This document shows, in pieces, positions 1 through 55,733 of a DNA stretch of 55,733 bases. The DNA is taken from positions 12,653 through 68,385 of the forward strand of contig CAMYLR010000018.1 of the NCBI GenBank assembly GCA_947259315.1, given 5' to 3'. The position numbers and the translations under genes are program-made. Every line of letters begins with the position of its first letter. Position 1 is the stretch's first letter. Under the pieces are notes generated by a model that did not search any database, was not told the origin of the DNA, and saw only the letters and a program-made list of their open reading frames with translations. This stretch comes from an uncultured Gemmatimonadales bacterium. Lineage in GTDB: Bacteria > Gemmatimonadota > Gemmatimonadetes > JACCXV01 > JAHWKZ01.

Positions 1-406
1 TCGCCTTCGAAACGAGCTTCTCCCCCGACTCGTCTACAGAGTAGACCTCCGATTCCACGACCGACAACGTCTTACCGGGCTTTAGCACTTTTGAGCGGCA
101 AATCAACGATGTTCCGTCCGCAACACGCAAGAAGTTGATCTTGAACTCGGCCGAAAGCGGATACTGACCCTCACCAAACAGTGTCGCCGCGGCGGCCCCG
201 CCTGTATGATCGGCGATCGTCGCCTGCACCCCCGCATGGACAAAGCCGTCCTGTTGACGGTGCATGTCCCGGATCTCGAGTGACGTTTCGGCCTCCCCAG
301 GCACGACCCTGACCAGCGTGATGCCCAGCTCCTCGACAAACCGGGCGCGCGAGAAGATCTCCCGGATGACCGCTTCGTAGTTGTCGTTGCGTGGCGTTAC
401 GGCCAT
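1..406 (-). CDS. PaaI-family hotdog thioesterase (3' end cut by window edge)
   Basis: The reading frame starts at the ATG at 404-406 and runs off the left edge, giving about 135 residues. The translation has a hotdog-fold pattern: an N-terminal helix with RARFVEELGI, the segment DGFVHAGVQATIADHTGGAAA (the usual active-site Asp/Gly stretch on the central helix), then PLSAEFKINFLR, where the family has its conserved strand. Such proteins hydrolyse acyl- or aryl-CoA thioesters in the cytoplasm; the substrate cannot be read here. The start overlaps the end of the NUDIX gene by 10 bases, so the two are probably translated as a pair. The C-terminus is missing from the window. Confidence 0.8.
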   Translation of the reverse strand, partial: MAVTPRNDNYEAVIREIFSRARFVEELGITLVRVVPGEAETSLEIRDMHRQQDGFVHAGVQATIADHTGGAAAATLFGEGQYPLSAEFKINFLRVADGTSLICRSKVLKPGKTLSVVESEVYSVDESGEKLVSKA

Positions 407-843
407 CGACCGAGCCGCTCGAGCGTGTCGATCGTTTCCGCGTTCAATTCCATGTCACCGAGCTCATCTTCCCGGACCCATCGGTACTCGACGAACTCAT
501 CGTTGAGATCGAGACGATCCGATGCGGCGGTGCAGTGAAACAGTAAGAAGATCATGTACACCGGCTTCTTTGTGCCGTCCGCGAAAGTCTTCTCGTGCGT
601 ACAGTCCTTGAAGAACGCCGGTCGGATGTTCTCGACCTCGACCCCGAGCTCTTCCCTGAGCTCCCGGCGCAATGCCTCCTCCATGCGCTCACCGGGCTCG
701 ATGCCCCCGCCGGGAAACCCCCATTGACCCGGAAACACTCCGCGCTCTGGATGCATCCGGCAAAACAACAATTCGCCGTCATGATTCCAAACGAGACCGA
801 CGACGATCGTACGGTGGTCGAGGGCGAGGTTCTGTACCGTCAT
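397..843 (-). CDS. nudI: NUDIX hydrolase, NudI-like nucleoside triphosphatase
   Basis: This 148-residue protein has a full Nudix box at residues 46-68 (GX5EX7REUXEEXGU), preceded by RGVFPGQWGFPGGG and followed by FADGTKKPVYMIFLLF. Both flanks closely follow E. coli NudI, a pyrimidine deoxynucleotide triphosphatase acting on dUTP, dTTP and dCTP. The Mg-binding REELGV core is intact. Length matches the family. The assignment to NudI rather than another NUDIX subgroup rests on recalled sequence similarity, so substrate is inference. It lies upstream of, and overlaps, the thioesterase. The start is the ATG at 841-843; no strong ribosome binding site is visible. Confidence 0.82.
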   Translation of the reverse strand: MTVQNLALDHRTIVVGLVWNHDGELLFCRMHPERGVFPGQWGFPGGGIEPGERMEEALRRELREELGVEVENIRPAFFKDCTHEKTFADGTKKPVYMIFLLFHCTAASDRLDLNDEFVEYRWVREDELGDMELNAETIDTLERLGRWP

Positions 844-899
844 TACGCGAAGCTGTTCTCTATCGGTCTCGCGCGCAACGGGTTAGTTCGATCCAAAAG

Positions 900-931
900 A
901 AAGGCGCGGGAGCACAAGCCCCCACGCCTTT
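900..931 (-). terminator. Rho-independent terminator
   Basis: AAAGGCG and CGCCTTT arms (900-906 and 925-931), extended by a GGG/CCC pairing after one mismatch, give an 11-bp stem. Read on the minus strand the hairpin is followed by TTTCTTTT. It sits just downstream of the lipoprotein gene that stops at 956 and should end its transcript. Confidence 0.8.
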
Positions 932-955
932 GATCGTGCGCTCGGTCTTAAGCTC

Positions 956-1384
956 TTACTTCACTTGGCACTTCAGCGTGATCTCTCCTGAAGGAGTAAA
1001 CACCTGTTGCCACCGCGTAGCGATCGCAGAAAACACGCGGCACCTGCGGCCCGGAAAGTCCTCGGAGCGTTGCACTTCTGCCTTTTCCGGCGCAATACCC
1101 TCGGGAAGCTGTCCGTGACAGGTGAGCGTCATCTTGCCGCTGTTGGACTTGGTTATGTGGCTAGCGGTCGTGAAGACGCGAGGGTAGCCACCGAAAATGC
1201 CGACCGCGCAATTGAACCCGGACACGACATCCGCGGAGCTCAGGGCCAAGCCCTCAACGGTCCCCAACATGACTTCGCCCTCGGTTGCCAGCCCTCTCGA
1301 AGCGGCCGACGGACCGACCGTCGACTCTTGACACCCAGTTACGGCGAACGCGAAGACAACCACAACAAGCGGAATGGTCCGCAA
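956..1384 (-). CDS. Predicted lipoprotein of unknown function
   Basis: This 142-residue protein opens with a basic residue and a hydrophobic run ending in AVTGC, a good lipobox with Cys18 as the lipidation site. The mature part contains four further Cys residues and no domain I recognise. It begins at a TTG (1382-1384) preceded by AGGGGG at a suitable distance, which supports this unusual start. It is monocistronic, with a terminator hairpin at 900-931. It is probably anchored in the outer or inner membrane facing the periplasm. No function is proposed. Confidence 0.7.
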   Translation of the reverse strand: MRTIPLVVVVFAFAVTGCQESTVGPSAASRGLATEGEVMLGTVEGLALSSADVVSGFNCAVGIFGGYPRVFTTASHITKSNSGKMTLTCHGQLPEGIAPEKAEVQRSEDFPGRRCRVFSAIATRWQQVFTPSGEITLKCQVK

Positions 1385-1724
1385 ATTGCCCCCTAGGTGA
1401 TGGCCTGTCGTGGGAGATCGGGGTCTTGCGGACCCGTCTCTCGCATGAGTTGTACCCTCCCGTTACCCTAGCTTCTGTCGTGGGGTTAGCTCGCGCGCGG
1501 AATAGTCGGCACCAATGTGCGTAGCGGGTCGGAATCGTTACCGCGTCGGCGGAAACCGCCATGCCTGTTTTCGGAAACGCCGATCACGCGACACGGTTCA
1601 GGGGGTCCGGTTTTGTTACGCCACGGTCCCTATCCGGGATGACCGTTTTCCCGGGTTAGTGGAGATCGCAACCCGCCTGTCCTAGAACGCAACGCAAACC
1701 GCAAGGCAGCTGGCGTTTGTAACC
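1385..1724. other. 340-base stretch without a convincing gene
   Basis: Only short, arginine-rich frames occur here, which look like noise in GC-rich DNA. It must hold the promoter of the lipoprotein gene to its left and the end of the transcript of the NTF2-like gene to its right. No RNA gene, strong hairpin or repeat was recognised. Confidence 0.5.
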
Positions 1725-2192
1725 CTAGTTCGCGCTTGGTTCCACCGGCGGACCCTGGTGCCAGATCTTGTTCACGATCTTCCACTCGTCACCGATCTTG
1801 ATCAGCGACAGGTAGTCGACGTAGTGCACCCGTGGCCACTGAAGATCGACCTTGGCCACCGCCGCGGTTTCGGCGATATCGACTGAGACGATCTTGTTGC
1901 GGAATGCCTCATTGCCCCAATCTTCGTCAAACTCGCGGTCGAAGCTGGCCTGCCAGTCATTGAACGGGATGATGACCAACTCGCCCTCGCTGAGCCCGAT
2001 CAGCCGCGACTCGGGATGAAATGAGCCCTTGAGGGCATCGGTCGATGGCGTCATCATGCCATCGAAGTACCCCTGAACGGTGGCGCGGATCGCCTCTTCA
2101 TCGGACGACATTGGGTTGCTCTCGGCACGAACGAGCGCGAGGGCCGCGAACACCATCGCGAATGTCAGCATGAACGCGATCTTGTTTTTCAT
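1725..2192 (-). CDS. Secreted NTF2-like (lumazine-binding-like) protein
   Basis: This 155-residue protein starts with a signal peptide (residues 1-24, cleavage near VRAES). An NTF2-like fold follows: DEEAIRATVQGYFDGMM, an early helix typical of the SnoaL/Lumazine_bd_2 group, and the C-terminal strand pattern YLSLIKIGDEWKIVNKIWH that commonly ends these proteins. Members are small cone-shaped ligand-binding or scaffold proteins of varied use; no catalytic role can be assigned. The start is well set by AGGAGGAG just before ATG. Likely periplasmic or extracellular. Confidence 0.75.
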   Translation of the reverse strand: MKNKIAFMLTFAMVFAALALVRAESNPMSSDEEAIRATVQGYFDGMMTPSTDALKGSFHPESRLIGLSEGELVIIPFNDWQASFDREFDEDWGNEAFRNKIVSVDIAETAAVAKVDLQWPRVHYVDYLSLIKIGDEWKIVNKIWHQGPPVEPSAN

Positions 2193-2272
2193 TACTCCTC
2201 CTGTGCTTCTTCGTGGTCGGTCTCCAGTCGGGCGACGACCTGTCCCTCGACGCCGTTCAACTCTCGATCATC

Positions 2273-2554
2273 TTACGCGATGCCACGCGTGCCGTACCTC
2301 TTTTCCGCCCGCGCCCGACCTTTGGCAGCTTCTTCCTCGCGATTCTTCGGAGGCGCGTTGGTGACGAGCGAGTCGATCAGCGTTCGCGCCACTCTCGAGA
2401 CGTCTCGGACAGCACGCTCAAAAGCCTCTTCGTTCGCCTTGGACGGCTTTGTGGAGCCACTGATCTTGCGCACGAATTGGAGCGACGACGCTCGGATCTC
2501 GTCGTCGGTCGCGGGTGGATCGAAGTTGAACAAGGGCTTGATGTTTCGGCACAT
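2273..2554 (-). CDS. DUF2277 family protein
   Basis: The 93-residue product begins with MCRNIKPLFNFDPPATDDE and continues with SKANEEAFERAV, both hallmarks of DUF2277, and ends in a charged tail. The family is widespread, small and uncharacterised. The ATG at 2552-2554 is chosen over a longer upstream frame because conservation starts exactly at MCRN and GGGGGAAGC lies just upstream. The gene is transcribed away from arsR and shares a 114-bp intergenic region with it. Nothing ties it to arsenic beyond position. Confidence 0.85.
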   Translation of the reverse strand: MCRNIKPLFNFDPPATDDEIRASSLQFVRKISGSTKPSKANEEAFERAVRDVSRVARTLIDSLVTNAPPKNREEEAAKGRARAEKRYGTRGIA

Positions 2555-2614
2555 GCTTCCCCCGGATTCTGGACCAAGATGCTTCCCTCTAGCTCGATTC
2601 GGGAAACTAGGGGC

Positions 2615-2644
2615 TTGACAGGGCTGCGCAGCCCATGGTATCAT
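2615..2644 (+). promoter_or_regulatory. Promoter of the arsR operon
   Basis: A perfect -35 TTGACA at 2615-2620 and a -10 TATCAT at 2639-2644 are separated by 18 bases. The spacer contains a perfect 14-bp palindrome (2621-2634). Transcription would begin near 2651, only about 18 bases before the arsR start codon. Confidence 0.75.
2621..2634. promoter_or_regulatory. Palindrome inside the arsR promoter spacer
   Basis: GGGCTGCGCAGCCC is identical to its own reverse complement and lies between the -35 and -10 elements. That position is favoured by MerR-type and some ArsR-type regulators. It may be a second operator, or chance in GC-rich DNA. Confidence 0.45.
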
Positions 2645-2670
2645 TTCGATGGTCATAAGAATATCGAAAT
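2643..2670. promoter_or_regulatory. Candidate ArsR operator dyad
   Basis: ATTTCGAT at 2643-2650 and ATCGAAAT at 2663-2670 form a perfect 8-bp inverted repeat with a 12-bp spacer. The dyad overlaps the -10, the predicted transcription start and the arsR start codon. A dimeric winged-helix repressor bound here would block initiation, so autorepression is the natural reading. Confidence 0.65.
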
Positions 2671-2968
2671 GTCACGATTCGACGACCTCGCACGCATCTT
2701 CAAAGCGCTATCCGACCCCAATCGGCTCGCGATTCTTCAGCTTCTCCGCGAGCGGTGCGGGCCCGGCTGCACGGTGTCCGAGAAGGAGGCCGGCAGCACC
2801 GTGTCCGAGATCGCCGATCAGTTCGACATCGCCCTCTCGACCGTGTCTCATCACATCAAAGAGCTCAAAAACGCGGACTTGATCTGCTGCGAGAAGCGTG
2901 GCCGTTGGGTGTGTTGCTCCCCCAACGAAGACGTGTTGCAACAGGTCGAAGCGTTCGTCAAGGAATGA
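2669..2968 (+). CDS. arsR: ArsR-family metalloregulatory repressor
   Basis: The 99-residue product has the ArsR winged-helix pattern: IFKALSDPNRLAILQLLRE, recognition helix IALSTVSHHIKELKNADLI, then a wing. Cys residues are at 30, 34 (CGPGC), 73-74 (ICC) and 82-83 (VCC). They do not sit in the classic ELCVCDL motif but in a loop before the recognition helix and on both strands of the wing, so As(III) sensing would use a non-canonical site. An insertion (about residues 31-45) separates helices. The ATG at 2669 is preferred over upstream in-frame starts because those lie before the promoter. It heads an operon with the AhpD-like gene and arsM. Confidence 0.85.
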   Translation: MSRFDDLARIFKALSDPNRLAILQLLRERCGPGCTVSEKEAGSTVSEIADQFDIALSTVSHHIKELKNADLICCEKRGRWVCCSPNEDVLQQVEAFVKE

Positions 2969-2977
2969 GGAGGAACC

Positions 2978-3262
2978 ATGTGTGGCGAAACCGATATCGG
3001 TCCTGAGCTGGAGAACCTGATCCCGATCGCGGTCGTCATCGCCGCCGGGTGTGAACCGTGCGCCGAGAAGATGGTCCGCCGCGCGCTCGATCAAGGCAGC
3101 ACCCCAAAGGACATTCGCAAGACGTTGGGGTTGGTCGCTCATTTGCAGGACCTCGATTGTTTGGCCGAGAACGTCGGCGCGGTCGTGCTGTCGAGGATGG
3201 AGAAGCCATTGGCTGCTGGAAAGCGGACGCTTGCATCCGAATCGTCAAAGGTAGGTGCCTGA
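2978..3262 (+). CDS. AhpD-like / carboxymuconolactone decarboxylase-family protein
   Basis: This 94-residue protein carries a CxxC motif (Cys25-Glu-Pro-Cys28) at the start of the helix AEKMVRRALDQG, followed by KDIRKTL. This is the AhpD/CMD all-helical pattern in which the CxxC acts as a thiol redox centre or peroxidase site. Strong RBS GAGGAGG lies 6-7 bases before ATG 2978. Its stop overlaps the arsM start in ATGA, so co-expression with ArsM is likely. A role in reducing ArsM or handling arsenic-induced oxidants is inference from position. It is shorter than AhpD (about 175), matching single-domain CMD proteins. Confidence 0.75.
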   Translation: MCGETDIGPELENLIPIAVVIAAGCEPCAEKMVRRALDQGSTPKDIRKTLGLVAHLQDLDCLAENVGAVVLSRMEKPLAAGKRTLASESSKVGA

Positions 3263-4113
3263 TGAAGAACATCGATCCCGAACAACTTGTGAAGGAAGTC
3301 AAGCGACGCTATGCGAAGATCGCCGTGGGGCAGGAGTCGAGTTGTTGTGCTCCCGCGCCGAGCGCAGAATCCGCGGCCGCTACTAGCTGCTGCAGGACCA
3401 CCGCAGCGGAGGTTTCCGGCGGTCTTGGTTATGAGACCGACGAGCTCAAGTCGCTGCCCGAGGGCGCCAACATGGGGCTCGGGTGTGGAGCTCCGATCGA
3501 CCATCTCGATCTGAAACCAGGCGAAGTCGTTCTCGATCTCGGATCCGGTGGCGGCATCGACGTTTTCTTGGCCGCCAAGCAGGTCGGTCCCGATGGCAAG
3601 GTGATCGGTGTCGACATGACGCCCGAGATGATCGAGCGCGCCAGACAGAACGCCGAGAGCGGTGGTTTCGATCAGGTCGAGTTTCGGCTCGGACGGCTGG
3701 AGGACCTGCCGGTCGACGACGATTCGGTCGACGCGGTAACCAGCAACTGCGTGATCAACCTGGTTCCCGACAAGCAGCGGGTATTCAATGAGATCGCCCG
3801 GGTATTGAAACCTGGAGGACGGTTAGTGATCTCCGATGTCGTCTTGGACGGACCCTTGCCCGAGAGCGTGGCCGGTGATCTCTTGGCCTACGTCGGGTGT
3901 GTCGCCGGCGCGATGCAGCGCGACGCGTACTTTGCCGCCGTCGAGGCCGCCGGGCTAACCAACGTCGAGATCTTCGGCGACGTCGATTTTCTCGCCGCCG
4001 TAGAGGATCACGTGCCGGACGACATCACCGATCTCTTGGAAAGCACCGGGATCGGTTTAAACGACGTCCGCGGCGTAGTGCACTCGGTGACGTTTCGGGC
4101 AACGATGTCGTGA
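3262..4113 (+). CDS. arsM: Arsenite S-adenosylmethionine methyltransferase
   Basis: This 283-residue enzyme methylates As(III) with SAM to methylated arsenicals. The SAM site [10 protein letters not shown] is at residues 91-100. The arsenic-binding cysteines of the family are present: Cys75 (MGLGCGAP), Cys163 ([12 protein letters not shown]) and Cys213 (VGCVAGA). Cys pairs also occur at 28-29 and 43-44 in the N-terminal extension. The ATG at 3262 overlaps the previous stop and gives the usual ArsM N-terminus; a longer frame starting at 3058 is rejected. No terminator of its own is evident before the convergent recA gene, 9 bases away. Confidence 0.93.
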
Positions 4114-4122
4114 CGGAAGAGC

Positions 4123-5193
4123 CTAGCCGGCTTCCTTTGGCGAAGGCTCGCTAGCCTCGTCGGTTTCTGGCTCTGGACTCTCCTCCGCCTTATACAACCC
4201 CATCTCGACTTTCAGATGATTCTCGATCTGGTCGGCGATGTCGGGGTTCTCCACGAGGAACAGCTTGCCGTTCTCGCGGCCTTGGCCCAAGCGCGTGTCG
4301 CCGTAGCTGTACCAGGCACCGGACTTGTCGACGACCTTGTGCTCGACGCCAAGATCCAGCAACAACCCTTCGACCGAGATCCCTTCGCCATACATGATGT
4401 CGAACTCGGCCTGCTTGAACGGCGGGGCGACTTTGTTTTTGACGACCTTGACCCGGCACCGGTTGCCGACCAGCGCGTCACCATCCTTGATCGCACCTAC
4501 GCGTCGGATGTCGAGCCTGGTCGAGGCGTAGAACTTGAGCGCCCGACCGCCAGGCTGGGTCTCGGGATTACCGAACATGACGCCGATCTTCTCGCGGATC
4601 TGGTTGATGAAGACGACCGACGTCTGCGAGCGATTGATCGCCCCCGCCAGCTTGCGCAGCGCCTGGCTCATAAGCCGGGCCTGCAGACCGACGTGGCTGT
4701 CGCCCATCTCGCCCTCGATCTCGGCCTTGGGGACCAGCGCCGCGACCGAGTCGATGACCACCACCGACACCGCGTTTGACCGCACCAACACCTCGGCGAT
4801 CTCGAGCGCCTGCTCACCGGTGTCGGGCTGTGACACCAACAGGTTATCGATATCGACGCCCAGCTTCTTCGCGTACTCGGAGTCCATCGCGTGCTCGGCA
4901 TCGATAAAGGCGGCGATGCCGCCTTCCTTCTGTGCGTTGGCAACGATGTGGAGGGCGAGTGTCGTCTTGCCCGAGGACTCGGGGCCGTAGATCTCGGTCA
5001 CCCGGCCTCTGGGGATCCCGCCGATGCCGATCGCAGCGTCCAAGTTGAACGCTCCGGTCGGGATCGCCTCGACCTGGAGCCGGGTATCCGTCCCCAGCCG
5101 CATGATCGCGCCCTTGCCGTACTGCCGCTCGATGTGGTTGATCGCCAGGCCGAGGGCCTTCTCTTGCTCTTTCGTGTCCGTCGTCGTTGCCAT
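4123..5193 (-). CDS. recA: Recombinase RecA
   Basis: The 356-residue product is a complete RecA. It has the N-terminal polymerisation helix ([24 protein letters not shown]), Walker A GPESSGKT at residues 70-77, Walker [11 protein letters not shown], the [20 protein letters not shown] loop 2 region and an acidic C-terminal tail. It catalyses ATP-dependent strand exchange and promotes LexA self-cleavage where LexA exists. ATG 5193 is preceded by GGAGGTGAACGA. I saw no convincing LexA box upstream, but a pair of direct repeats lies at 5246-5264. It ends 9 bases from the convergent arsM gene. Confidence 0.97.
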
Positions 5194-5245
5194 TCGTTCA
5201 CCTCCGCCGCTCCGGGGTCCCGGGCGGTTTCACTCGTTCAATAGA

Positions 5246-5264
5246 CTTTCGGTTTTCTTTCGGT
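5246..5264 (-). promoter_or_regulatory. Tandem repeat upstream of recA
   Basis: CTTTCGGT occurs twice with an 11-bp period (5246-5253 and 5257-5264), about one helical turn apart and about 55-70 bases before the recA start. A TATAGT -10-like hexamer on the minus strand (5266-5271) lies just before it. This may be an operator placed downstream of the -10; no known box is matched. Confidence 0.35.
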
Positions 5265-5286
5265 TACTATAACGACTTCCGGCCCG

Positions 5287-5721
5287 TTAGGGAAGGGCCC
5301 CGCCCACGGTGTCCGGAACCGCCAGCTTTAGCAGCTGAACGGCCGGCTCCAGCCGGGTCGTGAAGTCGATCTTCCACCGGTCCCCCTCCCGGCGTAGCGG
5401 GAAGCTCTCCTCGATCCCCTCGACCCGGACGTCGACGGTCGCCGAGTCGCCGAGCAGCGTCGAGCCCACCACCGCTCCACCACAGAACATCTGACACCAC
5501 TCTCTGATGTCGAATGGCCGACCGGTGTTATCGGCCACCCCGCTCAACCGCTCGATCTCATCGACCAGCGTCATAGTCTCGCTCGTAAACGACGCCTCGA
5601 AAGCGACCGTGTCCTCGCTCTCGAGCGCGTCGAGAAAGTTGCGCACGGTTCCCTCCGGGGATGATTGCGGACCGCCGCACGCGGCAGCAAGCAAGAACAG
5701 CGCCAACCCTACTAGTCTCAA
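5287..5721 (-). CDS. Small predicted lipoprotein coupled to folE
   Basis: The 144-residue product begins [17 protein letters not shown], a lipoprotein signal with Cys15. The mature part starts [24 protein letters not shown] and ends with GDRWKIDF, a layout typical of NTF2-like/DUF4878-type lipoproteins. The start is a TTG at 5719-5721 whose last two bases form part of the folE stop codon (TTGA overlap). A longer frame to 5850 would run through folE and lacks a signal peptide at its start. The unusual start, perfect coupling and signal peptide together support this choice. Function unknown. Confidence 0.7.
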
Positions 5722-6323
5722 TCGATTCCCTTGGGCACGATCAAGTTCATGAACTCGAGCCGCGTCGAGTGATCGTCGCGGAACTTCCCCAGCATGTGGC
5801 TGGTCGTCATGTACGAATGCTGCTTTTCGACGCCGCGCATGACCATGCACAGATGGCGCGCTTCGACGACGACGGCTACGCCGTGAGGGTCGAGCTTCTC
5901 CCGCATCATCTCGGCGATCTCCTTCGTCATCCGCTCCTGAACCTGGAGTCGCCGGGCGAAGACGTCCACCAAACGTGGAATCTTCGACAGCCCAACGATC
6001 TTCTTGCGCGGCAGGTACGCGACGTGAGCGCGACCGAAGAAGGGCAGCATATGGTGCTCGCAGAGGCTATAGAACTCGATGTCCTTGACCAGCACCATCT
6101 CGTCGTATTCTTCAGAGAAGAAGGCGTTGTTGAAGAGCTCGTCGACGTCCTTCTGGTACCCCTCGGTCAGGAAGCTGAGCGCGCGCACGACCCGCTCGGG
6201 GGTCGCGAGCAGCCCCTCGCGATCAGGGTTCTCGCCCAAGAACTTGAGCAGCTCGTAGATGTGGCTCTCGGCCGTGCCCCGGGCGGGCTGCTTGATCGAT
6301 CGGATGTTTTTGGCGTCGCTCAT
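5718..6323 (-). CDS. folE: GTP cyclohydrolase I
   Basis: This 201-residue enzyme converts GTP to 7,8-dihydroneopterin triphosphate, the first step of folate and pterin synthesis. The zinc ligands are all present: Cys88 and His91 in [10 protein letters not shown] and Cys159 in EARHLCM. The RGVEK and [13 protein letters not shown] segments are typical. The ATG at 6323 follows GAGGGATCC at good distance; a TTG 12 bases earlier is possible but less likely. Length matches the bacterial family. It is followed by the TTGA-coupled lipoprotein and lies 42 bp after the phosphatase gene. Confidence 0.95.
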
Positions 6324-6365
6324 TGGATCCCTCAAGATCGTCGATATCGTGACAACCGTCGACGT

Positions 6366-7193
6366 CTACCTGGTCCCAACGTTACCGCCAGCCGTGGGGT
6401 CGGGGCGATACACCACAAAGGAGAGGTCGTCGGGGTGACAGGGCTTGCCGGGTAACGGCCTGGCCATCCGGGAGCGTGCCAGTCGTCTCAGGCGCCCCCC
6501 AGCCCGCTCGAGCGGCCCGACACGAACGGTGTCGACGATCTCGCCGTTGATCAGGTTGTCTGACAGCCCGTCGCTGGCGACGACCAGCGTGTCGCGCGCA
6601 GCGAGGTGGATCGACGGGCCGATGTCGATACGCATCTCAGGGTCGCCGACGACATTGGAGACCAGGGTCCGCTCTTCGTGACGGATCGCGTCAGCATGGT
6701 CGAGAAATCCCGACTCGACCGCATAACCCGTTGGCGAGTGAGGAATGTTGCGGAATTTGACCTTGCCACGCTGGCCGGTCAGCAGGATCAGCGAATCGCC
6801 GACATGAAAAGGCCGCACGACCCGGTTATCGATAACGATGACGGCGACCGTCGTCGCGGCGCCCCCAAGTGCGAGCACCTTTTCGTTTGCTATCTCGATA
6901 CCGTCCAGCACAGCGCCACGAATGGGCTCGCCATCGGCCAGACTACCCAGCCGTTCGGCCAACGTTTCGACCGCGATGCGCGACGCCCGCGCTCCGCCCG
7001 GCATTCCGCCCACGCCATCGGCCACCACGAGCACACCGGACTCGGAGCTGATCGGGATCAAAGCCACCGAATCCTCGTTGGGGGTCGACTTACCGGGCCC
7101 GGCGTGACAGAACACTACCACCGCGCCGCCCGCAAACGAGAGCGCTTCAACCTCGGACAGATCCTTCTGTACGTAGAGCTTGTCTATTCCCAC
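6366..7193 (-). CDS. PP2C-type protein serine/threonine phosphatase
   Basis: About 275 residues. The PP2C metal-binding motifs are visible: GKSTPNEDSVAL, VLVVADGVGGMPGG (the DGxGG motif), and near the C-terminus LVVASDGLSDNL and HPDDLSFVVY. Such enzymes dephosphorylate Ser/Thr residues using two Mn/Mg ions. The proposed GTG start at 7191-7193 overlaps the end of the kinase gene by 10 bases; longer frames extend inside the kinase and look non-coding. It is soluble, without a membrane segment. The order membrane protein, kinase, phosphatase suggests it reverses the phosphorylation made by its neighbour. Confidence 0.85.
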   Translation of the reverse strand: MGIDKLYVQKDLSEVEALSFAGGAVVVFCHAGPGKSTPNEDSVALIPISSESGVLVVADGVGGMPGGARASRIAVETLAERLGSLADGEPIRGAVLDGIEIANEKVLALGGAATTVAVIVIDNRVVRPFHVGDSLILLTGQRGKVKFRNIPHSPTGYAVESGFLDHADAIRHEERTLVSNVVGDPEMRIDIGPSIHLAARDTLVVASDGLSDNLINGEIVDTVRVGPLERAGGRLRRLARSRMARPLPGKPCHPDDLSFVVYRPDPTAGGNVGTR

Positions 7194-7918
7194 TCCATCG
7201 TCTCGAGGTGCGCACGCAATCGCGTCATCGTCCGGTACTTTTTGATGATCAGCGAGCGTTTGAGGCCACAGCAAATCGCCTTGATTTCGTCGGGTTGATT
7301 CGCGTAATACCGCTGGCCGCCCAACAGGTCGTAGAAGAGACGGATCACGTCAGCGATGTCATCGTGTCGATTCTCGGCCGTCGGCGGGCCCCAATGAAAC
7401 ATGTCAAGCAGCTTGAGCTCGAACTCGAGCCCGTAGCGTTGAACGATGATGTTCTCGATGTGAAGGTCCCCATGGTACTCACCGGCCTGGTGAATGCACT
7501 CGATACCAGCTACCAGGGCGTGCAGAAGATGAATGGCTTGAAACGGTTGCAGCCGCCGGCCTGGCTGACGCTTCATGAACTGTGAGAGCAGCTCACCCTC
7601 GACAAACTCCGAAACCAAGAATCGGATCGGAGCACCATCGAACCATATCGTGTCCTGGGTGTGGTATTGAATAACGATCGGACAGTGCCGCAATTTGTGA
7701 AGCTTCTTGGCGTAGAACTTCGATGTCTTGTCGCGGACGTTGCGATGTGGGAAAAAGAGCTTGGCCGTGCGTTCAATCTTGGTCGTGATCTCGGAGACCA
7801 GGTAGACCTCGCCCTCCCAACCGGCGCCCAACTTCTCGACGACCTCGTACTTATCGGTCAACGTGTCCCCGGGCTGGAGATCGAAAGCTTCGATCCGACT
7901 CTGCCCGTGACGCGTCAT
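7184..7918 (-). CDS. Atypical serine/threonine-type protein kinase
   Basis: The 244-residue protein has a kinase fold with divergent motifs. A glycine-rich loop LGAGWEGEVYLV is at residues 30-41, followed by Lys53 in TAKLFF as the ATP-anchoring lysine. The catalytic loop HGDLHIEN (149-156) has HGD instead of the HRD-KPEN of PknB kinases, and the metal-binding Asp172 sits in LLDMF in place of DFG. HGDLHxxN is characteristic of APH/choline-kinase/UbiB-like kinases, so its substrate may be protein or small molecule. ATG 7918 overlaps the upstream stop as ATGA. No transmembrane or sensor domain is fused. Confidence 0.78.
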   Translation of the reverse strand: MTRHGQSRIEAFDLQPGDTLTDKYEVVEKLGAGWEGEVYLVSEITTKIERTAKLFFPHRNVRDKTSKFYAKKLHKLRHCPIVIQYHTQDTIWFDGAPIRFLVSEFVEGELLSQFMKRQPGRRLQPFQAIHLLHALVAGIECIHQAGEYHGDLHIENIIVQRYGLEFELKLLDMFHWGPPTAENRHDDIADVIRLFYDLLGGQRYYANQPDEIKAICCGLKRSLIIKKYRTMTRLRAHLETMEWE

Positions 7919-8349
7919 CGCACGATACGGATGTCGAGTCCCGAGGCCTGCATCTGGAGGACCAGGATCGCCATCCAGACCAGGGCCAGCACCCAAGCCA
8001 GGATTCGCATGAGGCCGCCCAGCCGCCTCGTCTCGGGTTTTAGCTTGGACAGGAGATCGAGCCCGGTTTGTGTCTCGAGGCGCGGGATCTCGCGCCGCCA
8101 CAGCGCATGCCAGCGGAGTTCCCACTCGGTCGTCAACGCGTAGAACACGTTGCCGAGCACGCCGATCGCCGCCGGCAACCACCCGGCTACGCCCCCGCCC
8201 GGGAGCCGCCACGCCAATCCGGCCAAAACCAAGTTCGCAGACACGTACATCGCGTTTCCGCGTATAAACCGGCGCCGGCTCGCCTCGAGCTGGACGGCGA
8301 GCGTCTGGGTGAGTCGCGTCAGATCATTTTGGGGTGTGGGAGCGGGCAT
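7915..8349 (-). CDS. Small membrane protein of unknown function
   Basis: This 144-residue protein has a charged N-terminal helix (residues 1-30), two neighbouring hydrophobic segments around 34-48 and 54-72, an amphipathic stretch WELRWHALWRREIPRLE, and a C-terminal segment near 112-133 (ILAWVLALVWMAILVL). I do not recognise the family. It is the first gene of the kinase/phosphatase operon and overlaps the kinase start by four bases, so it could recruit the kinase to the membrane or be its substrate; that is inference. Confidence 0.65.
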   Translation of the reverse strand: MPAPTPQNDLTRLTQTLAVQLEASRRRFIRGNAMYVSANLVLAGLAWRLPGGGVAGWLPAAIGVLGNVFYALTTEWELRWHALWRREIPRLETQTGLDLLSKLKPETRRLGGLMRILAWVLALVWMAILVLQMQASGLDIRIVR

Positions 8350-8442
8350 CGGCGGGCGGAATATAGCTTACGCGGACCTGCTCTCGACCACCGAGAGCAA
8401 TTAGAATCCCTGCGCACATCGGCTATCTCGAAGGGAGTTTTG

Positions 8443-10311
8443 ATGCGACGATTGACCTTTCTACCCGCCGTGGCGTTCTTTTTTGCCGCCACGCCCGGGC
8501 CGACCATAGCGCAGGAGTCCGGAATGGACGCTACGATTCACTATCGGCTGGGGTGGGATAACCCGGCCAGTCAGCTGTACACCGTGAGCGTGACCGCTTC
8601 CGCCGGCGACGAGCCGATCATCTTCTCGCTCCCCTCCTGGCGTCCGGGGCGGTACATCATCCAAAACTACGCCGCCAACGTGCAGGCGATCCGCGCTCGC
8701 GACGAGAACGGACGTCCGCTAGAAGCCGAGTGGATCGATCTCGACTCGTGGCGGGTCGAACCCGACGGCGCCGCCCAGGTGACGCTCGAGTACGAGTACT
8801 ATGCGAGCACGTTAGACGCCGGCTCGTCGACGCTGCGGCCCGACGTGGCGTATTTCAACCCCGTCAACCTGTTCCCCTGGATCGAGGGTCGGATGGACAA
8901 CCCGGTCGCGCTGACGCTCGATCTCCCGCCAGAGTGGGCGATCGCCACTCAACTCGAACGCGTCGACGACGGAGAACAGATCGAGCAAAGAGGCAACCGG
9001 GAGGTGCTGCTCGCCCGGTTCCGGGCACCGGATTATCACCGCTTCGTCGATTCACCGACGGTCGCCGCACCGGAGCTCACCGACTGGTCCTTCACGGTGG
9101 ACGGCGTTCCGTATCACGTCGTCATGCGTGGCGAAGTGCGGCTCGGCGACCGCACCCAGGAGTCGATCCTGGCAGACTTCGAAGCGATGACGCGTGAACA
9201 AGTAGCGTTTTTCGGTGTCACCCCGTTCGACGAGTACTGGCACCTGTATCAGCTCGTTCCCTACCCCTTTGGGCACGCCGTCGAGCACGAGGCGAGCGCG
9301 TCGTACGTCATGCACGACGGTGTTTTCATGAACGATTTCGCCTACATGGGGTTCATGAGCACGACGTCGCACGAGCTCTTCCACGCCTGGAACGTCAAGC
9401 GACTCCGCCCGGCCGCCCTGTGGCCCTACGACTACTCGACACCACAGCTGACCCGGCTCCACTGGGTCACCGAGGGCGTGACGTCGTACTACGACAAGCT
9501 GTTCCTGGCGCGCTCGGGGGTGGCGACCGAGGAGCGGTACTACGAGGCGCTCGGCAACACGATCCGCTCGCTGCAACGCTCACCCGGTCGCAAGGTCACC
9601 AGCGCATCGCTTGCCTCGCTGACGTCGTGGCATTCGGGTTACGGGGACGGGAACCCCAACCAGTCGATCTCGTTCTACACCAAAGGATCGCTGTTGGGGC
9701 TGTTGATTGACCTCCGGATCCGAGATCTGACGGATGGCGAGAAAAGTCTCGACGACGCCATCCGTTACCTGTGGCGCGAGTACTACGAACAAGATCTCGG
9801 CTATCCTGAGGATGGCTTGCAACGAGCGATCGAAACGATCGCCGGCGAGTCGTTCGACGACTTCTTCGATCGTTACGTACACGGCGTCGATGAGCTACCC
9901 TACGATGACTACTTGAGCGTGGTCGGTCTGCGATTGCGCGAGGACGTCGACGAGACCCGCCCCGCAGCCACGATCGGGCTGGCACCGCGCCCAACCGGCC
10001 ATCGGGTAGCGATTGACAACGTATTCCCTGATTCCCCCTCGCTCGAGGCGGGACTCATGCGCGGTGACGTACTGGTGTCGATCGCCGGGCTCGAGATCGA
10101 GACCAGCGCCGACATCATGGAAGCGATGAAGACACACCAACCCGGGGAAGTCGTCGGTGTCGTCTACGAACGCGGCGGAGTGGAGAACACCGTTTCGGTC
10201 ACCCTCGACGGCGGCGCGAACCTGAGATGGGTCGTCGAGCCGGTCGCCGAGTCCACGGAGCGCCAGCTGCGACTTCGAAAAGCGTGGTTGGCCTCGGATG
10301 CGGGTACCTAG
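8443..10311 (+). CDS. M61-family metallopeptidase with PDZ domain
   Basis: The 622-residue protein has a signal peptide (1-23), an N-terminal beta domain, and the zinc motif HELFH at 310-314 within SHELFHAWNVKRLRP, the signature of M61 glycyl aminopeptidases. A PDZ domain follows at about residues 505-605 (IDNVFPDSPSLEAGLMRGDVL). The enzyme likely trims peptides with N-terminal Gly or Ala in the periplasm. ATG 8443 follows AAGGGAG and gives the signal peptide directly; the longer upstream frame is not coding. Monocistronic, convergent with the DUF3788 gene 19 bases away. Confidence 0.92.
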   Translation: MRRLTFLPAVAFFFAATPGPTIAQESGMDATIHYRLGWDNPASQLYTVSVTASAGDEPIIFSLPSWRPGRYIIQNYAANVQAIRARDENGRPLEAEWIDLDSWRVEPDGAAQVTLEYEYYASTLDAGSSTLRPDVAYFNPVNLFPWIEGRMDNPVALTLDLPPEWAIATQLERVDDGEQIEQRGNREVLLARFRAPDYHRFVDSPTVAAPELTDWSFTVDGVPYHVVMRGEVRLGDRTQESILADFEAMTREQVAFFGVTPFDEYWHLYQLVPYPFGHAVEHEASASYVMHDGVFMNDFAYMGFMSTTSHELFHAWNVKRLRPAALWPYDYSTPQLTRLHWVTEGVTSYYDKLFLARSGVATEERYYEALGNTIRSLQRSPGRKVTSASLASLTSWHSGYGDGNPNQSISFYTKGSLLGLLIDLRIRDLTDGEKSLDDAIRYLWREYYEQDLGYPEDGLQRAIETIAGESFDDFFDRYVHGVDELPYDDYLSVVGLRLREDVDETRPAATIGLAPRPTGHRVAIDNVFPDSPSLEAGLMRGDVLVSIAGLEIETSADIMEAMKTHQPGEVVGVVYERGGVENTVSVTLDGGANLRWVVEPVAESTERQLRLRKAWLASDAGT

Positions 10312-10330
10312 CCCGGCGTCGTTGATCTCC

Positions 10331-10750
10331 TCAGTTCGCCATTTTCGCCGCAGCGAGCTTCTCGATGTCAGGGAGGTCTTTCTTGTAGCGAACCTCAAGG
10401 CGGACTGCCCGGCCCTCCGCGTACTTCGTCGCATTATCGACGACATCCAAAACGACGCTGGAGAGACCGGCTGCGCGTACCGCACTCACCGCTTTCTCCC
10501 CGAGGGCGAAGCCCACCTGGAAGCGTCCTTTCTGCGGCGTCATGTACAGAATGGTGCGCTTCTTTTGCATCACGCGTAAGGACCATCCCCACTTCGCGCC
10601 AGAGAAACTCCATTGTTCGGTCATCGGGGCGTAATCGACGGCGAGATGTTCGTGAAGCGCTTCCCACGCGCCCATAGCTCGACCCAAAACGCCTTTTAAG
10701 TCCTTCGCCTGGGGCGGCCTCGACTTGTCATCGAATGCGCTGAGTGCCAT
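10331..10750 (-). CDS. DUF3788 family protein
   Basis: The 139-residue product matches the DUF3788 pattern: a central KWGWSLRVMQKKRTILYMTPQ, then FQVGFALGEKAV and, near the end, ATKYAEGRAVRLEV followed by a short charged helix. The family is small, cytosolic and uncharacterised, often compared with DUF1801-type proteins that test as binding folds. No catalytic residues can be assigned. The start ATG at 10750 is preceded by a GAAGGAGAC segment. It follows the amidohydrolase gene in the same direction after 28 bases. Confidence 0.8.
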   Translation of the reverse strand: MALSAFDDKSRPPQAKDLKGVLGRAMGAWEALHEHLAVDYAPMTEQWSFSGAKWGWSLRVMQKKRTILYMTPQKGRFQVGFALGEKAVSAVRAAGLSSVVLDVVDNATKYAEGRAVRLEVRYKKDLPDIEKLAAAKMAN

Positions 10751-10778
10751 TCGTCTCCTTCGCGCTCCATTCCCTCCT

Positions 10779-11510
10779 TTAGGGGTAATTCGCCTCGACC
10801 GTCCCGCGAATCGCGTTCAGCAGCGCTTCTTTCGCCCGATCGTCGGCGCGGCACCGCTCGTTCATCTCGATCAAGACAGCCGTTTCGTTGAAGCGCTCGA
10901 GCTCCGACCCCACCGAGACCCGCAGGATGTCGCGTTCCAAATGGTAGGGTTGATTGATGGCGGCCGTGTAGCCTGACGTTCGGAGTCGCTCCTCGAGAAA
11001 CGGTGCCAATTCGCGGCCGCGATTTGCTATCAGCGCAAAGTCCATCTCCCGCACCTGGCCCTCGAACTGCTCTGCCATGGCGTGAATGGCGAAGAAGAAC
11101 ACCTTCCCATGGAGCGTCTCGCACTTGAGTAGAGAGTCCACCAACGCCTGGTGGTACGGTCGGTAGTACAGCTCGATGCGGCGCATTCGCTCCGCATCGC
11201 TCAAACCGATGTTCCCGGGGATCTCCTTGCCGCCCCAGCGGGTCGGGATCAACTCGTCCTGGTCCTCGTACCGGTTGGCATCGATGACAAGCCTCGAGAT
11301 CCCGTTGCGCACGCCAAGACAATCGAGCTCGCGAACGAGGTAGTCGAAAAGGTCAGCTGCGCCCTGATCCTTGCCCCGCGCACACTCCGTCAGGTGTTCC
11401 TCGGTCATGCCGAGATCACCGAACTCGTCGGGTATCTCACCCGATGCGTGCTCACACGAGAGCACGATCGGAAAACTCGATCGACCGCGGCAGATTTCGA
11501 AGGTCTGCAA
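10779..11510 (-). CDS. N-formylglutamate amidohydrolase family protein
   Basis: About 243 residues. VLSCEHASGEIPDEFGDL near the N-terminus and the segment SRLVIDANRYEDQDEL are the conserved HutG-type features; FFFAIHAM and VLIEMNE appear later. These zinc enzymes hydrolyse N-formylglutamate to formate and glutamate, although many genomic homologues have unknown substrates. No other histidine-degradation gene is near. The start is taken as TTG 11508-11510, four bases after the DUF423 stop; an upstream TTG at 11546 would overlap DUF423. Start assignment is uncertain, the family is not. Confidence 0.8.
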   Translation of the reverse strand: MQTFEICRGRSSFPIVLSCEHASGEIPDEFGDLGMTEEHLTECARGKDQGAADLFDYLVRELDCLGVRNGISRLVIDANRYEDQDELIPTRWGGKEIPGNIGLSDAERMRRIELYYRPYHQALVDSLLKCETLHGKVFFFAIHAMAEQFEGQVREMDFALIANRGRELAPFLEERLRTSGYTAAINQPYHLERDILRVSVGSELERFNETAVLIEMNERCRADDRAKEALLNAIRGTVEANYP

Positions 11511-11514
11511 GCGG

Positions 11515-11886
11515 CTACGACTTGGCCCGCAGCGCGGCGACGGCAAGCGCTACCCAACCGGCGATGAACGCTAGCCCGCCGAGCGGGGTGATCGCGCCCA
11601 ACCAGCGAGCGCCGGTCACGGCAAGCAAGTAGAGGCTACCCGAGAAGAGGATGATCCCGAAGGTGAAAAACCACCCGGCGGCGTCGGTCCACGCGTTTCG
11701 CCAGCGGGTCCACGCCCACGCTACAACGATCAAGCCGATCGCGTGATAGAGGTGGTAGCGGACACCGGTCTCGAACACCGTCAACGCGTCGGGGCTCAGC
11801 CGGTCCTCGAGACCGTGAGCCCCGAACGCGCCCAGAACAACCCCCAGCGCCGCCATCACAGCGCCAATTGCGAACCAAGCTCTCAT
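11515..11886 (-). CDS. DUF423 family inner-membrane protein
   Basis: This 123-residue protein has four hydrophobic segments (about 4-22, 46-62, 70-88, 96-116) and the DUF423 landmarks GAFGAHGLEDRLSP, YHLYHAIGL and FSGSLYLLAVTG. The family (E. coli YgdD) is widespread and uncharacterised. ATG 11884-11886 is the conserved start; the frame extending to 12264 lies inside another gene's upstream region. It is followed directly by the amidohydrolase. It is divergent from the flavoprotein operon starting at 12031. Confidence 0.88.
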   Translation of the reverse strand: MRAWFAIGAVMAALGVVLGAFGAHGLEDRLSPDALTVFETGVRYHLYHAIGLIVVAWAWTRWRNAWTDAAGWFFTFGIILFSGSLYLLAVTGARWLGAITPLGGLAFIAGWVALAVAALRAKS

Positions 11887-12030
11887 GCTCGCCAACTTGT
11901 CCCGCCGATTGGGAAAGAACAAGTCGATCCACAATCGCGACCGTGGCACACCTGTCAGACTTACCCTTACAAGGGATTCGGGGTTTCCCCTACAGCAGAC
12001 AACGTTTTTTTCGGACAAGCTACTGGTAAG

Positions 12031-13467
12031 ATGCCAAGACCTTCCGCCTCCATCGAGGATCGGCTCGCCGTCGGCCTCAGTGAGCGCTTTGACCCTGTCG
12101 CCCTTGAGAATGGATCGCGCGTAGGAGTCATTGGCGGTGGGCCGGCGGGGTCCTTTTTTAGTCTCTTTCTCCTCAAGATGGCCGAGACGATCGGTCTCGA
12201 CGTTGACATCGACATCTACGAGCCTCGCCACTTTGTCCACAAGGGCCCAGCAGGGTGCAACCACTGCGGTGGCATCGTATCAGAGTTCTTGGTTCAACTT
12301 CTAGCGGCAGAGGGGTTTCGCCTGCCGCCCGAGGTCGTCCAGCGAGGGATCGACTCCTACATGCTCCACATGGATGTGGGAACGGTCCGGATCGACACGC
12401 CGCTGCAGGAGAAACGAATCGCAGCGGTTTACCGTGGCAACGGTCCGCGTGACGCGGGGCCAGCCCCAACCCACGTTGTCGGCTTCGACCGTCACCTGCA
12501 AGATCTGGCGGTTTCCCGCGGCGCGAAGATCCGACGTCAGTTGGTGAATCAAGTCTCCTGGGAGGAAGACCGACCGCACGTGCAATGCTCTACCGGCCCC
12601 AGCGAGGTCTATGACCTCGTCGCGGTGGCCGCAGGGATCAACAGCAACGTGCTCCAACCGATCGAGGGGCTGGAGTTCGGTTACCGGATTCCGGAAGCGG
12701 CGCGGACATTCATTTGTGAGTTCCACCTAGGAGAAGCGACGATCCGGGAACATCTCGGCACATCGATGCATCTCTTTCTGCTCGACATCCCCCACCTCGA
12801 GTGCGCCGCCATCATCCCCAAGGGGGATTTCGTGACGCTGTGTCTGCTAGGAGACAAGATCGATGATTCGCTGGTGACAACTTTCCTGGACGCGCCCGAG
12901 GTTCGAGCGTGCTTCCCGAAGGCGATGGTACCGCGCACGGTCTGCCACTGTTTTCCTCGCATCAACGTTAAAGCCGCTGTTCGACCGTTTACCGACCGTA
13001 TAGTCCTGATCGGAGACAGCGGAGTGGCCCGTCTCTACAAGGACGGAATCGGTTCTGCCTACCGAACCGCCAAGGCAGCCGCTCGGACGGCCGTGTTTCA
13101 CGGGATCTCTGACGAGGCGTTCGCAAAGCACTACTGGCCAACGTGCAGACAAATCGATGTCGACAACTCGATCGGGCGGTTTATGTTCACGGTCAGCCAC
13201 GTAATCCAAAAGACCCGACCGACCCGCCGGGCGCTGTTCAGAATGACAGCCACAGAACAGACGCGCACCGGTAATCGACGCCACATGAGCAGCGTCCTAT
13301 GGGACCTCTTCACGGGCAGTGCACCCTACCGGGAGATCCTCCTCAGAACGTTCCGTCCCGCTTTCGTGGCCAGATTGGGATGGAATCTGGTCGCGGGAAA
13401 CGTCGCGCCGGGCAGCCTGGCTTCTGCGAACGGCCAACCGACCAATGGAGATGCAAATGGGCATTAG
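12031..13467 (+). CDS. Geranylgeranyl-reductase-like FAD-dependent oxidoreductase
   Basis: The 478-residue protein has an FAD Rossmann motif VGVIGGGPAG at 31-40, a second FAD motif IVLIGDSGVARLYKDGIGSA in the C-terminal half, and a group-specific CNHC (Cys76, Cys79) just after a KGPAG turn. The arrangement resembles geranylgeranyl reductases, which saturate isoprenoid double bonds using ferredoxin or NADPH. The actual substrate is unknown. ATG 12031 is preferred because the family starts close before the Rossmann strand; upstream sequence is intergenic. It overlaps the next gene by 11 bases, forming a three-gene redox operon. Confidence 0.78.
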   Translation: MPRPSASIEDRLAVGLSERFDPVALENGSRVGVIGGGPAGSFFSLFLLKMAETIGLDVDIDIYEPRHFVHKGPAGCNHCGGIVSEFLVQLLAAEGFRLPPEVVQRGIDSYMLHMDVGTVRIDTPLQEKRIAAVYRGNGPRDAGPAPTHVVGFDRHLQDLAVSRGAKIRRQLVNQVSWEEDRPHVQCSTGPSEVYDLVAVAAGINSNVLQPIEGLEFGYRIPEAARTFICEFHLGEATIREHLGTSMHLFLLDIPHLECAAIIPKGDFVTLCLLGDKIDDSLVTTFLDAPEVRACFPKAMVPRTVCHCFPRINVKAAVRPFTDRIVLIGDSGVARLYKDGIGSAYRTAKAAARTAVFHGISDEAFAKHYWPTCRQIDVDNSIGRFMFTVSHVIQKTRPTRRALFRMTATEQTRTGNRRHMSSVLWDLFTGSAPYREILLRTFRPAFVARLGWNLVAGNVAPGSLASANGQPTNGDANGH

Positions 13468-13837
13468 ATCGTTGGGCAAACGCTATAGATCTGGCGAGTC
13501 GATCGTCTGTCAGGGCGCTGCCGGCAACTGCATGTACGTCATCCAGGAAGGCCAAGCCGAAGTCTACCGCGAGGAGAATGGCCGCGAGATCCGGATGGCG
13601 GTTCTCAAGGAGGGCGACTTTTTTGGCGAGATGTCGATCTTCGATCGCGAGGTGCGCGCAGCAACCGTGAAGGCTCTCGGTGACGTGCGAGTCCTTACGA
13701 TCGACAAGAAGACGTTTATGCGGCGAATTCAGAAAGATCCTTCGCTCGCATTCGACATCGTTAGGACGATGTCCCAGCGCATCCGACAGCTGAACTGTGA
13801 TCTTGCAGAGATGCGAGCTCGCGAGACAGAAAAGTGA
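13457..13837 (+). CDS. Cyclic-nucleotide-binding (Crp/CAP-like) domain protein
   Basis: The 126-residue product is essentially one cNMP-binding jelly roll: YRSGESIVCQGAAGNCMYVIQEGQAEVY, then VLKEGDFFGEMSIFD (the phosphate-binding cassette with FGEM) and RAATVKAL. It ends in a helix FDIVRTMSQRIRQLNCDLAEM. It has no helix-turn-helix, so it is not a transcription factor by itself. The ATG at 13457 is chosen because GGAG sits six bases upstream; two ATGs lie 6 and 12 bases earlier. It is wedged between two oxidoreductases with overlaps on both sides, so a regulatory subunit role is a reasonable inference. Confidence 0.82.
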   Translation: MGIRSLGKRYRSGESIVCQGAAGNCMYVIQEGQAEVYREENGREIRMAVLKEGDFFGEMSIFDREVRAATVKALGDVRVLTIDKKTFMRRIQKDPSLAFDIVRTMSQRIRQLNCDLAEMRARETEK

Positions 13838-15495
13838 CGGATCGACGGGTGACAGAAACCAACATCTACGACGACAGTCTGGTCTATCCGGAACAGCTTG
13901 AAAAACGCCCACCGTGCCAGGCGAACTGTCCCATCGGGACGGACATCCGCGGCTGGGTCGGACTGATTGCGCAGCGCAAGAAACTGGGGTACACGAGGAA
14001 CGAAGCGTATCTCAGGGCATGGGAGCATTTGACCGAGTTCAACCCGTTTCCAGCGACAACGGGACGGGTTTGTCCGCACCCCTGTACGGTCGAGTGCAAC
14101 CGAACCGAAAAGGATGGTCCGATTGCAGTTAACGCATTGGAACGGTTCTTGGGAGACTGGGCGATCAAGAAAGAGCTCCCGACCCCAAAGCTAGAAAGCG
14201 ATACCAAACACGAGTCGATCGGTGTGATCGGCGCCGGTCCCGCCGGGCTCTCGTTCGCGTACCAGATGGCCCGCCGCAACTATCAAGTCATCGTCTACGA
14301 AAAGGCGTCCGAGCCCGGTGGAATGCTTCGCTACGGAATACCGGGGTACCGGCTGCCCAAAGACACGCTCCATGCCGAGATCCAGCGGATTGTCGACCTG
14401 GGAGTCGAGATAAAGCTGAACGCCACGGTGGGAGAATCGGTTTCGGTCGATCAGATCCGATCGCGGCACGACGTCTTGTTCTTGGGCATCGGGGCCCAGT
14501 TGAGCCGCCAGTTGGGGGTGCCGGGCGAGGATGGAGGAGGATGCTGGACCGGTACCGACTACCTCAGCTGCGTGAACCGCGGTCAGCCCGCCGATCTCGG
14601 GCAGCGGGTTGCAGTCGTTGGCGGCGGGAACACGGCCATTGACGCGGCTCGCGCAGCCCGTCGATCGGGAGCCGACGTCACGGTCCTCTACCGACGGACG
14701 AGGGACGAGATGCCGGCCATCGGAAGCGAAGTTGATGATGCGATGGCCGAGGACGTTCGGTTCGAGTTTCTGGTAGCCCCGATCCGCATCGAACGGCGTG
14801 ACGAGTCGATCCGATCGGTGGTGATCCAACGAATGGAGCTCGGTCCCCCCGATACCTCGGGACGGCGCTCACCGCGGCCGATCGAGGGTTCGGAAGCCGA
14901 GATACCGTTTGACTCGGTGATCGTTGCCATCTCCCAGGTACCGGATTGGCAACACCTAGGGGGCCTCAATCCCTCCGGGGATCGGCTAAAAACCACGCAA
15001 AGCGGCCAAGTCGCTAACACTCTTTGGGCCGGAGGCGACACCCTGAACCCGGGAATCGCCGGGCTCGCGATCGCGCAGGGTCGCAAGGCAGCCCTGGACG
15101 TCCACGCCCGGTTGCGGGGGCTACCCCAACCCGAGGACGGTGATGGATCCGCGACTCCCGTTGCCCGCGTCAAGCCCGACTACTACGAGCACCAAGATCC
15201 GCTAGCTGTCCCTAGTCGTGCGGTTGGAACTTGGCTGTCCGAACCCGATCGGGAGATCCACCAAACGATCTCCGAGCGAGCGTTTCTCGAAGAGACGTCG
15301 CGCTGCTTGTCGTGTGGTCGTTGCTTTGGGTGCGAGCATTGCTGGACCTATTGCAACCCGGGCGGGTTCACGCGTCTGGAGGAAGTCCAACCGGGGACCT
15401 ACTTCTCGTTGTCGATCGAGATGTGCGAAGGGTGTCGCAAGTGCGTCGAGGTCTGCCCGTGCGGTTTTCTCAGCGTGCAGCCCCAGCCTGTTTGA
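13834..15495 (+). CDS. GltD-like NAD(P)H flavoprotein with C-terminal ferredoxin domain
   Basis: This 553-residue protein has the GltD architecture. N-terminal Fe-S cysteines are at 28, 32, 80, 84 and 88 (RPPCQANCP, CPHPCTVEC). An FAD motif GVIGAGPAGLSFA lies near 133 and an NADPH motif VAVVGGGNTAIDAARAARRSG near 258. A C-terminal Cys-rich domain from residue 491 has two clusters (Cys 491-507 and 531-543) resembling a 2[4Fe-4S] ferredoxin. It probably moves electrons from NADPH to Fe-S clusters or a partner. The GTG start overlaps the cNMP gene stop (GTGA). No glutamate synthase large subunit is nearby, so the partner is likely the upstream flavoprotein. Confidence 0.83.
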   Translation: MTDRRVTETNIYDDSLVYPEQLEKRPPCQANCPIGTDIRGWVGLIAQRKKLGYTRNEAYLRAWEHLTEFNPFPATTGRVCPHPCTVECNRTEKDGPIAVNALERFLGDWAIKKELPTPKLESDTKHESIGVIGAGPAGLSFAYQMARRNYQVIVYEKASEPGGMLRYGIPGYRLPKDTLHAEIQRIVDLGVEIKLNATVGESVSVDQIRSRHDVLFLGIGAQLSRQLGVPGEDGGGCWTGTDYLSCVNRGQPADLGQRVAVVGGGNTAIDAARAARRSGADVTVLYRRTRDEMPAIGSEVDDAMAEDVRFEFLVAPIRIERRDESIRSVVIQRMELGPPDTSGRRSPRPIEGSEAEIPFDSVIVAISQVPDWQHLGGLNPSGDRLKTTQSGQVANTLWAGGDTLNPGIAGLAIAQGRKAALDVHARLRGLPQPEDGDGSATPVARVKPDYYEHQDPLAVPSRAVGTWLSEPDREIHQTISERAFLEETSRCLSCGRCFGCEHCWTYCNPGGFTRLEEVQPGTYFSLSIEMCEGCRKCVEVCPCGFLSVQPQPV

Positions 15496-15523
15496 TGACT
15501 ACCAACAACCCGTAACGCAAAAT

Positions 15524-15545
15524 GGGGGCGGCTCGTGCCGCCCCC
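15524..15545 (-). terminator. Terminator hairpin between convergent genes
   Basis: GGGGGCGGC (15524-15532) and GCCGCCCCC (15537-15545) form a perfect 9-bp stem with a TCGT loop. On the minus strand it is followed by ATTTTG, so it mainly ends the selenium-binding-protein transcript. It may also stop the redox operon from the other side. Confidence 0.8.
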
Positions 15546-15573
15546 AACGAGCAAACATCGGTGCGTCCCTCAA

Positions 15574-16782
15574 CTACTTCAGCAGCATATCGTGAGGACC
15601 AGCCGGGCCGTTCTCGAAGCTGTTGAAGTCGGGCTCGAAGATCGGGTCGAGCTCCATCCCTTCAGGTCCAACGTGGTACATCCAGGCGCCAAACTCGACG
15701 TCACCATCCAACGGCGAGAGGAGCGAGTTGGTCACGTAAAGCCGCCTGCTGTCCGGCGTCAGCTTCATCATGTTGGGCTGCGGAATCTGGACCGAGTCCA
15801 CCAGCTTGGGATGATGGGGGTCGGTGATGTTGTACTGCCGAACCTCGCCTCCACCCCACAGAGACACGTACAACAGATTGTTGTCGTACGAGATCCGCAT
15901 GTCGGCCGGGATCGACCCCTCCCCCAGCTCGATCACCCGTTCAAACTCGAGCGTTCCATCGTCGTCGGCATCCTCCCAGTACCAGACCGTGCCCCCGTAG
16001 GCGCAGTTGACGAACCCGCCCAACCCCTGCGGGCCGTGCATCCACCGCACTTCCAGCGGGGCCTTGTCGAGGTGCTCGACCTGTAGCGGCTTTTTCGTCT
16101 CCCAATCCCAAACGACGATCTCGTCGCCGACCAGGTCGGGTGGAGCCAGCTCGTGCATGATGTGCTCGGGCGGTGCCCAACTCGACGTGATCATGCGGTT
16201 CATCTCGAGTTTGACTCCGACGTCGTACATGTAGACCGGTGGGCCGTCCCGCTCCGACGGCCATGACTCGATGAAGTTCCCATCGTCGTCGAGATAGACG
16301 AGTCCGCCCGGCGTCCCCCCATCAACGGACCCGAGCATAGCGATCATCACGCCGCCGGGGATGGCGTAAAACGTGTGCGGCCCGCTGTAACCGGTCGGAT
16401 TGAGGTCGATTGTGTCGATCAGCTTGGGATCCTTCGGATCCTCCGCCAAGTCGTAGATGAAGAGTCTGTTGGTGAACATGCCGCCCGCGAAAATCCGGTC
16501 GGCGTTCACCGTGTAGCCGAAGTGGTGCGCCTCGTTCGCCGCCGAACCGGTGGGGCTGGTGGCGATGATCTTGCCGTACTCCGGCGAGTCGGGATTGACG
16601 TCCACGACCGCCAGGAAATCGCTGTCCTGGCCGTCGCCATCGCGAGTCCACACGTAGAGCAGCGATTCGCGCTCACCCGCTTTGAGCCCTTTGACGAAGA
16701 TCGATTCGTCGTCTACCGGCTGCGGAGAGGCGATCGCGACCGTGGCTAGCGCGGCCAACAAGCCTGCCAGTTTCTTGCTCAT
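15574..16782 (-). CDS. Selenium-binding-protein / methanethiol-oxidase-like secreted protein
   Basis: The 402-residue product has a signal peptide (1-19) and the SELENBP1 propeller landmarks: DFLAVVDVNPDSPEYGKII, a HHFGY segment, SSWAPPEH, VWDWETKKPLQ, RWMHGPQGLGGFVNCAY, VSLWGGGEVRQYNITDP and LYVTNSLLSPLDG. Characterised bacterial members oxidise methanethiol to formaldehyde, H2S and H2O2 in the periplasm with copper. The N-terminal CCGPGY motif typical of many members is absent here; the protein starts ESLLYVW instead. Start ATG 16782 has GGAGGAACG upstream. Function as methanethiol oxidase is plausible but not certain. Confidence 0.8.
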   Translation of the reverse strand: MSKKLAGLLAALATVAIASPQPVDDESIFVKGLKAGERESLLYVWTRDGDGQDSDFLAVVDVNPDSPEYGKIIATSPTGSAANEAHHFGYTVNADRIFAGGMFTNRLFIYDLAEDPKDPKLIDTIDLNPTGYSGPHTFYAIPGGVMIAMLGSVDGGTPGGLVYLDDDGNFIESWPSERDGPPVYMYDVGVKLEMNRMITSSWAPPEHIMHELAPPDLVGDEIVVWDWETKKPLQVEHLDKAPLEVRWMHGPQGLGGFVNCAYGGTVWYWEDADDDGTLEFERVIELGEGSIPADMRISYDNNLLYVSLWGGGEVRQYNITDPHHPKLVDSVQIPQPNMMKLTPDSRRLYVTNSLLSPLDGDVEFGAWMYHVGPEGMELDPIFEPDFNSFENGPAGPHDMLLK

Positions 16783-16868
16783 CGTTCCTCCGAGATTGCG
16801 ACCCTTAGTGGCTGATTCAGCCCAATAGTCTCGGCAGGACCAACCGTCGCGGCAAGTCGCAAGAAAAA

Positions 16869-16889
16869 AGGGGGCTCCAGCGGAGCCCC
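16869..16889 (-). terminator. Rho-independent terminator
   Basis: GGGGGCTCC and GGAGCCCCC form a perfect 9-bp stem with a three-base loop; on the minus strand it is followed by TTTTTTCTT. It lies 27 bases after the VOC gene stop and is a textbook terminator for it. Confidence 0.92.
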
Positions 16890-16916
16890 CCGGGTTGCTG
16901 TCGAGATCGTCTCGGT

Positions 16917-17699
16917 CTACCCAGCGGCTTTCGAGTGGATGGCGAACGCCGCACCCTGGGGATCCATGCACATAGCGATCATGTCACCCCCCGGCACCTC
17001 CATCGGACCGTTGACGACTTGGCCACCCTTCGCCTTCACCGTCTCGGCGGCTTCGCTGACGTCCGAAACGGTCGTGTAGTAGAGCCACATGGGTGGGCCC
17101 GGCATCTCGGCCGGCTTGTTGTACATGCCGCCCATCGTCGTGTCATCGAGGCCGTACATCTGGTACACGCCCGCGCCTTCAGGCATGTCCATCGCCTCGG
17201 TTTTCTTCCACCCGAACAACTTCGAGTAGAAGTCGAACGCACCCTCGTAGTCGGTGGTCGCCAGCTCGTGCCAGCTGAACTCGCCGACGCCGGGCTCGTG
17301 GGGGCCACCGGGTTGTTCGTTCGCCGGCTTGTAGATCGCGAATACCGCGCCCTGTGGATCAGAAACGATCGCGAATCGACCCACGTTCGGGATCTCCATT
17401 GGGCCGTGAATCAAGTTGCCACCCAACTCCTTGATCTTGTCGGCCGTCGCATCGACGTCCGGCGTCGTGACGTAGGCGATCCAGTGAGGCGGCGCGCCGG
17501 CCTGCTTGGCCTCCTCGGGGAGGGCCATGACCCCACCCACCGGGCTCTCACCATTCATCCACATCGTGTAGGGCTCGGGCGATTCTTCGAACGGCGCGGT
17601 GCCCCAGCCGATCGTCTCGTGATAGAACGACTGCGCCGCGTCCGGGTCGGAAGTCATCAATTCATACCAAACGAACTTGCCACCTTGCGATTCAGACAT
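16917..17699 (-). CDS. Two-domain VOC (glyoxalase-like) protein
   Basis: The 260-residue protein is a tandem of two vicinal-oxygen-chelate domains. The first starts GKFVWYELMTSDPDAAQSFY, the second at about residue 138 with GEFSWHELATTDYEGAFDFY, each ending in a DPQGAxFAI strand. It resembles the mycobacterial CFP32/27-kDa antigen type of VOC protein. Metal ligands (His/Glu) are only partly present, so it could be an enzyme or a binding protein. ATG 17699 follows a GGAGG sequence. Cytosolic, single gene with its own terminator. Confidence 0.85.
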   Translation of the reverse strand: MSESQGGKFVWYELMTSDPDAAQSFYHETIGWGTAPFEESPEPYTMWMNGESPVGGVMALPEEAKQAGAPPHWIAYVTTPDVDATADKIKELGGNLIHGPMEIPNVGRFAIVSDPQGAVFAIYKPANEQPGGPHEPGVGEFSWHELATTDYEGAFDFYSKLFGWKKTEAMDMPEGAGVYQMYGLDDTTMGGMYNKPAEMPGPPMWLYYTTVSDVSEAAETVKAKGGQVVNGPMEVPGGDMIAMCMDPQGAAFAIHSKAAG

Positions 17700-17891
17700 C
17701 GAAACCTCCTGCTGAGGATAGTCAACCCCGGAGCGTGTCTTGATAGGAAGCGAAATTGTATCTCCGACGACCCGGCGACAACGAAAATCTCGTCGGGCCG
17801 CCGGAGGTTGGGCTGGCGCTCGATAGACGTCCCCAGCGCGCGCTGCGCTCGATCCCGTCGATCACCATGGCGACGCCGTGCCGCCTAGGCA

Positions 17892-18299
17892 TCACCGAGC
17901 TTTGTGCGCTTCCAGCTCGATCTCGATCATGAACTCGGGCAGGGCAAGCCCTTTGACCTCGAGCCAGGTTCCGGTCGGAAAGTGCTCCGTGTAGATCGAG
18001 TTGCGATAGGAAGCAGCCTCGAGGAATTTCGCCATGTCGGTCGTATAGACGTTCTCGACGACCACGTCGTCGAAGGTATAGCCGTAGTGCTTCAGAACCT
18101 GGTCGAGATCGGAGTAAGCGTTTTTCATCTGCTGCTCCAGATCGCCGATGGCGGTCGGGTTGCCTTCATCGTCCATGCTCACCGCGCCCGAGATCTTGAT
18201 GTCATCGCCGATCTTCACCGCGTGGCTGTACCCATAGCTCCTTTCAACCTCGGGTCGCAGAAGGAAGTATTCCGGCGTTTCCAGTGATTCGTTACCCAT
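17892..18299 (-). CDS. RidA (YjgF/UK114) family protein lacking the catalytic arginine
   Basis: The 135-residue protein has the Rid fold: YSHAVKIGDDIKISGAV, DLEQQMKNAYSDLDQVLKHYGYTFDDVVVENVYTTDM, and the C-terminal FMIEIELEAHK. RidA proteins hydrolyse reactive enamine/imine intermediates, using an Arg in the ARSxVEV stretch. Here that stretch reads FPTGTWLEV, so the arginine is missing and classical deaminase activity is doubtful; it fits the Rid subgroups of unknown activity. Start ATG 18299 with GGAGAAAG upstream. A terminator separates it from the LysW-like gene. Confidence 0.85.
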   Translation of the reverse strand: MGNESLETPEYFLLRPEVERSYGYSHAVKIGDDIKISGAVSMDDEGNPTAIGDLEQQMKNAYSDLDQVLKHYGYTFDDVVVENVYTTDMAKFLEAASYRNSIYTEHFPTGTWLEVKGLALPEFMIEIELEAHKAR

Positions 18300-18321
18300 T
18301 GTCTTTCTCCTCAAAGAGGGA

Positions 18322-18362
18322 AAAGGGCGACGAATCAAACACGAGTCGATTCGCCGCCCTTT
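18322..18362 (-). terminator. Terminator between LysW-like and RidA-like genes
   Basis: AAAGGGCG-CGAATC (18322-18336) pairs with GATTCG-CGCCCTTT (18348-18362), with one mismatch, giving a 14-15 bp stem. On the minus strand the hairpin ends in CCCTTTT. It lies between the LysW-like stop and the RidA-like start. Confidence 0.75.
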
Positions 18363-18424
18363 CTTTTCGTACTTGGGATTCACTCTCTCGATCAGCCTCG
18401 ATCAGCACTAATCGAGATCGTGAT

Positions 18425-18443
18425 ACTGGGAGTTAGTCCCAGT
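18425..18443. repeat. Inverted repeat over the LysW-like stop codon
   Basis: ACTGGGA (18425-18431) and TCCCAGT (18437-18443) form a 7-bp stem with a 5-base loop containing the TAA stop. It could stabilise the 3' end of the coding region. Confidence 0.45.
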
Positions 18444-18606
18444 CCAACTGCTCGAGCTCGTACTCTTCAACGAAGTCGACCTCGATCGGCGAGGTTTTAA
18501 CGACCTCGAGCTCGACACCACATTCGGGGCAATCGAAGATCTCTCCCTTGCCGTAATCGCCGGGGCGGACTTCGAGCCACTCATCGCAAGCAGGGCAATA
18601 GGGCAT
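18433..18606 (-). CDS. 57-residue LysW-like zinc-ribbon protein
   Basis: This very small gene encodes a protein starting MPYCPACDEW, with Cys4, Cys7, Cys26 and Cys29 forming a two-CxxC zinc ribbon. A strongly acidic tail ends in EQLDWD. The plan matches LysW/ArgW amino-group carrier proteins (zinc ribbon plus acidic C-terminus), but true carriers end in EDWGE with a C-terminal Glu that is modified. Here the last residue is Asp and no lysX or argX ligase is in the window, so the carrier role is doubtful. It has strong promoter and RBS signals (GGAGG), which support its being real. Confidence 0.8.
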   Translation of the reverse strand: MPYCPACDEWLEVRPGDYGKGEIFDCPECGVELEVVKTSPIEVDFVEEYELEQLDWD

Positions 18607-18641
18607 CGTTCCTCGTTCCTCCTGTCAAGAAGTCCGAGCCG

Positions 18642-18650
18642 ATTATACCA
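18642..18650 (-). promoter_or_regulatory. Extended -10 promoter of the LysW-like gene
   Basis: On the minus strand the sequence TGGTATAAT combines a perfect -10 hexamer with the TGn extension. A weak -35 (AATACA) lies 17 bases upstream. Transcription would begin near 18635, about 28 bases before the start codon. Confidence 0.7.
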
Positions 18651-18714
18651 TAATTATTTCCAGTTGTATTCACTGGATTGGGGTCGATTGCCGGTGGGTT
18701 GGGCCAGACGGTCA

Positions 18715-18747
18715 GCCGGCACCGCAGTACGCTAGCGCGGTGCCGGC
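18715..18747 (-). terminator. Hairpin after the amidohydrolase gene
   Basis: GCCGGCACCGC (18715-18725) pairs perfectly with GCGGTGCCGGC (18737-18747) around an 11-base loop, 11 bases past the stop at 18758. There is no U-run, so it may protect the 3' end or act with Rho. Confidence 0.55.
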
Positions 18748-18757
18748 CAGCACCCGG

Positions 18758-20455
18758 CTACTCGGCCGCCCACCCCTCGGCGGCGTACACGATGCGACCG
18801 CCGACGATCGTAAGCACCGGCTCGATCGTCTCGAGCTGCTCCGGTTCGACCTCCAGCGGATCCTCGGACAGAACGACAAGATCGGCGAGATATCCCTGCC
18901 GCAGCCGGCCCTTCTCGTGATCGGCGAACTCAGCGTACGCTGAGCCGCTGGTGTAGGCGCCTAACGCTTCCGCGACGGCGATCTTCTCTTCCGGCACCCA
19001 GCCATCCGGGTGTGCGCCATCCAATGTCTGCCGTGTCACCGCGGCGTAGACGCTCCGCATCGGCTCCAACGGTGCAACCGGCCAATCGGTCCCGAAGGCG
19101 ATCGAAACTCCGGCGTCGAGGAACGATCGGAAAGGGTAGGTCGTCTTGGCCCGCTCGGGGCCGATCTTTCGTTCCGCCCAGCGGCCATCGTCGATGGCGT
19201 GAAAGGGCTGTACGCTCGCGACTACACCGAGCTCGGCCAGCCGCGCGAAGTCCTTGCGCGCCATGTGCTGGGCGTGCTCGATCCGGAAACGGCGATCCCA
19301 GGCCGGGTTCTCGGCCTCGATCCGCTCGAACTGGTCGATCACCAGGCTGATCGCGGCGTCGCCGATCGCGTGAACCGACAGCTGCAGGCGGCCGCGGTCA
19401 GCACCCGCCGCCAGCCCGTAGAACGTGTCTATCGGGAGCATCACGTCGCCCAGGAGTCCCTGGTTGTCAGCGTCGTCGGTGTAGGGCTCGAACATGTACG
19501 CGGTCGACGAGCCCAACGCGCCGTCGGCGTAAGTCTTGAGGCTTCCCCAGCGGAGCCAGGAGTCACCCGACCCGGCCGAGACACCGGCTGTCGCCATCTC
19601 TTGCCAATCGCTGAGCGCCGTACGGCAATAGAACCGTGCGGTGAGCTTTCCATCGCGCGCGTACGACTCGAGCAACCGCTTGCCAGCCGAGCCCGACTCG
19701 TAACACATGTCTTGCACGCTCGTTACGCCGATCCGGGCGGCATGTTCGAGCGCGGCGTCGAGTGCTTCGCGGTATTCATCTTCCGAGATCGGTGGAATCG
19801 ACGGCCGGATGAGATCATGCGCGTCGCGCAGGATTCCGGTTGGATCACCGCTCGAGTCGCGATCGATTCGACCGCCAGGTGGATCAGGTGTGGAGGAGTT
19901 CACGCCAGCCAGCTCGAGCGCCAACGAGTTGGCGAGACCGATGTGTCCGTCAGGACGTCGCATCCAGACCGGGTTGTCGGGGGTGACCGGATCGATCAGG
20001 TCGCGCGAGGGCAGGGTATGACCAGGCCACCGTTCGTGATCCCACGCCGCGTGAAGGTCGATCCATCGACCCGCCGGAAGCGTCCGCGCGTACTCGCCCA
20101 AGCGACGAACGAATTCCTCAGCGCTGTCGGATGACAGCAGGTCCGGCGCTAGCAGCGTGAAGCCGCCATCGATGAAGTGCGTGTGGGCGTCGTTGAAACC
20201 TGGCACGACGCGATGTCCGCGAAGATCGATCCGCTGGGTGGCCGCGGTTACCGGCGCATCTTCACTTGCCCCGACCCAGACGACCCGATCACCTTCGATG
20301 ACGATCGCGGTTGCCAGCGGCCGGCCCGGGTCATTGGTCCAGATAAGACCATTCTCGAGTAGGACTGGACCTTTGAGGTCCTGCTGCTGCGCCCGAGCCA
20401 CCCCAGGGATAACAAGCGCAGCGAGCAGAAAGAGTGTGACCCGTGGGTTAGTCAA
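18758..20455 (-). CDS. Exported amidohydrolase (YtcJ-like, amidohydrolase_3)
   Basis: The 565-residue protein has a signal peptide (1-22, ending ARAQQ) and an amidohydrolase TIM barrel. The metal motif DAHTHF is at about residues 88-93; HAIGDAA, RIEHAQH and FGTDWPV follow, and a beta-sandwich cap closes with GYLADLVVLSEDPL. YtcJ-type enzymes hydrolyse unknown amides, carbamates or related compounds. The start is a TTG at 20453-20455, giving the signal peptide right away; no other start gives one. The gene is alone, with a hairpin after it. Substrate unknown. Confidence 0.87.
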   Translation of the reverse strand: MTNPRVTLFLLAALVIPGVARAQQQDLKGPVLLENGLIWTNDPGRPLATAIVIEGDRVVWVGASEDAPVTAATQRIDLRGHRVVPGFNDAHTHFIDGGFTLLAPDLLSSDSAEEFVRRLGEYARTLPAGRWIDLHAAWDHERWPGHTLPSRDLIDPVTPDNPVWMRRPDGHIGLANSLALELAGVNSSTPDPPGGRIDRDSSGDPTGILRDAHDLIRPSIPPISEDEYREALDAALEHAARIGVTSVQDMCYESGSAGKRLLESYARDGKLTARFYCRTALSDWQEMATAGVSAGSGDSWLRWGSLKTYADGALGSSTAYMFEPYTDDADNQGLLGDVMLPIDTFYGLAAGADRGRLQLSVHAIGDAAISLVIDQFERIEAENPAWDRRFRIEHAQHMARKDFARLAELGVVASVQPFHAIDDGRWAERKIGPERAKTTYPFRSFLDAGVSIAFGTDWPVAPLEPMRSVYAAVTRQTLDGAHPDGWVPEEKIAVAEALGAYTSGSAYAEFADHEKGRLRQGYLADLVVLSEDPLEVEPEQLETIEPVLTIVGGRIVYAAEGWAAE

Positions 20456-20489
20456 AGGAGTAGCCCGCGAAAAGCCAATTCTCCCCCCC

Positions 20490-21140
20490 TTACAGTGCGA
20501 AGTCCGGATTGACGCCGCGCATGAAACGCTCCTCCTCTTCCAGGTGTGCTACCAGGTTTTTCCTGTCGGGCGCGTTCGCGGCCCGGTCGAGCCAGTACTC
20601 CTCGAGTGCAGCGTCGATCGATGCGTGGTTCAATCCGTCTGGGTCGGATGCACGTCTGTGCTTCAAGTAGGCCACGATCGCCTGTGCTTCTTCACGCGTG
20701 AAAACCGACAGCCTCTGCCGCCCATAGTCGTACCACGTCATCGCTCCGTATCGCCTTGGGTTCACAAATGCCGATTTCCCGGTCTTACGTACGAACGTCC
20801 CAGACTCGGTTGGGACCTCAACGGCGATGTCGTGGAACCCGTGCACGAGATGAAAGACGGGGTCTTCGGTCATCAGCTGGTCCCGCAGATCGGCGACCAT
20901 GTACGCCGGCATATAGAAACGGAACCCCGCCTCGGAGAAGAAGTTCAGCGCACCCGCGTTGTCGAGAACTTGCGGGTCGACCGCCTCCCAGTCCTCTTGC
21001 CCGACAAACGGGCCAACGGCGTCGGCCGGCTCACACCCTTCGAAGCTGCCCTGAAGGAAGTGATCACCCGGGTACTCGTTGGAGCCAAAAGCTTCGCGAA
21101 TCGTCTCGACCACCCGATCTCGATCGCTCACCTCATGCAT
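20490..21140 (-). CDS. DUF6714-like protein
   Basis: The 216-residue product is soluble, with EGCEPADAVGPFVGQEDWEAVD, GFRFYMPAYMVADLRD and FTREEAQAIVAYLKHR as its most distinctive stretches. The FYMPAYM segment and the final helix resemble DUF6714 proteins, recalled from memory and not certain. No enzymatic motif is visible. It is the last gene of the operon headed by the FtsZ-like/HD-GYP fusion and overlaps the GAF gene by eight bases (ATGCATGA), so it should be co-translated. Confidence 0.65.
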   Translation of the reverse strand: MHEVSDRDRVVETIREAFGSNEYPGDHFLQGSFEGCEPADAVGPFVGQEDWEAVDPQVLDNAGALNFFSEAGFRFYMPAYMVADLRDQLMTEDPVFHLVHGFHDIAVEVPTESGTFVRKTGKSAFVNPRRYGAMTWYDYGRQRLSVFTREEAQAIVAYLKHRRASDPDGLNHASIDAALEEYWLDRAANAPDRKNLVAHLEEEERFMRGVNPDFAL

Positions 21141-21642
21141 CCGATTGGCTCGAAAACTTGTCTCCTAGTGCCGCCGCGATCGACTCCAGGAACTTCCGGT
21201 CGATGTCTCCAAACGCATCCAGCCAGTCGGAGTCGATGTCGATCTCGCCTATGACACCCTCGGGTCCATGAATTGGGACCACGATCTCCGACTTGGTCGA
21301 CGGAAAACAAGCGATGAACTCGGGTCGCTCGGCCACGTCCGGTACGAGCTCGGTCTCTCCGGTTGCGGCCGCCAACCCGCAGATCCCTTCACCGATCCCG
21401 ATGCGGGTGTGCTCGGTCTCTTCGGGCCCACTCCAGGCCGAAAGCAAGAGATCGTCACCATCGACGCTGTAGATACCGACCCACGAGTAGTGCTCAAACG
21501 CCACGTACAGCTCGTCGCACACCCGTTGGTGCGCCTCGGCGAGGCTGGGTGCTCGGTTGATCGAACCGACCAGCTCCTCCCGCGCGGCGTCGTATGCTGA
21601 CTTGGGGACGCCGGGCCTGGCCGCGCTTGAGTTCTCAGTCAC
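21133..21642 (-). CDS. GAF-domain protein, free-methionine-(R)-sulfoxide-reductase-like
   Basis: This 169-residue GAF domain has GEGICGLAAATGETELVPDV and FIACFPSTKSEIVVPI followed by GEIDIDSDWLDAFGDID, the fRMsr (YebR) pattern. Cys88 and Cys112 are 24 residues apart, matching Cys94 and Cys118 of E. coli fRMsr. The third conserved Cys (E. coli Cys84) is missing, its place reading HTRIGIG. It may still reduce free Met-R-sulfoxide with a two-cysteine cycle, or be a sensor. The GTG start overlaps the plsC stop (GTGA). Confidence 0.78.
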   Translation of the reverse strand: MTENSSAARPGVPKSAYDAAREELVGSINRAPSLAEAHQRVCDELYVAFEHYSWVGIYSVDGDDLLLSAWSGPEETEHTRIGIGEGICGLAAATGETELVPDVAERPEFIACFPSTKSEIVVPIHGPEGVIGEIDIDSDWLDAFGDIDRKFLESIAAALGDKFSSQSDA

Positions 21643-22433
21643 GCTGCCCCGCTCTGCGCCTCGGCTGGCAGGTCCGGCAACGCGTCACGGATGTCGGTCC
21701 ACACCCGTTGGCGGAACTCCTCGAGCTGACTCTTATCGTAATCATCGACTTCGACCGGCGGTCGGACGAAGACATCGATCGACCCGGGTAGAATCCACCA
21801 CTCACCCTTCTTCATAAGCTGTTCGGTCCCCATGATGGCGACGGGCAGTATCGGCAAGCCGGTGTCGATCGCCAGGTGAAACCCACCTTTCTTGAACGGC
21901 GCGAGCCGGCCGTCAATGCTCCGCGTCCCCTCGGGCATGATCACGAACGACACGCCCTCGTCACTGTTGGCCGCGGCTTCCTTGAGCGCTGCGATCGACT
22001 TGTCCCGATTCTGCCGGTCGATCGCGATATGCCGGCTGAGCGCGAATGCCCAACCGAAGAAAGGCACCCTCAGCATCTCGTGCTTGCCGATCCATCGCAG
22101 ATCACGACTCTTCCCGAGAAGGTAGTGGAGCGCCGGGATGTCGTACATGCTTCGATGGTTGGCCATCACGATGTACGATCGCCCGGAAACGACGTTCTCC
22201 AATCCGTGGCCGCGTAGGCCGACGTTCGATCCGCGCAGAATAAACCATACCCAGAATCGTTCGAACGCGTTTACCAGTCGACTGTTGGGGCCGATCGCCG
22301 CGGATGGGATGTACACCATCGCCAGCCCCACCGTCAGAATCGCCAACGCGATCCAGCAGTACAACGTTCGGACGACCGCATACGGCCACCAGAGCACGGC
22401 CATGAGCCCGCCGCGAGGCCGGCGATCGGTCAC
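21639..22433 (-). CDS. plsC: 1-acyl-sn-glycerol-3-phosphate acyltransferase
   Basis: The 264-residue protein has an N-terminal membrane helix (about 25-45) and the PlsC motifs NHRSMYD (92-98, the HX4D active site), RWIGKHEMLRVPFFGW and PEGTRS (167-172). It transfers an acyl chain to lysophosphatidic acid to make phosphatidic acid at the inner membrane. The proposed GTG start overlaps the stop of the MinD-like gene (GTGA); an ATG at 22403 is an alternative. Its place in an operon with a MinD-like ATPase and an FtsZ-like fusion is unusual and may link lipid synthesis to cell-envelope growth; that is inference. Confidence 0.88.
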   Translation of the reverse strand: MTDRRPRGGLMAVLWWPYAVVRTLYCWIALAILTVGLAMVYIPSAAIGPNSRLVNAFERFWVWFILRGSNVGLRGHGLENVVSGRSYIVMANHRSMYDIPALHYLLGKSRDLRWIGKHEMLRVPFFGWAFALSRHIAIDRQNRDKSIAALKEAAANSDEGVSFVIMPEGTRSIDGRLAPFKKGGFHLAIDTGLPILPVAIMGTEQLMKKGEWWILPGSIDVFVRPPVEVDDYDKSQLEEFRQRVWTDIRDALPDLPAEAQSGAA

Positions 22434-23377
22434 CGGCGCGAAGACCGCTGGTCGGTTAGCTGATCGGTCCACGAGATCAGCTGTTTCGAGATCTTATGCC
22501 GCGGATGTGCGAGCAGGAACGGCTCTCCGTCGCGCACCGCCTGCGCGACGCGCCGGTTCTCCGGTATCACCCCGAGCGCCTGGCAGACGAGCCCCAGGTT
22601 CTCCTCGAGCACTGATCGGAACCGCGTCAAGAACTGTCGATCGCGGCGACCGCGGGAACGGTTCAAGACGAGCAGCGGTGTGTTCTCCTGCAGGATACCC
22701 GTCACCTCTGGTCGGACCGCAGGAAACTCGGCGCGAAGGTTTTCGACCAGGCTGGTGATCGTGCGATCTCGAACTTCGGCAACAGTCCCCGACGTTCGAT
22801 AGTGATCGAGAATAAAGCTCATGATCTCTTTTCGGTCACGAAACTCGGTCAACAATCGCCGCAGCAAGTAGTTCTTGAGAAACCCGTACGCGTTGTGAAA
22901 TGCCGTCGCCTCGGGGTTGGTGACAACCAGCTTGATGTCACCCAGAAAGAAAAAATCGAGTGTGGCTGGCGCGCTGCCCGCTGGCAGATCGAGTACCACG
23001 TAGTCGGCTTTCAAACCCACCAGCGCACGGACCAGATCGAGCTTGCGATCGCGCAGTGGATCCACAGCGGTGATCAAATCGAATGAGCCGGCGACGTAGC
23101 GCAGGTTGTCGAGCTGGGTCGGTTGCGAGATCGCGTCCAGATTTTCGGCCCGGTCGTCGAGAAAATCAGCCAACTCGCGTTCGGGAAACGACTCGCCCAA
23201 AAAGAGGTTGAGGTTCGAACCGCCGAAGTCGAGATCCACGGCTGCCACGCGGCGTCCAATAGTGGCGCCTCGTTGAGCCAAGGCCAAAGCGAGGTTGGCG
23301 GCTAGAAAAGACTTTCCGACCCCACCCTTGCCACCGCCGATGGCGACGATGACCGGCCCCGGACGGGGGTCATGCAT
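22430..23377 (-). CDS. MinD/FlhG-like P-loop ATPase
   Basis: The 315-residue protein has the deviant Walker A motif GGGKGGVGKS at residues 14-23, VAAVDLDFGGSNLNLFLG (the switch I region) and YVVLDLPAG. These place it in the ParA/MinD group, close to FlhG. A C-terminal amphipathic membrane-targeting helix typical of MinD is not clear; the tail is basic. Such ATPases position division, flagella or other machines. No fli or flh gene is nearby. It begins six bases after the FtsZ-like/HD-GYP fusion gene, so a joint role in spatial organisation is a fair inference. Confidence 0.85.
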   Translation of the reverse strand: MHDPRPGPVIVAIGGGKGGVGKSFLAANLALALAQRGATIGRRVAAVDLDFGGSNLNLFLGESFPERELADFLDDRAENLDAISQPTQLDNLRYVAGSFDLITAVDPLRDRKLDLVRALVGLKADYVVLDLPAGSAPATLDFFFLGDIKLVVTNPEATAFHNAYGFLKNYLLRRLLTEFRDRKEIMSFILDHYRTSGTVAEVRDRTITSLVENLRAEFPAVRPEVTGILQENTPLLVLNRSRGRRDRQFLTRFRSVLEENLGLVCQALGVIPENRRVAQAVRDGEPFLLAHPRHKISKQLISWTDQLTDQRSSRR

Positions 23378-23383
23378 GGAGGA

Positions 23384-25747
23384 TCAAACGGCGTCGGCTT
23401 CGCTATCCAGAGATGGCATCAATTGACCGATCGTCTCGGTCAGAGTCTGCACGATGGCTGAGTCCAGCGTGTACTGCCCCAGAATCTGAAGTCGCGAGAG
23501 CGCTTCGCCAAGCGCCAGGTGCTCGCGGAACGGCCTCGGATGCGTCAACGCCTCGAGCGTGTCGCACACCGCAAGGACGCGGGCGCCGGGGTCGATCGTC
23601 TCACCCGACATCCCCTCAGGGTACCCGGTGCCGTCCATCCGCTCGTGTTCCTCCAGCACCATGCGCGCGATGTCACCGGTCATCCCGGTGATCTCCTGGA
23701 GGCGTTCGTATCCCTTTTCGGGATGTTGACGAATGGCTGTGTCGAACAGCTTCGGGGGCAACCGCATGTCGCTGTCCCAGTTCTCACGGGTCTGTGCCAT
23801 TCCGATATCATGAAGCATGGCCGCCGTGCCGACGTCAATGATATCGGTCAACGTCGTCTCGAGCTGATCAGCGGCCAGGATCGCTAGCACCGCCACGTTG
23901 ACGTGGTGTCGCTCGAAGTACTCTTCCTCGACCGGTTCGAAGACCTCCCGCAATAGAGGTTCGGCGTCTTCGCGCAGGACCTCGAGCAGATCGTACAACG
24001 CGTACCGGATCTTCCCCAGGTCGATGTCGGCACCGAGGTTTTCGGCAGCCATCACGTGGCGCGCGATCATCAACGCGTTCTCGTACGGCGTTCCGGTGAA
24101 CTCCAGCTCGGCCACTGCGGTCGCCGCTGGTTCAGCCTGCGCCACCGGGGCCGGGGCCGCGGGCTTGACCGGTTCAGCCTCGATGACCGGCGGTTCGACG
24201 TCGATCACCGGTGGTGCGGAGCTGGTCTCCATCGGTGGCTCGGGTTCCATCGGCGGTTCCGGTTCCATAGTTGGTTCCGGTTCCACAATTGGCTCCGCTT
24301 CCACAATCGGTTCCGGTTCCGCAGTCGGTTCCGGTTCCGGCTCCGGCTCGGTCGGTAGCGGCTCGGCCTCGACCGCGGGCGCGCTCATCTCCGGTGCAAC
24401 CGGGGGCTCGACCGCTTCTTCCGCGACTTCTTCAACCACCTCGGGCTCCGCGACCGGCTCAGGCTCCACGACCGGCTCGGGCTCGACTTCGGGTACCGGC
24501 TCAGCTGGCGGGGCAGGTGGTTCAACCGTGAGCTCCGCCAACCCCGTTGCGTCAGGCGACAGGAAATCTTCGCCCAGCGGGATCAACGCTCCGGCGGCGC
24601 GGCGCTTTTCGACCATGCGCTCACGATCGGCCTGCACGCTGTCTCTCAGCGCCAACATACCGGTCGGGAACGGCAAACCGGCCGAGACGAGCATCGCCAT
24701 CGCCGGTTGGTCAGCGTAGAGCGCCTGCGTCATCGCGCACGGGGCTGCCTCTTCCCAAGCCGACTCGACCAGCTGGTCGAAACGCAGGCGACCCTCTGCC
24801 TCCAGCCACGGGCGCGGGGCGCGGACGACGGGCAGGATCGCCTGCGCATCGCTCCACCCGAAACCATCGGGCTGCCATGTCACCCTCGCATCGGTCATCC
24901 GCGTGTGCCAGTCATCACCCTTGGTCAGCATCTCGCGTGACAGCTCCACCTCGCGCCAACCGACAAAACCCGGCGCTGAGAGCTGCTGGACCAGAGAGCT
25001 ACGGCTAAGGCCCAGGACCGGCTCTGCGTCTTCGCCGCCAACCAATTCGAACAACCCCAGCAGGCGCTCGAGCGCACGGTTCGCTTCCTCGTCGGCGCGC
25101 ATCCCGAGACCCTCGGATGGTTGAACCACCAGTACGCTCGCGGACGGCGCTTGAAGCACTCCGTTCAGCGCAACCAGGCCTAGAGCTCGTTCGTCAGGAC
25201 CCGACTGCAACCCGGGGAGCCGCGTCACCGCCAACCGACCGACGTTCGGGGCCAGTGCTTCGAGCTGACCCAGCAAGGTGCCGAGCAACGCCCCAGCGTG
25301 CGTGCTGACGTTGGCGACAACGACAAACAAGTCACAATCGGCATCGTTCGTTAGCGCTGTCGAGACGGCTTCGTCGGCGCGGAGCGCATCCGCGGCTTGC
25401 GTGTAATCGCCCACCACGCGGCCCGCCATGTCGACCCGATGTCGACGCGCTGCGTCGAGCTGCGCGTGTTCAACCGCAGGATCGAGGTCGATCGCACGGG
25501 CGCTCAGCCCGCTATTCGAGAACAACTCGGCCGCGCGGGTTCCCCACTCACCGAGACCGATCACCTGGATGCGGAGATCTGTCTTCACCGACCGAGCTCG
25601 CTGTTGGGAGTTCGTAGCATGTTCGGCTGACGCATCAGAGTCCGGCCGATAGTCTCCATCGGTGCGTGACACATCCTCCTCATCTTCGACAGGATCCGTG
25701 ACCACTCTGGCATCAGATCGTCCGCCGGGCGTCTTGCTGGGCTGCAT
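23384..25747 (-). CDS. Fusion of FtsZ/tubulin-like domain, Glu/Pro linker and HD-GYP domain
   Basis: The 787-residue protein has three parts. Residues 57-380 start RIQVIGLGEWGTRAAELF and follow the order of an FtsZ/tubulin GTPase domain, but the GTP-signature GGGTGTG is replaced by VSTHAGALLG, so GTP hydrolysis is unlikely. Residues 408-545 are a Glu/Pro-rich repeat linker. Residues 555-780 are an HD-GYP domain with HD at 646-647 and HERMDGTGYPEG at 701-712, which in active members cleaves cyclic di-GMP. ATG 25747 has GGAGGCATTC upstream; the longer frame is rejected. It heads a five-gene operon with a MinD-like ATPase. HD-GYP is certain; the FtsZ-like call is moderately sure. Confidence 0.8.
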   Translation of the reverse strand: MQPSKTPGGRSDARVVTDPVEDEEDVSRTDGDYRPDSDASAEHATNSQQRARSVKTDLRIQVIGLGEWGTRAAELFSNSGLSARAIDLDPAVEHAQLDAARRHRVDMAGRVVGDYTQAADALRADEAVSTALTNDADCDLFVVVANVSTHAGALLGTLLGQLEALAPNVGRLAVTRLPGLQSGPDERALGLVALNGVLQAPSASVLVVQPSEGLGMRADEEANRALERLLGLFELVGGEDAEPVLGLSRSSLVQQLSAPGFVGWREVELSREMLTKGDDWHTRMTDARVTWQPDGFGWSDAQAILPVVRAPRPWLEAEGRLRFDQLVESAWEEAAPCAMTQALYADQPAMAMLVSAGLPFPTGMLALRDSVQADRERMVEKRRAAGALIPLGEDFLSPDATGLAELTVEPPAPPAEPVPEVEPEPVVEPEPVAEPEVVEEVAEEAVEPPVAPEMSAPAVEAEPLPTEPEPEPEPTAEPEPIVEAEPIVEPEPTMEPEPPMEPEPPMETSSAPPVIDVEPPVIEAEPVKPAAPAPVAQAEPAATAVAELEFTGTPYENALMIARHVMAAENLGADIDLGKIRYALYDLLEVLREDAEPLLREVFEPVEEEYFERHHVNVAVLAILAADQLETTLTDIIDVGTAAMLHDIGMAQTRENWDSDMRLPPKLFDTAIRQHPEKGYERLQEITGMTGDIARMVLEEHERMDGTGYPEGMSGETIDPGARVLAVCDTLEALTHPRPFREHLALGEALSRLQILGQYTLDSAIVQTLTETIGQLMPSLDSEADAV
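24211..24500 (-). repeat. In-frame low-complexity repeat coding a Glu/Pro linker
   Basis: The coding strand repeats hexamer-like units for Glu-Pro, Val-Glu-Pro and Met-Glu-Pro. Reading frames on the opposite strand look like Ser/Gly repeats and are artefacts. Such tracts expand and shrink by slippage, so length variation between strains is expected. Confidence 0.8.
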
Positions 25748-25982
25748 GAATGCCTCCGATCGATCGTTCGGCGATACCGACACTGAAAAGGCCGGCAGCC
25801 CAAACGGCTCGCACGATAGCGCCGTGGCCACAGTTTTGCGGTGCTGATTGTATCTCGATTTGGCGCGTGAGAGCGATCGTTACCCGCACGGTGGTCACGC
25901 CTCGCATTTGGATTTTACACGGGTCGAGCGGCTCCCGACAAGACGCTTCGCCTGATGTCGTAGCCGCCTCCCGTACAACAGC

Positions 25983-27380
25983 TTACACGTCGTGAAACTC
26001 ACCCGGGTGCGGTACGGCCACCTGGGCACACCCGTTTTCCTGCAAGCGCTGGGCCAGAGCGAGCGCCTGGGGCTCCTCGCCGTGCACGAGGAAGATGTTG
26101 TCGGGGGCCGGGTTACAGCCACCGGCGAAGCCGATCAGCCCGTTTCGATCGGCGTGCCCCGAGAAGGCCCGGATGTCGACGATCTCGGCGTCCACCAGCA
26201 CGTCGACGCCGAAGATCCTGACCTCGGGCTGGTGCTCGATCAGCCGGCGGCCGAGGGTGTGCTTGGCCTGAAACCCGACGATCAGCACCGTGTTGCGTTC
26301 GTCTTCGAGGTTGTTTCGCAGGTGATGCACGATACGCCCGGCGTCACACATCCCCGATCCAGCGATAATGATACTCGGCTCCTCTTCGTAATTGAGCGCC
26401 TTTGAGTCCGACACCTCACTGATGTAGCGCATAGTGCGAAACCCAAACGGGTCTACGTCCTCCCAGAACGTGCGCGCTTCGACATCGAAGTACTCCGGGT
26501 TGAGCTTGAAGATCTCGGTGATGTTGATCGTAAGGGGGCTGTCGATGTAAATCGGGAGGACCGGGATCTTCTTCTCGATCAACAACCGATGAAGCAGATA
26601 GAGCACCGTCTGTGCGCGTTCGAGCGCAAACGCGGGGATCAGCACTTTCCCGCCCCTCGCGACCGTGCGATTCACGACCTCGGCCAGCTTATCCTTGCCG
26701 CTGTGCGGTTCGTGCAATCGGTCGCCGTAAGTCGATTCCATAATAAGGACATCGATGTCCTCGACCGGCTGGGGGTCGCGCAGCAGCGGCATATTCGGGC
26801 GACCCAGATCGCCAGTGAAACAGATTCGCTTCTCTTTCCCGTCGGTCTCGATATCGAGAATCGTGATCGCGGACCCCAGCACGTGGCCGGCGTCACGAAG
26901 CTCGAGCCGAATCCCCGGCGCCAGCATCATGGGCGCTTCGTAGTTCACGCTCACGAAGTTCCCCATCGCTGCCACCGCGTCCTCCTCGGTGTACAGCGGT
27001 TCAACCTCGGGCTCGTTCCGGGATCGAATACGGCGGTTGTAGTAATCCGCGTCCCGCTCGTGGATGCGAGCCGAGTCGCGCAACATCGCGGCGCACAGGT
27101 CGCGCGTCGCGTGGGTAGTGTAGATCGGCCCCTCATAACCCTGTTTTACAAGTGACGGGATGTTTCCGCTGTGATCGATGTGGGCATGGGAGAGAACCAT
27201 GTAATCGATCCCAGTGGCATCAAACGGCAAGAAGCGGTTCCTCTCTTCGGCCTCCTTCCGCCGGCCCTGGTACATGCCACAATCGAGCAGCACGCGTTTT
27301 CCCGCAGCTTCGATAACGTGCATCGAGCCGGTCACGGTGCGTGCCGCGCCGAAGAAGAAGATCCGGAGCCGCGAGTTCAC
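25983..27380 (-). CDS. Metallo-beta-lactamase / beta-CASP RNase-family protein
   Basis: The 465-residue protein has the HxHxDH zinc motif at 65-70 (SHAHIDH), a DAGHVLGSA motif, FTGDLGRPNMPLL and the beta-CASP features ESTYGDR, IPAFALERAQTVLYLL and SGMCDAGRIVHHL. The final HxD motif FSGHADR is present. Members are RNA exo/endonucleases of the YsdC/CPSF-like group. The GTG start overlaps the pnp-type phosphorylase stop (GTGA). It ends the nucleoside-salvage operon, where it could supply nucleotides from RNA, though its cellular place is cytosolic. Confidence 0.9.
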   Translation of the reverse strand: MNSRLRIFFFGAARTVTGSMHVIEAAGKRVLLDCGMYQGRRKEAEERNRFLPFDATGIDYMVLSHAHIDHSGNIPSLVKQGYEGPIYTTHATRDLCAAMLRDSARIHERDADYYNRRIRSRNEPEVEPLYTEEDAVAAMGNFVSVNYEAPMMLAPGIRLELRDAGHVLGSAITILDIETDGKEKRICFTGDLGRPNMPLLRDPQPVEDIDVLIMESTYGDRLHEPHSGKDKLAEVVNRTVARGGKVLIPAFALERAQTVLYLLHRLLIEKKIPVLPIYIDSPLTINITEIFKLNPEYFDVEARTFWEDVDPFGFRTMRYISEVSDSKALNYEEEPSIIIAGSGMCDAGRIVHHLRNNLEDERNTVLIVGFQAKHTLGRRLIEHQPEVRIFGVDVLVDAEIVDIRAFSGHADRNGLIGFAGGCNPAPDNIFLVHGEEPQALALAQRLQENGCAQVAVPHPGEFHDV

Positions 27381-28246
27381 ACCGATCGTAATTCGCTCGC
27401 CGCGGACCGGATGAACGCCCTCACCAGCGCTTCGATTCTCGGTCGAGCGTCAGCTGCCGCCTCCGTTACCTCATCGTGGTGCAGCGGCTCGGCGGTCAAT
27501 CCGGTGGCGTAGTTGGTCAGCAACGAGATCCCCACCACCGGCAGCTCGAGCTCGGCGGCGGCAACCACTTCCGCCACAGTCGACATCCCAACCGCGTGGG
27601 CACCGATTTTTCGCAGGAGGCCGATTTCGGCAGCCGTCTCGTAGCTGGGACCAAGCACGCCAGCATAGACGCCTTCGCGCAGCGGGATCTCGTGTTCGAG
27701 CGCGATCGCCGTCAGCTGCTCACGAAGCCCGGCGTCGTAAGCGTTGCACATGTCGGGAAAGGGGTTTGTCACTTCATCCGTCGGGCGCCCGATCAATGGG
27801 TTCGCAAACTGGAGGTTGATGTGATCGGTGATCGATAGCAGCGTCCCGGGTGGATGGTCGGGATCGAGCGAGCCGGCGGCGTTTGTCACCAACAGGAATC
27901 GGGCGCCGAGTGCGGCGAACACCCGCACCGGCAGGGCCAACCACGGCGGTGGGTACCCCTCGTACAGATGGAATCGACCCTGAGCAAAGCCGACCGGCAC
28001 GGTATCGAGCGTGCCGACGACGAAGTGACCGCTGTGACCCTCGACCGTCGATCGCGGGAAGCCCGGGATCTCGTCGTACCCGACCGTCATCGGGTCGTCG
28101 ACGTCCTCGGCCAAGTACGACAATCCCGACCCTAGAATCAGTCCGGCTTCTACCCGTCCCGCGCCGGCTGCACGAAGTCGATCCACCGCATCCTCGACGA
28201 GAGCGGTAGGGCTAACGGTCGGGTTGGCACCGCGGGGGACGTTCAC
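27377..28246 (-). CDS. punA: Purine nucleoside phosphorylase
   Basis: About 289 residues. The trimeric PNP pattern is clear: LILGSGLS, GFPRSTVEGHSG, ALGARFLLVTNAAGSL, DHINLQFANPLIG, GPSYETAAEI, HAVGMSTVAEVVAA and LTNYATG. It splits inosine or guanosine with phosphate to base and ribose-1-phosphate. The GTG at 28246 gives the usual length; sequence further upstream is Arg-rich and looks non-coding. It follows the nucleoside transporter by 139 bases and is coupled to the downstream RNase gene. Confidence 0.9.
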   Translation of the reverse strand: MNVPRGANPTVSPTALVEDAVDRLRAAGAGRVEAGLILGSGLSYLAEDVDDPMTVGYDEIPGFPRSTVEGHSGHFVVGTLDTVPVGFAQGRFHLYEGYPPPWLALPVRVFAALGARFLLVTNAAGSLDPDHPPGTLLSITDHINLQFANPLIGRPTDEVTNPFPDMCNAYDAGLREQLTAIALEHEIPLREGVYAGVLGPSYETAAEIGLLRKIGAHAVGMSTVAEVVAAAELELPVVGISLLTNYATGLTAEPLHHDEVTEAAADARPRIEALVRAFIRSAASELRSV

Positions 28247-28385
28247 CTCGGGTCGGGTATCGTCGTTCGAGGCCGTTTCGCGGGAGCGAGCCGAGACCCC
28301 ACAGGGTAACCGAGGAGGCTCGGCGACGCGGAGCGCCGGCCTCGCAAGATGATACCCCACCTGAGCATATCGATCATCATCGGTG

Positions 28386-29900
28386 TCACAACAACGCCCC
28401 AGCGACGGTCGCCGTCATGAACGCTGCCAGCGTGCCGGCGATCATCGCCCGCAGTGCGATCTTTGCCAGATCCTGCTTTCGGTTCGGCGCGATGCCTCCA
28501 ATACCACCGATCTGGATCGCGATCGAGCTGAAGTTCGCGAACCCGGCCAGGGCGTACGTCGCGATGACGATCGAGCGTGGGGAAAGATCCGAACCTTCGC
28601 CGAGTATGTTGGCGAGCTGGATGTAGGCAAAGAACTCGTTCAATACGGTCTTGATCCCGAGCAGCGAGCCGATCGTCGTGGCGTCTTTCCACGGGACACC
28701 CATCACCGCCGCAAGCGGTGCCAGCACCCACCCGAATATCTGCTGCAGCTGGAGCCCCTCGACGCCGAACAGGCCACCGACCCAACCGATAATCCCATCC
28801 GCCATGTAAATCAGCGCTATGAAAGCCAGCAGCATCGCACCGACGTTGAGCGCCAGGAAGAGTCCCTCGGACGCACCACGCGTTGCGGCCTCGATCACGT
28901 TGACATCGGGTGAAGGCACATCGGCCTTGAGCGTACCGGCGGTTTCGGGTTCCTCGGTCTCCGGGTACATGACCTTGGAGATCACGATCGCCGCCGGGGC
29001 GCTCATCACGCTGGCTGCCAGCAAGTGGCCGGCGATGTCGGGGAAGAAGTTGACGAGCATCCCCACGTAGGCTGCCATCACCCCCCCGGCCACGGTCGCA
29101 AAACCACCGGTCATGATGCAGTGGAGCTCGCTCATCGTCATCCGATCGACGAACGGCTTGATCATGAGCGGCGCCTCGGTTTGGCCGACGAAGATGTTGC
29201 CCGACGCCGAGAGCGTCTCCGCACCCGACGTGCCCATCGTGCGCTGCATTATCCACGCCATCCCCTTGACGAAAAACTGCATCACTTTGAGGTGATACAG
29301 CACCGTCATGAACGAGGCGAAGAAGATGATCGTCGGCAATACCGTGAATGCGAAGTACGATCCGCTGTTGGCCCATTGCGCGGGGTCGTCGGGCTGGATC
29401 GGAGCCATCGTGGCCGGATCCCCGACCGGCGTTCCGACCGGGATATTGTTGTAGATCAGATTTCCGAAGATGAAGCGCGACCCGTCCTGCGTGTACGATA
29501 TGATGTTGATGAACACGGTGTTCATCAGCGCGAAGAACTGTTCGCCGGGAGCGGTCCGTAGGATGAGAAGCGCGAATATGAGCTGCAGCGCGATCCCCCA
29601 GAGCACGATTCGAGCCGGGAAAGAGCGCCGGTTGACCGACAAAAGCCAGGCGATAAAGACCATCACACCGAGCCCGAGGATCGATGCCGCGCGTTGCTCG
29701 AGCGGGGTGTCGAGCGCCTCGCGAGCCTCGGCGGCACGCGCACCGGCCTGGGTCGGGTCGCCCTGCGTCTGAACGATCGTCGCGGCCGCGCTATCGGGCG
29801 CGGCGACGGTCGATAACCAACCCGCTCCGATCAGCGTCACGGTCACGATCCACAACGCGATCGCCCACCGTCGGAGTGGGCTCCGCGGTCCGTTACTCAC
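28386..29900 (-). CDS. nupC: NupC/CNT-family Na+ (or H+)/nucleoside symporter
   Basis: The 504-residue protein has around ten membrane spans with the CNT landmarks GQTEAPLMIKPF (substrate site), TIGSLLGIKTVLNEFFAY and GFANFSSIAIQIGGIG. It imports nucleosides across the inner membrane. A large loop rich in Ala/Asp at 35-70 precedes the core and is longer than usual. The GTG start overlaps the add stop by eight bases, and the purine phosphorylase follows, giving a salvage operon in pathway order. Confidence 0.93.
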   Translation of the reverse strand: MSNGPRSPLRRWAIALWIVTVTLIGAGWLSTVAAPDSAAATIVQTQGDPTQAGARAAEAREALDTPLEQRAASILGLGVMVFIAWLLSVNRRSFPARIVLWGIALQLIFALLILRTAPGEQFFALMNTVFINIISYTQDGSRFIFGNLIYNNIPVGTPVGDPATMAPIQPDDPAQWANSGSYFAFTVLPTIIFFASFMTVLYHLKVMQFFVKGMAWIMQRTMGTSGAETLSASGNIFVGQTEAPLMIKPFVDRMTMSELHCIMTGGFATVAGGVMAAYVGMLVNFFPDIAGHLLAASVMSAPAAIVISKVMYPETEEPETAGTLKADVPSPDVNVIEAATRGASEGLFLALNVGAMLLAFIALIYMADGIIGWVGGLFGVEGLQLQQIFGWVLAPLAAVMGVPWKDATTIGSLLGIKTVLNEFFAYIQLANILGEGSDLSPRSIVIATYALAGFANFSSIAIQIGGIGGIAPNRKQDLAKIALRAMIAGTLAAFMTATVAGALL

Positions 29901-30930
29901 GAATCTCGCCGAGCGCCTCGATCGCCTCGCCGATCAGCGCCTTACGCTCTGGGTACCTGAGAAACGCGCTCTTGAACCCGTTCAGCACCACTTTCTTGAT
30001 CTCTTCCAGATCGAAGTCGAGATGCTTACAGCACAGCTCGAGCTCATTCGTCATCGTGGTGTCGGACATCAGTCGGTTGTCCGTGTTTATCGTGACCCGG
30101 ACCTCCCGATCGAAGTACTCGCGGATCGGGTGTAGCTCGATCGACGGTACAGCCCCGGTCTGGACGTTGGATGTCGGGCACATCTCGAGTGCGATCCGGT
30201 GATCGCGGACGTACTCCATCAGGTCCGGGTCTTCCCGCAGCCGGACGCCGTGCCCGATCCGATGCGCACCGACCCAGTGCAACGCCTGGTGTATCGAGTC
30301 CGGTCCGTACGCCTCACCAGCGTGCACCGTGACGTTGAGGTTGGCATCGCGCACCAGGTAGAACGCCTCGCGGAACCGCTTTGCCGGGTTGTCGCGCTCT
30401 GCGCCCGCCAGATCGAACGCTACGACGCCACGGTCCTTGTACTCGACCGCAAGCGCCGCCAAGCGAATAGCGCGACTCGGCTCGAAGTGTCGAAGCCCGG
30501 AGATGATCTGGTGCGAACGGGTCCTCGGGTACGTTTCTTGTCCACGTCGCAAGCCGCGCTCGATGGCGTCGATTACTTGGCGCGGCGAGAGCCCGCGTTT
30601 GACGCTCAGGAGCGGCGCGTACCGCACCTCCATGTACCACACATTCTCACTCGCGGCGTCCTCGACGAGCTCGAACGCGATCCGCTCGAGCGCCGACTCG
30701 GTTTGCATAACCGCGGTGGTGACGTCGAACCGCTCGAGGTACGCTACGAGATCCCGCTTGGGCAGCTCCTCGGTGAAGAAGCGGCGTACGTCATCGACGG
30801 TCTCGAACGGCAGATCGACGTCGTCTTCATGAGCCAGCTCGAGAATCGTCTCGGGCCGCAGTGAGCCGTCGAGATGAACGTGAAGGTCGGTCTTGGGGAG
30901 GCGCTCGAGCAGCCCGCGGTCGACGCTCAC
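29893..30930 (-). CDS. add: Adenosine deaminase
   Basis: The 345-residue enzyme deaminates adenosine to inosine. Zinc motifs KTDLHVHLDGS (about residues 11-21), VTVHAGEAYGP, RIGHGVRL and the INTDNRLMS stretch are all present, with catalytic Glu in HAGEA. The GTG at 30928-30930 is chosen because the conserved N-terminus begins right there; the upstream frame lies within the nucleotidase gene. It starts four bases after the nucleotidase stop and overlaps nupC. Confidence 0.93.
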   Translation of the reverse strand: MSVDRGLLERLPKTDLHVHLDGSLRPETILELAHEDDVDLPFETVDDVRRFFTEELPKRDLVAYLERFDVTTAVMQTESALERIAFELVEDAASENVWYMEVRYAPLLSVKRGLSPRQVIDAIERGLRRGQETYPRTRSHQIISGLRHFEPSRAIRLAALAVEYKDRGVVAFDLAGAERDNPAKRFREAFYLVRDANLNVTVHAGEAYGPDSIHQALHWVGAHRIGHGVRLREDPDLMEYVRDHRIALEMCPTSNVQTGAVPSIELHPIREYFDREVRVTINTDNRLMSDTTMTNELELCCKHLDFDLEEIKKVVLNGFKSAFLRYPERKALIGEAIEALGEIRE

Positions 30931-30934
30931 TCGA

Positions 30935-33900
30935 TCACTCTGACGTTTCTTCGGGCCACGGGGCAAGCTGTTCGATCCGCCCCTGGACCGAATAACGAAT
31001 TGGTTGCGGCAGCTGCGCCAAGTGCGCAACCATGACCTCGCTGTCGACGAGTCCCGTGTTGATCACCTGCTGAGCCTCACCCAAAGCGTCATAACCACTT
31101 CCACCGGATACCATGAAGTTGTTGGCGGTCACCGTGTAGAGCCGTTCCGGCTCTACCGCTCGACCGTCTCGTATCACTGCAACCTCGCCCTCCTCCAGCG
31201 TCGCGTCCACTACACGGTCGCCCACCGGTCGTGAGGGATCGAAGCGAAACCGAATCCCCGAAACCTGACCGATCTTGTCTTCGACGACCGCTTCGAGCGC
31301 CCGCTCGAGCTGAGCGCCGGTCAACTCGAGCCGCATCAGCACATTCTGAAACGGTTGGACGGCAAAGACGTCCTTGAAGGCAATCGAGCCAGCCGGCAAA
31401 TCGGTTCGTATCCCACCGCCGTTGACGATCGCGATCTGGTCGCCCGTAGCGGCTCGTTGAGCGTCGGCGATCAAGTCTCCCAGCGCCGACTCCTCGCCCC
31501 GCGCCCGCTCGAGCGTGTCGACGAGCCGGGCTATCGGCGCGTCGGCGATCTCGGCCACCTCGGTCCGGCAATCGGCGACGATATCAGCCACAGCTCTGTT
31601 GGGCTGGACACCCGTTGAATGACGCGTCGTCCAAACGTCGATCGTGTGATCGACGACTCGTCCGAGATCCCGCAGGTAGCTCAACGTGACGACGCCGAGC
31701 GCCGTTCCGCTGGACCGGGCTTGAACGATCGGGATGTTGTTCTCCACCGTTTCGACCAAGCTGTGGGTGTGACCCGAGACGATCAAATCGACCGGCGCGG
31801 TGATCCGGTTCGCGGCGTCGACGACCTCGCCCGAGTAGACGCCTTCATCGTCTCCGAACGCGCCGGCATGCACGGCGACGAAGATCAAGTCGGCGCCTTG
31901 GGCTTTGAGTTCGGGCGCCAGCTCGTTGACGACGTCGGCGATGTCGCGGAACTCATAGTCGGCGACGTTCTGCGGCATCGTCGTTTCCGGCGTCGACACC
32001 GTCGACGCACCGATGACACCGATCTTGAGGTCGGCTCGCTCGAACCACGCGTACGGCTCGACCCAATCCGGCCGCAATCCCGTATCACGAACAAAGATGT
32101 TGGCCGACAGCCACGGGAACACCGCTTCGCCCATGCGCGCGCGAAGCGTCTCCACCCCCCAGTCGAACTCGTGGTTGCCGATCGCAGCGGCGTCGAGCCC
32201 GATCTCGTTCATGGCGGCGACCGTCGAGCGACCGGCGGTCAGGTTCGAGATCACCGTCCCCTGCATGACGTCCCCACCGTCCAGGTGGAGCACGACGTCG
32301 GGGTAACGCGCCTCGACCGCGCGAGTGAATGCGGCGAGGACCTCCGCGCCACCGACGGTGTCTCCTTCGGCCCAACCCGGGGTCAGCGGTTCGAGCGCAC
32401 CGTGAAAGTCGTTTGTCGCCACGACGACCAGCCGCAGCGTGTCGTTGTCGGCAGAAGTTGGCGGTGGCAGCGCGTCTAGCATGCGCCTGAGCGGGGTGAC
32501 CTGCGAGTGGGCTTCGCCCTCGATCCGCTCTTGCTCCCGTTCCACCGGAATCGTGATGTCCATGCCGGCAGCCGTCTCAGGCATCAACCGCCATGACGGT
32601 TCGAACACTTCGGCATGGCGCAACGTGTCGCGGGCGCCGATCCACTCGATCAGGAGCTGCCGGATCTCCTCCTGGCGATCGTACACGACGGGAGCGCCCT
32701 GGAGCATCGAGAACCCACCGCCGCCGCTCTGGCGGTAGTTGTTGATCGCCAGCGTGAACGCCTGGTCATCCGTGACCGCTTGACCCTCGAACGTGAGATC
32801 GCGAATCCGTGAGCCGATCGGCTGCGAGAGATCGATCGTGTAGTCGACGCCGGCCACCATGTCGTAGTTGTAGCCCGGAATCGAGTCGACAAAGACGTCG
32901 AAGTCACCCTCGGCGTTGACGTTCGCGCCCTTTTCGTCCACGCGGTGGAAGAAGCGTGCCGAGTACTCGAGGTACGCGCGGAGCTGGGCGCCGGTGATCT
33001 CGATCGCTTTGAGCGTGTTGTCGTAGATATAGAGACCCGCGGCGTCCGCCACGGTGATGGCACCCTTTTCGATCTGAGCCTCGGTCGTAAAGGCCGACGC
33101 GGCCGAAAGGTGGGCCCCCGTCGCTTCAAGCTGGACCCGCTGGATCAGGTCGATGACGGGGGTGTCGATTTGCCGCGCCCGCGCCGTCGACCACGACTCG
33201 GCGGTCCAGCCGATCGTGTCGGCGACGTAGGCCATGGTGCTCTCGTGATACGGGGCCAGCGCAGCCATGAACGAATCAGACGACGGCATACCCTCCGTCG
33301 AGAGCGTCGTGGCCCTCTTGTCGACCAGCGTCCAGCCGTCCTCTTGCCTCTCCATCGTCAACGTGGCTACCGCCAGCGCCTCACCCCACTTGGCGGCCTG
33401 TGTCAGAAGGACACCGTTCACCGTCTCGGATGGGATGTCGAGGTGCGAATGGCCGAGGAAGATGACGTCGATCCCGGGCAGCGCCTCGGCCAGCCGCTGG
33501 CCCGCGTTTTCCTCGGGTACGCCGGTGGCCGCCGCATCGTACGAAGAGCCCGGGCCCATGCCGGAGTGGATCGCCACGACCTGGACATCGCTCGCCGCCT
33601 CCAACTCGGGCCAAACGCGGACGGCAGACTCCACGATGTCACGAAACTCGAGCTCGCCTTCGACGTGACGCCGATCCCAGATCATCGAGCCCGGGGTCGT
33701 CAAACCGAGAACGCCAACCAGGACTCCGCCGACGTTGATCACCGTGTACGGGGGCCAGCGGGTGGTGTCGGTGCCCGCGACAAAAACGTTGGCCGCGACA
33801 AACGGGAAGCTCGCATCCTCGAGGGCTCGATTGAGCGCTTCGAGGCCGTAGTTGAACTCGTGGTTGCCGACTGTCGAAGCGTCGTACTCGAGGTGGTTCA

Positions 33901-34243
33901 TGGCGTGGACCACGGGGTGCACCTCGGCCGGCTCGACGATCCCGAAGTAGTAGTCGAGCGGGTTGCCCTGCAGGAGGTCGCCCGAGTCGACCAGCAAGAC
34001 GTGCTCGTTGGCGGCACGGATCGAATCGACCAGGGTCGCGACCTTGGCCAAGCCGCGCTCCTCGGGTTGCCCGGTGTAGTAGTCCCACGGTACGAGTCGA
34101 CCATGGACGTCGGTCGTGCCCATGACGACGACCTCGACGCGGTCGCCCGGCTGCGCACCGCGCTGGCCGACCGTGTTCGACGCACACGCAGCCACCACCG
34201 CTGCCAGCGTCAACGCTCCGATTGTGAAAAGAGAAGCTTTCAT
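30935..34243 (-). CDS. Double nucleotidase lipoprotein (CpdB-like plus UshA-like halves)
   Basis: The 1102-residue protein has a lipobox (VAAC, Cys20), so it is membrane-anchored facing outward. It contains two full nucleotidase units. Unit 1 (about 36-560) has GTTDVHG, GNHEFNYG, LGHSH and LYIYDNTLKAIEITG, like CpdB 2',3'-cyclic phosphodiesterase/3'-nucleotidase. Unit 2 (about 603-1102) has ATNDFHG, GNHEFDWG, SGHTH and FAVQPFQN, like UshA/NutA 5'-nucleotidase. Each has its metallophosphatase and C-terminal substrate domain. Ordinary family members are single units of 550-650 residues. It should release phosphate and nucleosides from extracellular nucleotides. Confidence 0.92.
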   Translation of the reverse strand: MKASLFTIGALTLAAVVAACASNTVGQRGAQPGDRVEVVVMGTTDVHGRLVPWDYYTGQPEERGLAKVATLVDSIRAANEHVLLVDSGDLLQGNPLDYYFGIVEPAEVHPVVHAMNHLEYDASTVGNHEFNYGLEALNRALEDASFPFVAANVFVAGTDTTRWPPYTVINVGGVLVGVLGLTTPGSMIWDRRHVEGELEFRDIVESAVRVWPELEAASDVQVVAIHSGMGPGSSYDAAATGVPEENAGQRLAEALPGIDVIFLGHSHLDIPSETVNGVLLTQAAKWGEALAVATLTMERQEDGWTLVDKRATTLSTEGMPSSDSFMAALAPYHESTMAYVADTIGWTAESWSTARARQIDTPVIDLIQRVQLEATGAHLSAASAFTTEAQIEKGAITVADAAGLYIYDNTLKAIEITGAQLRAYLEYSARFFHRVDEKGANVNAEGDFDVFVDSIPGYNYDMVAGVDYTIDLSQPIGSRIRDLTFEGQAVTDDQAFTLAINNYRQSGGGGFSMLQGAPVVYDRQEEIRQLLIEWIGARDTLRHAEVFEPSWRLMPETAAGMDITIPVEREQERIEGEAHSQVTPLRRMLDALPPPTSADNDTLRLVVVATNDFHGALEPLTPGWAEGDTVGGAEVLAAFTRAVEARYPDVVLHLDGGDVMQGTVISNLTAGRSTVAAMNEIGLDAAAIGNHEFDWGVETLRARMGEAVFPWLSANIFVRDTGLRPDWVEPYAWFERADLKIGVIGASTVSTPETTMPQNVADYEFRDIADVVNELAPELKAQGADLIFVAVHAGAFGDDEGVYSGEVVDAANRITAPVDLIVSGHTHSLVETVENNIPIVQARSSGTALGVVTLSYLRDLGRVVDHTIDVWTTRHSTGVQPNRAVADIVADCRTEVAEIADAPIARLVDTLERARGEESALGDLIADAQRAATGDQIAIVNGGGIRTDLPAGSIAFKDVFAVQPFQNVLMRLELTGAQLERALEAVVEDKIGQVSGIRFRFDPSRPVGDRVVDATLEEGEVAVIRDGRAVEPERLYTVTANNFMVSGGSGYDALGEAQQVINTGLVDSEVMVAHLAQLPQPIRYSVQGRIEQLAPWPEETSE

Positions 34244-34265
34244 TTTGGCCCGCGAATATACGAAT

Positions 34266-34297
34266 CGAGGCCCCCGACCACACGGCCGGGGGCCTCG
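34266..34297 (-). terminator. Strong hairpin between TonB receptor and nucleotidase genes
   Basis: CGAGGCCCCC (34266-34275) pairs with GGGGGCCTCG (34288-34297), with one more G-C pair inside. It lies after the receptor stop at 34327 and before the nucleotidase start. There is no long U-run, so it may attenuate rather than fully end transcription. A TATATT -10-like hexamer follows it on the minus strand (34255-34260). Confidence 0.7.
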
Positions 34298-34326
34298 CGT
34301 GCTACTGACGCAATCGCGTTCCGAAC

Positions 34327-37300
34327 CTAGAACCGGTACCGGAACCCGAGCTGAACCTGGAACTGCAACGGATCGAACCCGATGATCTCCTTGTCACCAA
34401 AATCGCCCTGAAGAGCGTAGATCACCCTGTTCGTGTCCTCGTTGTACCCGCGCTTGCGGAGCGGCTGGTTCGACAACCCGGTCGCACCCGCCGAGAACCC
34501 GACCAACCGACCCCAATCGTCGTTCAAGCCGTTCAACACGTTGAACAGGTCGGCGATGAACTCGATCTCCTGTCCGTTGGCGAACTCGAACGCCTTCGCG
34601 ATATGCATGTCGACCGAGTGGAACCACGGGTTGTGACACGCGTTGCGGGTGGCGATGCTGCCGATCTGGTCGCGCAGACACTCGAACGCCTCGTTGTCGC
34701 CGCCACCGCCGGACAGCCAGCTGGCCCAGGTGGCCGCGTCGTCCGCGTCCGCGAACTCGAGGTCGGCGAAGATCGGGGCGCGATCGTTGTTGGTCTCACC
34801 GTCGCCGTTGATGTCACCGGCGACGGTCAGCGTGAACGGACGGCCGCGCTGGCTCCGCCAGATGCCGCTGATGTCGATGCCCCACGGGGCTTCGAACCCG
34901 CCCGACACGATCCAGACATGCTTGCGCTCGAAGTCGGCCGGACCCCACGTGCCTTCGTCCTCGTCGCCGCTGTCGCCGATGAAGTTCGGGTCGCCGGCGG
35001 TCGGCCGGATCCGGAACCCTTCGTTCGACGTGCAGCAGAAGAACGACGAGTTGTCCTTGACGTCGTTGAACGTGTACGAGACATCGACCCGGGCCCCGTT
35101 ATCGAACCGCTTGCCACCCTTGAGGTTCAAGCTGTACGACCGCGACTCGGCCGTCGACTCGTTCAAGTAGATGAACTGAAAATCGTTGTTCTCGATGATC
35201 CGGCTGCTAGACGGGTCGAACCGATTGAAATCGCCTTGCGCGACAAAAACCGGCCTGTTATCGACTGCCGTCCGGAAGATCGGTTCGCAGTCGATGCCCT
35301 CGCCGCTTGCGACCGACGACGCATCGCAACCACGCTGGTTGACGTTGATGACGTTGAAGTTGTTCGACGTGCTGCTGGCCAAGAAGTCCGCCGACCAGCG
35401 CCACCCGGCGTCGGTGATCTGCTCGTACCCGAGGTTGAACTTCCACGTCTGGGGGTTCTCGAAGTCCTCGTCCCAGACCGTGAACTCGGGTCGACCGCCG
35501 GCCGAACCACCACCGACGCAGCCGGTCGGGTTGTTGCCACCGGTCGGATCCTGGCGGAAGAAGTCGTAGTCGGGAGGCGGTGCGTCACCGCCACCGCAGA
35601 ACAGCGACAGTAGCGGGGGCGTCGTCTGCAACACGTTGCCGTGGAGGACCAGCGGGGTGTTGCCGTAGAACAACCCAAAGCCGGTCCGGAACACCGCCGT
35701 CGCATCGCCACGCGGATCGATCGTCAGCGCCACCCGCGGGCTCCAGTTGTTGCGGTCCTCGGGCACCGTCGAGTTGGCCAGACCGAATTCGCCAAAGGTA
35801 TCGAGGAACTGGTCGTTGTCGACAGCCTGGGTGTCAAAAACGTCGGAGTCGTACCGCAGACCGAGCGCTAGGATCACGTTGTCGTTGACCTGCCATTCGT
35901 CCTGGACGTAGAACGAGTACTCCGAGAGGTCCATGTCGGCGAACGGCGGCTCGGCGTCGGCGCGGAGCAACCGGAAGTAGTTGTCAACGTCCATGTTCTC
36001 GAACTCCTCCAGGCTGTCGAACGAGAAGATCCCATTCCCGAGCAGCCAGAAGAGGTTCTTGACGTTGGTGAAGGTGTTGTTGGTACCGATCTTGAGCGTG
36101 TGCGCGCCGGTCTCGCCGAGCGCCCACGTCACGTTGTCGATGATCTGGAACTTGCCTTCCTCGAGCCGGTTCCGGAACACGATGCCGTCGCCAAAGTACT
36201 CGACATCGCTCGCCGGCAGCTCGTCGTCGTCCTCGTTGATCCGCGGCTCGATGTCGACCTCGGGCAAGAGGTTGTTGCCGTCACGGGGACGGTCCTCGTA
36301 CGACCACAGGAAACGGAACGTGTTGTACGCCGTCGCCTGCTCGTTCATCACCGACGTCAGCTCGGCCAGGAACGAGTTCGACGTGTCTTCGAACGAGCCG
36401 CCGTGCGTTACCGCCTCCTCGTCGTTGATGCGGTCGTTTTCTTCCGACAGGTCGACGAAGTTGTGGCGCAGCGTGAGCGCGTTCCGCTCGTTCATCTGCC
36501 AGTCGACGCGGCCGAAGATCGCGATCTCGTCCGAGGTGCTCGTCACCTGTCCGAAGTTGGCATCAAGCTCCGCTTGCGACACGCCGTAGGTATCCCTCAG
36601 GATGCGCCGGAACTCCGTGAGGAAGGCGTCCGCCTCGCCCGGGGCGCAGCTCGTGCACCAATTCTCTCCTACCAGCGCGAATTCCGGCAGGTCCTGTTGC
36701 TGGCCGTCGAGCGAGAAGAAGAAGTGCGCCTTGTCCTTTACGATCGGGCCGCTGAGCTGGAAACCGAACTGCTGGTTCGAGAAGTCGGCCGGTGGGGCGC
36801 CGATGAAGTCGTCCTTCGTCAGGTTGGCGTCGCGGGCGAAAATGAACCCCGATCCTTGGAACTCATTGGTTCCGCCCTTTGTCACCACGTTGACGACGCC
36901 GCCGCTGAAGTTGCCGAACTCGACGTCGAAACCGTTGGTGACGATCTGAAACTCCTTGATCGACTCCAGCGAGAACGAGAACGGCAACCGCGACGAGCCG
37001 CGGTTCTCACCAAAGAACGCGTTGTTGGCGTCGGCGCCGTCGATCTGGATGCTGGTCCCCGATGTGCGGCCGCCGGCGAGTGAGAACTGACCGCCGGTGC
37101 CAGTGCCTGTCGCCGGGCTGACCAGCCCCGACAGGTTGATGAAGTCAGTAAAGTCGCGTCCCAAGGTCGGCAACGACTCGATCTGTTCCTGATCGATCAG
37201 CTCGACGATGCCACCCTGCGACACATCGACCTGGTTCTCCGGCGCGATCACGACGCCGATCGCCTCGACCTCGACCGGCTGGACGACGAGATCGATGACC

Positions 37301-37638
37301 AGCGTCTCACCGAGGTTGACGCGGACGGGGCCGCGTTCAGCCGCCGGGTTGGGCGGAAACTCTGCCGCCACCGTGTAGCGACCGGTTTGCAGGAAGCCCG
37401 CGCTGTAGCGGCCGGTCGCGTTGCTCTGAAGCTCACGCGACGCGCCCGTGTCGACATTGCGAATTGTCACCGTTGCGCCAGCCAGTGGCGCGCCGCTGGT
37501 GTCCAACACCTGACCGTTGATCGCGCCCGTCGTCACGCCCTGCTGTGCGGCGGCGGGGGTCGCGAGAGCCAGGAAGGCGAGCGTGGCGAGCACACCGACG
37601 CCCGCACCGATAAAGCCACGCACGAGTCTTCGTGCCAT
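34327..37638 (-). CDS. TonB-dependent receptor with carboxypeptidase regulatory-like domain
   Basis: The 1103-residue protein has a signal peptide (1-31, ATPAAAQ), a carboxypeptidase-regulatory-like domain (about 38-120: GAINGQVLDTSGAPLAGATV), a plug (FGEN, DVEFGNFSGGVVNVVTKGG) and a large outer-membrane barrel ending FRYRF. The Oar/OmpA-related family imports or binds large ligands, or acts in adhesion; the ligand is unknown. No SusD-like partner is present. GGGAGAAACC precedes ATG 37638. Triplet Pho-box-like repeats lie about 135 bases upstream, and nucleotidase and nucleoside genes follow, so nucleotides or phosphorylated compounds are candidate ligands. Confidence 0.9.
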   Translation of the reverse strand: MARRLVRGFIGAGVGVLATLAFLALATPAAAQQGVTTGAINGQVLDTSGAPLAGATVTIRNVDTGASRELQSNATGRYSAGFLQTGRYTVAAEFPPNPAAERGPVRVNLGETLVIDLVVQPVEVEAIGVVIAPENQVDVSQGGIVELIDQEQIESLPTLGRDFTDFINLSGLVSPATGTGTGGQFSLAGGRTSGTSIQIDGADANNAFFGENRGSSRLPFSFSLESIKEFQIVTNGFDVEFGNFSGGVVNVVTKGGTNEFQGSGFIFARDANLTKDDFIGAPPADFSNQQFGFQLSGPIVKDKAHFFFSLDGQQQDLPEFALVGENWCTSCAPGEADAFLTEFRRILRDTYGVSQAELDANFGQVTSTSDEIAIFGRVDWQMNERNALTLRHNFVDLSEENDRINDEEAVTHGGSFEDTSNSFLAELTSVMNEQATAYNTFRFLWSYEDRPRDGNNLLPEVDIEPRINEDDDELPASDVEYFGDGIVFRNRLEEGKFQIIDNVTWALGETGAHTLKIGTNNTFTNVKNLFWLLGNGIFSFDSLEEFENMDVDNYFRLLRADAEPPFADMDLSEYSFYVQDEWQVNDNVILALGLRYDSDVFDTQAVDNDQFLDTFGEFGLANSTVPEDRNNWSPRVALTIDPRGDATAVFRTGFGLFYGNTPLVLHGNVLQTTPPLLSLFCGGGDAPPPDYDFFRQDPTGGNNPTGCVGGGSAGGRPEFTVWDEDFENPQTWKFNLGYEQITDAGWRWSADFLASSTSNNFNVINVNQRGCDASSVASGEGIDCEPIFRTAVDNRPVFVAQGDFNRFDPSSSRIIENNDFQFIYLNESTAESRSYSLNLKGGKRFDNGARVDVSYTFNDVKDNSSFFCCTSNEGFRIRPTAGDPNFIGDSGDEDEGTWGPADFERKHVWIVSGGFEAPWGIDISGIWRSQRGRPFTLTVAGDINGDGETNNDRAPIFADLEFADADDAATWASWLSGGGGDNEAFECLRDQIGSIATRNACHNPWFHSVDMHIAKAFEFANGQEIEFIADLFNVLNGLNDDWGRLVGFSAGATGLSNQPLRKRGYNEDTNRVIYALQGDFGDKEIIGFDPLQFQVQLGFRYRF

Positions 37639-37772
37639 GGTTTCTCCCTTCGATTTTGCGGTTAGAAACGGGGGATGCAAGACGTGCCCTCTAGCGTCGC
37701 ATGACGCGCTGAAGTGGCTGGCTACGCCTTTCCGGACACTGATCCAGGATATCCGGCCTCCATAGCGGAAGT

Positions 37773-37801
37773 CTGACCAAAACTAGACAAAACTGTGACC
37801 G
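37773..37801 (-). promoter_or_regulatory. Pho-box-like triplet upstream of the TonB receptor
   Basis: On the minus strand three 7-bp units CGGTCAC, TTGTCTA and TGGTCAG are set 11 bp apart with AT-rich 4-bp spacers. Each keeps a GTC core in phase with the PhoB consensus CTGTCAT. A poor -10 candidate (TATGGA, 37759-37764) follows eight bases later. The same layout precedes the porin gene. Confidence 0.5.
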
Positions 37802-37813
37802 GGGGCAATTACC

Positions 37814-38284
37814 TCACCGCGCCTTGGCAACCGCCTCTCGGACCCCCTGATAGTCCGGCTCGACGCCCGCATCCTCGGTCACCCACTGGTAGACGACGGT
37901 GCCATCAGTGCCAATGACGAACGCCGATCGCTTGGCCACCCCATGCATACCGAAGAACTCCTCGTACAGCACGCCGTATTCGGCCGCCACGCGCTTGTTG
38001 AAGTCCGACAACAACGGAAACGGGATGTCGTTCTCCTCGCGGAACTTGGCGTTTACGAACGGGCTGTCGACCGAGATCCCAAAGACGTCGGCATCGAGAT
38101 CGCTCCATTGGCTCCAGTCGTCGCGCATCGCGCACATCTCAGTCGTGCAGACCGAGCTAAAGGCGAGTGGAAAGAACAGCAGCACGACCGGCCGCTGACC
38201 GATCCGCTCGCCGACATCGATCTCGTTGCCCGGCTCGTCCGGGAGGGTAAAGGGTGGCGCCTTCTCGCCCGCCTGTATGCTCAT
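37814..38284 (-). CDS. Bcp/AhpE-type peroxiredoxin
   Basis: The 156-residue protein has the peroxiredoxin pattern LLFFPLAFSSVCTTEMC: peroxidatic Cys46 with a second Cys51 five residues on, the atypical 2-Cys spacing of Bcp. FGISVDSPFVNAKF and an Arg in AKRSAFVI follow. It reduces hydroperoxides with thioredoxin-type donors. The ATG overlaps the phoR stop (ATGA), so it belongs to the phosphate operon, an unusual companion. ATG 38284 is clearly the start of the conserved region. Confidence 0.92.
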   Translation of the reverse strand: MSIQAGEKAPPFTLPDEPGNEIDVGERIGQRPVVLLFFPLAFSSVCTTEMCAMRDDWSQWSDLDADVFGISVDSPFVNAKFREENDIPFPLLSDFNKRVAAEYGVLYEEFFGMHGVAKRSAFVIGTDGTVVYQWVTEDAGVEPDYQGVREAVAKAR

Positions 38285-40056
38285 GACGATTCTCCTGGTT
38301 TAGGACCTGTTTGGCTGGTCGGAATGGTTATAACGAACTTCGCACCGGCACCGGGAGTCGACTCGACGACGACGCTGCCGCCGTGAACTTCAGCTACGTG
38401 CTTGACGATAGAGAGCCCGAGGCCTGTCCCGCCAGCCACCCGCGCCCGCCCTTTCTCGACTCGATAGAAGCGCTCGAACAGCCGGGACTGATCCTCGATC
38501 GGAATGCCGCGACCGGTATCGGCCACCTCGATCTGTGCGTCACCATTGACCCGTCTGGCGATCAAACGGATATGTGCCGCTTCCCCTGCGTATTTGATCG
38601 CGTTCTCGAGCAGGTTGACGACCGCCTGACGAAGCAGGCGCCGATCACCGGCTACGACTAGCTCTGGCTCGGACTCGACGGTCAAGCCCTGTACACTTTC
38701 CCCGGCGCGAGGCTCCCACTCGGAGGCGAGGTCGTTGACTAGCGCGTTTACGTCGACCGCCGTCCACACCGGTTCGAAACCGTCGGACTCGATTCGCGAC
38801 AACTCGAGCAGATCGGCTACCAAAGCCGACAGTCGACCTACCTGCCGTTGAATTGCTGCCAGTGATTCTTTTGCTTGGCTGGACTTCAGATCCGCCCCAG
38901 CCAACGACTCGGCGTGCGCCGATAGCGTCGCCAATGGGGTCTGCAGTTCGTGGCTGACGTTGGCCACGAAGTCGCGCCTCACCGCGTCGGTGCGTTTGAG
39001 CGCCGTGACATCATGGAAGACACCGGCCGCTCCACCGGTCGACAACTTGGTCGCGTAAAGAGCGATGATCCGATCCATGGGATAGGTGATCGTTATCTCG
39101 CGCGACATCACCGTGTTGCGTGCAGCGGTTTCCTCCATGATGGCAGCGACCGCGGGCTGTCGGATGGCGGCGATCACGGTGTGTCCGACGGCGGGAGACT
39201 CCAACCCGAATAGCGTGCGTAGCGCTGGGTTCGCGATAACGATGGTGCCGTTCGCGTCCGTGACCATGACCCCCTCAACCATGCCATCGAGCACCGCTTC
39301 GAGTTGATCACGTTCGGAGTTCGCGTTCTGTATGCGACTGGCGAGTTGGTTGCGGGCACCATCGAGTGCCTGAGCGAGCTCCTCGATCTCGTCACCGGTC
39401 CGAATATCGACTCGTGCCTCCAACTGGCCGTCGCGCACCTGTTCGGCCGCCTCCTTGAGACCTTTGATCGGGAGGCTCAATCGTCGGGCCCAGAGCGCAC
39501 CGGTCACCCCAGCCAAGGCGAGCGCAAGCGCCAACGCCCCTAAAAGTCTTCGCCGCGCATTCGACTGCGCGGCTTGGATCCGCGTCCTCGGAATCGCCAC
39601 CCGAGCAACGCTGCCAGCCCACGGTCCAGCATCGATGGTGTTAGCACGGTAGACCAGATCCGTGCCCAACGATCGCGAGTAGCGCGTGCTCTCACCCGTG
39701 CCGAGGCGACGGGCGGCGATCACTTCTGCGCGCGAGTTGTGATTGTCGAGTGCCGCCAACTCCGGGCCGTCAAACTCGCTGTCGGCAGCAACGTGACCAT
39801 CAGGCGCAACAATCGTCACCCGCGCTGCTGCCGCCCGCGCCAGGGCATCGATGTAAACGTCCAGTTCTGATTCCTCGGCAGGCGTGCTCGTTCGCCCTAG
39901 CTCGACGGCCAAGATCTGGACCGTCGTCGCCAGCCGGTCCTCGAAACCCACGCGCGCCGCATCGATCGCCGCACGGTACAGGAGCGCACCGACGACGGCG
40001 ACCAGCACAAAGCTCACCACCAGATAGGTACTGAAGATTCGATTTCTCAGCCGCAT
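38281..40056 (-). CDS. phoR: PhoR sensor histidine kinase
   Basis: The 591-residue kinase has two membrane helices (about 9-27 and 170-190) around an extracytoplasmic domain, a HAMP domain (190-240), a PAS domain (about 248-355), the dimerisation box FVANVSHELQTPL with His369 and an HATPase domain ending in GTGLGLSIVKH. It phosphorylates PhoB in phosphate limitation and is restrained by the Pst/PhoU complex. It is longer than E. coli PhoR because of the extracytoplasmic domain, as in Gram-positive PhoR. Start ATG 40056 with GGGAGAACCC upstream, 15 bases after phoB. Confidence 0.93.
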   Translation of the reverse strand: MRLRNRIFSTYLVVSFVLVAVVGALLYRAAIDAARVGFEDRLATTVQILAVELGRTSTPAEESELDVYIDALARAAAARVTIVAPDGHVAADSEFDGPELAALDNHNSRAEVIAARRLGTGESTRYSRSLGTDLVYRANTIDAGPWAGSVARVAIPRTRIQAAQSNARRRLLGALALALALAGVTGALWARRLSLPIKGLKEAAEQVRDGQLEARVDIRTGDEIEELAQALDGARNQLASRIQNANSERDQLEAVLDGMVEGVMVTDANGTIVIANPALRTLFGLESPAVGHTVIAAIRQPAVAAIMEETAARNTVMSREITITYPMDRIIALYATKLSTGGAAGVFHDVTALKRTDAVRRDFVANVSHELQTPLATLSAHAESLAGADLKSSQAKESLAAIQRQVGRLSALVADLLELSRIESDGFEPVWTAVDVNALVNDLASEWEPRAGESVQGLTVESEPELVVAGDRRLLRQAVVNLLENAIKYAGEAAHIRLIARRVNGDAQIEVADTGRGIPIEDQSRLFERFYRVEKGRARVAGGTGLGLSIVKHVAEVHGGSVVVESTPGAGAKFVITIPTSQTGPKPGESS

Positions 40057-40071
40057 GGAGGGTTCTCCCAA

Positions 40072-40773
40072 TCAGCCGGATGGCGGCCGAAACTTGTAGC
40101 CAATCCCCCACTCGGTTTCGATCCAACCCCCTGAGCGGCCGAGCTTTCGACGTAGACGGGCGACGTGCGCATCGACGGTACGGTCATACCCGGTGTAGTC
40201 ATAATCCCAGACGTGGCGCAGCAGATCCGCGCGGCTGAATACACGATTGGGATGGTTGATCAGAAAGTAGAGCAAATCAAACTCCCGAGCGGTGAGATCG
40301 ATCTCGACGTCGTCCACGGTAACGATCCGTGAGTGGGAATCGAGGCGCAATCCATCGATACCGATAGCCCGCGACGGAAAGTCATCGCCACCGTCTCGGC
40401 GCCGGAGGACCGCCGCCACGCGCAGCATGAGCTCCTGCAAGTTGAACGGTTTGTTGATGTAGTCGTCGGCACCCACCTCGAACCCTCGGATCCGGTCGGC
40501 GGTATCGTTCTTGGCGGTCAGCATGATGATCGGTAACCGTGCAGTGCGCTCGTCTTGTCTGAGCCGGCGACACACTTCGATGCCGTCGAGATGCGGCAGC
40601 ATGAGGTCGAGCAACACGAGATCCACCGGTTCCGCCCACGCGCGCTCGAGCGCCTCGATCCCGTCTTCGGCCAGCGAGACGCGATAACCGGCGCTATCTA
40701 GATGGCGGTCGAGCAAGATCCGCAGATCGGGCTCATCCTCGACGACTAAGATTCGTGGAGTTTCAACGGTCAC
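40072..40773 (-). CDS. phoB: PhoB response regulator
   Basis: The 233-residue protein is an OmpR-type regulator. The receiver carries acidic EDE at 12-14, phospho-acceptor Asp56 (LVLLDLMLP) and Lys in MLTAKND. A winged-helix domain contains LTAREFDLLYFLINHPNRVFSRADLL and DRTVDAHVARLRRKLG. It binds Pho boxes as a dimer when phosphorylated. The GTG start overlaps the phoU stop (GTGA). Repeats at 46258-46286 and 37773-37801 are likely targets. Confidence 0.94.
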   Translation of the reverse strand: MTVETPRILVVEDEPDLRILLDRHLDSAGYRVSLAEDGIEALERAWAEPVDLVLLDLMLPHLDGIEVCRRLRQDERTARLPIIMLTAKNDTADRIRGFEVGADDYINKPFNLQELMLRVAAVLRRRDGGDDFPSRAIGIDGLRLDSHSRIVTVDDVEIDLTAREFDLLYFLINHPNRVFSRADLLRHVWDYDYTGYDRTVDAHVARLRRKLGRSGGWIETEWGIGYKFRPPSG

Positions 40774-41480
40774 TGATCGTGCTCGCCCTCCAGCTCGTGG
40801 TCAGCGACGTGGTGTTTGATCGTGCGCGCTTCGACGATGTAGATCACGTCCTCGGCCAGGTTGGTCGCCAGGTCAGCGACGCGCTCCAGATTACGAGCCA
40901 CCAGCATCATCTGGACCCCGGGAACGATCGCGTTTGTGTTCTCTGCCATCTGTGCCAGCATGACGCGGAAAACAGCGTCATTGGAGCGATCCACCTTATC
41001 GTCTCGCAGCAGCACTGCCCGAGCCTTGTCTGGATCCTGGTCGACGAACGCACTGATCGCGTCGCGCAACATCCCTGTCGAGTCCTCGGCCATCGTGTCG
41101 AACTCGTCGAGCGACGCTATTGGGAAGGCCTCTGCCAGTCGCTTGGCACACTGCGCGATGTTCACGGCATGATCACCCACTCGCTCCACATCGTTCGAGA
41201 TCTTGAGGATGGCGACTAGCATTCGGAGATCGATCGCCATCGGTTGCTGCCGGGCCAACAAGCTGATTGCGCGCTCTTCGATCTCGATCTCGAGCGCATC
41301 GATCTTGTGATCGGCCTCGATCGTGTGGATGGCGGCCTGTGCGTCGCGGTGCTTGACCGCCGCGAGTGCCGCCCGCACCTGCTCTTCGGCCCGGCTGGCC
41401 ATCGTGAGCAAAAGCTCTCGCACCTCGCTCAGCTCCTGATCGAAGTGGCGGAATGTCTTATCCGAATCTGCCGGTGACAT
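40770..41480 (-). CDS. phoU: Phosphate-signalling protein PhoU
   Basis: This 236-residue all-helical protein has the two PhoU repeats, with [24 protein letters not shown] and [26 protein letters not shown] as the duplicated metal-binding ExxxD/RxGDxA-type motifs. It links the PstSCAB transporter to PhoR and keeps PhoB off when phosphate is plentiful. It overlaps pstB by 23 bases and phoB by four. Confidence 0.95.
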
Positions 41481-42234
41481 AATCCTCCGTGTGCTTCTCA
41501 GTCGGCGCCGTAAAGATCGTGTTCGTGTCGTCGTACTCGATCAATTCGCCCAGGTAGAGATAGGCGGTGTAGTCCGACACGCGTGCCGCCTGCTGCATGT
41601 TGTGGGTTACGATGACGATGGTGTAGTCGGCAACGAGTTGGTGGATGAGCTCTTCGATCTTCGCGGTAGCGATCGGATCGAGCGCTGAAGCCGGCTCGTC
41701 CATCAGCAAGATCTCCGGCGTGACAGCCAGCGCACGAGCGATGCAGAGCCGCTGTTGCTGACCTCCCGAGAGCTCCAACGCACTAGCGCTTAGCCGGTCC
41801 TTGACTTCGTCCCACAGCGCCGCCTGCTGCAGGGATTGCTCGACGATCGCGTCGATGTCCCCACCGGTCCCGTTGATCTTGGGCCCAAACGCGACGTTAT
41901 CGTAGATCGACTTGGGGAATGGATTCGGCTTCTGAAACACCATCCCGATCCGGCGCCGGACTTCCACCGGGTCGACGTGATCGGCGTACAGGTCCTCGCC
42001 CTGGAACAGAACCTCGCCTGTCACTCGGGCAGTGGGCACGAGGTCGTTCATTCGGTTGAAGACCCGCAACAAAGTTGACTTGCCACAGCCGGATGGGCCG
42101 ATCAAGGCAACGACCTTGTTTCGTGGGATCTCGAACGAGACCGTTTTGATCGCCTCGTTGGAGCCGTAGAATACGCTGACGTCTCGCGTCTCGAGCGCTG
42201 CGTCTCCACCGGCGGTTACTCGAATCGTCGACAT
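41458..42234 (-). CDS. pstB: Phosphate ABC transporter ATP-binding protein
   Basis: The 258-residue ATPase has Walker [10 protein letters not shown] (46-54), the LSGGQQQR signature and the Walker B segment [13 protein letters not shown], plus the PstB-specific [22 protein letters not shown] 42234 is the conserved start, eight bases after the pstA stop; a longer frame into pstA is rejected. It powers high-affinity phosphate import. Confidence 0.96.
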
Positions 42235-42241
42235 GTTTCGC

Positions 42242-43147
42242 TCACCATTCCTTCTCGTACCGGTTTCGCAACCAGATCGCCAGCGCATTCATCGACAAGA
42301 GCAACACGAGCAGCACGATGATGGCGGCCGCCGCTAGATGTCGGAAATCGTCCTGTGGTCGACTGACCCAGTTGAAAATTTGGATCGGCAATACCGTAAA
42401 CGCATCGCGCGGACCCTCGGGCGTGAACGCGATGAATGTCAACGCCCCGATCATGATGAGCGGCGCGGTCTCGCCGATCGCCCTTGAAAGCGCCAGGATC
42501 GTACCCGTTAGGATACCCGGCAGCGCGTTTGGCAAGACGTGATGTCGAACCGTCTGCCACTTTGTCGCCCCCAGTCCGTACGACGCGTCCCGAATGGAGT
42601 TCGGCACCGCGCGGATCGCTTCCTGCGCGGCGATGATGAGTACCGGGAGGATGAGCAATGAAATCGTGAGCGCTCCCGACAGCACGCTCCGCCCGCCGGT
42701 CAGCCCTCCCATCCAGCGAACGAACACCGCCAAACCTAGAATCCCGTAGACGATCGACGGCACTCCAGCGAGGTTGGCGATGTTGGTTTGAATGATCGTC
42801 TGGAGCCACCCCTTCTCCGCGTACTCCTCGAGATAGACCGCTGCGGCAACACCGAGCGGAAACGAGATCAACGCCACCAATGACATGAGCCAGATCGTGC
42901 CCGCCAGCGCGGGCAAGATCCCTGCCCGAGTCGGGATCCGCGACGGCGGTCGGGTAAAGAACGTCCGGTTGAGCCACCCCGCGCCGTCGACGATGACGTC
43001 GACCAGCAGAACCGCGAGCACAACCACTCCCGCGGCGGCGGTAACGAGGCACGCCAGCTCGAAGATCCGTCCCATCCGCCGGCGGCGGACCAGGTCAGGC
43101 GGCGTCGAGAGTTGAAACTCGACGGCGGCGTGCGCTTCACCCGTCAC
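42242..43147 (-). CDS. pstA: Phosphate ABC transporter permease PstA
   Basis: The 301-residue protein has six membrane spans and the PstA motif [16 protein letters not shown], with GIPS-like [15 protein letters not shown]. It pairs with PstC to form the phosphate channel. GTG start overlaps the pstC stop (GTGA). No irregularity is seen. Confidence 0.95.
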
Positions 43148-44052
43148 GCGTACTCCTCGCGATACCGCTTCAAGAACCAGCGACCGAATATGTTCATCGC
43201 CAGCGTCACCATGAACAACAGTAACCCGACCGCGAAGATCGACTGGTACTCGATCGATCCGAACGGCGTGTCACCGAGGCTCACCTGTACGATGTAAGCG
43301 GTCATCGTCTGGATCGATTCCCGCGGGTCGAACGTCAGATTGGGCGTCATCCCTGCCGCCAGCACAACCGCCATCGTCTCACCGATGGCGCGTGAGATCG
43401 CGAGGATGAACGACGCCACGATGCCCGACAACGCGGCCGGAGTAACAACTCGTGTCGCGACCTCGAACTTCGTTCCGCCAAGCGCGTACCCGCCCTGTCT
43501 CAACTCTCGCGGCACCGCAAACATCGCGTCCTCGGACAGCGACGCGATCATCGGCAGCACCATGACACCGACGACGATCCCAGCAGCCAGGGCGTTGAAG
43601 ATCCCGAGGCCAGGAATGATGTGCCGGAGTACGGGCGTGATGAACGTGAGCGCGAAGTAGCCGTAGACAACGGTCGGGATCCCGGCCAACACCTCGAGCG
43701 TGGGCTTGATCACCGCTCGCAATTGACGCGGTGCGTACTCGCTCAGGTAGATCGCCGAGCCGAGCCCCAGCGGTATCGCGATCAGGGCGGCGATGACCGC
43801 CACCAGAACCGATCCCGCGAGAAGAGGCAAGACACCGAAATGCTGAGGCTGAAAGAGCGGCGTCCACTCGGTGCCGGTCAGGAACTCGACTGGCGAGACG
43901 CGTCGAAAGAACCCGATCGACTCCCACACCAGCACAACAACGATCCCGATCGTCGTCAAGATCGAGACCCCGCCGGCAGCGGTGACAACCGCACGGACGA
44001 GACGTTCTCTCGCCGTGCGGCTCGACACCGCCCCCAAAACGGATGAAGACAT
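43144..44052 (-). CDS. pstC: Phosphate ABC transporter permease PstC
   Basis: The roughly 302-residue protein has six membrane spans, [17 protein letters not shown] and the cytoplasmic loop motif [22 protein letters not shown] 44052 or an in-frame GTG five codons earlier (44067) can start it; neither has a good RBS, and a 16-bp palindrome sits right on this region. It follows pstS by about 47 bases. Confidence 0.93.
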
Positions 44053-44054
44053 CG

Positions 44055-44070
44055 GACGTGAGCTCACGTC
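44055..44070. repeat. 16-bp perfect palindrome at the pstS-pstC junction
   Basis: GACGTGAGCTCACGTC is its own reverse complement and lies two bases upstream of the pstC ATG. As RNA it could form a hairpin that hides the translation start or marks the pstS 3' end; as DNA it could be a protein site. Confidence 0.6.
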
Positions 44071-44099
44071 ACCGGCTGCTTCGTGACTGGCCTATCCAG

Positions 44100-45047
44100 C
44101 TATTCAGTCCCCCTGAGGGCCTGTACCTTCGCCAGCTCTTCCTCATACTGACTCGGCTGCAGCTGAATGTATCCCACCTCTCGCACGAGCGGCGTTCCGT
44201 CGGTCAGATAGAAGTCGACGAACGCGCTAACCTGGGGCTTCTCGAGCCCGGTGTCGCTTATGTAGATGTATAGCGGCCGGCTCAGCGGGGCGTACGATCC
44301 GGATTCGATCGTCTCGACCGAAGGCTTTACACAACCGCCGCCACCGTCGACCGCGACCAGTTTCAGACGGTCAGCGTTCTCCTCGTAATACGCGTAGCCG
44401 AAGTAGCCGAGCGCGCCGGCATCACCTTCGACGCCCTGCACCAACACGTTGTCGTCCTCGCTGGCGGTGTAGTCCGGCCGGCTGGCGTCCTCTTCTCCGA
44501 CGATCGCCTCGGTGAAGTAATCAAACGTGCCGGAGTCGGTGCCGGGACCGTAGAGCACGATCTCCTTGTCCGGGAACCCTGACCGGACCTGTGACCAATT
44601 ATCGATCTGGCTGCCAGGCTCCCAGATCGCCTTGAGCTCGTCGACAGTAAGGCAATCGAAGAAGTCGTTGGACGGGTTCGTCACAACTGAGAGACCGTCC
44701 CACGCCACACGCACCTCGGTAAAGGCGATGTTGTTGCTGGTGCACATCTCACGCTCCGAGTCCTTGATCGGTCGCGACGCGTCGGAGATGTCGATCTCCC
44801 CAACACAGAAACGCTTGAAGCCACCACCAGTACCCGAGACCCCCACGGTCACGCGGGTTTCCGGGTGCATGATCTGAAACTCCTCCGCCATCGCTTCCGT
44901 CACCGGGTAGACGGTGCTCGACCCGTCTACTGAGACGGCGCCGCTCAGACCGGTGCTCGAAGCGGCGTCACCGCCGCCACCACCGCAGGCGGTTGCCGCC
45001 CAAAGGATCGCGGTGGCCAAGCCAAAACCTGTTGCCCTACGCATCAT
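44100..45047 (-). CDS. pstS: Phosphate-binding protein PstS/SphX-like
   Basis: The 315-residue lipoprotein has a signal ending TACGGGGG (Cys lipidation), then the phosphate-site motif [31 protein letters not shown] and [12 protein letters not shown]. It delivers phosphate to PstCA. It is nearer the SphX type than E. coli PstS by its [12 protein letters not shown] segment. ATG 45047 follows GAGGGG; a second ATG three bases on is possible. Confidence 0.95.
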
Positions 45048-45077
45048 CGTTCCCCTCTTTGATAAAGTCATCGTGAA

Positions 45078-46178
45078 CTAGAAAGCGAATCCGGCCTGAA
45101 ACCGGAATGCGACCTCGGTGTCGCCGTCGATCTCACCGATATCGGGATCGGATACATCGATCTGGAACTGAGTGACGACGTTGTCCTGCCAGAAGAGATT
45201 GATTCCCCCCGTCGCGATGAACGTTTCGGGATCGTCGCTGAGCGAGACAAGCTCCTCGTCGATCACGACCGAGCCGTCGTCAACGCGCGTCCACCCCAGA
45301 CGGACGATTGGCTCCATACCGATCAGATACGCGGTGTTGAACAGTGGCACGTGATAGCCGACGACCCCTTGAAGGGCGACAAACGATGCGTCCTCATCGC
45401 CGAAGACGTCCGGGTCGTAGTTATCACCAAAGATGATGTGACCGATACCGCGCCAACCGGGCTCGCCGTAGGTCCCGTGTGTGGCCGCGAGCTCGACCGC
45501 GTTGTACCACGCCGCGTCATCATCGGCTGGCGGGTCGCTAACCCTGATGCCGGTCCAACCGACGCTCAAGCGCCAGTCTTCGTGCAGCTTCCCGGTGACA
45601 CGCGCGGCTACTTGTTTGCCGTCGTCGTCCTCGCTCGAGTTGTCACCCGAGCCGTTGAAGAACCCACCCTCGACGGTGACCGACGGCCAGGCACCGGTCC
45701 ACATCGCACCGATGTCGCGCCCGTTGTAACCCAGATCATCGAGTAAACCGTTGGGGCTAAACCCGACCGCACCTCGCGGGATCGGATCGCGTTCGATCAC
45801 CGGCAGCCGGCGGCTCGAAGTCAATTCGAGCGCATCGATCGGGACCTTGAACTGTCCCAGCTTGAGCTGAAACCGCTTATCGAATCTCAGGCTGACCCAG
45901 CCATCGGTGAGCTTCGCCCCACCCTTGCCAAAGTCGCCCTCGACAAAACCTTGAATCCAGCCTCCGACATACGCCCGCGCGCCCAACCGTGCGCGACGGA
46001 TGAGCCACTCCGATTCCGGTTCGTCAGAAGCCGACGTGGTATTGAACTGCGCCTGAGCGATTCCCCGAAACCGCAGGCTATCGACGGCCGGCGCGCTTAC
46101 TTCTTGTGCGCTGACCGATTGAAATGCGCCGGTCAGTAAGACCAACCCAAATGTGAAAACCCCTACTCTGATCCTCAT
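45078..46178 (-). CDS. Phosphate-selective porin (OprO/OprP family)
   Basis: The 366-residue protein has a signal peptide (1-24, ending VSAQ), the OprP-type start RFRGIAQAQFN, then IRRARLGARAYVGGWIQGFVEGDFGKGG, and a C-terminal strand FRFQAGFAF closing on Phe. It is an outer-membrane channel selective for phosphate or polyphosphate. It is the first gene of the operon that continues with pstS after 30 bases, so pst expression starts at its Pho-box promoter. RBS is weak. Confidence 0.88.
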   Translation of the reverse strand: MRIRVGVFTFGLVLLTGAFQSVSAQEVSAPAVDSLRFRGIAQAQFNTTSASDEPESEWLIRRARLGARAYVGGWIQGFVEGDFGKGGAKLTDGWVSLRFDKRFQLKLGQFKVPIDALELTSSRRLPVIERDPIPRGAVGFSPNGLLDDLGYNGRDIGAMWTGAWPSVTVEGGFFNGSGDNSSEDDDGKQVAARVTGKLHEDWRLSVGWTGIRVSDPPADDDAAWYNAVELAATHGTYGEPGWRGIGHIIFGDNYDPDVFGDEDASFVALQGVVGYHVPLFNTAYLIGMEPIVRLGWTRVDDGSVVIDEELVSLSDDPETFIATGGINLFWQDNVVTQFQIDVSDPDIGEIDGDTEVAFRFQAGFAF

Positions 46179-46241
46179 TGTCGCTACCCGTTCGACAAGT
46201 GAACCCAAGAAAAACGTGGACGAAGTGATTCTCGCACCTCG

Positions 46242-46286
46242 AGTATCGTCGTCCGCCATGACGATTCTATGTCTCAATTGTGACAA
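46242..46286 (-). promoter_or_regulatory. Pho-box triplet and -10 of the porin-pst-pho operon
   Basis: On the minus strand three 7-bp units TTGTCAC, GAGACAT and TCGTCAT (46258-46286) lie 11 bp apart with AT-rich spacers, close to the PhoB consensus CTGTCAT. A -10-like GATACT (46242-46247) follows after ten bases, the spacing seen in PhoB-activated promoters that lack a -35. Transcription would start near 46235, about 57 bases before the porin start. Confidence 0.7.
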
Positions 46287-46452
46287 AAGTATGAAATCTG
46301 GCTCGAGCGGGCTCTCCGGTCGTCCACGTCTCCGTGGCGCCAGCCCGTAGGCGGTTTAATCTTGGCCCCATGGGCCGGCGATTCACTGAGATCCCAGGGG
46401 GCTGCTCGATCTCGGCGAACGTACCTTAAGAGCACTGGGAGCTTCCGGATAA

Positions 46453-47367
46453 ATGACCCTTCCACGACCCGTCTGCGTAGCGATCCAGGGCGCCCACGGC
46501 GCCTACAGCGAGGAGGCCCTCGACCGGCTGCTCGTTTGCCCGTTCAAGATCGAAACCGCCAAGAGTTTTCCGGAGATGTTCTCGGCAGTCGCCAGACACG
46601 AGGCCCACGCCTGTCTGGCGCCAATGGAAAACTCGTTGGTGGGCTCGATCTTTCAGAACTACGACCTGTTGCTACGCTACGGCTATCGCGTTCGGGGCGA
46701 GGTCTACTTGCGCGTTAGGCACTGCTTGATCGCACCGGTGGGTACGTACTTCGATGACATCGAGCGCGTCTACTCGCATCCGCTAGCTATCGATCAATGT
46801 CAAGAGTTCTTCCGTCGTCACCCCAGGATCGAAGCGATCGCGACCTACGACACCGCGGGAAGCGTGAAGATGTTGATCACAGAGCGTATGACCGGCGCAG
46901 CCGCGATCGCTGGAGCTGGGGCCGCAGCTCATTACGGCGGGAAGGTGGTTCGCTCCGACATCGAGGACGACCCGGCGAACTACACGCGTTTCTTCCTGCT
47001 CAGCCTGGGCGACGCCCAGCTGGGAGAACTGGTGGAGCAGTTCTCGCGGGAAGCTGTCGGCCCGCCCAAGACATCGATCGTGTTTCACATCGATAACGCG
47101 CCCGGGAGTCTGTGTTCGACGCTCGAGCCGTTCGCGCAACGCGGAATCGACCTGACTCGGATTGAATCCCGGCCCGTGCGCGGCAAGCCGTTCGATTACT
47201 TGTTCTATCTCGATTTCTTGGGCACGACCGCCACGTCGGAGGCTCGCGACGCCTTGGCTGAGCTGAAGACAGCGGCGGGCTTCACGCGGGTCTTGGGAAC
47301 CTATCCGTCGGGACGACTCGACTGGGTCGGCGCCGTCGATCACCCTGGCTTTCTCGAGGCCGGCTAG
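46453..47367 (+). CDS. pheA: Prephenate dehydratase
   Basis: The 304-residue protein has a PDT domain (IQGAHGAYSEEAL, APMENSLVGSI, NYTRFFLLS) and a C-terminal ACT domain with the Phe-binding ESRP motif (IESRPVRGKPFDYLFYLD). It decarboxylates and dehydrates prephenate to phenylpyruvate and should be inhibited by phenylalanine. No chorismate mutase domain is fused. Its stop TAG overlaps the stop of the convergent lipoprotein gene in a shared CTAG. Confidence 0.95.
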   Translation: MTLPRPVCVAIQGAHGAYSEEALDRLLVCPFKIETAKSFPEMFSAVARHEAHACLAPMENSLVGSIFQNYDLLLRYGYRVRGEVYLRVRHCLIAPVGTYFDDIERVYSHPLAIDQCQEFFRRHPRIEAIATYDTAGSVKMLITERMTGAAAIAGAGAAAHYGGKVVRSDIEDDPANYTRFFLLSLGDAQLGELVEQFSREAVGPPKTSIVFHIDNAPGSLCSTLEPFAQRGIDLTRIESRPVRGKPFDYLFYLDFLGTTATSEARDALAELKTAAGFTRVLGTYPSGRLDWVGAVDHPGFLEAG

Positions 47368-48164
47368 CGCAACTCGGGCAATCCGAGTGTCAAATCGATA
47401 GTCGGCGCGGGTCGCGCTAGCGGGACCCACTCACCGCTTTCAAGCTCGACCAAGTCACGCGAGTAGCGCGCGTCCTCGGTCGCGAACTCATTGGCTGCCC
47501 GCGCGCGATCGTACCTCCAATCGTCGATCCGTCCGAGCCGCGACTGCCAATCCTCGCTCGCCAGCCGCGCACCGGTCAGCTGCCACCCGTTGTCGCCTGG
47601 GCGGGCGGCAAAGTGTCCGTAGTACAGGCCCAGCATCGCCTGCTCATTGACTTCCCGGAGCACCAGCAGTTCGGCGAAAACACGGGTCGAGTCACCCGGG
47701 ACGGCTCGCAACCGAACGATCGTCGGGCGAACGACGCCACTCAACCGCCGCGCCAGCTCCTCCTCCGACATGCTGCGCCGAACACGCGGGTGGAGATACG
47801 TGAACGCCCGCTCATAGCCGACTTCGCCGACACCGATGGTGCCGCGAGAGCTCGAGCCGGTCTGCGAAAGCGCTCGCAGGTATTGGCGGACCGCGGCGAC
47901 CGGGTCGCGCGGAAACGCGCGCGATGACGGCAGCCTGGGCTCCGGGCGATCGATCAACCAGGCGAAGCTGGCCGCCGCACTGTCGACCGGCATGGGTCGA
48001 AAAACGGTGTCGATCAGGGCCGCTCGAGTCGTGAGCCCCGCCGTGTCAGCACGCGCGAGAGCGCGCTCGTCCGGGCTCTCGATCCACACGTCGGCGCGAC
48101 AACCGAGCGCCAGCAGGCAAAGCGCCGAAAGCACCCCCCACCGCGTGAGTGAATCAAATGCCAT
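47364..48164 (-). CDS. Predicted lipoprotein of unknown function
   Basis: The 266-residue protein starts MAFDSLTRWGVLSALCLLALGC, a clear lipoprotein signal (Cys22). The mature part is charged, with YERAFTYLHPRVRRSMSEEELARRL and a C-terminal region rich in Trp/Arg, but no known domain. ATG 48164 is chosen for the signal peptide; the frame further upstream is not coding. It is convergent with pheA without a space and divergent from the 48244 gene. Confidence 0.72.
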   Translation of the reverse strand: MAFDSLTRWGVLSALCLLALGCRADVWIESPDERALARADTAGLTTRAALIDTVFRPMPVDSAAASFAWLIDRPEPRLPSSRAFPRDPVAAVRQYLRALSQTGSSSRGTIGVGEVGYERAFTYLHPRVRRSMSEEELARRLSGVVRPTIVRLRAVPGDSTRVFAELLVLREVNEQAMLGLYYGHFAARPGDNGWQLTGARLASEDWQSRLGRIDDWRYDRARAANEFATEDARYSRDLVELESGEWVPLARPAPTIDLTLGLPELR

Positions 48165-48243
48165 CGTGGCGATGCAAGCTATATTCGGTTTTCCGACCGA
48201 GCCTCCCCGTTCGGTGTGATCGTGAACCCTCTCGGAGAGCACA

Positions 48244-48651
48244 GTGAGTACCGAAGAGACACGCCGCATCCACGCCCGCAAGCCACCGGCGCTGAGAGGC
48301 GTACCGCCGCGCTATCAAGTGTTCGATCGGCGCACCGATCCGCCTGCTACGGTGAGCGTGTTCTACTTCGATCCCGAGCACGACGGAGTCGTTTTCGAAG
48401 TTTACGACGACGACTTTCGCGAATTTCTGAAGCGGGATTCGGCTTTTGAAGGAAAGCGCTTCGATTGGGTAATCGACGTCGATCCAAACGCGCCACACGA
48501 CCCTCGGTCAGCGATCATTCACCCGGATCCAATGCCGGAGCCAAGTGATCGGGGCACGGAAACCGACGCATCGCTGAGTCTCGACCAGGCCGTTGCTGCC
48601 ACCAAAACGGTCGACCGCTACCGCGTCATCCAGACGAGCGACCCGCTGTAG
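48244..48651 (+). CDS. Conserved-looking hypothetical protein
   Basis: The 135-residue acidic protein begins MSTEETRRIHARKPPALRGVPP and has a central RYQVFDRRTDPPATVSVFYFDPEHDGVVFEVYDDDFREFL, which looks like a small alpha/beta domain; the tail is polar and probably disordered. No family is recognised. The GTG start has GGAGAG upstream. It overlaps the 3' end of the convergent ccmI-like gene by 26 bases. Confidence 0.6.
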   Translation: MSTEETRRIHARKPPALRGVPPRYQVFDRRTDPPATVSVFYFDPEHDGVVFEVYDDDFREFLKRDSAFEGKRFDWVIDVDPNAPHDPRSAIIHPDPMPEPSDRGTETDASLSLDQAVAATKTVDRYRVIQTSDPL

Positions 48652-48922
48652 CCTCCAACTGTTGCATGACTTCTACCGCACGTGACTTGAGACGCGCTTC
48701 GAGGACTGCGTGGTCCTCGTCGGACAGCTTGCCGGTCGCGTAATCGAGCTGTAGCTCGTGGATCTCTTCGACGAGTCTGGCTTTCTCGATCTCTAACTCA
48801 CGTCGATGCGCAACCGCCGCGGGCACCGACTCCGCGGCACCACCGAACAGCGGATAAAAGGCCAGCCACACCGCTGCCAGCAGAACCCACAACCCGATCA
48901 GGATCAGCAGTGTGTCGCTCAC
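48626..48922 (-). CDS. CcmI-like small membrane protein
   Basis: The 98-residue protein has one membrane span (about 3-25, LLILIGLWVLLAAVWLAFYPLFG) followed by a long charged helix likely to be a coiled coil (RELEIEKARLVEEIHELQLDYATGKLSDEDHAVLEARLKSR). This is the layout of the short CcmI/CycH N-terminal part, which guides apocytochrome c to heme attachment. It is the last gene of the ccm operon (GTGA overlap with ccmF). Usual CcmI proteins carry TPR repeats, absent here. Confidence 0.7.
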   Translation of the reverse strand: MSDTLLILIGLWVLLAAVWLAFYPLFGGAAESVPAAVAHRRELEIEKARLVEEIHELQLDYATGKLSDEDHAVLEARLKSRAVEVMQQLEATAGRSSG

Positions 48923-50922
48923 GCACCGACGCGCTCGGTTTTTCGCTTCGCCGGCTGGACGACTCGACGACGAGGAGCACCCGGGCGGGGTGTCGTCAGC
49001 GCGATCACCATGCCGAACACCATGATCCCGCCGCCGATCCAGATCCACATCACCATCGGATTGACGATAATGGTCAGGTCGACGCTCTGGGTGGCGGGCT
49101 GATACCCCTCGAGGATGGCGTAGAAATCTTCAAAGGTCCGTGACCAGATAGCGACCTCGGTCGTGGTTTGCTCTTGCCCCTCAGGGTAGAAGCGCTTCTC
49201 GGGTCGTATCCGGTACGCGCGACCACCATTCTCGGACACCGTCAGGTTGGCGACCGTTGCCGTGTAGTTCGGCCCCCGCTCGATGTCTGTTCCTCGGTAG
49301 AAGACCTGGAACGATCCGACCTCAACCGATTCGCCGGGCGCGAGTCTCGCGGATTGCTCGGTTACGAAGAAGACACCGGCGATGCCCGCGAACACGAGAA
49401 CCACACCGATGTGAACGATGTAACCGCCATAGCGGCGCCGGTTGCGACCGATCAGGCTCACCAGCGCGATCGGTGCGCGCTCCTCCTTGGAGCGCATGCG
49501 AGCTCGTGTTCCACGACCCATCTCCTGGCCGATCGTCGCCAACACAAAGGCTCCGAAAGCGATCACCGCGATCGCGTACCAGGAATGGATTCCGAGCACA
49601 ACGGCGACCACTCCGGCCACGAGCAGAGCCGCAACCGGGAACCGGAAATTCCGCTGCAGATTATGGCGCGAGGCTCGCCTCCAAGCGATCACCGGGCCGA
49701 TCCCGGTTAGCAGCAGAAGAGCTATCGACAGCGGTTTATTTACCTGATTAAAGAACGGCGGTCCGACGGAGATCCGCTGCCCGGTTGCGGCTTCCGAGAT
49801 GAACGGGAAGAACGTCCCCCACCAGACCGCGAAGAAAATGCCGAGCAGCAGCAGGTTATTGAACAGGAATGCGGCCTCTCGAGAGGCAAACGACTCGAGC
49901 CGGTTCTCGGTCTGCAGAAGATCCGACCGCCACCACGTCAGACCGACCGCCGTTCCGATCACGACGACCAGGAAGCTCAGGAAGACGACCCCGATGTTCG
50001 TCGAGGCGAACGCGTGAACCGATTCGATGATCCCGCTTCGGGTTACGAACGTTCCCAGGATTGTCAGCGCAAACGTGGCAGTAATGAGACCCACGTTCCA
50101 GAGCTTGAGCATGCCACGCTTTTCCTGAATCATTATAGAGTGCACGAACGCGGCTCCAACGAACCACGGCATGATGGCCGAGTTCTCGACCGGGTCCCAA
50201 CCCCAGAAACCACCCCAGCCCAGCTCGATGTACGCCCAGTGGGACCCCATCAGGTTGCCGACCGTGAGAAACAGGAACGAAACCAACGCCCACTTCCGCA
50301 TCGCCACGATCCACTCGGTTCCCAACCGACCGCTGATAAGCGCTGCCATCGCGAATGCGAACGGGACCGACCAACCGACGTAGCCGAGGTAGAGCGAGGG
50401 TGGATGGGCAGCCATCCAGTGGTTCTGCAAGAGCGGATTCAAACCCACACCGTCGACCGGCGTGAAGTCGAGCGTCACGAACGGCTTGGAGCTAAAAACC
50501 ATGACACCGACAAAGAACGCCATGATGCCCTGCAACACAGCCGCCGCGTACGGGATCAGCTCGGGATGGCGGCGGCGATGAATCCAGATGGCGGCCATTG
50601 AGTAGCAGGCCAGGATGAACGCCCACAGGAGCATCGAGCCCTCCATCCCACCCCATACGGCGGTCGCCTTGTACCATACGGGCATCGCACGGCTGGCGTT
50701 GTTGGCGACGTAAGACAACCGAAACTCATCGGCCAGAAAACCAGCCGTGAGAAGCGCGTAGGCGAACACCACACAGATCCCTGCGCCGAACACGGAGCCC
50801 ACCGCGCCATCGATCAATCGTTGGTTACGACGCCGGCCGCCGACGATCCCGGCGACCAACCCGTAGAGCGTGAGGCCGAGCCCCACCCAAAGCGCCAGCG
50901 GACCTAGCCAGTACGCGCTCAT
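48919..50922 (-). CDS. ccmF: Cytochrome c heme lyase subunit CcmF
   Basis: The 667-residue protein has many membrane spans and the WWD motif WGGFWGWDPVENSAIMPW. Family landmarks NHWMAAHPPSLYLGYVG and GGYIVHIGVVLVF are present. With CcmH and CcmI it attaches heme from CcmE to apocytochromes c. ATG overlaps the ccmD stop (ATGA). Confidence 0.96.
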   Translation of the reverse strand: MSAYWLGPLALWVGLGLTLYGLVAGIVGGRRRNQRLIDGAVGSVFGAGICVVFAYALLTAGFLADEFRLSYVANNASRAMPVWYKATAVWGGMEGSMLLWAFILACYSMAAIWIHRRRHPELIPYAAAVLQGIMAFFVGVMVFSSKPFVTLDFTPVDGVGLNPLLQNHWMAAHPPSLYLGYVGWSVPFAFAMAALISGRLGTEWIVAMRKWALVSFLFLTVGNLMGSHWAYIELGWGGFWGWDPVENSAIMPWFVGAAFVHSIMIQEKRGMLKLWNVGLITATFALTILGTFVTRSGIIESVHAFASTNIGVVFLSFLVVVIGTAVGLTWWRSDLLQTENRLESFASREAAFLFNNLLLLGIFFAVWWGTFFPFISEAATGQRISVGPPFFNQVNKPLSIALLLLTGIGPVIAWRRASRHNLQRNFRFPVAALLVAGVVAVVLGIHSWYAIAVIAFGAFVLATIGQEMGRGTRARMRSKEERAPIALVSLIGRNRRRYGGYIVHIGVVLVFAGIAGVFFVTEQSARLAPGESVEVGSFQVFYRGTDIERGPNYTATVANLTVSENGGRAYRIRPEKRFYPEGQEQTTTEVAIWSRTFEDFYAILEGYQPATQSVDLTIIVNPMVMWIWIGGGIMVFGMVIALTTPRPGAPRRRVVQPAKRKTERVGA

Positions 50923-51071
50923 GACTCTCCTCCTCGCTCACCCTGTGCGATGAGCCGCTCGACTAACCCCGCGGCGCGGCGATTTAGCCATGCCTGGCGG
51001 CCGGTCAGCCACGCCAAGTACAGGAACAACCCACTCCAAAAGATGATGTAAGCCGTCAGGTAGTATCTCAC
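50919..51071 (-). CDS. ccmD: CcmD-like small membrane protein
   Basis: The 50-residue protein has one span (YYLTAYIIFWSGLFLYLAWLTG) followed by a basic-acidic tail, as in CcmD, which stabilises the CcmABC release complex. It is defined by GTGA overlap with ccmC and ATGA overlap with ccmF. Longer upstream frames lie inside ccmC and are rejected. Confidence 0.85.
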   Translation of the reverse strand: MRYYLTAYIIFWSGLFLYLAWLTGRQAWLNRRAAGLVERLIAQGERGGES

Positions 51072-51850
51072 GTTGCGTGCTCCGCTTTTCGATCGAGGAT
51101 CGCTTCCAAGAGTCCCAGGTTTTCGATCGTCCGTTCCTGCCAGACGCGCTGGGTCAGCAAGTAGACAAACACGAGCGAGAATGAAACCAACGCCACGAGC
51201 AGCGTAACCAACATCGAAGTCGGCAGACCGCCTCCTGGATCGTTTGCGATCATGACGACTGGCAGCGGATGGAGTGTCCGCCACCACTGCACCGACAGGT
51301 GAATGATCGGCACGTCGATCGCACCCACGATGCCGATCACCGCCGCGATCCGACCCACCTCGATGTCACGTCGGGCGAGCATCCGAAAGAGCAGATAGCC
51401 TAGATAGATCAGCCAAAGAACGAACGTCGACGTCAGCCGTGCGTCCCACACCCATGGCTTACCCCAGATCGGACTTCCCCACAGCATGCCCGTAACCAAC
51501 GTGAGACTGCAGAAAAGAAAACCGATCTCGGCCGCGCAGCGCGCGAAGATGTCCCACAGTTGGGTGCGCTGCCACAGGTACATGACCGACGCGACGAAAA
51601 CGACCCCAACGGCCGAATACATGAGCCACGCTGACGGGACGTGGATGTAGAAGATCTTCTGCGGGTAACCCTGGATCGACTCGAGTGGCACCCACCAAAA
51701 GACGAGCGCGAAGGTGGCCACCATCATTCCGACCGCCAGCCAGCCGATCCAAGATCGCATGTGCAGCAGAACGTGGTACGTGCGGCCGTCGAGCGTCGTC
51801 CAAAACTGGCGCCACGAACGCGGCCACCATTTTTTGATCGATGAGATCAT
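51068..51850 (-). CDS. ccmC: Heme exporter protein CcmC
   Basis: The 260-residue protein has six spans, IFYIHVPSAW and the WWD motif WGKPWVWDARLTS. It passes heme to CcmE in the periplasm. ATG overlaps the ccmB stop (ATGA) and it ends in GTGA with ccmD. Confidence 0.95.
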   Translation of the reverse strand: MISSIKKWWPRSWRQFWTTLDGRTYHVLLHMRSWIGWLAVGMMVATFALVFWWVPLESIQGYPQKIFYIHVPSAWLMYSAVGVVFVASVMYLWQRTQLWDIFARCAAEIGFLFCSLTLVTGMLWGSPIWGKPWVWDARLTSTFVLWLIYLGYLLFRMLARRDIEVGRIAAVIGIVGAIDVPIIHLSVQWWRTLHPLPVVMIANDPGGGLPTSMLVTLLVALVSFSLVFVYLLTQRVWQERTIENLGLLEAILDRKAEHAT

Positions 51851-52521
51851 TCGGTTATCACGTATTCAAAGGTCATTGTACACACGGTCCCAAATATCAC
51901 GTCAAATGCGGCCGCAAGACCAACCCAATCCCAGTAGGCGGTGCCATCACCGGTCATGAGTTGCTGACTGGCACCGGCGCCGGACAGCAGAATCGGCACG
52001 CTGAGCGGGAACAACAATACTGGTAACAAGAGTTGGCCGGCCGTCGTATGGGCGGCGATCGCGGCGAAGAATGTCCCCAACGCCGCGTAGCCGATCGTCA
52101 CGATGACCATGACGAGGGTCAGCTTTGGCCACACAGCGCCCAGCTGCAGGTCGTAGAGCATCGACGCCACCGGCACCAAGACGACCTCGATCGCCAACAG
52201 AAAGAGCGTTGCGCCGACCCACTTGCCGATAAACAGCGCGCCGCGATCGACCGGCGTAAGCAGCAACCCCTGCAGGGCTCCGTTTCTTTCCTCTTGGGCA
52301 AACCACCGCTGGAATCCGATTGCACCCGCGAACAACAGGCTCACCCAGAGGGCGCCCGGTCCCAGCCGGGACAGATCTTCCGGGGTTGGATCACCTGCGA
52401 AGACAAAGACCACAACGACGAGCACGGCGAAAATCGCCATCGTAGCGAGGTTCTCGACGCGACGCGCTTCGAGTCGAACGTCTTTGGCGAGAATCGCGGC
52501 GGCCGACCTGAGACCGGTCAT
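51847..52521 (-). CDS. ccmB: Heme exporter protein CcmB
   Basis: The 224-residue protein has six membrane spans, the FQRWFAQEERNGALQGLLLTPVDRGALFIGKW region typical of CcmB and a hydrophobic C-terminal half. It is the membrane part of the CcmAB transporter. Its ATG overlaps the ccmA stop (ATGA). Confidence 0.94.
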   Translation of the reverse strand: MTGLRSAAAILAKDVRLEARRVENLATMAIFAVLVVVVFVFAGDPTPEDLSRLGPGALWVSLLFAGAIGFQRWFAQEERNGALQGLLLTPVDRGALFIGKWVGATLFLLAIEVVLVPVASMLYDLQLGAVWPKLTLVMVIVTIGYAALGTFFAAIAAHTTAGQLLLPVLLFPLSVPILLSGAGASQQLMTGDGTAYWDWVGLAAAFDVIFGTVCTMTFEYVITE

Positions 52522-53312
52522 TCGGTCCTCGCCACGGCTCGCGAGTACCGATCCGCCAACTCACCGTTGGCCAGTGTGCTCCATTCCCCCGCGTCGGCCA
52601 CCTTGCCGGCTACGAGGACGAGATAATGGGTGACCGCTGCGGGCACGCGAGCCAGATCGTGGGTGGTCAATACGATCGCACGACCGGCAGACCTAAGCCG
52701 ACCGAGTGCGACGCCAAGGCGCGAGGCGGCGTGTGGATCGAGCCCAGCGTACGGTTCATCGAGCAGCAAAATGCGCGGATCGTGCAGCGCCGACCGAGCG
52801 ATCGACAAGCGTTGGGCTTGACCCCGCGAGAGCGTTCCCGCCCGACGGTCGCTGAGGCCGCCGAGCTCGGCGTCCTCCAGCGCTTTCTGTGCGCTTCGCT
52901 CCGGATCTTCCACACCGTATAGGGTGGCGTAGAAAACGAGATTCTCGAACGCCGACAGTCCATCGTACAGAAACGTCTGGTGGGACACGACGCCGACCGC
53001 GACCTGCCGCTCGGCGGGTGCCGACAACCAATCCTCGCCGGTCAGACGCACCGTGCCTGACGATGGTCGCGCGAGCCTGGCGAGCGTTCGGACGAGCGTC
53101 GTCTTGCCGGCGCCGTTGGGCCCGACGATGACCAGAAAATCGCCCGCGTCCATTGAGAACGATACCTCGTGGAGCGCAAACAGCGATCCGTACTGTCGAG
53201 ATACGCCATCGACCTCGAGCAGTGGTGCGCCTCCGGTCGGCTCTCGGCTCGGAACCGTGGCTATGGACTTAGCGTGGTGAGGTCGCCCTCGGCCTGGTAC
53301 TTGGATGGGCAC
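52518..53312 (-). CDS. ccmA: Heme exporter ATP-binding protein CcmA
   Basis: The core has Walker A GPNGAGKTTL, the LSRGQAQRLSIAR signature (LSRGQ in place of LSGGQ, as in CcmA) and ILLLDEPYAGLD. The only ordinary in-frame start before the core is a GTG at 53312, which overlaps ccmE by 52 bases, more than any other junction here. The true start may lie a little later at an unusual codon. The enzyme drives release of heme-loaded CcmE from CcmCD. Confidence 0.9.
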   Translation of the reverse strand: MPIQVPGRGRPHHAKSIATVPSREPTGGAPLLEVDGVSRQYGSLFALHEVSFSMDAGDFLVIVGPNGAGKTTLVRTLARLARPSSGTVRLTGEDWLSAPAERQVAVGVVSHQTFLYDGLSAFENLVFYATLYGVEDPERSAQKALEDAELGGLSDRRAGTLSRGQAQRLSIARSALHDPRILLLDEPYAGLDPHAASRLGVALGRLRSAGRAIVLTTHDLARVPAAVTHYLVLVAGKVADAGEWSTLANGELADRYSRAVARTE

Positions 53313-53695
53313 TTGGTGAGGAGCGTCTCGGCGTGGAAGGTGCCTTCCGTATCCAGTTGCCCCTCGACGACGACTTGAATCCCGGGTCGGAAAATGTCAG
53401 GCACGGTGCCAGCGTAGACGACCGGGACCTGAGCTGAGCCACCGCCGGACTCGGCCGCGCTTTGGATCGCGAAGTGAACCTGCCGACCCTCGTCGTCCTT
53501 TACGATCGACCCCTCGACGATATCTCCCGATATCCGGATTCGACCTTCGGTGTCGGCGACGGCGAGCAATTCGTCCACTTCGTAATAGTAGGTAAGGTTT
53601 TGACGGGTGCCCTGAAACACCAAGTAACTCAACGCGGCACCAACCAACACTATCGCGATGGCCAACCTGCCAATTGACGTACGCCCTCTCTTCAT
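53261..53695 (-). CDS. ccmE: CcmE heme chaperone of the CxxxY type
   Basis: The 144-residue protein has one N-terminal anchor (about 10-28) and the CcmE beta-barrel (RIRISGDIVEGSI, VVYAGTVPDIFRPGIQVVVEGQL). The covalent heme site, HxxxY in E. coli, reads TKCPSKY here, with Cys129 and Tyr133. CxxxY CcmE is known from archaea and from Desulfovibrio-type bacteria. ATG overlaps the ccmH stop by one base (TAATG). Confidence 0.93.
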   Translation of the reverse strand: MKRGRTSIGRLAIAIVLVGAALSYLVFQGTRQNLTYYYEVDELLAVADTEGRIRISGDIVEGSIVKDDEGRQVHFAIQSAAESGGGSAQVPVVYAGTVPDIFRPGIQVVVEGQLDTEGTFHAETLLTKCPSKYQAEGDLTTLSP

Positions 53696-54216
53696 TATTC
53701 GGTCTCCTCTAGCTCCTTATCGAGCCGCTCCAGATACGGAGCCGGCGGCGGCTCTGGCGTGATTCGTCTGCTGTCTTGGCCTCGCCAACGGCGTGCGGCG
53801 AACACCAACATGGCGGCACCGGCTACCACCGCCACGAACGGCAATACGTAAGCTGCAAGGCTAAACCCGCGCTTCGGAGGCGTCAACAAAATCCACTCCC
53901 CGTAGCGGGCGATGAAGTACTCCCGGATCTCGTCGTCAGAGCGCCCCTGGACGATCAACTCACGCACCCGGCGTTTCATGTCCTCGGCCATGAAGGAGCG
54001 CGATTGTCGAATCGACTGGCTGCGGCACACAGGACACTTGAACTCACTCTCGAGGGATCGGGCGCGAGACTCCTGCTCGGGAGTCAACTCGATGGCGCTC
54101 TCGCCAGCCGCCGCCAATCGCTCTTCCGGTGCTAGAGCATCATCCTGAGCGGCCACGGTTGCGGTTACCGAGAGGGCTCCGATGATCACGATCGCGCCCA
54201 GGGCTGTCGTCTTCAC
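53695..54216 (-). CDS. ccmH: Cytochrome c maturation thiol protein CcmH
   Basis: The 173-residue protein has a signal peptide (1-23), a periplasmic domain with the CPVC redox pair (Cys61, Cys64 in FKCPVCRSQSIRQS), then FIARYGEWILLTPPKRG and a C-terminal span (about 118-140). It keeps apocytochrome cysteines reduced. The GTG start overlaps the ccmG stop (GTGA). Confidence 0.94.
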   Translation of the reverse strand: MKTTALGAIVIIGALSVTATVAAQDDALAPEERLAAAGESAIELTPEQESRARSLESEFKCPVCRSQSIRQSRSFMAEDMKRRVRELIVQGRSDDEIREYFIARYGEWILLTPPKRGFSLAAYVLPFVAVVAGAAMLVFAARRWRGQDSRRITPEPPPAPYLERLDKELEETE

Positions 54217-54785
54217 TGCTGACCACCTTCGAGCGGAGTCAAGCTCGCCGGATCGCCGGACGCCTCCCCCACCTGACCGCTTCTGAGCGCCGTGATCTGT
54301 CGATCGAGGTCAGCGCTCGAGACCGGGCCGATGTGCTTTGACAGAATCCGTCCATCGGGAGCGATGAAGAACGTCTCGGGCACACCAAACAAGCCGTAGT
54401 CGATCGCGACCGAGCCGTCGACGTCCGCCGCCAGCAAGTACGTCTTTCCGTAACGCTCGATAAACGCCCTGGCGGCGGCCTCCCTATCGTTGACCGCGAT
54501 CCCCATGAACGCCACATCGGGACCGTACCGCTGCCAGCCGGCCTCCAGGACGGCGGCCTCATCACGGCACGACAGACACCACGACGCCCAGAAGTTCAAC
54601 ACCACCGGTTTACCGCGAAAATCACTCAGCACAAGATTGGAATCCGGTGCGCTGTAGTACGGGATCGCAAACGGTGGCGCCGCATGACCGACAAGCGGCG
54701 ACGCGAGCGTAATCTCGCGTGTCAGCGCATAAGCGAGGAGTGCCACGACGGCCCCGAGAAGCGCGAGGAAAGCGACTCGTCTCAT
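54213..54785 (-). CDS. ccmG: Thiol:disulfide interchange protein CcmG/DsbE
   Basis: The 190-residue protein has an N-terminal anchor (about 4-23), then a thioredoxin fold with the active site WASWCLSC (Cys70, Cys73) and FGVPETFFIAPDG, where cis-Pro follows the GVP. It supplies reductant for heme attachment. ATG 54785 has GGGGGC upstream. It is the first gene of the ccm operon, divergent from the ABC gene. Confidence 0.94.
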   Translation of the reverse strand: MRRVAFLALLGAVVALLAYALTREITLASPLVGHAAPPFAIPYYSAPDSNLVLSDFRGKPVVLNFWASWCLSCRDEAAVLEAGWQRYGPDVAFMGIAVNDREAAARAFIERYGKTYLLAADVDGSVAIDYGLFGVPETFFIAPDGRILSKHIGPVSSADLDRQITALRSGQVGEASGDPASLTPLEGGQQ

Positions 54786-54861
54786 GCCCCCAATCTCGGC
54801 TCTGAGATCGTTTGCGGCCAACCGGAGGCTGGCTCGCTTTCGAGATCGAGCAGGTTGGCCC

Positions 54862-54867
54862 TATACT
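54862..54867 (+). promoter_or_regulatory. Candidate -10 of the ABC ATPase gene
   Basis: TATACT lies about 50 bases before the start codon in the divergent region. The -35 position is weak. The other strand must hold the ccm promoter, which I cannot pin down. Confidence 0.4.
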
Positions 54868-54918
54868 GGCATCTGTACCCCGCGGGCACCGTAAAACAGC
54901 GGGTTGGAGGCAGCAGAA

Positions 54919-55733
54919 GTGTTCAATCAGGCCACGGGTCACACCACAAAAGCCGTCAATATCCAACGATCCGATACCGCGATCGAGCTGGTCGGCGTGC
55001 GCAAGCAGTTCGGCGATCTCGTCGCCGTCGATGAGCTCGACCTCGCTGTGCCAAGGGGCGCGACCTACGGCTTGCTGGGACCCAACGGAGCCGGCAAGAC
55101 GACGACCATTCGGTTGTTGCTCAGAATCCTCGAGCCCGACGCCGGCGAGCTGCGCGTTTTTGGTCGCCCGGTGCGCCGCGACTTGCTCGACCGGGTCGGC
55201 TATCTACCAGAAGAGCGGGGTCTCTACCGCAGCATGAACGTTCGCACGATGCTGTCGTTCCTGGCCGAGCTCAAGGGTGTCCCGCGCAGCGAATCCCGGC
55301 TACGGATCGACGGCTGGCTAGAGCGGTTCGGGCTCGAAGACCGCGGCAACGACAGAGTCCAAGATTTCTCCAAGGGGATGCAGCAGAAGCTGCAGTTCAT
55401 AGCCGCGGTGCTCCACGAGCCGGATGTCGTCGTGCTGGACGAGCCGTTCAGCGGACTCGATCCGATCAACCAGCGAGTCCTCAAGGAAGTCATCGCCGAT
55501 ATCCGACAGACCGGGCGCACGATCCTGTTGAGCACACACTTGATCGAATACGCGGAGCGACTGTGCGATCACGTCTGCATTATCGACGGGGGGCGCAAGG
55601 TCGTCGATGGTCCGGTCCAGCGAGTCAAGCGCGAACACGGCGGCACCCACGTCGCATTGACTTTGGATGGTGTCAGTCGCGTTGACGCCGCGATCCTCAT
55701 CGAGAAGTTCGAAGCGATGAGCTATGTGACCCG
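54919..55733 (+). CDS. NatA-type ABC transporter ATP-binding protein (3' end cut)
   Basis: At least 271 residues. Walker A GPNGAGKTTT, then VGYLPEERGLYRSMNV, the signature FSKGMQQKLQF and VVVLDEPFSGLDP. PEERGLY and SKGMQQK are typical of NatA/YhaQ-like exporters of Na+ or other small solutes. The permease is expected just outside the window. The GTG start is supported by GGAGG eight bases upstream. The frame is open to the right edge. Confidence 0.85.
   Translation, partial: MFNQATGHTTKAVNIQRSDTAIELVGVRKQFGDLVAVDELDLAVPRGATYGLLGPNGAGKTTTIRLLLRILEPDAGELRVFGRPVRRDLLDRVGYLPEERGLYRSMNVRTMLSFLAELKGVPRSESRLRIDGWLERFGLEDRGNDRVQDFSKGMQQKLQFIAAVLHEPDVVVLDEPFSGLDPINQRVLKEVIADIRQTGRTILLSTHLIEYAERLCDHVCIIDGGRKVVDGPVQRVKREHGGTHVALTLDGVSRVDAAILIEKFEAMSYVT

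Follow-up and report, generated by a model that had tools for sequence, protein, structure and literature searches.

The window, which is the whole stretch of DNA analyzed here (55,733 nucleotides), belongs to the genome of an uncultured Gemmatimonadales bacterium (G000; 2.4 Mb in 33 contigs). Its minus strand carries an open reading frame that runs from an ATG at 25747 to a stop codon at 23384, exactly the limits given in an earlier note on this DNA, with GGAGG immediately 5' of the start codon. The gene (23384..25747) encodes a protein of 787 amino acids, delimited by its translation and by orthologues of like architecture. It consists of an N-terminal tail (residues 1-56), a predicted FtsZ/tubulin-like domain (residues 57-400; 24548..25579), a Glu/Pro-rich linker (residues 401-565; 24053..24547) and an HD-GYP-type domain together with the helical region before it (residues 566-787; 23387..24052), all on the minus strand. 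The linker had already been noted as Glu/Pro-rich, and indeed 42 of its 165 residues are Pro and 40 are Glu. It was delimited by composition and orthologue alignment, in which its length differs from one orthologue to another.

Conservation and distribution

A search for homologues with the same domain order, as the earlier note had suggested, was carried out among 395 sampled Gemmatimonadota genomes. The domain is present in three of them, namely the window's genome, G001 and G002, all of a single family. The G001 orthologue (contig L001) is 82% identical to the window protein across 787 amino acids, while that of G002 (L004) shares about 48% identity over the N-terminal domain. The N-terminal domain, linker and HD-GYP domain are kept in a single frame in L001/L003 (G001) and in L004 (G002), so that orthologues with this architecture occur in two genera. 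Between the window and L001, dN/dS is 0.058 for the N-terminal domain, 0.029 for the HD-GYP domain and 0.21 for the linker. Both domains are therefore constrained within one reading frame, and the open reading frame is a true gene under purifying selection.

A scan of genome contigs for relatives gave L001 as the sole match, identical to the G001 contig where aligned, and no relatives were found among viral contigs and plasmids. Weak matches L005 and L007-L012 turned out to be 3HCDH proteins and L006 a GpsA-like protein; all were rejected. As phyla beyond Gemmatimonadota were scanned for close relatives only, the protein is best described as found so far only in one Gemmatimonadota family.

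Gene neighbourhood

Six bases past the stop codon starts a gene for a MinD/FlhG-like ATPase of 315 amino acids (22430..23377, minus strand; Pfam CbiA, 4e-15), with FlhG and MinD as best PDB matches (FlhG, 3.5e-23). It shares the intact deviant Walker A motif GGKGGVGKS with MinD/FlhG (PDB 4rz2, 3q9l) but differs from them by an extra segment of about 60 amino acids (about 168-236), and it scores under the MinD equivalog cut-offs. A C-terminal membrane-targeting helix was looked for and no clear one was seen. The ATPase gene adjoins the target gene in G000, G001 (L001) and G002, the G002 neighbour being 64% identical; among 298 sampled Gemmatimonadota genomes, no strong full-length relative was found except in G002. 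Since flagellar rod families were not detected in the window's genome and five relatives (G000-G005), the FlhG-like ATPase is unlikely to have a flagellar function, and that reading was rejected.

Further downstream on the same strand lie genes for a PlsC-type acyltransferase (21639..22472; Pfam Acyltransferase, 5.9e-32), whose coding region shares 43 bases with the ATPase gene, and for a GAF-domain protein (21133..21642; Pfam GAF_2, 3.5e-11), which overlaps the acyltransferase gene by four bases. A DUF6714 protein gene (20490-21140) ends this run of overlapping minus-strand genes. Upstream of the target gene, a metallo-beta-lactamase/beta-CASP/RMMBL protein is encoded (25983..27380, minus strand; Pfam Beta-Casp, 1.8e-39), and this order is kept in G002 (L004). 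A nucleoside-salvage cassette occupies window positions 27377-34243 on the minus strand and comprises a tandem-duplicated 5'-nucleotidase fusion (1102 amino acids), adenosine deaminase, a Na+ nucleoside transporter and purine nucleoside phosphorylase.

Canonical ftsZ is carried by G001 and G002 and was not found in G000 using PF00091. In the latter genome, a Mur ligase (dcw) cluster (G000:C11:132326-140538) reaches the contig end where ftsQ/ftsA/ftsZ would be expected. Loss of canonical FtsZ was rejected on this ground, and the missing ftsZ is most likely an assembly gap.

The C-terminal HD-GYP domain

The identity of the C-terminal domain is certain. Pfam HD_5 (PF13487) matches residues 611-756 at 8.4e-21 (74.9 bits against a cut-off of 27.2), in agreement with the earlier note. 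Active-site residues were mapped by pairwise alignment to V-cGAP3 and PmGH from the PDB and by alignment with the other HD-GYP domains of the genome. H614, the HD pair at 646-647, H675, H701, D729 and GYP are kept. The Lys of HDxGK is replaced by M650 (HDIGM) and the first His of HHE by E700 (EHE, as part of EHERMDGTGYP), and both substitutions are common to the window protein, L001 and G002. The description of these motifs as intact thus stands for the letters HD and HERxDGTGYP, but not for the full HDxGK and HHExxDGxGYP set of active HD-GYP phosphodiesterases, which is broken at M650 and E700.

Because the residue mapping is pairwise and Glu is able to bind metal or to stand in for His as a metal ligand, 'doubtful enzyme' is a fair reading of this domain. 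Compared with PmGH (PDB 4mcw), the positions of H189, H221, D222, H250, H277, D305 and GYP are kept and those of D183 and D308 are Glu; where PmGH and V-cGAP3 (PDB 5z7c) have HDxGK and HHE, the target has HDIGM and EHE. The position of PmGH E185 is Tyr, a trait of the second HD-GYP subgroup described along with PmGH, and alanine mutants of PmGH in K225, H276 or D183 lost all activity (PMC4159591). Bd1817 of Bdellovibrio, an unconventional inactive HD-GYP protein (PDB 3tm8), likewise combines the HD-GYP fold with an altered active site (PMC4159591); it matches the target sequence at E 0.00032 but lacks the GYP tyrosine that the target retains. From these residues, standard phosphodiesterase activity appears doubtful; a role as c-di-GMP receptor, or as a phosphodiesterase of weak and altered activity, is more likely.

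Besides the target, the window's genome has four GGDEF and four HD_5 matches, making c-di-GMP signalling plausible in this organism. Another of its HD-GYP domains, L071 (G000:C28:1548-2039), has HDVGL for HDxGK and a complete HHE; the Lys position is therefore variable in this organism.

The N-terminal domain

The FtsZ/tubulin-like assignment of the N-terminal domain is based on Foldseek, hhalign and MAFFT, with no Pfam match. FtsZ/tubulin families of Pfam (PF00091, PF13809) do not match any orthologue at E-values up to 10, and a PF00091 search of the window's own genome does not retrieve the target. Among PDB sequences, nothing significant and no FtsZ or tubulin was obtained, the best being NAD-binding proteins, none with an E-value below 0.4. 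The best weak Pfam match is 3HCDH_N, which stays below threshold (E 0.0089-0.067; 15.1 bits, cut-off 22), followed by the GpsA N-terminal domain.

Profiles were compared with hhalign, using as query a 350-amino-acid stretch from the three orthologues. A 16-sequence FtsZ profile aligned with positions 6-145 at a score of 31 and kept to the expected order through the T4 region, while 25-40 column shuffles reached at most about 21. With the profile restricted to the ten Gemmatimonadota FtsZ sequences, the score was 19, within shuffle range. A seven-protein 3HCDH profile reached 48.3 (P ~6e-6; positions 8-146), a value inflated by selection because it was chosen as best from whole genomes. Of this score, 38.4 comes from the first 45 positions, the GxGxxG segment, which is common to many nucleotide-binding folds. 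Over positions 41-350, the 3HCDH profile scores 18.2 (shuffle maximum 18.0) and the wider FtsZ profile 23, slightly over its own shuffles. With the generic GxGxxG motif set aside, the sequence alone therefore leans weakly to FtsZ.

Structures were predicted with AlphaFold2 without templates, from an input alignment of three distinct sequences, and model confidence was low: the window protein reached a pLDDT of 42.7 and the G002 homologue one of 48.1, with pTM at 0.38-0.39. Searched against the PDB with Foldseek, the window model gave TubZ first and CetZ second, followed by Odin tubulin, BtubA, MjFtsZ and many tubulins. For the G002 model, likewise of low confidence, CetZ came first (E 0.004) and the top 50 were mostly FtsZ, CetZ, TubZ and tubulin, many over 260-300 columns. 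Phage tubulin-like proteins were among the matches in a viral library. Rossmann-type NAD(P) dehydrogenases, a fold common in the PDB, are missing from the top 50 of both models. No match of either low-confidence model attains E 0.001, TM-scores are around 0.2, and models of this quality may yield meaningless Foldseek matches. The two models are not independent either, as one shallow alignment is common to both. The models suggest that residues 57-400 adopt a diverged tubulin-superfamily fold, which we regard as likely and put no higher than that because of the low model confidence, the redundancy of tubulins and FtsZ in the PDB and the shared alignment.

The earlier note had made the FtsZ-like call by eye and had proposed AlphaFold and Foldseek as a check. 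That check, at pLDDT 43 and 48, returned tubulin-superfamily proteins as best matches, and together with hhalign scores above shuffles it leaves the call as the best reading, albeit one with no match in Pfam or PDB sequences. The FtsZ-like order of elements receives indirect support from the models and from hhalign over positions 6-145, while the alignment of the C-terminal half is unstable. A Rossmann NAD-binding domain, named in that note as an example of a fold that would overturn the call, has the higher total score. It is weakened by the confinement of 38 of the 48 3HCDH points to the first 45 positions, but no more than weakened, because both AlphaFold models are of low confidence.

Residues 64-69 form a T1-like GLGEWG. 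The GGGTGTG loop, reported as missing, is indeed not found in the translation: the T4 position reads ANVSTHAGALL, with STHAGAL or SAGAGVM as the aligned residues in orthologues and GGGTG(S/T)G in none. When aligned with FtsZ by MAFFT, all orthologues have unrelated residues in place of T3 (GLGAGA), T4 (GGGTGTG), T6 (PND) and T7 (NxDxxD). The T7 position (about 246-256), where the Asp pair is missing, is the least certain, two alignment settings differing in the C-terminal half. With these motifs missing, GTP-driven polymer formation by the protein is unlikely, and the N-terminal domain, if the fold is right, would be a pseudo-GTPase.

Comparison with known proteins

CetZ, TubZ and FtsZ are the best structural matches of the two low-confidence models, whose predicted strands and helices appear to follow one another as in these proteins, S7-H9-S8-H10 and the long helix after S10 among them. 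The target differs from these proteins in the missing T3 (GLGAGA), T4 (GGGTG(S/T)G), T6 (PND) and T7 (NxDxxD) motifs, in having no profile-level sequence match to them and in its fusion to HD-GYP. In the passages of Makarova and Koonin (2010; PMC2875224) that deal with them, FtsZl1 and FtsZl2 (Tubulin_2) are described as having very diverged FtsZ-like N-terminal domains with family-specific C-terminal extensions (coiled-coil, alpha/beta or protein kinase), as recognized by the T4 signature GGGTG(S/T)G, and as having a neighbourhood suggestive of a role distinct from classical division. On that description they are the closest published precedents for a diverged FtsZ-like domain with an added C-terminal region, but they keep the T4 loop that is missing here and have no HD-GYP domain; the Tubulin_2 profile does not match the target. 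A family-wide survey of FtsZ/tubulin proteins (PMC9871819) mentions protein kinase additions to Tubulin_2 proteins, and its text gave no match for 'fused' or 'Gemmatimonad'. Within the open-access literature no described FtsZ/HD-GYP fusion was found, in line with the earlier note, which knew of no described protein of this architecture, and the pairing looks undescribed.

Interpretation

The reading we favour, at a level somewhat short of probable, is that a pseudo-tubulin domain and an altered HD-GYP domain together make up a scaffold or c-di-GMP receptor that is positioned by a MinD-like partner. The N-terminal domain, a diverged FtsZ/tubulin member without GTP-binding and hydrolysis motifs, would serve to bind other proteins or to assemble together with them, rather than polymerize on its own as a GTPase, and the long, flexible Glu/Pro linker would tether the HD-GYP-type domain to it. 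With its Lys to Met and His to Glu changes, the latter domain would more likely read c-di-GMP than consume it, and the adjoining MinD/FlhG-like ATPase probably places the protein in the cell. This reading builds on an observed architecture, conservation, loss of motifs and gene neighbourhood; the fold, the pairing with the ATPase, the ligand and everything that concerns cell biology are inferred.

The earlier note had instead proposed that a polymerizing FtsZ-like GTPase is fused to an active c-di-GMP phosphodiesterase, thereby coupling messenger level to cytoskeletal position. This would fit the tubulin-like fold suggested by the models, the kept residues HD, H614, H675, H701, D729 and GYP, and the GGDEF proteins of the genome. 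Against it stand the absence of T3, T4, T6 and T7 from all orthologues and the occurrence of Met and Glu where alanine mutants of PmGH were inactive, and we consider it very unlikely. Alternatively, the tubulin-like domain might join or cap canonical FtsZ filaments and bring an altered but working HD-GYP domain to the septum, possibly with another cyclic or linear nucleotide as substrate. The canonical ftsZ genes of G001 and G002 and the neighbouring MinD-like ATPase, suited to division-site control, are in keeping with this alternative, as are the ability of Glu to replace a His metal ligand and the Leu for Lys of L071. Yet divergence at the interface is too great for its residues to be assessed, and a substrate is not inferable from sequence; we hold this option to be unlikely.

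A different fold altogether would make the N-terminal domain an NAD(P)-type Rossmann domain, resembling 3HCDH or GpsA, that controls HD-GYP as a redox or metabolite sensor. The GxGxxG motif with, beyond the second strand, an acidic residue (GLGEWG ... ARAID), the 3HCDH matches in Pfam and hhalign and the NAD-binding proteins heading the PDB sequence comparison all point in this direction. Apart from the GxGxxG segment, however, the 3HCDH score is at shuffle level, no such dehydrogenase is among the leading structural matches, and the predicted C-terminal half of the domain is alpha/beta, which suits the FtsZ order, unlike the all-helical C-terminal domain of 3HCDH. A sensor of this kind is thus distinctly unlikely.

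Returning to the pseudo-tubulin scaffold or receptor, a more specific version, which we rate as rather unlikely, is that a c-di-GMP receptor uses the pseudo-GTPase as an address tag, positioned by a dedicated MinD-like ATPase. If true, these apparently non-flagellated Gemmatimonadota would have adapted a Min-like positioning system to second-messenger signalling. Should the fold hold, the protein would present a tubulin-superfamily domain that lacks GTPase motifs and is fused to a second-messenger domain, an example of a cytoskeletal fold reused as a signalling scaffold, and the locus would offer a small, testable system joining c-di-GMP, FtsZ-like proteins and a MinD-like ATPase.
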